DNA from: a virus
DNA length: 26,708 nt
IMG/VR virus record: IMGVR_UViG_3300048821_000098
Coordinates: 1 to 26,708 of that record
Direction: 5' to 3' (one strand)
Positions 1-26,708 of the stretch are shown here, piece by piece (within the stretch, counting starts at the first letter, position 1; the number at the start of each line of letters is the position of its first letter). A program made the translations under genes and the position numbers. The notes beneath the pieces are model-generated. The model saw only the letters and a program-made list of their open reading frames with translations. It was not told the origin of the DNA and searched no databases.

Positions 1-219
1 GCCTACAGCCTGAGCCGCTGTAATTGCGGCTTGGATGCTGGAATAATTATCTGCGTTGAAGATAGGAAAGCCGCCCAGGTTCGCCAGCGCCCCTGCTGCT
101 GTACTTGCACTCGTGCCGCCCTGCTTAATGCTGAGCACTGCGGGCGACTGCGCGCTGGCCAGCATCACTGAAAAACTCAATGTTATGGCGCATATTATCT
201 TACCGAAAATAAATCGCAT
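1..219 (-). CDS. Tail fibre/spike-like protein with signal-peptide-like N-terminus (partial)
   Basis: An open frame of 73 codons runs from ATG at 219 to the left edge, so only the N-terminus is visible. An AGGAG stands 9 nt before the ATG, and the start overlaps the end of the previous gene by 20 nt. Residues 1-24 look like a Sec signal peptide: R2 and K7, a hydrophobic stretch, then ASA before Gln24. After it comes 'QGGTSASTAAGALANLGGF', the GGT-x-TAAGA-x-NLG pattern common in phage tail fibres. Then 'NADNYSSIQAAITAAQA' resembles the entry of pectate-lyase-like beta-helix spikes. I infer a receptor-binding spike or an exported relative of one. The signal peptide is odd for a virion protein. 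The bulk of the gene lies outside the window. Confidence 0.6.
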   Translation of the reverse strand, partial: MRFIFGKIICAITLSFSVMLASAQSPAVLSIKQGGTSASTAAGALANLGGFPIFNADNYSSIQAAITAAQAVG

Positions 220-586
220 AAACGCTGTCTCCTGAAGAAGTCGAGAATGTCAGAGTTACTACTGCGCCCGTAACGCTGTAGTCAACACCAGATCGCTGCA
301 CCTGGCCGTTGTAGCAAAAGGCCAGCAGCAAAGATGGAACGTAACTTAGGGTGTACGTATTGCCGGGGAATGCCCCAGACGGCGCCTCGTTCATGAAGCT
401 AGCAGCCAGCACGGAGCCTAGATTAGCGATGGTAAATGACGCTACTGACAATGCTGGGATCGTCACTGAACCGCCGAAAATAAGATCAAGAAGATTCCAG
501 TTGTAGTTAGTAGGCACCTGCCAATTAGGTTGGTTGAAGCCTGGCACCTGTAGGCCAACATTCGGCGTAGTGGTCTCACTTGGCAT
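200..586 (-). CDS. Small tail fibre-like protein (128 aa)
   Basis: The start at 586 is preceded by AGGAGG at 8 nt spacing. The N-terminus (GLQVPGFNQPNW, then NYNWNLLDLIFGG) follows the pattern of tail fibre N-termini that attach to the baseplate. Residues about 60-128 form a compact beta-rich domain with PSGAFPGNTYTLS, an NGxxxRSGVDY turn and a closing GDSVYAIYF. The same domain is inserted in the DUF4054 adaptor encoded at 16919-17896. It lies between the gp53-like fibre and the partial spike gene, at the end of the tail operon. It is probably a small adhesin or adaptor of the fibre; its exact role is not known. Confidence 0.75.
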   Translation of the reverse strand: MPSETTTPNVGLQVPGFNQPNWQVPTNYNWNLLDLIFGGSVTIPALSVASFTIANLGSVLAASFMNEAPSGAFPGNTYTLSYVPSLLLAFCYNGQVQRSGVDYSVTGAVVTLTFSTSSGDSVYAIYFR

Positions 587-598
587 ATTCGTGGCCTC

Positions 599-1447
599 CT
601 AGTAACCTACCGCGCGCCAATAGACGCCCGATATACTTATGTAAGTTGAGCATGTAAACTCAGAAATAGAGTTTATCTGAACACCAACTTGATACTCTGT
701 ACTTGAAGAAGACGTTACTACGACATTTACAGATGCTAAGTTTGTAAAGTTTATAGGAAATGTGTCAGAAATAGTGAGGCCTGACGTCATATCCAAAAAG
801 CCCCATTGTTCAATTTTTCCGCTCGAATCTTTTGACCAAAATCTAGTGCCGGAACGATCGGAGCCATATGTAATACTAGGCGCTGTGGGAAACAGTGGCG
901 CCGCAGGCCGTAGAATTGAAGTAGCGTCGGCTACAAATATCTGAGTGCTTACGCCAGCGGAAGCCGGCTGTGTTGCAGCGGCGCCGAATCCGGTGCCAAA
1001 TGTAACAGTATGCCCGCCAGCTAAGTCTTGAGCATACATAACAACATACACTTGTCCAGGAACTACTCCACTGGCAGACACCGTAGTAGTTCCCTGCAGC
1101 GATATAGCAAACGCCTGGAACGATGCCGCATTCAATGTAACAGATGATGCCCATACCAGTGTTTGAACTCCGCTTCGCAAGTCGGCAGTCGTCAGTATGT
1201 TGGACAGTTGAGTAACTAAGACAGCGTAGTTGGAGTCAGATATACTGAAGCCCTTATTAGCCATCATCTGAGCTAAGCCGGCCGCAATGACAGAAAGCTG
1301 GTACAAGGTTTTGTTAGCGGAGTCAGACGGCCAGATGCCGTCGACTCCGGCCCCACCAATGCGCGTCGTGTCTGCTAAGTACGCTGCATCAGTCTCTTGG
1401 TTAGCCTGTGATGAATTGAAAACAAGGATATTAGTTGTTCCTGCCAC
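599..1447 (-). CDS. Tail fibre protein, gp53-like C-terminal domain
   Basis: A 282-residue protein starting with GTG at 1447; AGGAG lies about 5 nt upstream, and no better ATG is near. The C-terminal 70 residues (KIEQWGF, then FPINFTNLASVNVVV, ending YWRAVGY) fit the trimerising C-terminal domain of gp53-like tail fibres, where a W-G turn is followed by beta strands and a terminal A-x-GY. The N-terminal half contains helical and Ala/Ser/Thr-rich parts. The gene follows the DUF2612 baseplate gene directly, the usual place for tail fibres. It probably acts outside the cell in host recognition. The receptor cannot be told from the sequence. Confidence 0.8.
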   Translation of the reverse strand: MAGTTNILVFNSSQANQETDAAYLADTTRIGGAGVDGIWPSDSANKTLYQLSVIAAGLAQMMANKGFSISDSNYAVLVTQLSNILTTADLRSGVQTLVWASSVTLNAASFQAFAISLQGTTTVSASGVVPGQVYVVMYAQDLAGGHTVTFGTGFGAAATQPASAGVSTQIFVADATSILRPAAPLFPTAPSITYGSDRSGTRFWSKDSSGKIEQWGFLDMTSGLTISDTFPINFTNLASVNVVVTSSSSTEYQVGVQINSISEFTCSTYISISGVYWRAVGY

Positions 1448-1459
1448 GGTTGCTCCTAC

Positions 1460-3103
1460 CTACCACCAAGCGTATTGAACGTTGTCAATCGTGAACGACA
1501 TGTGCCCTGCAGCAGCGTTTAAGTCTTGCTGCACCTGCAAGCACGGCCCTGGAGCCCAGCCAGCGATGTAAGCTGGAACATTCTGCATGCCGGTTGATAT
1601 TATGAATAACACCCCATCCAACTGGATGGAAACGAATGAGAACAACCTGGTTGTTGTGTCGAATTTGTAAGTGAACACAACAGCATGAGCTACACCAGGA
1701 GTTAGTGGCCCTGGATTGAACCCGCAGTCCACCCAACTCTGCGCGGCGTTGACAATTTGAAAATGTCCGCCCTCTGCGTAGTTCAATTGGCAACTGCCAT
1801 TGTAGTTGTAGCCAGCTTCTGAAAGAATCGTATCTATTTCAATAGCTTGTGCATAAGTGGCGCACGCTGCATCAACAGTGAGCGTAAAACTAAGTTGCAG
1901 GTTGCCCGTATTTGTCAGGATAGGCCGTGGCGGCAGGTACGCCATCCAATCGGCGTAACCGCCTGGCACGGTAGAACCGCTGCACGCCAAGGTAGCGGCT
2001 GTGACTGGATATGTGCCCTGCGTAAATGAGTAAGCAGTTGGCGGAACTCCGCCGATAGCGGCGAAGGTTGTCGGCGGCGTAGTTACCGGCGGCGTGCCGG
2101 ACCCGGCGATGTGCAGGCCCCATGTTGAAAGCGTCTGCAAGTTAGGTGTGTCGTACTGTATAGCAGCGGTGACCACGACGCCGTATGACACTTGCAATGC
2201 TGCATTATAGCTGCCATTGCCAGCTTGATTTGCCGCCACCACCACTGTACCCACTCCAGTTATGGTCAAGGCGTTGCCGAAGACTGTACCAGGACCTGAT
2301 ATGACACTAAAGGTAATACCCAAACCTGAGCTCGCCGAAGCTGAAAGAGTGATTGGAGAAACGCCGTTCACAACCGGCGATGAAGGCGGCGTAAAGGTGA
2401 TGCTTTGATTCAAAAGCCCTGGCGTGGTCGACGTGCCAGACCAGTATCCGATGTCGAAGCCAGCCACAAAGGCGTCATTAAGATCAAAGCCGAATGCTGG
2501 CAGCTTACTCATATTGAATAGATACTCTACGCCCTCTGGCCGCGGAACTATTAACCCATTCTGAACTATGCCGGTAGTTGCATCATTCACAGCAAATCCG
2601 CAGATCATATCAATAAGCAGCGAGGATGACAGGCCGCTAATAAACAGTGTGGCCGTCATATTCTGATTATCAGCTACTACAATGCGGGTAGTAGGAAACA
2701 AGTATGCCCAGATGGCATATAAACTACCGAGTGTGCCGTCCCACTGGTTCTGAGCTATTTTTGCTTTAATGTAAGTTCTATACGTCGTGTCGTCTAGTAC
2801 AGGACTTACGCCGAAACTTGGCTGGAACGGCAGTACGCGGTTAGCTTGCGCAACGGCACCCTTCGCATCCAGCTGAGCTCCGATGGCATAATCTAGATCC
2901 AAAGCAGTGTTCATCTTGACAAGACACTGGCTAATATCATCGAATTTCTGCAGCAGCATTTTCAGCAGCGCCTTTAGCTTCACTGAGTTGGCATATTGCG
3001 ATGTTAACAGTGCTTGATAGTAACCTATCGGCGACGACTCTAAAGGCTCATTGCCGTAACCGCCCAGGCCATAGCCCTGCGTTCCGTAGTTCGGATTGCG
3101 CAT
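1460..3103 (-). CDS. DUF2612 baseplate protein with added Ig-like and lectin-like domains
   Basis: 547 residues. Residues 1 to about 225 match the DUF2612 baseplate family (a gpI/gp53 type wedge component): 'LESSPIGYYQALLTSQY' near the start and 'AIWAYLFP' near 130. DUF2612 proteins are usually only about 200 residues. Residues about 233-311 are an Ig-like repeat (SITFTPPSSPVVNGVSPITL, then VVVAANQAGNGSYNAA). Residues about 380-547 look like a concanavalin/LamG-type beta sandwich ending FTIDNVQYAWW. The extra domains probably make this baseplate protein a receptor-binding protein as well. It starts 3 nt after the baseplate J stop codon and has little Shine-Dalgarno signal, so translation is probably coupled. 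Confidence 0.85.
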   Translation of the reverse strand: MRNPNYGTQGYGLGGYGNEPLESSPIGYYQALLTSQYANSVKLKALLKMLLQKFDDISQCLVKMNTALDLDYAIGAQLDAKGAVAQANRVLPFQPSFGVSPVLDDTTYRTYIKAKIAQNQWDGTLGSLYAIWAYLFPTTRIVVADNQNMTATLFISGLSSSLLIDMICGFAVNDATTGIVQNGLIVPRPEGVEYLFNMSKLPAFGFDLNDAFVAGFDIGYWSGTSTTPGLLNQSITFTPPSSPVVNGVSPITLSASASSGLGITFSVISGPGTVFGNALTITGVGTVVVAANQAGNGSYNAALQVSYGVVVTAAIQYDTPNLQTLSTWGLHIAGSGTPPVTTPPTTFAAIGGVPPTAYSFTQGTYPVTAATLACSGSTVPGGYADWMAYLPPRPILTNTGNLQLSFTLTVDAACATYAQAIEIDTILSEAGYNYNGSCQLNYAEGGHFQIVNAAQSWVDCGFNPGPLTPGVAHAVVFTYKFDTTTRLFSFVSIQLDGVLFIISTGMQNVPAYIAGWAPGPCLQVQQDLNAAAGHMSFTIDNVQYAWW

Positions 3104-3106
3104 AAC

Positions 3107-4564
3107 CTACACCGCCGCCACGACAACATTAGGCGCTACACCCTGCGCTGCTTGATAGAACAACAGCGTCAGGTCGGCGGCCGTCGTGGGCTGTACCGCC
3201 GTTACGCTCACTGTGGCGCTGCTGCCGTACCCACCAGTGACTGCCGCCCCAATTGCGAGCGCGTAGCCAGTGCCAGCGGTCGTGACCTGCGGCTGGATGC
3301 TGGTAATACCGCCAGTGCCGTTAATGCCGCTGACCGTCACGGTACCGCTGGTTCCACCTGCTACTGTCAGTACATCGCCCACATGGTAACCAGACCCTGC
3401 AGCATCTGGTATCACGGTGAAAAGCCCAGTGGCAGTTGTACCTAGCGTGACACTTTTGATAGAGAACTCTGGCTGCGACAGATTAGGTGTCATAGCTAGT
3501 GCAGCGCCGTATAGTGCTGAGTAAGTGATCCCCTCGCCTATAGCCAGTGAGTTCAAGTAGTTTACTAACGCCGTCTGAATAGCCGCCAGAGTGGTTGAGG
3601 TGAAACCGCTTAACCCATGCACATACATGCCGACGTACGGTTGCACATAACTGGGCCGGTAGTAGCTGATGGTAGCCTCGTAGCCGGTAACTGGGTCAGT
3701 CACGACTACAGAAGTAGTTCCATTGGTAAGGCACCCAATAGTCTTCTTACCGTAGATAGCAGTGGCCACCGCCAACGGCAAGCCGCCTTCAACCACCATA
3801 GTGATAGAATGCGCCGGATTGCCCCACGGACTATCAACGGCGCCGGTGGGGTTCTCTATAGAAGTTCCAGGACCACCAGGCGTCGGATAACCCGGAGCCA
3901 CGCGAGTAACACCGCTAACTGCCAAGATAGAGGCCACAGTGGCGGCAGTAGGAGTCACTGAAGGCAGCGCCACTGAGACAGCTTGACGCGCCCGCAGAGC
4001 AGAGTCTGCTTCCACAGCAGTGCCTGGTGTAGCGGCTGATGTGTTACTTACTGACGTCCACCCATTAGTGGGGGTGGCTATGATGTTAATAGTTCCAGCT
4101 TCAGCCGTGACATTACCTGGCGTTGTGCATACAACTGTAACACTCGTAGTTCCAGTCGCTAATGGCGTGGACGTCGGCAGTGCCCATAGATTACCGCTCT
4201 GATCTTGCACAAAAGCATTCGTAAGTATGATGTCGGCTGTGCTAACGCATGCCACTAACGCGGTGGAGTATGAAAATGGCAGCCGAGCCAGGCCATTCAT
4301 TTTTACCACACGGTCCAACCCGGTTCCAACGGCTGTCAATGGCGACGCTTGGTTGTAAGTTAGCTGCAAGCCGGCATTTGTATCAGCCTGCTTGAGCGAT
4401 ATGATGGACAACAATTGATAAATTGCAGAATCCGGACCGACGTATTGATTAGCGCCGTAGATATTTAAGTACGACTGAAGGTTGTCAGCCAGAATAGAGG
4501 CATAAGACGCCGTGGTAAGCCCGGCGGGTCCTACTGAGGGCGGTGCGTATGCGGGAGTCGACAT
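3107..4564 (-). CDS. Baseplate J-like protein
   Basis: 485 residues of the Baseplate_J family (P2 gpJ/T4 gp6 type), a wedge component at the tail tip. Diagnostic parts are the N-terminal 'GPDSAIYQLLSIISLKQAD', the 'LDRVVKMNGLARLP' stretch near residue 83, and 'VEADSALRARQAVSVALPS' near 183, the hallmark E-x-D-x-x-LR-x-R segment. Residues about 383-457 are an extra beta-rich domain (GSGYHVGDVLTVAGG, then GTGYALAIGAAVTGG) near the C-terminus; a related domain sits in the sheath. It follows the gp25-like gene after a stop/start spacing of 2 nt and precedes DUF2612, the standard order. Confidence 0.92.
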   Translation of the reverse strand: MSTPAYAPPSVGPAGLTTASYASILADNLQSYLNIYGANQYVGPDSAIYQLLSIISLKQADTNAGLQLTYNQASPLTAVGTGLDRVVKMNGLARLPFSYSTALVACVSTADIILTNAFVQDQSGNLWALPTSTPLATGTTSVTVVCTTPGNVTAEAGTINIIATPTNGWTSVSNTSAATPGTAVEADSALRARQAVSVALPSVTPTAATVASILAVSGVTRVAPGYPTPGGPGTSIENPTGAVDSPWGNPAHSITMVVEGGLPLAVATAIYGKKTIGCLTNGTTSVVVTDPVTGYEATISYYRPSYVQPYVGMYVHGLSGFTSTTLAAIQTALVNYLNSLAIGEGITYSALYGAALAMTPNLSQPEFSIKSVTLGTTATGLFTVIPDAAGSGYHVGDVLTVAGGTSGTVTVSGINGTGGITSIQPQVTTAGTGYALAIGAAVTGGYGSSATVSVTAVQPTTAADLTLLFYQAAQGVAPNVVVAAV

Positions 4565-4566
4565 AG

Positions 4567-4950
4567 TTATACATCCAGACTCGCCGAAGAGCCCGGCGTG
4601 TTGGTTACATTGATAGGCCCGAAAGCCGTCTGCGCCGAGGCGCTAAATTTGAAGGCTCCATTTTCAAATGCTGTGGCCACATTGGAAACTCCGGTAACGA
4701 ATGGTGCACCCTGCACTAGCGCCTGAACCAGCGCCTGCATGGCTATTTGATTGGTCGGCACCGTCAGCCGCCCCAGCATAGCTTGGAACACCGGCAGACC
4801 GATATTGAGATTCTCCCACCACTCACCTAAAAACAATCGCAGCTGTGTAAGAATGACTTGTGTCACCGCGGCTTGGTCGGTAAGTTGCGAGTTAGGATCA
4901 AACACCGGATCATAATTGGCGTCCAGAAGCAGGTAAGTTATACTGGCCAT
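4567..4950 (-). CDS. Baseplate assembly protein, gp25/gpW-like
   Basis: 127 residues from ATG at 4950, which overlaps the previous stop as TGATG; a longer frame exists upstream but lies inside the spike gene. 'LTDQAAVTQVILTQLRLFLGEWWENLNIGLPVFQAML' (about residues 22-58, quoted here only as key parts: LRLFLGEWW and GLPVFQ) is the typical core of gp25/gpW-like wedge proteins, which link the sheath to the baseplate. The position between spike and baseplate J is canonical. Confidence 0.85.
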   Translation of the reverse strand: MASITYLLLDANYDPVFDPNSQLTDQAAVTQVILTQLRLFLGEWWENLNIGLPVFQAMLGRLTVPTNQIAMQALVQALVQGAPFVTGVSNVATAFENGAFKFSASAQTAFGPINVTNTPGSSASLDV

Positions 4951-5741
4951 CACGCACCCTTCAGAATGGTGGTTTGAGACGCCGACGGCATCGCCGGCCC
5001 GGCGTACCCAAGCCCAGCCAAGAATGGTTGTATATTGGTGATGAACCAACTAAGCCAGTCCGAATTGACAAGAGCGAGCGGCGTTCCGCCGGTGTTATAC
5101 ACGGCCACGTCCGGCGCCTCAAGGCTGATGGTGCCAGCAGAACTAACCTGTGCGTCACCGGTGGCGTTGATCTTCGCCGTGCCTGTGGTGGTTACCTGCA
5201 CGGCCGGCGCCGTTACAGTTACACCGGCTTCGGCTACATCTATGACAACAGTTCCATCGTCACTCCGCAGTTGCGCGGATGTAGTGGAGTAGCTCGATAG
5301 CAACCGTTGCTGGCTCCATGGGCCGGGAATGCAGAAGGCGTCAGACAGGTCGTGGCGACGCAATTCAAATTGTACATTCTGCCACCCGCCATGGGCCCAC
5401 CAAGTGTCGATACACAGGTCGGCGAATACTACTAGGCACTCGTCACCAGCTTTTATCGGCAGCGTTAATGAGAAGCCGCCGCCGCGCGGCAGCACCACTG
5501 GCACGTCCAGCAGCTGATGTATCGCCACGTCGACTTGGCCAGCAGGGTCTTGCATGCGTTCCATCACCGTCAATTGCACCATGACAGTCTGCTTGACTGC
5601 ATCGAACTTTGTGATGAGACCAGGCATAGCCACGCGCATGTCACACGCTGCTTGATGCAGTAAGTCAGTCCACTGAGCCGTGGATGCTGCACTACGCGCC
5701 TCTGGCGTGAGGTTAGTGGATGAGGCGGAGTTAGACGCCAT
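4950..5741 (-). CDS. Baseplate spike/puncturing protein, Gp138 N-terminal domain
   Basis: 263 residues from ATG at 5741, or 265 from ATG at 5747. The upstream GGAGG stands 9 nt from the inner ATG but only 3 nt from the outer one, so I prefer 5741. Residues about 28-145 fit the Gp138 OB-fold family: 'MRVAMPGLITKFD', 'VVLPRGGGFSLTLPIKAGDECLV' (key: LPRGGGFSLTLP and GDECLVVF), then 'RRHDLSDAFCIPG'. The C-terminal half is a repetitive beta stretch (TVVIDVAEAGVTVTAP and similar), as expected of a trimeric beta-helical spike. It caps the tail tube tip and pierces the outer membrane. Confidence 0.88.
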   Translation of the reverse strand: MASNSASSTNLTPEARSAASTAQWTDLLHQAACDMRVAMPGLITKFDAVKQTVMVQLTVMERMQDPAGQVDVAIHQLLDVPVVLPRGGGFSLTLPIKAGDECLVVFADLCIDTWWAHGGWQNVQFELRRHDLSDAFCIPGPWSQQRLLSSYSTTSAQLRSDDGTVVIDVAEAGVTVTAPAVQVTTTGTAKINATGDAQVSSAGTISLEAPDVAVYNTGGTPLALVNSDWLSWFITNIQPFLAGLGYAGPAMPSASQTTILKGA

Positions 5742-5746
5742 AAACA

Positions 5747-6769
5747 TTAGCCTCCAGTCAAGAATATGCCACGCAGGGCATTTTGTGTATATTTACGCGT
5801 GTAACCTAATACATCAGTTTGCCACACATTGCCGCGCGTATCACCGCGATGGTGAACCTCTGCCACCACATACTGCCCATCTTGAGCTAGTGGCATGTAT
5901 GGACCTTGAGGCATTTGCCGCGTCAACTGTATTATCACAGCGTTATTGATAGCTACTAACAACGGCGGCATCTGCACCTTGAGTCGAGGGTCAAGCAACA
6001 CACTGAATTCCACACCGCAGTCAGTCTGCCGCGGCGTGCCTACAATAGTATAGGAAGTGGTTGTAGACGGGGCACTACCGGTCCAGTTAGCTGGTAATGG
6101 CGGTGAGTAGGTATAAGCTGGTGCGTCAGTTCCAGAGTCCAGTGGACCGATGGCGTAACCTTTAGGCGCCTTGAACCACTGCATGTTGTGAGTATCTGCT
6201 AACTGCCCAAAATACTTGTCGACGCTGCCAAATATAACCTTGCCACGCAGGTACTTAGTATCACCTAGCGCGGACGGTAGTGGCGCTATTGCTTGCCCGC
6301 TTATAGCCGTCAGCATCTGAGCTACTACTGTTGCCTGCGTTGTGTTTTGCGCTTGATTGAAGTTAACACGCCGTGCTATGCGCGGGTCGGTGGCTAGGCA
6401 GTGGAACGTCATCTTGAGGTCAACGACATCTTCACGTGTCAGTAGCACCTGCATTACAGCACCGCTCCAGATAACCTGCTGGTTACCGATAGACTGATAA
6501 CCAGCGCTAAGCGTTACCCATTGAGCGTTAGTTAGCGCGTTCTGTATAGTAGCGTCGTCGCAGTTGTATACCGATATGTCGGCGAACCACCAAGGCGATG
6601 GAATAGCAGTCTGATGTACGTCGAACGTAATGCGCAGGGCTTCCGGCTCCCACGCGCTGCTGGACAGCACTGCGCCAGGCGAGCCAGACCCGTCAGGCGT
6701 GCTGTAAACGGTAAGCGTGTAGGCGCGGCCCCAATATGGCGTGGTGGATGCCAATGGCGTAGTGCTCAT
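5747..6769 (-). CDS. Baseplate hub protein
   Basis: 340 residues from ATG at 6769, overlapping the plug stop codon as ATGA. The position between the baseplate plug and the Gp138-type spike is that of the hub (gpD/gp27-like), which joins tube and spike. The features 'ISVYNCDDATIQNALTNAQW', 'VIWSGAVMQVLLTREDVVDLK' (key: WSGAV and TREDVVD) and 'TRKYTQNALRGIFLTGG' at the end are consistent with hub proteins of this phage type. No catalytic domain is visible. The assignment rests mainly on gene order. Confidence 0.75.
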   Translation of the reverse strand: MSTTPLASTTPYWGRAYTLTVYSTPDGSGSPGAVLSSSAWEPEALRITFDVHQTAIPSPWWFADISVYNCDDATIQNALTNAQWVTLSAGYQSIGNQQVIWSGAVMQVLLTREDVVDLKMTFHCLATDPRIARRVNFNQAQNTTQATVVAQMLTAISGQAIAPLPSALGDTKYLRGKVIFGSVDKYFGQLADTHNMQWFKAPKGYAIGPLDSGTDAPAYTYSPPLPANWTGSAPSTTTSYTIVGTPRQTDCGVEFSVLLDPRLKVQMPPLLVAINNAVIIQLTRQMPQGPYMPLAQDGQYVVAEVHHRGDTRGNVWQTDVLGYTRKYTQNALRGIFLTGG

Positions 6770-7107
6770 GACGGCGTGTCCCCCCAAACCAACAAGAAGT
6801 CAGAACCTAAGTCATTCGCGCCTGGGTAATCAGCGTCAGAACTGCCAACATTCAGCAAGTAAGCGCTACCGATGGCAAGATAGGCGTGCTGAGCCAGCAT
6901 GTTAGCAGCTGGATACACACCTGTCAACATTGGTACTGAGTCAAGAAGCAGTGCACCCTGCGCGGAGTACACCGTCATTGACCAATGACCGCTCATGTAG
7001 GAGTAGTTCAGTGTAAGATTCAAAGTCAACGGTGAACCGTCCACCGTCAACTGCACAGACAGTGATTGGTTCGGCATGGAGGTCAATGGCACTATTTGAT
7101 TAGCCAA
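6766..7107 (-). CDS. Phage baseplate plug protein (DUF6983-like)
   Basis: 113 residues when started at TTG 7107: AGGAA lies 5 nt upstream, and this start gives the typical beginning ANQIVPLTSMPNQ. A longer frame to 7233 lies in the Dit-like gene and is basic and unlike the family. The body has the family pattern PLTS-x-PNQ-x-x-x-V, LTLNLTLNYSYMSGHW and MTVYSAQGALLLDSVPMLTG. Plug proteins close the channel of the tail tip near the hub. The start lies inside the last codons of the preceding gene, giving coupled translation. Confidence 0.78.
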   Translation of the reverse strand: MANQIVPLTSMPNQSLSVQLTVDGSPLTLNLTLNYSYMSGHWSMTVYSAQGALLLDSVPMLTGVYPAANMLAQHAYLAIGSAYLLNVGSSDADYPGANDLGSDFLLVWGDTPS

Positions 7108-7885
7108 CGGGTTCCTCCGCACTAGCGCTGCTAGATAGCGTGCCTGAGCCGATAACAGTTGGAGCAAGTGGATTAGCCGTTTCACCAAACTGCGCCGTTT
7201 GCGATGCCGACAGCGGAGTGCTTGTAGTAACACCGCTGCTGGTCAACTGCGTGGTCTGCGGCAGCGCACTGGCGGCTACCTGCTGCACATTGGCGATGAA
7301 TACCTGCTTGAAAGTAACTCGACACCGCAAGCTAGTCTTAGTTTTGTTGGTCTCTTCCGGCGCGATGGACTCAACCATCATATTGGAGTAGACTTTCAAC
7401 CGAGTGCCAAGAGTGACTAAGACCCGCCCTGTAACCCAGGAACTTATCGTGGCAAAGGCATTGACGCTCTTTGATGGCTTTGATGATACAGCCGCGCCTA
7501 CCCACGGAACTGCGTTAGGCGCGTATGAACTAGTGTACGCGGCCATAGCATCAGAAATTCCTATATCAAGGGTTACGCGGGCCGGCATGGCGTAGGCATG
7601 GTCTGATATGTTAGCGCCAGTTTGTACTGGATGCTCAGTGATGTGTGCTTCTTGCTGATGCTCAACACGCATGACTGCGTCTGGAACGTACATCTGCGAT
7701 GTCGTGCCGGATGCTGTCATAGTCATCACGCCGCTCGCGGACGTGGTGGTAGTGTTTGCTGGCGCGTTCTGTGAACCGCTGATCAGAATGTAGTACAAAG
7801 GTGACGCCTGCCACTGCGGCGGACGCCAGGGCGAACTGCTGGCGCCATTTGATAGCAAAGCTGCACCAATGATCCCGGCGGCCAT
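7100..7885 (-). CDS. Dit-like baseplate/distal tail protein
   Basis: 261 residues. The central part 'EHPVQTGANISDHAYAMPAR' (key residues EHPVxTGxxISDHxY) followed by 'VTLDIGIS' and later 'TLGTRLKVYSNMMVESI' and 'CRVTFKQVFIA' fits Dit-like N-terminal domains, in which a bound ring at the tail tip is built. The N-terminus is Ala/Gly-rich and the C-terminal 60 residues are Ser/Thr-rich and probably unstructured. It follows the tape measure gene with a one-base overlap and precedes the plug, as in related myophages. Confidence 0.75.
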   Translation of the reverse strand: MAAGIIGAALLSNGASSSPWRPPQWQASPLYYILISGSQNAPANTTTTSASGVMTMTASGTTSQMYVPDAVMRVEHQQEAHITEHPVQTGANISDHAYAMPARVTLDIGISDAMAAYTSSYAPNAVPWVGAAVSSKPSKSVNAFATISSWVTGRVLVTLGTRLKVYSNMMVESIAPEETNKTKTSLRCRVTFKQVFIANVQQVAASALPQTTQLTSSGVTTSTPLSASQTAQFGETANPLAPTVIGSGTLSSSASAEEPVG

Positions 7886-9486
7886 TAAGCGAATGCTCCT
7901 TGGAACTCAAGAAGGTTACGCTGAGTAGCTGTGCGCAGCCCATCTAGAACACCGGCCGACACGCGCGCCTGCACCTCTTGTGGGCTAGCGTTAGGCTGGT
8001 TGATGTGAACGTTGACAGAACCAATGGTCGTGCCTGCATTGTGCTCTATCTGACGGGCATAGTTTTGCACACTAGCAGGTGGCGCGGAACCACTCTTCAA
8101 TGCACGTCTCATTTTTTCTGGACCCCAGTTATAGGCCATCAATGCATTAGTAGTGTCGCCATTAAACTCACGCAGTAATTGTGAGAGGTATCTAGTACCG
8201 CCTTCTACATTTTGATTGGGATCAAAAGCATTTTCTACCCCCATATCAGCGGCGGTGCCAGGCATTAACTGCATAAGCCCACGCGCGCCCACTGGACTAA
8301 CTGCATTAGGGTTTCCACGACTTTCAGTGTGGATAACAGACTTCACTAATTCAGCTGGTACACCATATTTATCTGCGATCGCTGTTAGCGCTTCATCACT
8401 AATAAACGCAGAACTCGCCTTACTGCCAGAAGAAAAAGTCGCATTTGAACTCAGTGGTTCGTTTTTGCTTGCACGATGCAGGTCGAAAATACCACCAGCG
8501 ACGCCGCCTACACCAGAACCTATCGCTCCACCAACAGCGCCGCCAGTTAAGAAACCTGCCAGCATGCCGGCTGGTCCGGCAGGAATTCCGAGCATCGCGC
8601 CTATCACAGAGCCAATGGCGCTTCCGACGCCGCCGCCTACAACAATTCCAGCTAATGTGCCGGTGATTTTCAACAAATAGTGTAGAACCATCGCCAGCAA
8701 GTGCACTACCTTTTGCACAGCACTCGCAAATTTCTCAAAGGTGACAGCTCCGCTCAAGGCGTCATTACCAGATAGGACACCTACTATGTTTGTAAATAGC
8801 TCAGCAAAATCGCGACCAACTATAAGAGTATCTTTAAGTATCATACCCACATCCTTCAAGATGGGAACTAGATACTTATTGATCATCTCAGTTATTTCAG
8901 GTAGGTGGTCGGCGAACCAGGTGTTAAATTGCTGTAATTTATCTATCCATACATCAATTTGTGGTCCGAAGGCATTCAGTAAGCCATTGATCACAGACTG
9001 TTTCAAGTATTCTAAACTGACTTCCATTTGTGTTACTTGGAAGCGCAGCTCACGCGCCTTCATCATGTTCTCTTCAAAGTTAGCGGCGTTCAAACCGCCT
9101 TCCATCGTGTCCTGCAACTTCTCAAGCCGATCGGCGCGGTCCGACAGTTCTTTATCCCACGCGATCATACCAATGGGCTGACCTAAGGCATCCAGTGTGA
9201 TCTTCAGTTTTTTCGCAGCGTCGGCGTTCATATACATCGTTAAGCCAAATAGGCGGTACTCTTGGTCGGCAGACGCCACTTGGCCAGCCATGGCTATGGC
9301 AGCGGCACCCACGCCGGCAAAAGCGGTAACGGCCTCAGCTTCGAATTTCAATATCGACTTGGCCATAGACGACATGCCCTGGTCCACCGAACTAACTACA
9401 GATCGCAAGGCGTCACTGAGTCTACTAATAGTCGACGTATCTACCACACCGCCCAACTTGATTAGGTATTCATCCATGATAGGCAC
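7885..9486 (-). CDS. Tail tape measure protein with lytic transglycosylase domain
   Basis: 533 residues. The start is GTG at 9486: AGGAGG lies 9 nt upstream, while the ATG three codons later is too far from it. The N-terminal 270 residues are mainly helical. Residues about 278-332 form a glycine-rich hydrophobic stretch (VVGGGVGSAIGSVIGAMLG and more), likely to enter the host membrane. Residues about 362-470 are an SLT lytic transglycosylase domain with catalytic Glu388 in HTESRGNPNAVS, then GLMQLMPGTA and NALMAYNWGP. The protein sets tail length and probably cuts peptidoglycan during DNA entry. It is short for a tape measure, implying a tail of modest length. Confidence 0.93.
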   Translation of the reverse strand: MPIMDEYLIKLGGVVDTSTISRLSDALRSVVSSVDQGMSSMAKSILKFEAEAVTAFAGVGAAAIAMAGQVASADQEYRLFGLTMYMNADAAKKLKITLDALGQPIGMIAWDKELSDRADRLEKLQDTMEGGLNAANFEENMMKARELRFQVTQMEVSLEYLKQSVINGLLNAFGPQIDVWIDKLQQFNTWFADHLPEITEMINKYLVPILKDVGMILKDTLIVGRDFAELFTNIVGVLSGNDALSGAVTFEKFASAVQKVVHLLAMVLHYLLKITGTLAGIVVGGGVGSAIGSVIGAMLGIPAGPAGMLAGFLTGGAVGGAIGSGVGGVAGGIFDLHRASKNEPLSSNATFSSGSKASSAFISDEALTAIADKYGVPAELVKSVIHTESRGNPNAVSPVGARGLMQLMPGTAADMGVENAFDPNQNVEGGTRYLSQLLREFNGDTTNALMAYNWGPEKMRRALKSGSAPPASVQNYARQIEHNAGTTIGSVNVHINQPNASPQEVQARVSAGVLDGLRTATQRNLLEFQGAFA

Positions 9487-9492
9487 GCCGAG

Positions 9493-10136
9493 TTACCTCC
9501 TTTCTTTAGACACACGCCATTCTTCTAGGCGCGCTTCATTCTCTTCTTTGACATCCAGGAATTCATGAATATCCAGTAGATCCTGCACATCGTAAGTACC
9601 GTCAAACGTCTCACATTGACGCCACAGTCCGGCGACTACCGGGCGGAATAGAAAGCCGTCAAGGTTAGGGTACGGGGCGGCGTCATCAAAGCCGCCTGCA
9701 CTACCTAACCGAGAACTGCTTTCAACCCGCCCTCGTCGAAAAAATCTGACAAATTAAACATTAGTGACTGTACAGTCAGACTCATCACCAGCATTAAATT
9801 GCCGGCTATAGCTACATCAGCAAATACACCGGAGTCCGCCACGATGGGCATAGGAACCTCTGTACCGTCACCTGGGTCTTGCAGCCTGCCAATAACGGCG
9901 AGGCAATTATTCTGAATAAACGAGAATGTCTCGAAGTCCAATCCACGCAAAAAGGCAGTGAACACTGCGGCCAGGAAAGAAGTCGATGGCGCATCTCCCT
10001 CTTGCGCGGCGCCGGCGTTGATACCGGCCGCCAGTACACGAGTCAGAATGTAGCTGCCGACATTGGGCCGCATCTTACGCAGCAAATACCGCTGTCCACT
10101 GATTTCAACAATCTTAGTCTTTTGCAAATCAGCCAT
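9493..10136 (-). CDS. Tail assembly chaperone, -1 frameshift product (G-T like)
   Basis: A predicted 214-residue fusion. The zero frame gives 133 residues up to SDFF, then a -1 slip at T TTT TTC (9744-9738) opens a frame of 81 codons ending at TAA 9493-9495, just before the tape measure. I checked all 81 codons and found no stop. The added part is acidic and helical (YDVQDLLDIHEFLDVKEEN, then EEW) and contains no start of its own with a good ribosome site. This is the layout of lambda gpG-GT type chaperones, where a small share of ribosomes slip to make the fusion that binds the tape measure protein. The slippage itself is inferred. Confidence 0.75.
9705..10136 (-). CDS. Tail assembly chaperone (zero-frame product)
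   Basis: 143 residues. The order tube, this gene, tape measure is that of tail assembly chaperones. The start 'MADLQKTKIVEISGQRYLLR' with its KMRPNVGSYILTR follow-up fits chaperones of DUF3277-tube phages, which bind the tape measure during tail assembly and are absent from the virion. The end 'SDFFDEGGLKAVLG' contains the T6C run used for the frameshift. The ATG lies 3 nt after the tube stop codon and has only a weak ribosome site, so it is probably translated by coupling. Confidence 0.85.
   Translation of the reverse strand: MADLQKTKIVEISGQRYLLRKMRPNVGSYILTRVLAAGINAGAAQEGDAPSTSFLAAVFTAFLRGLDFETFSFIQNNCLAVIGRLQDPGDGTEVPMPIVADSGVFADVAIAGNLMLVMSLTVQSLMFNLSDFFDEGGLKAVLG
9738..9744 (-). promoter_or_regulatory. 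Programmed -1 frameshift slippery site T TTT TTC
   Basis: The coding strand reads GAT TTT TTC GAC in the zero frame, so the heptamer is split as X XXY YYZ, the canonical form for simultaneous tRNA slippage. The zero frame ends 14 codons after the start of the run, at TAG 9705-9707, while the -1 frame stays open for 81 codons up to the tape measure ribosome site. I have not identified a stimulatory structure downstream. Confidence 0.75.
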
Positions 10137-10139
10137 GAG

Positions 10140-10646
10140 TTACAGCCCCAATCCAGACGCCAGCGATGTAATCAGAGTCTGCACGGCGCTGCCAGTACTG
10201 ACGACATCAGCGGCCATAAGAGACCAGGTAATCTTTTGGCCGTGGGCCTGATAAGACTTATCAGGAATCTTGGTGAATGAGCATCCAGTGCACTTATGTG
10301 TCGATCCGTCCAGCAGTGTCTGGATAGAGATAGTAGTTGAGGCCCACGCTGCCACCACGCCCTGCTCAGCTAGCGTCTCAGCTAAGTTGTAGGCGTTGAG
10401 CAGCTCCTTGTGAAGCAGTGACGTCTGCTGAACTTCCAGCGCGACAGTACCATTGTTGCCTGATACGTACGTAGGCATGACAGTGCCATCTGCAGCCACA
10501 TCGTGCACAGTACGCTCTGACGCCATGGCGATGGTAATGGTTCCGGCGCCCACGTTACCACCAGTAAGCGGGATAGTGATACCCAGCAGCGGGTTGGCAA
10601 TTACGCCGACGAGATCCTTAAAGCTGTAAGTTGTGCCTACTGACAT
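10140..10646 (-). CDS. Tail tube protein (DUF3277)
   Basis: 168 residues, matching the DUF3277 family: 'YSFKDLVGVIANPLLG' at the start, 'TVHDVAADGTVMPTYVSGNNG' (key: HDVxADGTVMxTYxxGNNG) near 47-67, and a beta-rich body ending with 'ADVVSTGSA'. The protein forms the inner tube of the contractile tail, through which DNA passes. A strong AAGGAG lies 6 nt before the ATG. It follows the sheath gene, as expected. Confidence 0.92.
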   Translation of the reverse strand: MSVGTTYSFKDLVGVIANPLLGITIPLTGGNVGAGTITIAMASERTVHDVAADGTVMPTYVSGNNGTVALEVQQTSLLHKELLNAYNLAETLAEQGVVAAWASTTISIQTLLDGSTHKCTGCSFTKIPDKSYQAHGQKITWSLMAADVVSTGSAVQTLITSLASGLGL

Positions 10647-10685
10647 TGAGGCTCCTTTGTTTGTTCAGTTTGTGCTTGCTACGGT

Positions 10686-12302
10686 CTAGAGTTGTGTGTA
10701 CACAGCGATAACAAGCGATTGGACCGCTCCAGCCGTAGTTATGGCCGTGTAGATCGGCATCGCCTTGCCTGCGGCGCGGTCGCCGGCTAACTGCGCCGCA
10801 TAAGGCTGTGATTGATTCAACCAGCCGTTTGGCACCGCCTGCCCAGTCGAAAGGTTCAGTACCGTCGCGCCGGTCCAGATGGCCGGTGCCAAGAAGCCGA
10901 TGTTGACGGCATTGGCGCACGATGTGTCGCATGCGTTAAGCAGTAGGTGCTGCCCGCCATTGGTCTGTGGCACTGCGGGGTTGGCTTGCAGCACATTCAA
11001 GCAGCTGATCTGAAGATTGGCCACTAGCATGGCCAGATTGATCCAGAGATATGACGGCGCACCGTTAGACATGAAGCCGGGTTCCAGCAATTGTGGGCTG
11101 AAGTTGCAGTAGGCATTGAAGCCGGCACTTACGATGTTGTTGTACTGTGTCTGCGTCAATGGCTCGGCAGCGATACCAGCCAGCTGCTTATGCGCCACGG
11201 TGAAGAAGCTGCCAGCCAGGCCGGTGTTCAACCCCATCTCAACGCCCATCAAAGCGGCAGCGGCGTAAATGTTGTTGGGATACAGGCCATTCTGCGTGGT
11301 AGAGTAAACGCCCAATACGCGCATCTCCAACGTCTGCAGCTGTAAAGCGAGGTTGTTAGCGGTGCCGTTGATAATCGCCACGTCGCTGGACCATGCGTAG
11401 TAGCGCACGGTGGCCCACAGCGCGTCTGCCCACTCAGCAATTAACAAGTTATCGGAGTCACCGGGATTGTTTACGGCCAGTCCATACCAAATGCTACTGG
11501 CTGCGCGGCACGCCTGCGATGCTTGCAGCAGTGACTCACCGGCTGTGATATTGACCTTTAAGCCAGTGCCAGTGGAAGGCGACGTAGCCGCAGTCGCCAG
11601 TGTGGTGGCTGTAGTGTAGCCAGTGCCCTGCATTCCCGGAACGGTACCAACAGTCAGCACCTGCCCAGCGGCGCCGACGGTCAACACAGTCAGCGTGCCA
11701 TAGCTGGCGCTGCCCTGCGTTACCGTGACGGTATCAAGCGCGTGATAGCCGCTGCCGACGAAGCCGATACTAGTCTGCGCTGCAGATACGGTAGTAATGC
11801 AGGGCGAGGCAAGCACTACCACAGTAGGACTTGTGTAAGACGCGATGGTAGTAACTAAGTTCGCTCCCGCCGTGCCAGCTCCAATCACAGTGACCGCGCT
11901 GCCTGCGTCTCCAGCCGCGAAGACAGCCGTGGCTGAGGCCAGGTAGGTAGGGTTGGTAACGGATGACATGACGCCGTCATTCACCGTGCGGCCGTCTACT
12001 ACAGCAGCACCGATGGCTGTCAGGTCTTGGCGCCCAATCCAGAGAAACTCCGGTGCCGGCGTCTGGCTGAAATACACCTGAGCGGCGATGTACTCCGGGC
12101 TGTTGACAGTGAAACCGTCGCTCAGCAGGCCCGTCACGCCAGTGTACTGCCGCAACCGCGGGTTAGTGCCGTACGACGGAATGACGGCACTCGGCCCCAC
12201 GAAAATTCCTTGGTTGAAGCTATTGGCCGAAGCAGCGGTGGGCGAGACAGTCACCGAAATATCGATGATGTTACTGAGAGAGAGGGGCGGCATTAGAGCC
12301 AT
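10686..12302 (-). CDS. Contractile tail sheath protein (DUF3383)
   Basis: 538 residues. The N-terminus (LSLSNIIDISVTVSPTAAS, NSFNQGIFVG) and C-terminal parts ('NWLNQSQPYAAQLAGDRAAG' with AxxRAAGKAMPIYTAITTAGAVQ) fit DUF3383 sheath proteins. Between residues about 112 and 254 lies an insertion of two beta-rich domains. The first (AGDAGSAVTVIGAGTAGANL, then VVVLASPCITTVSAA) and the second (GSGYHALDTVTVTQG, then GTGYTTATTLATAAT) are Gly/Thr-rich and probably decorate the outside of the sheath. Core sheath residues resume at ESLLQASQACRAAS. AAGGAG stands 9 nt before the ATG. Confidence 0.9.
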   Translation of the reverse strand: MALMPPLSLSNIIDISVTVSPTAASANSFNQGIFVGPSAVIPSYGTNPRLRQYTGVTGLLSDGFTVNSPEYIAAQVYFSQTPAPEFLWIGRQDLTAIGAAVVDGRTVNDGVMSSVTNPTYLASATAVFAAGDAGSAVTVIGAGTAGANLVTTIASYTSPTVVVLASPCITTVSAAQTSIGFVGSGYHALDTVTVTQGSASYGTLTVLTVGAAGQVLTVGTVPGMQGTGYTTATTLATAATSPSTGTGLKVNITAGESLLQASQACRAASSIWYGLAVNNPGDSDNLLIAEWADALWATVRYYAWSSDVAIINGTANNLALQLQTLEMRVLGVYSTTQNGLYPNNIYAAAALMGVEMGLNTGLAGSFFTVAHKQLAGIAAEPLTQTQYNNIVSAGFNAYCNFSPQLLEPGFMSNGAPSYLWINLAMLVANLQISCLNVLQANPAVPQTNGGQHLLLNACDTSCANAVNIGFLAPAIWTGATVLNLSTGQAVPNGWLNQSQPYAAQLAGDRAAGKAMPIYTAITTAGAVQSLVIAVYTQL

Positions 12303-12322
12303 GACTGTTTTCTCCTTAGGAG

Positions 12323-12940
12323 TTATGCTGTTACTGTGATGTCTGCTACTGGGTCTGACGGCGAACCGTCGTAGACCTTGATCTCCACGCTGGTTGCTAT
12401 GGTGTCATTGATGGACTCTGTTATAGCTTCGTAGAGGTCAATACTGAAATCCGCGCGCGCCCACCACTGAGCGTTCAATTGTTCAGGCATGTAAGTGGGG
12501 TCGTGAGGGTCTGATAGCGGGAACAAGTTTTGCAATGCCAGTAAGCCGGTGAAGTAGTCGGTAACGAAGAGCGCTGACTTCACAGCGCGCAGGTTATCAG
12601 CGGCATTGGGCCCGTAGGCACACCACGCCACGCGCCAGCCGCGAGTATAGGCCCACAGCTCTGTAAGCGTGGTGTCGATAGTGGTCAGCGCCTGGTCACG
12701 TACTCGACTGTACTCATCGTCATGCACGGCACACTGCACAAAGCAGACGTCCTGTGACGGCGACTGAGCAAATGGCTGACCTTCAACAGGCCAGTCCACA
12801 CGCACACGGCTGAAGTCGGTAGGCGGGTTGATACCGATGGCGGCTAGCGTCCACGCTTGCATGATGATGTTCATCTGCGGTACGGTCAAAGCTGAGCTGG
12901 TAAGCGTCTGGCCGTTCGGATAGACAATAGATGTTGTCAT
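12323..12940 (-). CDS. Neck/tail terminator protein (gp12-like, LIC_12616 type)
   Basis: 205 residues from ATG at 12940, which overlaps the preceding stop as ATGA. The parts 'QMNIIMQAWTLAAIGINPP', 'RVDWPVEGQPF', 'VCFVQCAVHDDEYSRVRDQ' and 'WRVAWCAYGPNAADNLRAVK' fit the neck terminator family found just before DUF3383 sheath genes. Such proteins end the tail tube/sheath and join it to the head connector. Sequence and position agree. Confidence 0.8.
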   Translation of the reverse strand: MTTSIVYPNGQTLTSSALTVPQMNIIMQAWTLAAIGINPPTDFSRVRVDWPVEGQPFAQSPSQDVCFVQCAVHDDEYSRVRDQALTTIDTTLTELWAYTRGWRVAWCAYGPNAADNLRAVKSALFVTDYFTGLLALQNLFPLSDPHDPTYMPEQLNAQWWARADFSIDLYEAITESINDTIATSVEIKVYDGSPSDPVADITVTA

Positions 12941-13482
12941 GGCGTGAGCAGCCCTTTGATACGAGTGCCGCACGCGGCCCAATCCTTAGCCACGCACTGC
13001 TGCGCGTCTTGCAGAGTGATTTTACCGGCGCACACGAGGCCGCGCGGCCCACCCAGCGTATCTTCCACCTGGTGATCTTTGATGCGTGCTTCAGTCATCG
13101 GCTGCGGCCACAAGTTAGTGAGGCAATCAGGACACCCACCAATTTCCAAGCTGATGAGGTGGTCACCCTCGACTGAGCCATCGCATTTGGCTACCCCGTA
13201 GGCAGCGCAGACTTTACGCTTTAACCCGGCGAAGTTCTTGATGGCGGCACGGATGGGGCCGGTCTTGAAGTCAGGAGCGCAGATATTCAGCTCAATGCCG
13301 TTCACAACGTACGGAGCCTTGGTGAGATCGGCAACGACGTCTGCTTTGACTGCGCCAGGAGTTGCCACAGGGTCAGGCAGTGTGTAGGTTCCACTTTGGC
13401 TGTAATGCGCCGTGGCAGGCTGCTGAGCGGATGAAGCGGTGAGGCAAAGGGCAAAAATCGTAATCGGCAGTGTAAACTTCAT
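12937..13482 (-). CDS. Exported HNH-like (beta-beta-alpha metal) protein
   Basis: 181 residues from ATG at 13482, with GGAGG 7 nt upstream; an in-frame TTG two codons earlier is less likely. Residues 1-20 form a Sec signal peptide (MKFTLPITIFALCLTASSA). The core has 'CDGSVEGDHLISLEIGGCPDC' in part (key: D107-H108), N123 in LTNLWPQP, and K135-D136 after it, the layout of HNH-like exported proteins with an 'NLWPQP' motif. Eight cysteines after the signal peptide suggest disulfides outside the cytoplasm. Its function in a connector operon is unclear: it may be a cargo gene, such as a nuclease against competing DNA. Nuclease activity is inferred. Confidence 0.72.
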   Translation of the reverse strand: MKFTLPITIFALCLTASSAQQPATAHYSQSGTYTLPDPVATPGAVKADVVADLTKAPYVVNGIELNICAPDFKTGPIRAAIKNFAGLKRKVCAAYGVAKCDGSVEGDHLISLEIGGCPDCLTNLWPQPMTEARIKDHQVEDTLGGPRGLVCAGKITLQDAQQCVAKDWAACGTRIKGLLTP

Positions 13483-13532
13483 CCGCAAGCCTCCTCTACA
13501 GGGCCGTTCGGTGGAGCCTGGTCAGCTTCTAA

Positions 13533-13547
13533 GGCCTCCGTGAGGCC
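13533..13547 (-). other. Short GC-rich hairpin between stopper and HNH-like genes
   Basis: The 78-nt gap 13489-13566 holds a perfect 6-bp inverted repeat with a 3-nt loop (GGCCTC, ACG, GAGGCC on the coding strand). There is no T-run behind it, so it is unlikely to be an efficient terminator. It may only affect transcript stability. The rest of the gap contains the GAGGAGG ribosome site of the next gene. Confidence 0.3.
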
Positions 13548-13566
13548 CGGATAGGGGAAAATACAC

Positions 13567-13932
13567 CTACGCGGCACTCTCACGCGTGGCGAGGGCCTTC
13601 CAGTAACCGGCTCCGGGCGTGTGGTAGACCTGAAGCACGCGATAAACCTCACCGCCTGTAGCCGGGTACTGGATCTTGTCGCTGGCGGCATTGGTACGGG
13701 TCACGTAGATAGGCACCAGACTCCAGAAGCTGCGGACCTCGCTCACACGGTCAGCTTCGGGCAGCATGGCGACTTCCTTGTTGGAAGCCTGCTGAACAGG
13801 GCCGAACATCTGGATGGTGGATACAGTGCTTTGGAACCCGCCGGCCACCCATGCGCCGGTGCTGCGGAGAATGACGTATTGCTGCGGGGCGCACAGGTCG
13901 GGGTCGGAGATTACCTCTTGCATAGAAATCAT
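13567..13932 (-). CDS. Head completion/stopper-like protein
   Basis: 121 residues. 'GAWVAGGFQSTVSTIQMFGP' followed by 'ASNKEVAMLPEADRVSEV' and 'VYRVLQVYHTPGAGYWKALATR' is the pattern of small connector proteins of this phage group, a beta barrel of the head-closure (stopper) type. The start at 13932 overlaps the previous stop as ATGA; an ATG three codons later is an alternative. The gene sits between the accessory ORF at 13929 and the exported HNH-like gene. The exact ring (stopper or completion) is inferred. Confidence 0.72.
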   Translation of the reverse strand: MISMQEVISDPDLCAPQQYVILRSTGAWVAGGFQSTVSTIQMFGPVQQASNKEVAMLPEADRVSEVRSFWSLVPIYVTRTNAASDKIQYPATGGEVYRVLQVYHTPGAGYWKALATRESAA

Positions 13933-14435
13933 ACTGACTCACGTCTACTTACTTTGGCTGCTTCAAAGGCTTTCTCAAAAGTTTCACCTTTGCCAAGCCA
14001 CTTCACCGTAGTTGAAGCCGCGTAAGGCCGCACACCAACTTTGTACGTGCCCCACTTTCCATAGGCTGCACGACCAGTGTAAGCTGACGCAGGCGCTTCG
14101 ACTGTCGCTAGCGTACCCCATAAAGCCTGGGCCTTCTCATAAGCGGCGTGCCAGCTCATGCCTTGGTTAATGGCATCGCTTGCTTTTGTGTTAGCCTTTA
14201 TCATAGCTAATCTATCAAGATCACGCTGAAGCATGCCGGCACGTGTAGATGGGTAACTGCCAGTGCGTACAGGCGGATTACTGCTGCTCTTATGCAGACC
14301 ATTCCACTTGGTCTTTCCACAAAGCCCACATTTAGGAAACTTCTCGGTTGACGCTTCTGGCATCATGAAGGCATGCTCTTTAGCTGCATTCAATACGTGG
14401 TCTAGTGCTCTATGCATTCGCGCTCTTCGGTCCAC
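13929..14435 (-). CDS. Accessory protein with N-terminal HRALD peptide (ORF C)
   Basis: 168 residues from GTG at 14435, which has a G-rich AGGGGGG about 4 nt upstream; an ATG at codon 7 is the alternative but would cut the motif. Residues 2-15 are DRRARMHRALDHVL, the shared peptide also found at 15431-15985, 16302-16895 and 25525-26708. C36 and C39 in CGLCGKTKW form half of a zinc ribbon. The C-terminal 45 residues (YGKWGTYKVGVRPYAAS, then GETFEKAFEAAK) look like a small beta-beta-beta-alpha domain. No known family is recognised. By analogy with the scaffold, I infer a capsid- or connector-associated accessory protein. Confidence 0.65.
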   Translation of the reverse strand: MDRRARMHRALDHVLNAAKEHAFMMPEASTEKFPKCGLCGKTKWNGLHKSSSNPPVRTGSYPSTRAGMLQRDLDRLAMIKANTKASDAINQGMSWHAAYEKAQALWGTLATVEAPASAYTGRAAYGKWGTYKVGVRPYAASTTVKWLGKGETFEKAFEAAKVSRRESV

Positions 14436-14444
14436 TATGCCCCC

Positions 14445-14852
14445 CTATTTCCAGAAATGCTCGGCGATGACTATAGCACCAGCCACGAACAGCGGCCAGT
14501 ACCTGTCGAGAAAACTCTGCTCACCGGCCCTCTCGCCGCTGTTGGTATCGCGGCTTGAACGAAGGTCGGCAATGTCTTTGTGTATCGTTGCAAGCTTGGC
14601 GTCCATAAGTTCCCGCGTAGGATAGAGACCGCGCTCACTGTCAATCTGCCTGCGCAGTTCATTCATGTCATGAAGCTTTGCGTCAGTTGCGATTTTTGCT
14701 GTATCAAGCGCAAGTTTTTCTAAGCGATGAGTTTCAGGATGACTAAGCTGCCAAGCTTCGACTATTGCAAGGCGCGTCTCCAACTTTGGGAATGCGTCGT
14801 GAATACGCTCAAATTCTTTTGAAAGGTGGTCTAAAGGTGTCGGCATGGCCAC
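14445..14852 (-). CDS. Coiled-coil protein with C-terminal membrane anchor
   Basis: 135 residues from GTG at 14852, 4 nt after the gp10-like stop, with GAGG at a spacing of 9; the ATG two codons later is an alternative. Residues about 5-105 are charged and helical (HLSKEFERIHDAFPKLETR, then EKLALDTAKIATDAKLHDM), compatible with a coiled coil. The last 17 residues (YWPLFVAGAIVIAEHFWK in part) form one hydrophobic segment. The layout recalls XhlA-like small membrane proteins, but I do not recognise the family. A membrane-anchored protein among connector genes is out of place and may be a holin-like or accessory gene. Confidence 0.65.
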   Translation of the reverse strand: MAMPTPLDHLSKEFERIHDAFPKLETRLAIVEAWQLSHPETHRLEKLALDTAKIATDAKLHDMNELRRQIDSERGLYPTRELMDAKLATIHKDIADLRSSRDTNSGERAGEQSFLDRYWPLFVAGAIVIAEHFWK

Positions 14853-14856
14853 GCGG

Positions 14857-15414
14857 TTATTCCTCTTTGATAATTCCAATGATTGAAGCCCTTAAAGCCC
14901 CAGTGTCGATCAGCGGCCGGCCACTACCCTTGCGTGCGATCGTGCCAGGTGTGTTTGGTGCCCAGTGATTATCCGGTAAAGTGAACCATTTTCTAGCGGC
15001 ATTCTGCCCGGCCATCGCGGCGCGCTTCATCTTCTTGACGGCCAGGTCGTGATTACCGTCCAGTGACGCCTTCACGCTGGCAGCTAACTCTCGGCTGATG
15101 ATCTTCTTGTTAGTCTCATTCTCGATCGCCGGCTCGATAACAGGCCTAGCTGGAATGTGCTTGAGCGGGCTGCCTTTTGTGTGGATGAAGAGCAGTTCCG
15201 CATTTGTTACATCTGACGTAGCGGCTTTCTTCAAGCGTGCCAGCTTCTTTTTACCACGAACCTTGCCGGCCATTTCCAGAAGCTGATCGGCGCGCGCCGT
15301 AGTACCGGCAGCAGGAACACCGACATACGCAGCCAGCTTAGTAAGTCCAGCAATGCGCTTGAATAGGGCCACCGAGCCGGATTTACGGGCGATGGTGATT
15401 TGTGGGGAGGTCAT
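14857..15414 (-). CDS. HK97 gp10-like tail completion protein
   Basis: 185 residues from ATG at 15414. A longer frame to 15519 exists but lies within ORF B, and a near-identical N-terminal copy elsewhere begins at the same codon. The C-terminal 'GSGRPLIDTGALRASIIG' is the signature of gp10-like and gpG-like minor tail/connector proteins, and 'AGQNAARKWFTLPDNHWAPN' precedes it. These proteins help join the tail to the head. The first 41 codons are duplicated at 16192-16305. The upstream region has no clear Shine-Dalgarno. Confidence 0.82.
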   Translation of the reverse strand: MTSPQITIARKSGSVALFKRIAGLTKLAAYVGVPAAGTTARADQLLEMAGKVRGKKKLARLKKAATSDVTNAELLFIHTKGSPLKHIPARPVIEPAIENETNKKIISRELAASVKASLDGNHDLAVKKMKRAAMAGQNAARKWFTLPDNHWAPNTPGTIARKGSGRPLIDTGALRASIIGIIKEE

Positions 15415-15430
15415 ACTGATTTGGTCATTT

Positions 15431-15985
15431 CTATGGACGATGCCAATACTGCACGCGCCATTTACCGCTAATTTTTTCCATGTAAATTGCGTAACCTTCA
15501 CGTATACGTCGTTCGGCAAACTCTTTTGCTTGGGCTAGTGTGTCAAAGTATGAACTTGGTATAGAATCCTTCGCTTGTGCGTTCTTATTAGCTAGAAGAC
15601 GATTAGCCTCCCTAAGCGCTGCTGGACCAGTGTAGTTTTCTTTTTCTATGAAATACGCTATAACTTCTGCGCGCTTCACACCTTCTGGTATTTGCTTACG
15701 AAGTATTTCATACACTGGTGACCAGGCATCTTTCGCCACTTTACGGTCAAGTATGCAGTCCAGTGCGCGGTGGAGCCTGGAGCGGCGGTCGGAGTCCTGC
15801 GCGAATCCGCCGCCAATAACTGTAACTTGCTCATTGCCATTCAACGGGATGGCCTGACCACCACCTTCTGGGCCAACGACAGCGCGCCCGCGTGGTTCTT
15901 CAACGGCCTTCAGCACCTTCCAAGTTTGTTTATCGCCTGGAATTTTTATACGCTGGCCCTTCTTTAGATCTTGTACGTAAGCCAT
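15431..15985 (-). CDS. Accessory protein with internal HRALD peptide (ORF B)
   Basis: 184 residues. The upstream TGGAGGAG is shared with ORF A. Residues 1-60 are beta-rich and SH3/KOW-like (LKKGQRIKIPGDKQTWKVL). Then come AQD (62-64), the shared peptide DRRSRLHRALDCILD (66-80) and AKD (84-86). A helical domain with 'VKRAEVIAYFIEKENYTG' follows, then AKD (138-140), then a short alpha/beta C-terminal domain ending in KWRVQYWHRP. The layout is the same as in ORF A, but the sequences outside the shared peptide differ strongly. No family is recognised. I infer a capsid-delivered or connector accessory protein whose A-x-D sites may be cut by the prohead protease. Confidence 0.75.
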   Translation of the reverse strand: MAYVQDLKKGQRIKIPGDKQTWKVLKAVEEPRGRAVVGPEGGGQAIPLNGNEQVTVIGGGFAQDSDRRSRLHRALDCILDRKVAKDAWSPVYEILRKQIPEGVKRAEVIAYFIEKENYTGPAALREANRLLANKNAQAKDSIPSSYFDTLAQAKEFAERRIREGYAIYMEKISGKWRVQYWHRP

Positions 15986-16000
15986 CTTCTCACTCCTCCA

Positions 16001-16191
16001 CTACATGATAAGCACAGGTCCGCCGCCAATGACTTTTGCCATCGTCGCCAATTGAATTCCGTAAGTCGTTAACTGCCACTGGCCAAATTGTTCCAGCGAC
16101 GCAATTGGAGTATAGCCGACAGACACGTCACCAACACCCTTGGAAGTCTGGATGCCGCCAGCAAGTCCCTGAGCCGCGATTTGTGCGCCGC
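16001..16191 (-). pseudogene. Diverged copy of the DUF4054 C-terminal end
   Basis: The coding strand here can be read as 62 residues, GAQIAAQGLAGGIQTSKGVG onward to KVIGGGPVLIM and a TAG at 16001-16003. Against residues 264-325 of the intact DUF4054 protein I count about 50 identities of 62. It has no start codon of its own and is out of frame with the upstream gp10-like fragment. It is a remnant left by duplication or recombination. Its 3' end directly precedes the ribosome site of ORF B, as the intact gene precedes ORF A. Confidence 0.85.
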
Positions 16192-16305
16192 AGTGCCAAA
16201 AGCTGGAACGCCGACATACGCAGCCAGCTTAGTAAGTCCAGCAATGCGCTTGAATAGGGCCGCCGAGCCGGACTTACGGGCGATGGTGATTTGAGGGGAG
16301 GTCAC
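16192..16305 (-). pseudogene. Truncated copy of the gp10-like gene 5' end
   Basis: This stretch repeats the first part of the gp10-like gene with an offset of 891 bases. The 94-base core 16211-16304 differs from 15320-15413 at only three positions. The start codon is GTG rather than ATG and overlaps the TGA of ORF A. The reading frame crosses the junction at about 16192 into DUF4054-derived DNA in the wrong frame and ends at 16069, which would give a 78-residue chimeric protein if translated. The near identity suggests recent copying or continuing gene conversion. Confidence 0.85.
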
Positions 16306-16895
16306 TTAGTGGCTTCGCTGATGCGCAGCTCGACCCACCAATGACTCTGTGCAGCTATTGATGCGCCACCTTTGAACGGCTTCCAGACGTCACCTGTACG
16401 CATGACCCGTGCCTTAATACCGGCTGCTGCAAGAGTTGATATTGCGCGATCAGCGACCTTGTCTTCACTACCGCCATTTGAATAGAAGTAACCTTTGCGC
16501 ACCAGAACATTGTCACCCTTGCGACCAACCGTGTCAAAACCATATGATGCATTGAGCACTGAAATGGCTTTACTGATTATGCTGACGGGTTTTGCATCCC
16601 GCGCCTTAGCGCCACAAGAATCTATTACAGCATCCAGCGCGCGATGGAGTCTGGAGCGGCGGTCTGCATCACGGGCCGAGGCCTTAGCAGTACCTTCAAC
16701 AAGTGCCTTAGCCTGCACCTTCCACTTGTAGTTATCGCCTTCAGGACGCACGTAGATGTCACCGCCTGCGATGTCACTGCTGAAGCGCTTGAAGTCCTGA
16801 CCAGCCATGCCGCCTTTGCCACCGTAACCAGCTTGAATGACTACGTGGTCACCTGGTTTGAAAGTAGAGTCTTTAGCTTCTACACGTGTCCGCAT
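16302..16895 (-). CDS. Accessory protein with internal HRALD peptide (ORF A)
   Basis: 197 residues from ATG at 16895, preceded by TGGAGGAG; a longer frame to 16997 lies inside DUF4054. Residues 7-9 are AKD. Residues about 10-68 are beta-rich and SH3/KOW-like (FKPGDHVVIQAGYGGKGGMA). Then ARD (74-76), the shared peptide DRRSRLHRALDAVID (78-92) and ARD (98-100) follow. The C-terminal 97 residues form an alpha/beta domain ('ADRAISTLAAAGIKARVMR', then HWWVELRI). It shares ORF B's layout but little sequence outside the peptide. No known family is recognised. The stop overlaps the GTG of the chimeric remnant. Confidence 0.75.
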   Translation of the reverse strand: MRTRVEAKDSTFKPGDHVVIQAGYGGKGGMAGQDFKRFSSDIAGGDIYVRPEGDNYKWKVQAKALVEGTAKASARDADRRSRLHRALDAVIDSCGAKARDAKPVSIISKAISVLNASYGFDTVGRKGDNVLVRKGYFYSNGGSEDKVADRAISTLAAAGIKARVMRTGDVWKPFKGGASIAAQSHWWVELRISEATK

Positions 16896-16918
16896 CTCCC
16901 CACTCCTCCATGAATCAC

Positions 16919-17896
16919 TTAACGAATAAGTACCGGTCCGCCGCCGATGACTTTCGCCATCGAAGCAAGTTGCACGCCGTAGGCTGTTAATTGCCACTGC
17001 CCGAACTGCTCCAGTGATGCCAGCGCTTGGTAACTCACCGACACGTCGCCCACGCTTTTTGCGGTCTGCAGACCGCCGAACAACCCTTGAGCTGCGATCT
17101 GCGCACCGCTACTAACTCCTGGCGTTAGCACCTGAGTTTGAATCAGCCAAGTAGCATAGAGCTGATCACCGCCGACGGTAGGAACCATCAACGTAATACT
17201 AACGCCGCTCAGCACATAGTCGACACCACCAGGTCGTAGGTACTCACCGTTCTTGGTGAGCGTGCTAAGCGTGTCACCGGGAGGCTGTGCGCTCAAGGTA
17301 TAACTACTGCCAGGAACTGCCCCGCTAGGAACTTCACCATGGACGGAAGACTCTAAGGCGAACCCAACCTCCGCCGCGTCGCTCTTTGCGAACAGCGTGA
17401 GGTAATGGGCGATGTACCATGCAATGGCGATGTACCATGCGTCTTGCCACCGCTCTTGCACCAGCGACGCGACGGCTAGGTTGAGGTAAAGCTGGATCAC
17501 CGCAGTAGGCACAGGCGGCGCTTCATACACGGACAGAACGGCGGCGGAGGTCGTCACTAGGGCAGAGTTATTGACGGTGACGTTGCCGGCACCAATGGCT
17601 GTGATCACCGTGCCCTTGGGGAAGTTGCCAGGTGACTGCAGGAACTGTCCGTAGCTCAGGCCGGTGGTGCTAGCAACCGTGATGGTGGGGCTGCCTGCTG
17701 CGATGGAGCAACCGCCAACGGTAGTGGGCAGCCCGAAGAACTTGGAGTAAACGGAAAGGAAGTCATCCAGATAGTACGGAGGATTCTGGCTGAACACGAA
17801 GCCGACTGAGCCACCGCTGCCGCAATCGGCGAAGAATCCGTTCTCGGCGCCCCAGGCTGTCTGCAACCACAAATCAAAGTTCGGCCAGCATCCCAT
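16919..17896 (-). CDS. DUF4054 head-tail adaptor with two inserted beta domains
   Basis: 325 residues. Parts typical of DUF4054 are the helical 'AVIQLYLNLAVASLVQERW' with HYLTLFAK, and the C-terminal LEQFGQWQLTAYGVQL followed by 'GGGPVLIR'. The family is usually only about 130-160 residues and forms an adaptor ring under the portal. The extra length comes from a beta domain at about 61-124 (SPTITVASTTGLSYGQF) and another at about 178-254 (PSGAVPGSSYTLS, GVDYVLSG, GDQLYATWLI). The second matches the small fibre protein at 200-586. GGAGT precedes the ATG. The 3' end is duplicated at 16001-16191. Confidence 0.85.
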   Translation of the reverse strand: MGCWPNFDLWLQTAWGAENGFFADCGSGGSVGFVFSQNPPYYLDDFLSVYSKFFGLPTTVGGCSIAAGSPTITVASTTGLSYGQFLQSPGNFPKGTVITAIGAGNVTVNNSALVTTSAAVLSVYEAPPVPTAVIQLYLNLAVASLVQERWQDAWYIAIAWYIAHYLTLFAKSDAAEVGFALESSVHGEVPSGAVPGSSYTLSAQPPGDTLSTLTKNGEYLRPGGVDYVLSGVSITLMVPTVGGDQLYATWLIQTQVLTPGVSSGAQIAAQGLFGGLQTAKSVGDVSVSYQALASLEQFGQWQLTAYGVQLASMAKVIGGGPVLIR

Positions 17897-17910
17897 AATG
17901 GAGTTACTCC

Positions 17911-18267
17911 TTACTTCGCCAAGCCCAACTTGGCACCGCGCGAAGCGGCTTTCTTAACGGCTGGTGCTTTAGCAGGCTCAGGCTCTTCGTCCTCTAGCGC
18001 CTTGTCGTCCAGCTCGTCAGGGTCTTCGACCGGCTCTGCTGGTTCCACTACGGCGGCCGCGACAGGCTCAGGCAGAGTGAGATTGACGATACTTCCATCC
18101 TTCAAAGACAACTGGTAAGTCTGCGTCTCAGCGACCCATGCCGGAACTTGGATGGGGCCTTCTTTTGTGGGGCCGGTGACGAAGCGGCGCTCGCCGTTCT
18201 CTCCGCTGTGAAGCAGGAACAATTTGGCGCGCTTGAAGTACAGTGTGAGGAATTTTTGTTTTGACAT
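17911..18267 (-). CDS. Small acidic protein between capsid and adaptor genes
   Basis: 118 residues. The first 65 residues are beta-rich (KFLTLYFKRAKLFLLHSG, then TYQLSLKDGSIVNLTLPEP). Residues 66-100 are rich in Pro, Glu and Asp (EPAEPVEDPDELDDKALED), and the end is basic (VKKAASRGAKLG). AGAGG lies 9 nt before the ATG. Similar small proteins often lie between capsid and connector genes in DUF2213-type phages, but I cannot name the function. It stands behind the terminator and hairpin of the gap 18268-18500, so its expression may be lower than that of the capsid gene. Confidence 0.72.
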   Translation of the reverse strand: MSKQKFLTLYFKRAKLFLLHSGENGERRFVTGPTKEGPIQVPAWVAETQTYQLSLKDGSIVNLTLPEPVAAAVVEPAEPVEDPDELDDKALEDEEPEPAKAPAVKKAASRGAKLGLAK

Positions 18268-18310
18268 TGGGTGCTGCCTCTCTTCTGCCTTGCTCAGAAG
18301 GCTGGTTAGG

Positions 18311-18401
18311 GAAGTGCTGCGCGGCGGTGATGGGGTGTCTTACCAAAGCGGCCTGCAAGGTGACCGGGATGATCTGACGCTTATAACCGCCGCGCAACTT
18401 C
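18311..18401 (-). other. Long inverted repeat in the capsid-adaptor gap
   Basis: In the 233-nt gap 18268-18500, TGCGCGGCGGT at 18318-18328 is an exact inverted repeat of 18386-18396. Outside it GAAGT (18311-18315) pairs with 18397-18401, giving a 16-bp stem with a 2-nt bulge and about 57 nt inside. In RNA this should form a stable arm in the leader of the small acidic gene. It may be an RNase III type processing site, a stability element or a second transcription block. No clear promoter was seen in the gap, although TATAAG lies beside the stem. Confidence 0.6.
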
Positions 18402-18423
18402 GTGGTTAATTTTGAGCACAAGA

Positions 18424-18449
18424 AAGCCCACTCGGTTGTGAGTGGGCTT
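18424..18449 (-). terminator. Rho-independent-type terminator behind the capsid gene
   Basis: A perfect 10-bp stem (AAGCCCACTC with GAGTGGGCTT) and a 6-nt loop lie about 50 nt behind the capsid stop codon. On the minus strand the stem is followed by a short, broken T-run (TTTCTT). This should end part of the transcripts after the capsid gene. The imperfect T-run suggests partial readthrough, which the downstream tail genes would need if they have no promoter of their own. Confidence 0.75.
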
Positions 18450-18500
18450 GGTGGGATGAGCTTGGGGAGTTACTTCTTCTTTAAGGCGTTGGCGTGCCGA

Positions 18501-19559
18501 CTAAACTCCGTCCGCATTCACCATAGTTGTGGGCCGCTTGACTATGATTTGCGACAAGCATCCGCAAAACATCGTTTCATAGGCGCCGCCACGACGAGTC
18601 GTGGGAACGCTCATCGCCTGTGTGCATGGCTGTGGGATTTTCAGATAGACGGCCTTTTTGTGATTACGGTAAAAGAAGGCCCTGTCCAACCCATTGCCTG
18701 TCTGCCCGGCAGTGGCTGTATTACCAATGCCCTGGCCACTGATCCAGTTGCTGGGAAGGAAGTCAATGGAAAATTTCACGCCGTGGTGAGCAGCGACGCA
18801 ATTCTCTTCCACGTATTTGATGATGCTTTGCGTGACAGGCGTGCCGCCGATCGCCATGGGCGCAGTAAGGTAGGCGAATTGAGCGTACGGAACCAGCAGA
18901 TGGTTAGCCATGCCCTCAGACGCATCGTATCCTGAGTTCATGACCGTCTGGTTGAGCGCCTGGTTGATGTCAGCCAGAATCTCTTGCGGGGTCTTGCTAG
19001 CCCACTGAGTCTTGCCGCTACCACCGGCGTTCACCGTATACTCTGGCACATTGGGATTGTTGATGAGGCCCGGATCGCCCAGGAACCCAGCGTAGACGAC
19101 GAAGTCACAAGCTTTTACCCAGCTCGTCTCGACCGACTCCTCATAAAGCTCTTGCAAGCTGAACGGAGGCGCCTGACCGACCCGCAGCGCTGTTTCCATG
19201 CGCTTGAGATCGATCCATGTGATCGTCATTCCGAGAGCCCACGTATAGGTCCGCCAAATGCCCTTCTGAACATCCGCTGTCGCCTCGGGCAAATCGGTGT
19301 TATTTGTGCCTTGCAGCCCAAAGTACTGAGTGCCGGTGGTGGCGTAGTTGGATGCAAAAGCCGTGATGAACTCGGGGAAGCCTCCGCCTACTTCAACAGC
19401 GATGTCGCGCTTGTGCGTGACAGCCTGCAACGGCCTGACAAGGTCCGTGTCAATAAGTTCCAGTTGGCTCTGCAGGAACGCGAAGCCAGTTGCTCCGGCA
19501 GCGTCAAAAGCCCGCGCGCGACCTGGAGCCGCGCCGTGATTGCGATTGTTACGAATCAT
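18501..19559 (-). CDS. Major capsid protein (DUF2184)
   Basis: 352 residues, fitting the DUF2184 capsid family with HK97-type fold: 'FLQSQLELIDTDLVRPLQAV' region near residue 28, 'WALGMTITWIDLKRMETAL' near 107, 'AFFYRNHKKAVYLKIPQP' near 293 and 'MFCGCLSQIIVKRPTTM' near the end. The N-terminus is short and basic, then RARAFD-AAG at 14-22. D19 would be a plausible prohead protease cut, because A-x-D sites recur in the scaffold and accessory proteins. GGAGA precedes the ATG at a normal distance. It follows the cement protein and precedes a terminator, typical of highly expressed capsid genes. Confidence 0.92.
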   Translation of the reverse strand: MIRNNRNHGAAPGRARAFDAAGATGFAFLQSQLELIDTDLVRPLQAVTHKRDIAVEVGGGFPEFITAFASNYATTGTQYFGLQGTNNTDLPEATADVQKGIWRTYTWALGMTITWIDLKRMETALRVGQAPPFSLQELYEESVETSWVKACDFVVYAGFLGDPGLINNPNVPEYTVNAGGSGKTQWASKTPQEILADINQALNQTVMNSGYDASEGMANHLLVPYAQFAYLTAPMAIGGTPVTQSIIKYVEENCVAAHHGVKFSIDFLPSNWISGQGIGNTATAGQTGNGLDRAFFYRNHKKAVYLKIPQPCTQAMSVPTTRRGGAYETMFCGCLSQIIVKRPTTMVNADGV

Positions 19560-19577
19560 GGTAAGCTGTTCTCCTTC

Positions 19578-20411
19578 TTAGGCCGCGTTGCGGACCTTGA
19601 TTGCGATTTCAAGCATGTTGTTGGCGTCAACGTAACCGGTGCGCGCAACCACGTTCGGCAGCGCGATAAGGTTGCTGAAAGTCAGCACGCTGGTTGCCGT
19701 GATGGCAGTGGTGAGGCCAGAGCTGAGGACGATAGTTGTGAAAGAACCGGCAGTGCCAGTGCCGCTCACGACGTAGCTGCCAGGGGCAATGCCAGGGCCG
19801 GTGACCACCATGCCGACGTATACATCCGTAAAGGTGATGCCGGTCAAGGAGGTCGCAGCCGCGGCAGCCGCGGTGATGCCGTTCAGCGTGAACAAGTCGG
19901 TAGCGACGGGGTTAGTTTCCCAGTCACCGACAAGGCCCGCAGAGACAGCCGTATTGAGGACAGCGCGTGTGTAGACCTGTGCACCGGCAGCAGGAGCGCC
20001 GACGCTGAGCAGGATGGTTCCTGCACCGCGCTCTAGCACCTCAGCCATCTGCAGGTTGGCATAACTGCCAACCGACTGAACGCCCGGCGTGCCTGCGCCG
20101 TAGCTCGAAGACCCTTGGTAAGTGAGCTGAGTCTTGACTTCACGGACGGCCATGCCGGCGAAGTAGTTAGCGATGTTGGCGGTGTTGGCGATGGTGGCGA
20201 TGTAGTCCTTCACCGAAGTGAAAGCGCCGCCGCTGTTCGTGGTGCTCGGAATGATAACCGCCGGGTCGCCGAAGTTGAGGGTGTTGGTGGACGTCAGCGG
20301 CACGAATGAACGCGCCGTGATGATCGTGTCGCCAAAGCGAGAGACCGCCCCAGGGAAGCCGATATTCGGCCCAGTGACGGGAATGACCTGACCAAAAGCA
20401 TACTGGGTCAT
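19578..20411 (-). CDS. Capsid cement/decoration protein with inserted beta domain
   Basis: 277 residues. The N-terminal part (FPGAVSRFGDTIITARSFV, then NFGDPAVI and 'FAGMAVREVKTQLTY') and the C-terminal 'NMLEIAIKVRNAA' follow structural cement proteins placed between the DUF2213 protease and the capsid gene. Residues about 174-245 interrupt this with a beta-rich Gly/Thr domain ('VYVGMVVTGPGIAPGSYVV' type), similar in style to the domain at 61-124 of the DUF4054 protein. The protein probably sits on the outside of the head and stabilises it. AAAGGAGG gives a strong ribosome site. The family call is by pattern and position. Confidence 0.8.
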   Translation of the reverse strand: MTQYAFGQVIPVTGPNIGFPGAVSRFGDTIITARSFVPLTSTNTLNFGDPAVIIPSTTNSGGAFTSVKDYIATIANTANIANYFAGMAVREVKTQLTYQGSSSYGAGTPGVQSVGSYANLQMAEVLERGAGTILLSVGAPAAGAQVYTRAVLNTAVSAGLVGDWETNPVATDLFTLNGITAAAAAATSLTGITFTDVYVGMVVTGPGIAPGSYVVSGTGTAGSFTTIVLSSGLTTAITATSVLTFSNLIALPNVVARTGYVDANNMLEIAIKVRNAA

Positions 20412-20413
20412 TG

Positions 20414-22045
20414 TTACTTACCTCCTTTAGGGGCATTGTGTGCAGCATCGTATGCGGCCTGCATGTCCGCAATACGCTTGTCAGCGCCGTCACCGCCAGA
20501 ATCAGCGGCATGAGCGCGGTTGAGTGGTGCGCGAGGCAGCTTGCTATCACGCGCACGGGCCGCTCCGGCAAAGCTGCCGTAACCGCCGCTGCTAGCGCGA
20601 GAGCTGCGGGTAACGCTGCTCAGCGCTGAGTTGAAAGCATCCTGCACCTTGCTGTCCTTACAACGGGCTATTACCGGCCGCATCATCTTCAGCACCGCAG
20701 CGGCGCCGTCAGCAGCGCGAGCGCGGTCCTTGGCGCGGTGCTTGTCGCCGACCGGCTCCAAGTCCTCTTCGCCCTCTTCAAGGTCGTCGTCCTCGGCGCC
20801 CTCTTCTTCTTCGAGCTCCTCAGGATCTTCGTCCTCAGCTTCAGGCTCTTCATTGCCGAGAACTTCATCCAAAGGCGCGGCATCAACTACCGGCTCATCC
20901 TCTTCCTCAAGGTCTTCGTCGCTAGCATGCGCCGGCTCCTTTTCCTCTTCAGAGAAGAACTGGCAGAGCAGGGACTTCAGCTCTTCCAGGTCAGCGTCAT
21001 TAACCTTGCGGTCCTTTGCGTGACGCTTGTCGCCAGCTTCTTCCTGGTCGATGAGGTCGTCCAGGGCGTCGTGCATGGCCTTGCGTTTGCCGTCCATTAC
21101 TGGTTCGTCCTCCTCGTCAAGCTCGGCATCGCGCAGCTTGCGATCACGTGCCTTGCGCTTGGCTGCTTCTTCGTCATGGTCGTCTTCTTCCATGAGCTCA
21201 TTGTCGCGGGCCTTGCGGTCTCGCGCCTTCTTGTCCTCAGCTGGCAGAGGTGGTTGCTTCAGAACCTCAGCCGCCTCGGCAACGTCTTCCGGCTCTGCGT
21301 CGGCCGCGAATGCCTTAAGCATGCGTCCGAGCAAATTTTTCCGAATATCTGCCACAGGCTTTTTCTCCTTGTTAGTTAATACAGCGGTTGAGGTTTTAGA
21401 CGTCGCCGCCCTTTTAATTTCAGGGTTGTTGGCGGGCGGCGCTATGGAACTAATGGGCGGTGAACTTGTAGGTTCTGGGGCGGAGTCGCCGATGGACGCC
21501 TCATTGCCAGCCCTGCCTTTAGGAACGACTGCGCAGTGATTGCCGATGATGTCAGTCTGGCAGATCCTGTCGCCGTCTTTCTCGATGGCATAGTCATAGC
21601 CAAGCGACAATTCGCGCACCTGGTTATTACGCACCTTACTGAGTAGAGGCTCGGCTGTGATGTGCACATCACCAATCATCGGCCAGTCGCCGCTATCGAG
21701 CGGCTCTTTGCCTTTGCGCACATTTTGAATATGGCCACGAGCGTAGTCATTGAAATTGTTAGGATCAATGTCGTTCGGCGGGTGACCGTCGGCAATTGGC
21801 TTGCCTTCAAAGCTGGCGAGAGTCTCAGGACGAAAGACATCCTCAGGCCTGCGATACAGGTCGATGTCGGCGTGAGGATTAGACATATTCACGCCCATGT
21901 CACGCGCGGAGTCTTGCGGCAAATCTTTTACAGCGTAAGTCTGCCACCCACTCCGCGCCAGGACAGTATCGCGTGCGATGAGAAAACCCTCAGGAGTTTC
22001 TTCCCGATGGTCACTGATTTTTGTCGTGTAATAACCGCGTGCCAT
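20414..22045 (-). CDS. DUF2213 prohead protease fused to acidic scaffold
   Basis: 543 residues. Residues 1 to about 185 are the DUF2213 domain, with H88 in GKPIADGHPP and S147 in VRELSLGYDY, likely catalytic by analogy with U35/S78 prohead proteases. From about 250 to 440 the protein is extremely rich in Glu/Asp with basic A-x-D units (KARDRKARD, KARDRKLRD, HAKDRKVND, HRAKDRARAAD), as expected of a scaffold that is cut away. Residues 321-334 (RKAMHDALDDLIDQ) resemble the shared HRALD peptide. The C-terminus has RARDSK, HAADSGG and a helix. It would fill the prohead, cut itself and the capsid protein, then leave. Confidence 0.9.
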   Translation of the reverse strand: MARGYYTTKISDHREETPEGFLIARDTVLARSGWQTYAVKDLPQDSARDMGVNMSNPHADIDLYRRPEDVFRPETLASFEGKPIADGHPPNDIDPNNFNDYARGHIQNVRKGKEPLDSGDWPMIGDVHITAEPLLSKVRNNQVRELSLGYDYAIEKDGDRICQTDIIGNHCAVVPKGRAGNEASIGDSAPEPTSSPPISSIAPPANNPEIKRAATSKTSTAVLTNKEKKPVADIRKNLLGRMLKAFAADAEPEDVAEAAEVLKQPPLPAEDKKARDRKARDNELMEEDDHDEEAAKRKARDRKLRDAELDEEDEPVMDGKRKAMHDALDDLIDQEEAGDKRHAKDRKVNDADLEELKSLLCQFFSEEEKEPAHASDEDLEEEDEPVVDAAPLDEVLGNEEPEAEDEDPEELEEEEGAEDDDLEEGEEDLEPVGDKHRAKDRARAADGAAAVLKMMRPVIARCKDSKVQDAFNSALSSVTRSSRASSGGYGSFAGAARARDSKLPRAPLNRAHAADSGGDGADKRIADMQAAYDAAHNAPKGGK

Positions 22046-22076
22046 ATAGGTAGTGATCCCTTCGTTTGTTAGGGAG

Positions 22077-22307
22077 TTACTTGGTTACTTTGACGGGAAG
22101 CGGGAGGGCGTCTTTTGCAGACTTACGACTTAGCACTGAAGCAAGTTGTGCAGCGCCTTTGCCGGCCCGACCACCGTCATCCCAGCCATCCATGAAATAC
22201 CACCACTCATCCGTTGGCTTTGACGTGGTAACGCACACGCTGCCCTTTTCCCAGTCGATGCTGTCACCAGAGCAGCCAGTCTGCTTAAACCCACGCGACT
22301 TCATCAT
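22077..22307 (-). CDS. Small protein ending in the KDALPLPV repeat
   Basis: 76 residues, starting at ATG 22307 (or ATG 22304). It follows the TAG of the 714-residue gene directly and in the same frame, with no ribosome site of its own. Trp-rich core (WEKGSVCVTTSK, DEWWYFMDGWDDGG), then a helix and a C-terminus SAKDALPLPVKVTK. That tail repeats the module border of the upstream protein. No family is recognised. It may be a detached last module of the 714-residue protein or be made by reinitiation or amber readthrough. Confidence 0.6.
   Translation of the reverse strand: MMKSRGFKQTGCSGDSIDWEKGSVCVTTSKPTDEWWYFMDGWDDGGRAGKGAAQLASVLSRKSAKDALPLPVKVTK
22092..22118 (-). repeat. KDALPLPV coding repeat, copy 4
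   Basis: The coding strand encodes AKDALPLPV. The + strand core 'aagcgggagggcgtc' is shared with copies at about 23546-23590 and 23888-23926, and with one change at 24141-24180. Here it lies at the C-terminus of the 76-residue protein. Confidence 0.8.
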
Positions 22308-24452
22308 CTACTCGATATCTGTAGTATCTTTACCTTTGGCGGCGTCCTTCGCCTTCTTAGGTTGAATGGACCAGGGTTCGCGTCCACTTTCTTTGGCGCG
22401 TCTAAGAACTTCTGCGCTATAAGGCTCCACCACCTCTTCCCCAGTCGCAGCATCATGAGCCACACTGACCCGTTCCCCAGCCCGCGTCCGTTCTACAGCA
22501 CTTCGCAACGCCGGACCAGCAGCGTCGAATGCCTGGACCTTCCCGTTGCTGGGGTGCGCAAATTGACCTGCGTACGAACCAACGGCCTGGCGCTGGCACT
22601 CAGCAATTCCATCCCGCGCGATCTGCTCATTGCGCTGGTCACCTTTGGAACGGAAGCCTGATGCAGCAGCGCGGTAGGCATCCACCGCGCGGGCGTGGTC
22701 TTGAGCGACTTCGTGGTGCTGTGCTGCTTCGAGTTGAGATTCAGGTGTCATAGAGTCCTTTGCATGGTTTTCAAGAAAAGTGATAGCACTGTCTACTTTC
22801 TGTCCCCACGAAGAACCACTAGCATTTCGCAGAGCATTCTTCGCCTCTTGAAATGAAACGTGAATTTCAGAAGCTACTTCTTCAATAGCGTCTTCTTCAC
22901 ACTTCGCATCGCCGTCCTTCGCTTGTGTTTTCAAGAAACGCTCCAGATCGGCCATCTTTTCAACCTGTCGATGATCAGGGAATTTAATTGCTTTGAGCCG
23001 CGTAAGTTCCTGGCGCAGGCCTTCAGTAGCGCTTTTGGCTTGCTCTTCACTATAGGGCGGAAGAGAGTAGTCCTTTGCCTTCTTTGTGGTCTCAGCTTTG
23101 TACTCGCGCAATGCTTCAGCACGTGTTGGATAGCCGCCGTATGTTTCACCATTTAGCTTGAAGTAGTAGCCGGCGATGTTTCGGCCTATGCTAGGTTCAG
23201 CGTCCCTCCCCGGTACTTTGTACTCTTTCACCTTCTCCCCCATCTCTCTCAGCGCCTGCTCATGCGCGCGCAGTTTGTTGGTCGTATCACCAGGCTTTTC
23301 TTTTTCAAGTTTCGCCTGAATCTCTTTACGGCGCTTGAAATAAGCGTCTTCATCGGAGCGTGGAGAGTCGGTGGTGTGTGCTTTAGTGTTAGGACCAGAC
23401 CCAGTCATATAGCGATCAATCATGCGCTTTACACCTTCCAACGTGACGTCGCCCTGGCCTACTTCACCAGATTTGTCAGCGCGAAATTCATGCGCACCAG
23501 TCTGCTTGATACTCCAGCCTTTATACTCACCAACTTCTACAGAGTCCCTCCCAATCACCGCAATAGGAAGCGGGAGGGCGTCATTCTGCGATTTACGCGC
23601 ACTTTCTATTTGTTTACGCAGCTTCGCGATAGTCTCCGGCCGTGCATGCTGGGTAAGCGCTTCATGGAGGGCTTGCTTCAGATATGTGAGGTTGTCTTTG
23701 GCGGCGTCTTTTGCGCCGTTGCGTTTGCCGGTAGTAAGAAAATGGTCGATGGCCTTTTTGCACTCCACCACTGTGTTAGCAAAGCCGACTGGTTCGCCAC
23801 TTTTTGGATCACGCGCATAAAACCGCTTTGCCACGCCGCCTTCGACGATGTCAAAGCCTTTGTAGGTGGTAACGACCTCACCCACGTCCTTCCCAATCAC
23901 CCCAACAGGGAGCGGGAGGGCGTCTAAACCGCGATTGGCATGTCCATCAGGCGTGGTGTCTGGGATTCCTTCTTTGCGCATGAACGTTTTCAGCGCAGTC
24001 TTCGTGCCTTTATTAAAAACAGTGTACTTCTTTTTGCGACCGTTCATATCAGGGGCTTCAGTGGTTACGCTCCAAGAGCCGTCACTGTTTTGCTGAATGT
24101 CATACTCTTGGCCCTTGGTACTGCGTGCCCAGTAGGAGTCGTCCTTCGCCTTCCCCACAGGAAGCGGAAGGGCGTCTTTTGCGCTGACCTTGTTCAGCGG
24201 ACCCTTGAATGTGCGGCCCTCTTTGTTCTTGATGAACACCGTACCGCCCTCTATCTTTGTGATGATGCCTTCAAAGCCTGCGCCGCCCTTCACTCCAAAA
24301 CCCAGGTGAACTTCGTCACCGACTGCGAACTCACGATCCTTCCCTTCGGCCTTCGACAAAGCAATGGCGACAGCCTGCTTCTTCGGCTTCCCAGCTTCTT
24401 CCTCAACCTTGACATTGTGCCCGATGTTCTTCTTTCCAGCAAGTAGCGGCAT
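22308..24452 (-). CDS. Large modular protein with A-x-D linkers and repeated mini-domains (714 aa)
   Basis: 714 residues with AAGGAG upstream. Residues 1-36 match a short motif known from many phage proteins (AGKPKKQAVAIALSKA). Residues 38-90 look SH3/KOW-like (FAVGDEVHLGFGVKGG). Then come KDALPLPV borders at about 92, 177 and 291. Small beta-rich domains with a closing helix lie at about 117-158, 196-240 (YKGFDI), 309-349 (YKGWSI) and 425-455 (AGYYFKLNGETYGG). Helical modules fill the rest. AKD sites occur near 91, 102, 247, 251, 459, 511, 564 and 701, and AFDAAG at 641-646. No known family covers the whole protein. I infer a capsid-internal polyprotein-like product cut at A-x-D; this is not proven. 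Confidence 0.78.
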   Translation of the reverse strand: MPLLAGKKNIGHNVKVEEEAGKPKKQAVAIALSKAEGKDREFAVGDEVHLGFGVKGGAGFEGIITKIEGGTVFIKNKEGRTFKGPLNKVSAKDALPLPVGKAKDDSYWARSTKGQEYDIQQNSDGSWSVTTEAPDMNGRKKKYTVFNKGTKTALKTFMRKEGIPDTTPDGHANRGLDALPLPVGVIGKDVGEVVTTYKGFDIVEGGVAKRFYARDPKSGEPVGFANTVVECKKAIDHFLTTGKRNGAKDAAKDNLTYLKQALHEALTQHARPETIAKLRKQIESARKSQNDALPLPIAVIGRDSVEVGEYKGWSIKQTGAHEFRADKSGEVGQGDVTLEGVKRMIDRYMTGSGPNTKAHTTDSPRSDEDAYFKRRKEIQAKLEKEKPGDTTNKLRAHEQALREMGEKVKEYKVPGRDAEPSIGRNIAGYYFKLNGETYGGYPTRAEALREYKAETTKKAKDYSLPPYSEEQAKSATEGLRQELTRLKAIKFPDHRQVEKMADLERFLKTQAKDGDAKCEEDAIEEVASEIHVSFQEAKNALRNASGSSWGQKVDSAITFLENHAKDSMTPESQLEAAQHHEVAQDHARAVDAYRAAASGFRSKGDQRNEQIARDGIAECQRQAVGSYAGQFAHPSNGKVQAFDAAGPALRSAVERTRAGERVSVAHDAATGEEVVEPYSAEVLRRAKESGREPWSIQPKKAKDAAKGKDTTDIE
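23546..23590 (-). repeat. KDALPLPV coding repeat, copy 3
   Basis: Encodes NDALPLPIAVIGRD at residues 290-303 of the 714-residue protein. Over 34 bases it differs from copy 2 (23888-23926) at four positions by my count. It marks the border before the module with YKGWSI. Confidence 0.8.
23888..23926 (-). repeat. KDALPLPV coding repeat, copy 2
   Basis: Encodes LDALPLPVGVIGKD at residues 176-189 of the 714-residue protein, at the border before the module with YKGFDI. Confidence 0.8.
24141..24180 (-). repeat. KDALPLPV coding repeat, copy 1
   Basis: Encodes AKDALPLPVGKAKDD at residues 91-105 of the 714-residue protein, closing the SH3-like module and opening the next one. Confidence 0.8.
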
Positions 24453-24519
24453 GGCGGTAGTGCTCCTTTGGTGTCTCGAGTTGTGCGGCCGTGCCGCTGT
24501 GTGCTTCAGATCCTAGCTA

Positions 24520-24771
24520 CTAAGAATGCATCGGCGAAGTGCCTTCTGGCGCCTCGGTGAAATCCACATAGAACACCTTGCCAGGTTTGAAGGCCTCAAT
24601 TACCGCGGGCACTGTCACAGTCATTTCGATCTTGCCGTTAGGCGTGGCCTCGGCGAAACGCTGATCCTCTGGCAGCTTAGAATCGTAGCACGCTTCAAGA
24701 GTCACGTTGACGTATGGACTGCCAGACGCATAGTGAGTAACGTGGTCGACAACAAACTTTCCTCGAATCAT
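24520..24771 (-). CDS. Small hypothetical protein (83 aa)
   Basis: 83 residues with GGGAG before the ATG. Alternating beta strands are likely (GKFVVDHVTHYASGSPYVNV, then KIEMTVTVPAVIEAFKPGKV). No domain, membrane segment or cysteine cluster is recognised. It lies between the 94-residue gene and the 714-residue gene. The codon use and the clear ribosome site support a real gene. The 67-nt gap behind it holds only a weak GCGGC/GCCGC pair and the next ribosome site. Confidence 0.7.
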   Translation of the reverse strand: MIRGKFVVDHVTHYASGSPYVNVTLEACYDSKLPEDQRFAEATPNGKIEMTVTVPAVIEAFKPGKVFYVDFTEAPEGTSPMHS

Positions 24772-24797
24772 TTCGTGCTCCCTTTTAACGAAGTGAA

Positions 24798-25082
24798 TTA
24801 CTCTGCACTGTCAAGAATTTTCTGCAGCTCTTCGATGGTGGGCGGTGGCAGAGTTATGTCGCGCGCGCCGTAGTTGGCAAGTGAAGCTGTCACATCATCG
24901 ATATGCAAGCACTCTTTCAGATTAGGGCAAGGATCGCTGGGCGATGTGGCCGCGATACGACCATTGCAAAAATCATTACCGGCTGTGGCATCGTACAAAA
25001 CGCCGACAACCGGCGCACCATAACTCGGCAGCAAAATAACCTTGTCGCCATTCTTTGCTTCTCTACCATTCTTGTAATGCAT
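24798..25082 (-). CDS. Small hypothetical protein, possible SH3/KOW-like fold (94 aa)
   Basis: 94 residues. The start 'MHYKNGREAKNGDKVIL' is a form seen in many small phage proteins and resembles the first strands of an SH3/KOW-like barrel. C39 in NDFCNGRIA and two further cysteines (CPNLKEC) could bind metal or be by chance. The ATG overlaps the stop of the small upstream ORF as TGATG. Function is unknown. Confidence 0.7.
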   Translation of the reverse strand: MHYKNGREAKNGDKVILLPSYGAPVVGVLYDATAGNDFCNGRIAATSPSDPCPNLKECLHIDDVTASLANYGARDITLPPPTIEELQKILDSAE

Positions 25083-25192
25083 CAGTGCATGTTCCTTTCA
25101 TACCAGGTAAGGTCCGGCTTCGGCGGAACCCTAACGCCGCCTATCACAGGTGGAAGTGTTGGGTGCTTCTTAGTGCTAGTCTTTACCTTCAT
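25082..25192 (-). CDS. Very small coupled ORF (36 aa)
   Basis: ATG at 25192 opens 36 codons that fill the gap between two genes and end in a TGATG overlap with the next start. The product is basic and Pro-rich (MKVKTSTKKHPTLPP, then VPPKPDLTWYERNMH). No strong ribosome site is seen, but the ATG stands only 5 nt behind the previous stop, so reinitiation is possible. The tight junctions on both sides are the main support. Confidence 0.5.
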   Translation of the reverse strand: MKVKTSTKKHPTLPPVIGGVRVPPKPDLTWYERNMH

Positions 25193-25197
25193 AGCAC

Positions 25198-25515
25198 TTA
25201 GTGCGCAGTGCCAGTAGTGAGGCTGACGGTGGAGGTGCATCCTGGGACGCCTGTCATCATTGCGATATAGGTGAAACTGCCAGTGTGAATGTCTACCACC
25301 AGCGCCTGTCCTGGCATGACCACGGTGCCGTTGGGATTCACCACAGTTACTGCGCTGCTCGTGCCCAGGTTGAAGTACACCGGCAGGTTGCCCACGTTCT
25401 GGATAAGCAGTACGGTATCAGTGGAGACCGTGGTGCCAGGCAGTAGGACGGCCGCGGTGGTACTGCCTACACTTGTGCCGATGGAGGCGTCGATGGTGAG
25501 ATAGTTGAGTGCCAT
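25198..25515 (-). CDS. Small beta-rich structural-type protein (105 aa)
   Basis: 105 residues, nearly without charged residues and rich in Thr, Val and Gly, with repeated strands (TVLLIQNVGNLPVYFNLGTS, then GQALVVDIHTGSFTYIAMM). Such composition is typical of phage decoration or fibre proteins rather than enzymes. GAGGT lies before the ATG, although far. It sits near the head genes and could be a minor head protein. No family is recognised. Confidence 0.65.
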   Translation of the reverse strand: MALNYLTIDASIGTSVGSTTAAVLLPGTTVSTDTVLLIQNVGNLPVYFNLGTSSAVTVVNPNGTVVMPGQALVVDIHTGSFTYIAMMTGVPGCTSTVSLTTGTAH

Positions 25516-25524
25516 GCTAGTTTG

Positions 25525-26708
25525 TTACCTCGAATTTCCGAAATGTTCTGTAGGCTTTGCGTTGTTGATAAAGCGCTTCAACTGCTCAATACTTGAAGCA
25601 GTAATTGTTTTGCGTCCAGGTGCTTCAGCTTTCCATTGATAACTGTCAGGCATACGTGTACATACGTAACCGTTGTACTCTGTATGGGCGTCCTTCGCCC
25701 CAACCCTATGCCCGGAACCCGCGCAGTGCGGCCCGGTCGGGTCTGAAACACCGCGGCCAGCTTTGTCATGGAGCGCCATCTTGCCGGCGGAGTTAGTGGA
25801 GACCAGCTTGCGGCACGTGGGGCACTGAACTGGGTTTGGAAGAGCGGAGTCCTTTGCCGCGGCCCGAATTTCAGCGGCACACTCAACTGCTTCTTGTGCC
25901 AAATCAGGCCGCTCGTATTTGATGTATTGCACAACTTTGTCAAGTTGAGCGTATGGCGTTTGCTCGAGAACTCTGAATACATCCTGCTTACGAAGCTTCG
26001 CGATGTTATCGGCAGCCACTTTAATCGCGAATGCTGGATCAAAGTCCCTCGCACGAGAACTCCCGCCCTTCGCATCCAGCACCCGGTCCAGGGCTTTGTG
26101 GAGGCGGGCGCGTTTGCTGGATGAAGAGTCTTTGGCCTTCTTAGGCAACTCCGTCTTCAGTTGCGCGATCTCACGCCGCCAGCCCAGCCGCTCTGCCGGT
26201 GAACCTTCGCCGTCGATAAGACGCTGTTGCAATTTGATGATCTCCAACTCCAGATCACTTGGAATCTTTGCCATCCCGTCCTTCGCCTTCCCTCTCAGTG
26301 CTTGCTGTGCCGTCTTCAGCAGTTGAACTTTCTGCGCTTCGCTGCGCCGCATGAATTCTTTGATGTCGATACCGAGAGTGCTTAAGAGGTCAGTCATGGA
26401 GGGTTTGGTCTCGAGGGCAGAGTCTTTCGCACGCGCCCACTCAGCCTTTATCTTCAGCAGACGCTCCAGTGCTTCAATCTGTGCAGAGACTCCTGGAGTA
26501 TTTTTGATTCTAAGATTGTTTATTCGTGCTTGCAATTGTGCTGGAGTAGCCCGCGCAATAGTGGTGTCTTGGGCGTGTTTGCGGAGCGCCTTAGCTTCAC
26601 GTACTAAGCTAACGATGGAACCATGCGTGGCATTGTAGGCTGCGATTGCCGGACCACCTTGGCGCATCCACTCTTGGCGCTCAAGATTGTCATCAATATC
26701 ATCGTGCT
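25525..26708 (-). CDS. Modular protein with HRALD peptide and zinc ribbon (partial at right edge)
   Basis: The frame stays open to the right edge, with DDNLERQEW before the ATG at 26667, and that ATG has no good ribosome site, so the gene probably starts outside. Counting from that Met: helical parts to about 177, AKD at 80-82, 128-130 and 178-180, the shared peptide KRARLHKALDRVLD at 185-198, ARD at 206-208, a helical domain to 270, AKD at 271-273, a zinc ribbon-like C-x2-C with later H and C (CPTCRKL, HCAGSGH), AKD at 324-326, and a small YNGYVC beta domain with a helix. I infer a capsid-delivered accessory protein. No single known family fits. Confidence 0.75.
   Translation of the reverse strand, partial: HDDIDDNLERQEWMRQGGPAIAAYNATHGSIVSLVREAKALRKHAQDTTIARATPAQLQARINNLRIKNTPGVSAQIEALERLLKIKAEWARAKDSALETKPSMTDLLSTLGIDIKEFMRRSEAQKVQLLKTAQQALRGKAKDGMAKIPSDLELEIIKLQQRLIDGEGSPAERLGWRREIAQLKTELPKKAKDSSSSKRARLHKALDRVLDAKGGSSRARDFDPAFAIKVAADNIAKLRKQDVFRVLEQTPYAQLDKVVQYIKYERPDLAQEAVECAAEIRAAAKDSALPNPVQCPTCRKLVSTNSAGKMALHDKAGRGVSDPTGPHCAGSGHRVGAKDAHTEYNGYVCTRMPDSYQWKAEAPGRKTITASSIEQLKRFINNAKPTEHFGNSR

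Follow-up and report, generated by a model that had tools for sequence, protein, structure and literature searches.

The gap between the DUF4054 head-completion gene and the gp10-like neck gene in the window (the whole 26,708-nucleotide stretch of viral DNA that was analysed) appears to be a site at which accessory genes are exchanged in a group of uncultured tailed phages, and the tagged proteins encoded there are probably cargo that is loaded into the virus head. We give a probability of about 0.7 to the single explanation that joins the exchange site, a scaffold-like tag, and excision of that tag from head cargo at A-x-D motifs. A phage's first weapons against the defences of its host are the proteins that enter together with its DNA, but beyond T4 and P1 such proteins are difficult to identify, since few signals common to them are known. 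With a short tag as a search pattern, candidate injected proteins could be listed across a whole phage group. Scaffold likeness and A-x-D excision would also provide a testable loading mechanism, and the site, where recombination scars can still be seen, shows how accessory genes are exchanged.

On the minus strand, the order of the locus is DUF4054, ORF B, a 5′ fragment of the neck gene, a 3′ fragment of DUF4054, ORF A, and the neck gene, and the DUF2213 protease gene is located upstream of the capsid gene (Table 1). The sequence-only reading had described this two-cassette arrangement, which holds, but it had named the two ORFs the other way round: the first to be transcribed is ORF B and the second is ORF A. 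Searches of both ORFs against Pfam, PHROGs, and PADLOC gave nothing convincing, with weak matches below the cut-off to Cupin_3 and transglutaminase-like entries, and the 714-aa protein likewise had no confident Pfam match. AlphaFold models of ORF A and ORF B were poor (mean pLDDT 52–54), and a fold search with ORF B returned no significant match.

Table 1. Positions of the features discussed, in coordinates of the window.
Feature	Position	Strand	Support or remark
DUF4054 head-completion gene, left border of accessory site	16919..17896	-	Pfam PF13262 E 3.7e-13; PHROG 302 virion structural
ORF B, 197 aa tagged accessory protein	16302..16895	-	
Tag of ORF B, DRRSRLHRALDAVID	16620..16664	-	ARD before (16668-16676), ARD after (16596-16604)
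Neck gene 5′-end remnant, GTG start	16192..16305	-	104/114 nt identical to 15301-15414
Diverged DUF4054 3′-end remnant including stop, frame differs from neck remnant	16001..16191	-	131/191 nt identical to 16919-17109
ORF A, 184 aa tagged accessory protein	15431..15985	-	
Tag of ORF A, DRRSRLHRALDCILD	15746..15790	-	AQD before (15794-15802), AKD after (15728-15736)
Neck / gp10-like gene (tail completion or Neck1), right border	14857..15414	-	PHROG 222 E 5.7e-23
Third tagged protein, 168 aa; tag VDRRARMHRALDHVLN at extreme N-terminus	13929..14435	-	
Fourth tagged protein, 380 aa; tag KRARLHKALDRVLD near residue 185	25525..26667	-	Several AKD motifs; 5′ end may extend past contig edge
DUF2213 prohead protease with fused charged scaffold-like region	20414..22045	-	Pfam PF09979 E 5.6e-35; PHROG head maturation protease
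Helix KRKAMHDALDDLID within DUF2213 protease-scaffold	about 21044-21085	-	
714 aa protein, putative polyprotein cargo in which A-x-D motifs separate mini-domains	22308..24452	-	
Major capsid protein	18501..19559	-	Pfam PF09950 E 1.3e-38; N-terminal AFD codons 19503-19511

The most informative part of this locus is a peptide that had been underrated in the sequence-only reading. That reading had noted that ORF A and ORF B share HRALD and are otherwise dissimilar, and both observations were borne out: the two proteins have almost only this peptide in common, and it is in fact longer, DRRSRLHRALD-(C/A)-(I/V)-(L/I)-D, and in each ORF an A-x-D motif flanks it at both ends. The peptide is a 15-residue module, DRRxRLHRALDxV[LM]D, which occurs in 34 distinct versions in 41 otherwise unrelated late-operon proteins; it is basic at its N-terminal side and is predicted by AlphaFold, with low confidence, to be helical. 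Its position is N-terminal in some of these proteins, and internal or near the C-terminus in most. The parts that lie on the N- and C-terminal sides assort independently. L073 and L075 are 100% alike in the N part and have nothing in common beyond the tag; L069 and L073 are 100% alike in the C part and have nothing in common ahead of the tag. Both parts are shared in only one pair, which is nearly the same gene. At the DNA level, the recombination breakpoints were located approximately 20–25 nt from the codons of the tag core.

On one contig (L048), the domains that follow the tag include an ADP-ribosyltransferase (Pfam E 5e-19; PHROG ‘Alt-like’ E 7e-8) and one that is PI3/PI4-kinase-like (E 5e-12), with at most one recognised domain in each tagged protein. 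This contig is without capsid and protease genes, and a portal search from it toward these genes returned only copies of the same contig. No match to the tag was found in cultured phages, and a literature search of limited scope found no paper on the peptide. The tag pattern gave 20 matches in bacterial genomes, which were judged by eye to be chance readings in unrelated ORFs.

Statistical comparison of sequences showed that the tag is similar to a helix that lies in the scaffold region of the DUF2213 head protease. When 1,478 untagged ORFs were ranked with a profile built from tagged cargo only, 6 of the 11 protease-scaffold proteins among them came in the top 10 (p = 7e-12), and column-permuted tag profiles recovered at most 1 such protein in 40 trials. 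Individual matches between tag and scaffold are weak (E 0.08–0.3), and these could be the result of convergence in a charged helix.

The A-x-D motifs that bracket the tag are candidate cut sites for the prohead protease. Within the 16 aa before the tag the motif was found in 18/24 cases, compared with 2.8 expected (maximum 8 in 300 trials), and within the 18 aa after the tag in only 12/30, compared with 3.5 expected. Compared with shuffled versions of the same sequences, A-x-D is 2.2–2.6 times as frequent in cargo, polyprotein, and protease-scaffold and 0.95 times as frequent in structural proteins, with approximately 20 of the 99 cargo motifs being the ALD of the tag itself. In the window, [ASTRG][KR]D[SAGDT] sites number 22 in 2,233 aa versus 2 in 6,032 aa (Fisher p = 4e-11). 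The capsid protein has kept FDAAG in all 14 of the N-termini examined, and the N-terminal AFD-AAG is likely to be a maturation cleavage site. Alignments of the 714-aa protein end within 5 aa of an A-x-D motif in 33% of cases compared with 20%, which is a modest effect. It is rather unlikely that the enrichment reflects flexible charged linkers instead of protease sites. The enriched proteins are indeed charged and rich in linkers, but the excess holds against shuffles of the same sequences, in cargo and polyprotein no other X-x-D or X-x-E motif is as strongly enriched as A-x-D, and this motif is also kept at the capsid N-terminus. In the cultured relatives Magia and BgManors32, the proteins that were checked showed no A-x-D excess and the capsid N-terminus no obvious AFD, and the proposed cleavage rule would therefore be limited to the uncultured group.

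Given the likeness of the tag to the phage's own scaffold and the likely protease sites on both of its sides, the proteins that carry it are probably head-loaded cargo. The module might otherwise be a linker for structural or protein-protein interactions in accessory virion proteins, such as a tail or neck decoration or a nucleic-acid-binding helix. Several cassettes adjoin neck genes, the module has its basic N-terminal side, and zinc-ribbon-like neighbours were seen as weak matches, all of which would suit such a linker. We nevertheless consider this unlikely, because the module resembles the scaffold part of the head protease, and because the flanking A-x-D motifs, the capsid AFD site, and the fusions to Alt-like ART and kinase-like domains point to the head interior.

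The relatives support the earlier proposal that the locus is a hotspot for accessory genes. Between the same conserved genes, the gap is empty (9–21 nt) in seven contigs, holds a GIY-YIG-like endonuclease in four and short ORFs in three, and is occupied by different tagged ORFs in the three L003-type contigs, which belong to one lineage, and in two others. ORF B shares its N-terminal part and the tag with ORF B′ of L003, and the C-terminal parts are unrelated. An independent second DUF4054 3′ remnant lies ahead of the second cassette that the L003-type contigs have of their own. A small ORF in L003 has a 17-nt match to DUF4054, possibly microhomology.

In the window, a scar of duplicated gene ends, as read from the alignments, joins the two swapped-in accessory genes, and both duplicated borders reported previously were recovered at the positions in Table 1. 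The neck copy is nearly identical, as had been claimed, and differs at 3 of positions 2–95; counting the start base (GTG versus ATG) brings the total over the first 95 nt to 4, and of the 10 differences in the whole copy, 6 fall in the last 19 nt, beside the junction. The DUF4054 copy is diverged (50/62 residues identical), and its local frame is intact but out of frame with the neck fragment. Searches by tblastn with the DUF4054 and neck proteins gave E 2e-27 and 8e-20 for the two remnants, which excludes chance. Differences between the DUF4054 remnant and the resident gene at codon positions 1/2/3 number 14/3/43, and this predominance of third positions indicates that the remnant diverged as a working gene elsewhere, under selection. 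The remnant has 71–73% nucleotide identity to two close relatives, about the same distance as to the resident copy, while the resident copy is 89–90% identical to those relatives. Since the remnant thus appears to have diverged in another phage, unequal or illegitimate recombination with a related phage, as the sequence-only reading had proposed, is favoured over duplication in situ.

The junction could also be an assembly chimera of two co-occurring phage strains, which we regard as decidedly unlikely. In favour of a chimera, the window comes from a virus record of a metagenomic collection, no whole-length relative of ORF A was found, and the exact 31-nt junction is absent from the other IMG/VR contigs in a search that may omit the window's own or near-identical records. 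However, the independent DUF4054 remnant at the same site in three contigs of another lineage shows that scars of this type do occur, and the flanking genes are syntenic on both sides. In-situ tandem duplication of DUF4054, cassette, and neck, followed by remnant decay and cassette divergence, fits the order and orientation but is very improbable, as divergence is far greater at one border than at the other (60 differences in 191 nt versus 4 in the first 95), the codon bias is unexpected for a remnant decaying freely, and ORF A and ORF B have almost nothing but the tag in common.

According to the proposed exchange and loading mechanism, related phages would recombine in both conserved flanking genes, DUF4054 and neck. 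An imperfect exchange, presumably in this direction, would have placed a donor DUF4054 3′ end and ORF A in the resident neck start, downstream of ORF B, so that two cassettes and a chimeric scar remained. Inside the prohead, the tag would cause the proteins to assemble together with the scaffold. The DUF2213 protease would then cut at the flanking A-x-D motifs, so that the tag is excised and the cargo domains are freed, and would also mature the capsid protein at AFD|AAG and destroy the scaffold. The cargo would be ejected together with the DNA and, by analogy, would most likely counter host defences or take over the host. We would place even odds on the broader proposition of a portable, excisable, scaffold-like 15-residue tag that works at any position, loads diverse effectors, and serves as a pivot for effector-domain swaps between phages.

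The tag may be analogous to the capsid-targeting sequences (CTS) of T4 and to the signals of P1 Dar proteins, with a different sequence and an often internal position. In T4, the CTS of IPI-III and Alt is removed by gp21 at L/I-x-E (PMC9026906; PMC12373910). The resemblance lies in unrelated, hotspot-encoded accessory proteins with a common short peptide, which here would have a targeting role, in removal by a prohead protease, for which A-x-D is our proposal, and in the Alt-like ART among the tagged proteins. Unlike the N-terminal CTS, the present tag differs in sequence and length, often lies within the protein or behind the cargo domain, with a proposed cut on each side, and resembles the scaffold part of the protease, which belongs to the DUF2213 family with Asp as the proposed P1 residue. 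P1 Dar proteins are accessory proteins loaded in the head, as is presumed here; DarB has an N-terminal packaging signal of 10–30 residues, and BLAST found no signal common to the Dar proteins (PMC9024508), whereas the common tag is obvious in the present group. Head proteolysis of the SPN3US/phiKZ type acts at A-X-E on many head substrates (PMC10052503). The sites proposed here have a similar three-residue consensus, with Ala at P3, an acidic P1, and Ser preferred at P1′, but with Asp instead of Glu and in a different phage group. Polyvalent proteins of phages and conjugative elements are predicted to be packaged and injected, and also have many shuffled domains in a virion context; the available part of that report describes no shared loading tag or cleavage consensus (PMC5512222). 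An InPase domain fused to the portal is found in both systems, here in L107, and the present cargo differs in consisting mostly of small unknown domains. The Burkholderia phages Magia and BgManors32 (NC_070954, NC_070955) have the same order of DUF2213 protease, capsid, head completion, Neck1, and sheath; unlike in the window, their gap between head completion and Neck1 is empty (about 20–30 nt), and these cultured gene-order relatives have a tail sheath.

The HRALD peptide is the core of a longer tag, DRRxRLHRALDxV[LM]D. A degenerate nucleotide pattern encoding RxR(L/F)HRALDxx(hydrophobic)D matched 40 viral stretches, and after duplicate removal 34 tag versions and 41 proteins remained. The genomes with a tag come from metagenomic records, and several of these are near-duplicates. 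Of 20 virus records that were then tested, some bearing the tag and others being relatives found through the neck protein, 14 encode this phage group's capsid protein. Conservation of the tag core follows from the search design; its modularity, scaffold likeness and flanks do not. Tagged proteins match in pairs on one side of the tag, either before it or after it, and hardly ever on both. Part-sharing was reciprocal in the pairs L073/L075 and L069/L073, with DNA breakpoints approximately 20-25 nt from the core codons. ORF B and its counterpart ORF B′ in the relative L003 are alike up to and just beyond the tag and divergent thereafter. In L118 (16274-16771) a tag variant stands before the domain that precedes the tag in ORF B. 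A literature search of a limited collection found no paper on the HRALD peptide.

A profile built from tagged cargo only was run in six frames over 1,478 untagged ORFs. Its top 10 included 6 of the 11 protease-scaffold proteins (p = 7e-12), compared with 0 or 1 for 40 column-permuted control profiles. The protease-scaffold version of the tag is roughly (K/R)-R-x-x-x-H-D-A-(L/F)-D-x-x-(L/M)-D, and individual tag-to-scaffold matches are weak.

Relative to random stretches of the same proteins, A-x-D was overrepresented within 16 aa upstream of the tag (18 of 24; 2.8 expected) and within 18 aa downstream (12 of 30; 3.5 expected). Its frequency over shuffled expectation was 2.23x in tagged cargo, where about 20 of 99 motifs are the tag's own ALD, 2.26x in the polyprotein and 2.56x in the protease-scaffold, versus 0.95x in structural proteins and 1.12x in other proteins. 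Among X-x-D and X-x-E motifs, A-x-D was the most enriched in cargo and polyprotein. FDAAG was present in all 14 capsid N-termini examined, in most of them preceded by A, and AFDAAG was also found in the polyprotein. From these sequence patterns we infer that A-x-D is the putative cleavage motif of this phage group. The giant phage SPN3US cleaves at A-X-E with Ser preferred after the cut (PMC10052503), and the T4 motif is L/I-x-E (PMC9026906).

The 714 aa product of 22308-24452 looks like a series of small domains with A-x-D-type motifs between them. It resembles a putative cargo polyprotein. The mini-domains are parted by AKD/ARD-type motifs, repeatedly with ALPLP next. Its relatives are 482-975 aa long with differing domain sets, and its first 35 residues match phrog_2423.

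No recognised domain was found in ORF A or ORF B. On the contig L048, the tag stands at the head of two domains, one an ADP-ribosyltransferase (ART; Pfam ADPrib_exo_Tox, E 4.8e-19, and PHROG Alt-like, E 6.6e-8), the other PI3/PI4-kinase-like (E 5.1e-12). Next to them is a metallopeptidase-like protein whose start partly resembles the tag. Phage T4 packages and injects its own ART, Alt (PMC5512222, PMC9026906). The T4 proteins Ip1-3 have only a leader in common, are hotspot-encoded and differ in the restriction enzymes that they block (PMC12373910). By analogy, injected counter-defence or takeover proteins would be the most likely products of the cassettes. The likeness to T4 capsid targeting is in the proposed way of working; the tag falls outside that family, as it differs in sequence, in position and in its putative cleavage motif. 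In L048 (1439-6863), a row of genes follows the portal; their N-termini bear the tag or a variant of it, and the domains fused to these are ART, PI3/PI4-kinase-like, metallopeptidase-like (weak) and a possible nuclease.

The window is a 26.7-kb IMG/VR virus record with its structural genes on the minus strand. The sequence-only reading had placed ORF A before ORF B along transcription; the order is the reverse. Its similarity counts held, at 3 differences in 94 nt for the neck copy, counted after the start base, and 50 of 62 residues for the DUF4054 copy.

Features of the accessory site, in order of transcription
Feature	Position	Strand	Order
DUF4054 gene	17896-16919	minus	first
ORF B	16895-16302	minus	second
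Neck gene 5′-end copy, 114 nt	16305-16192	minus	third
DUF4054 3′-end copy, 191 nt	16191-16001	minus	fourth
ORF A	15985-15431	minus	fifth
Neck gene	15414-14857	minus	last

The DUF4054 remnant is still open in its local frame and retains its own stop. Compared with the resident gene, it differs 14/3/43 times at codon positions 1/2/3, a pattern unlike in-place decay of a dead copy, which argues that it diverged as a functional gene and hence originated in another phage. The resident 3′ end is 89-90 % identical in DNA to the relatives L003 and L010, versus 71-73 % for the remnant. In the simplest event, a donor DUF4054 3′ end plus ORF A would have been fused into the resident neck gene near codon 38. 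The right-hand crossover would lie at the neck start or before, so that both neck copies would stem from near-identical sequence. Six of the 10 neck-copy differences fall within the final 19 nt ahead of the junction.

With the neck protein as query, 45 related loci were retrieved, and the site varies among relatives, as proposed. The DUF4054-neck gap is empty in seven (L011, L012, L015, L018, L021, L026, L040) and holds short ORFs in L006, L009 and L022. L013, L014 and L019 carry an endonuclease, and L016 a different one, labelled GIY-YIG-like from a sequence motif rather than a family search. Tagged ORFs occur in L005 (191 aa), in L010 (207 aa) and in the group L003/L004/L047, whose site holds a row of 179 aa, 56 aa and 238 aa. 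The second tagged ORF of the L003 type is preceded by a DUF4054 3′ remnant, of which 29 nt are identical to the phage's own DUF4054 and the remainder is diverged. Together with the scar in the window, this indicates that duplicated, chimeric borders arose at least twice. In the cultured relatives Magia and BgManors32, the genes at the DUF4054 and neck positions are adjacent.

In the 56 aa ORF of L003 (3158-3405), 17 nt are the same as in DUF4054, and they fall at the very place where the remnant in the window starts, possibly a preferred breakpoint. One close relative has another GIY-YIG-like endonuclease 3′ of its capsid gene (L052:2300-3100), and endonuclease-driven exchange may help cassettes move.

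Approximately 70 aa inside DUF4054 (17100-17350) resemble, by eye, the C-terminal part of a 128 aa protein (200-586), with BLAST likeness to a protein adjoining the neck gene in the contig G002; by sequence, this stretch would be another shuffled domain. In a close relative (L107:9982-12948), the portal protein (Phage_portal_3) has a C-terminal InPase domain, the same type of fusion that has been described for polyvalent proteins. Judging by eye, the 183 aa ORF at 12937-13488 probably has a signal peptide, and its GDHLISLEIGG stretch resembles an HNH nuclease.
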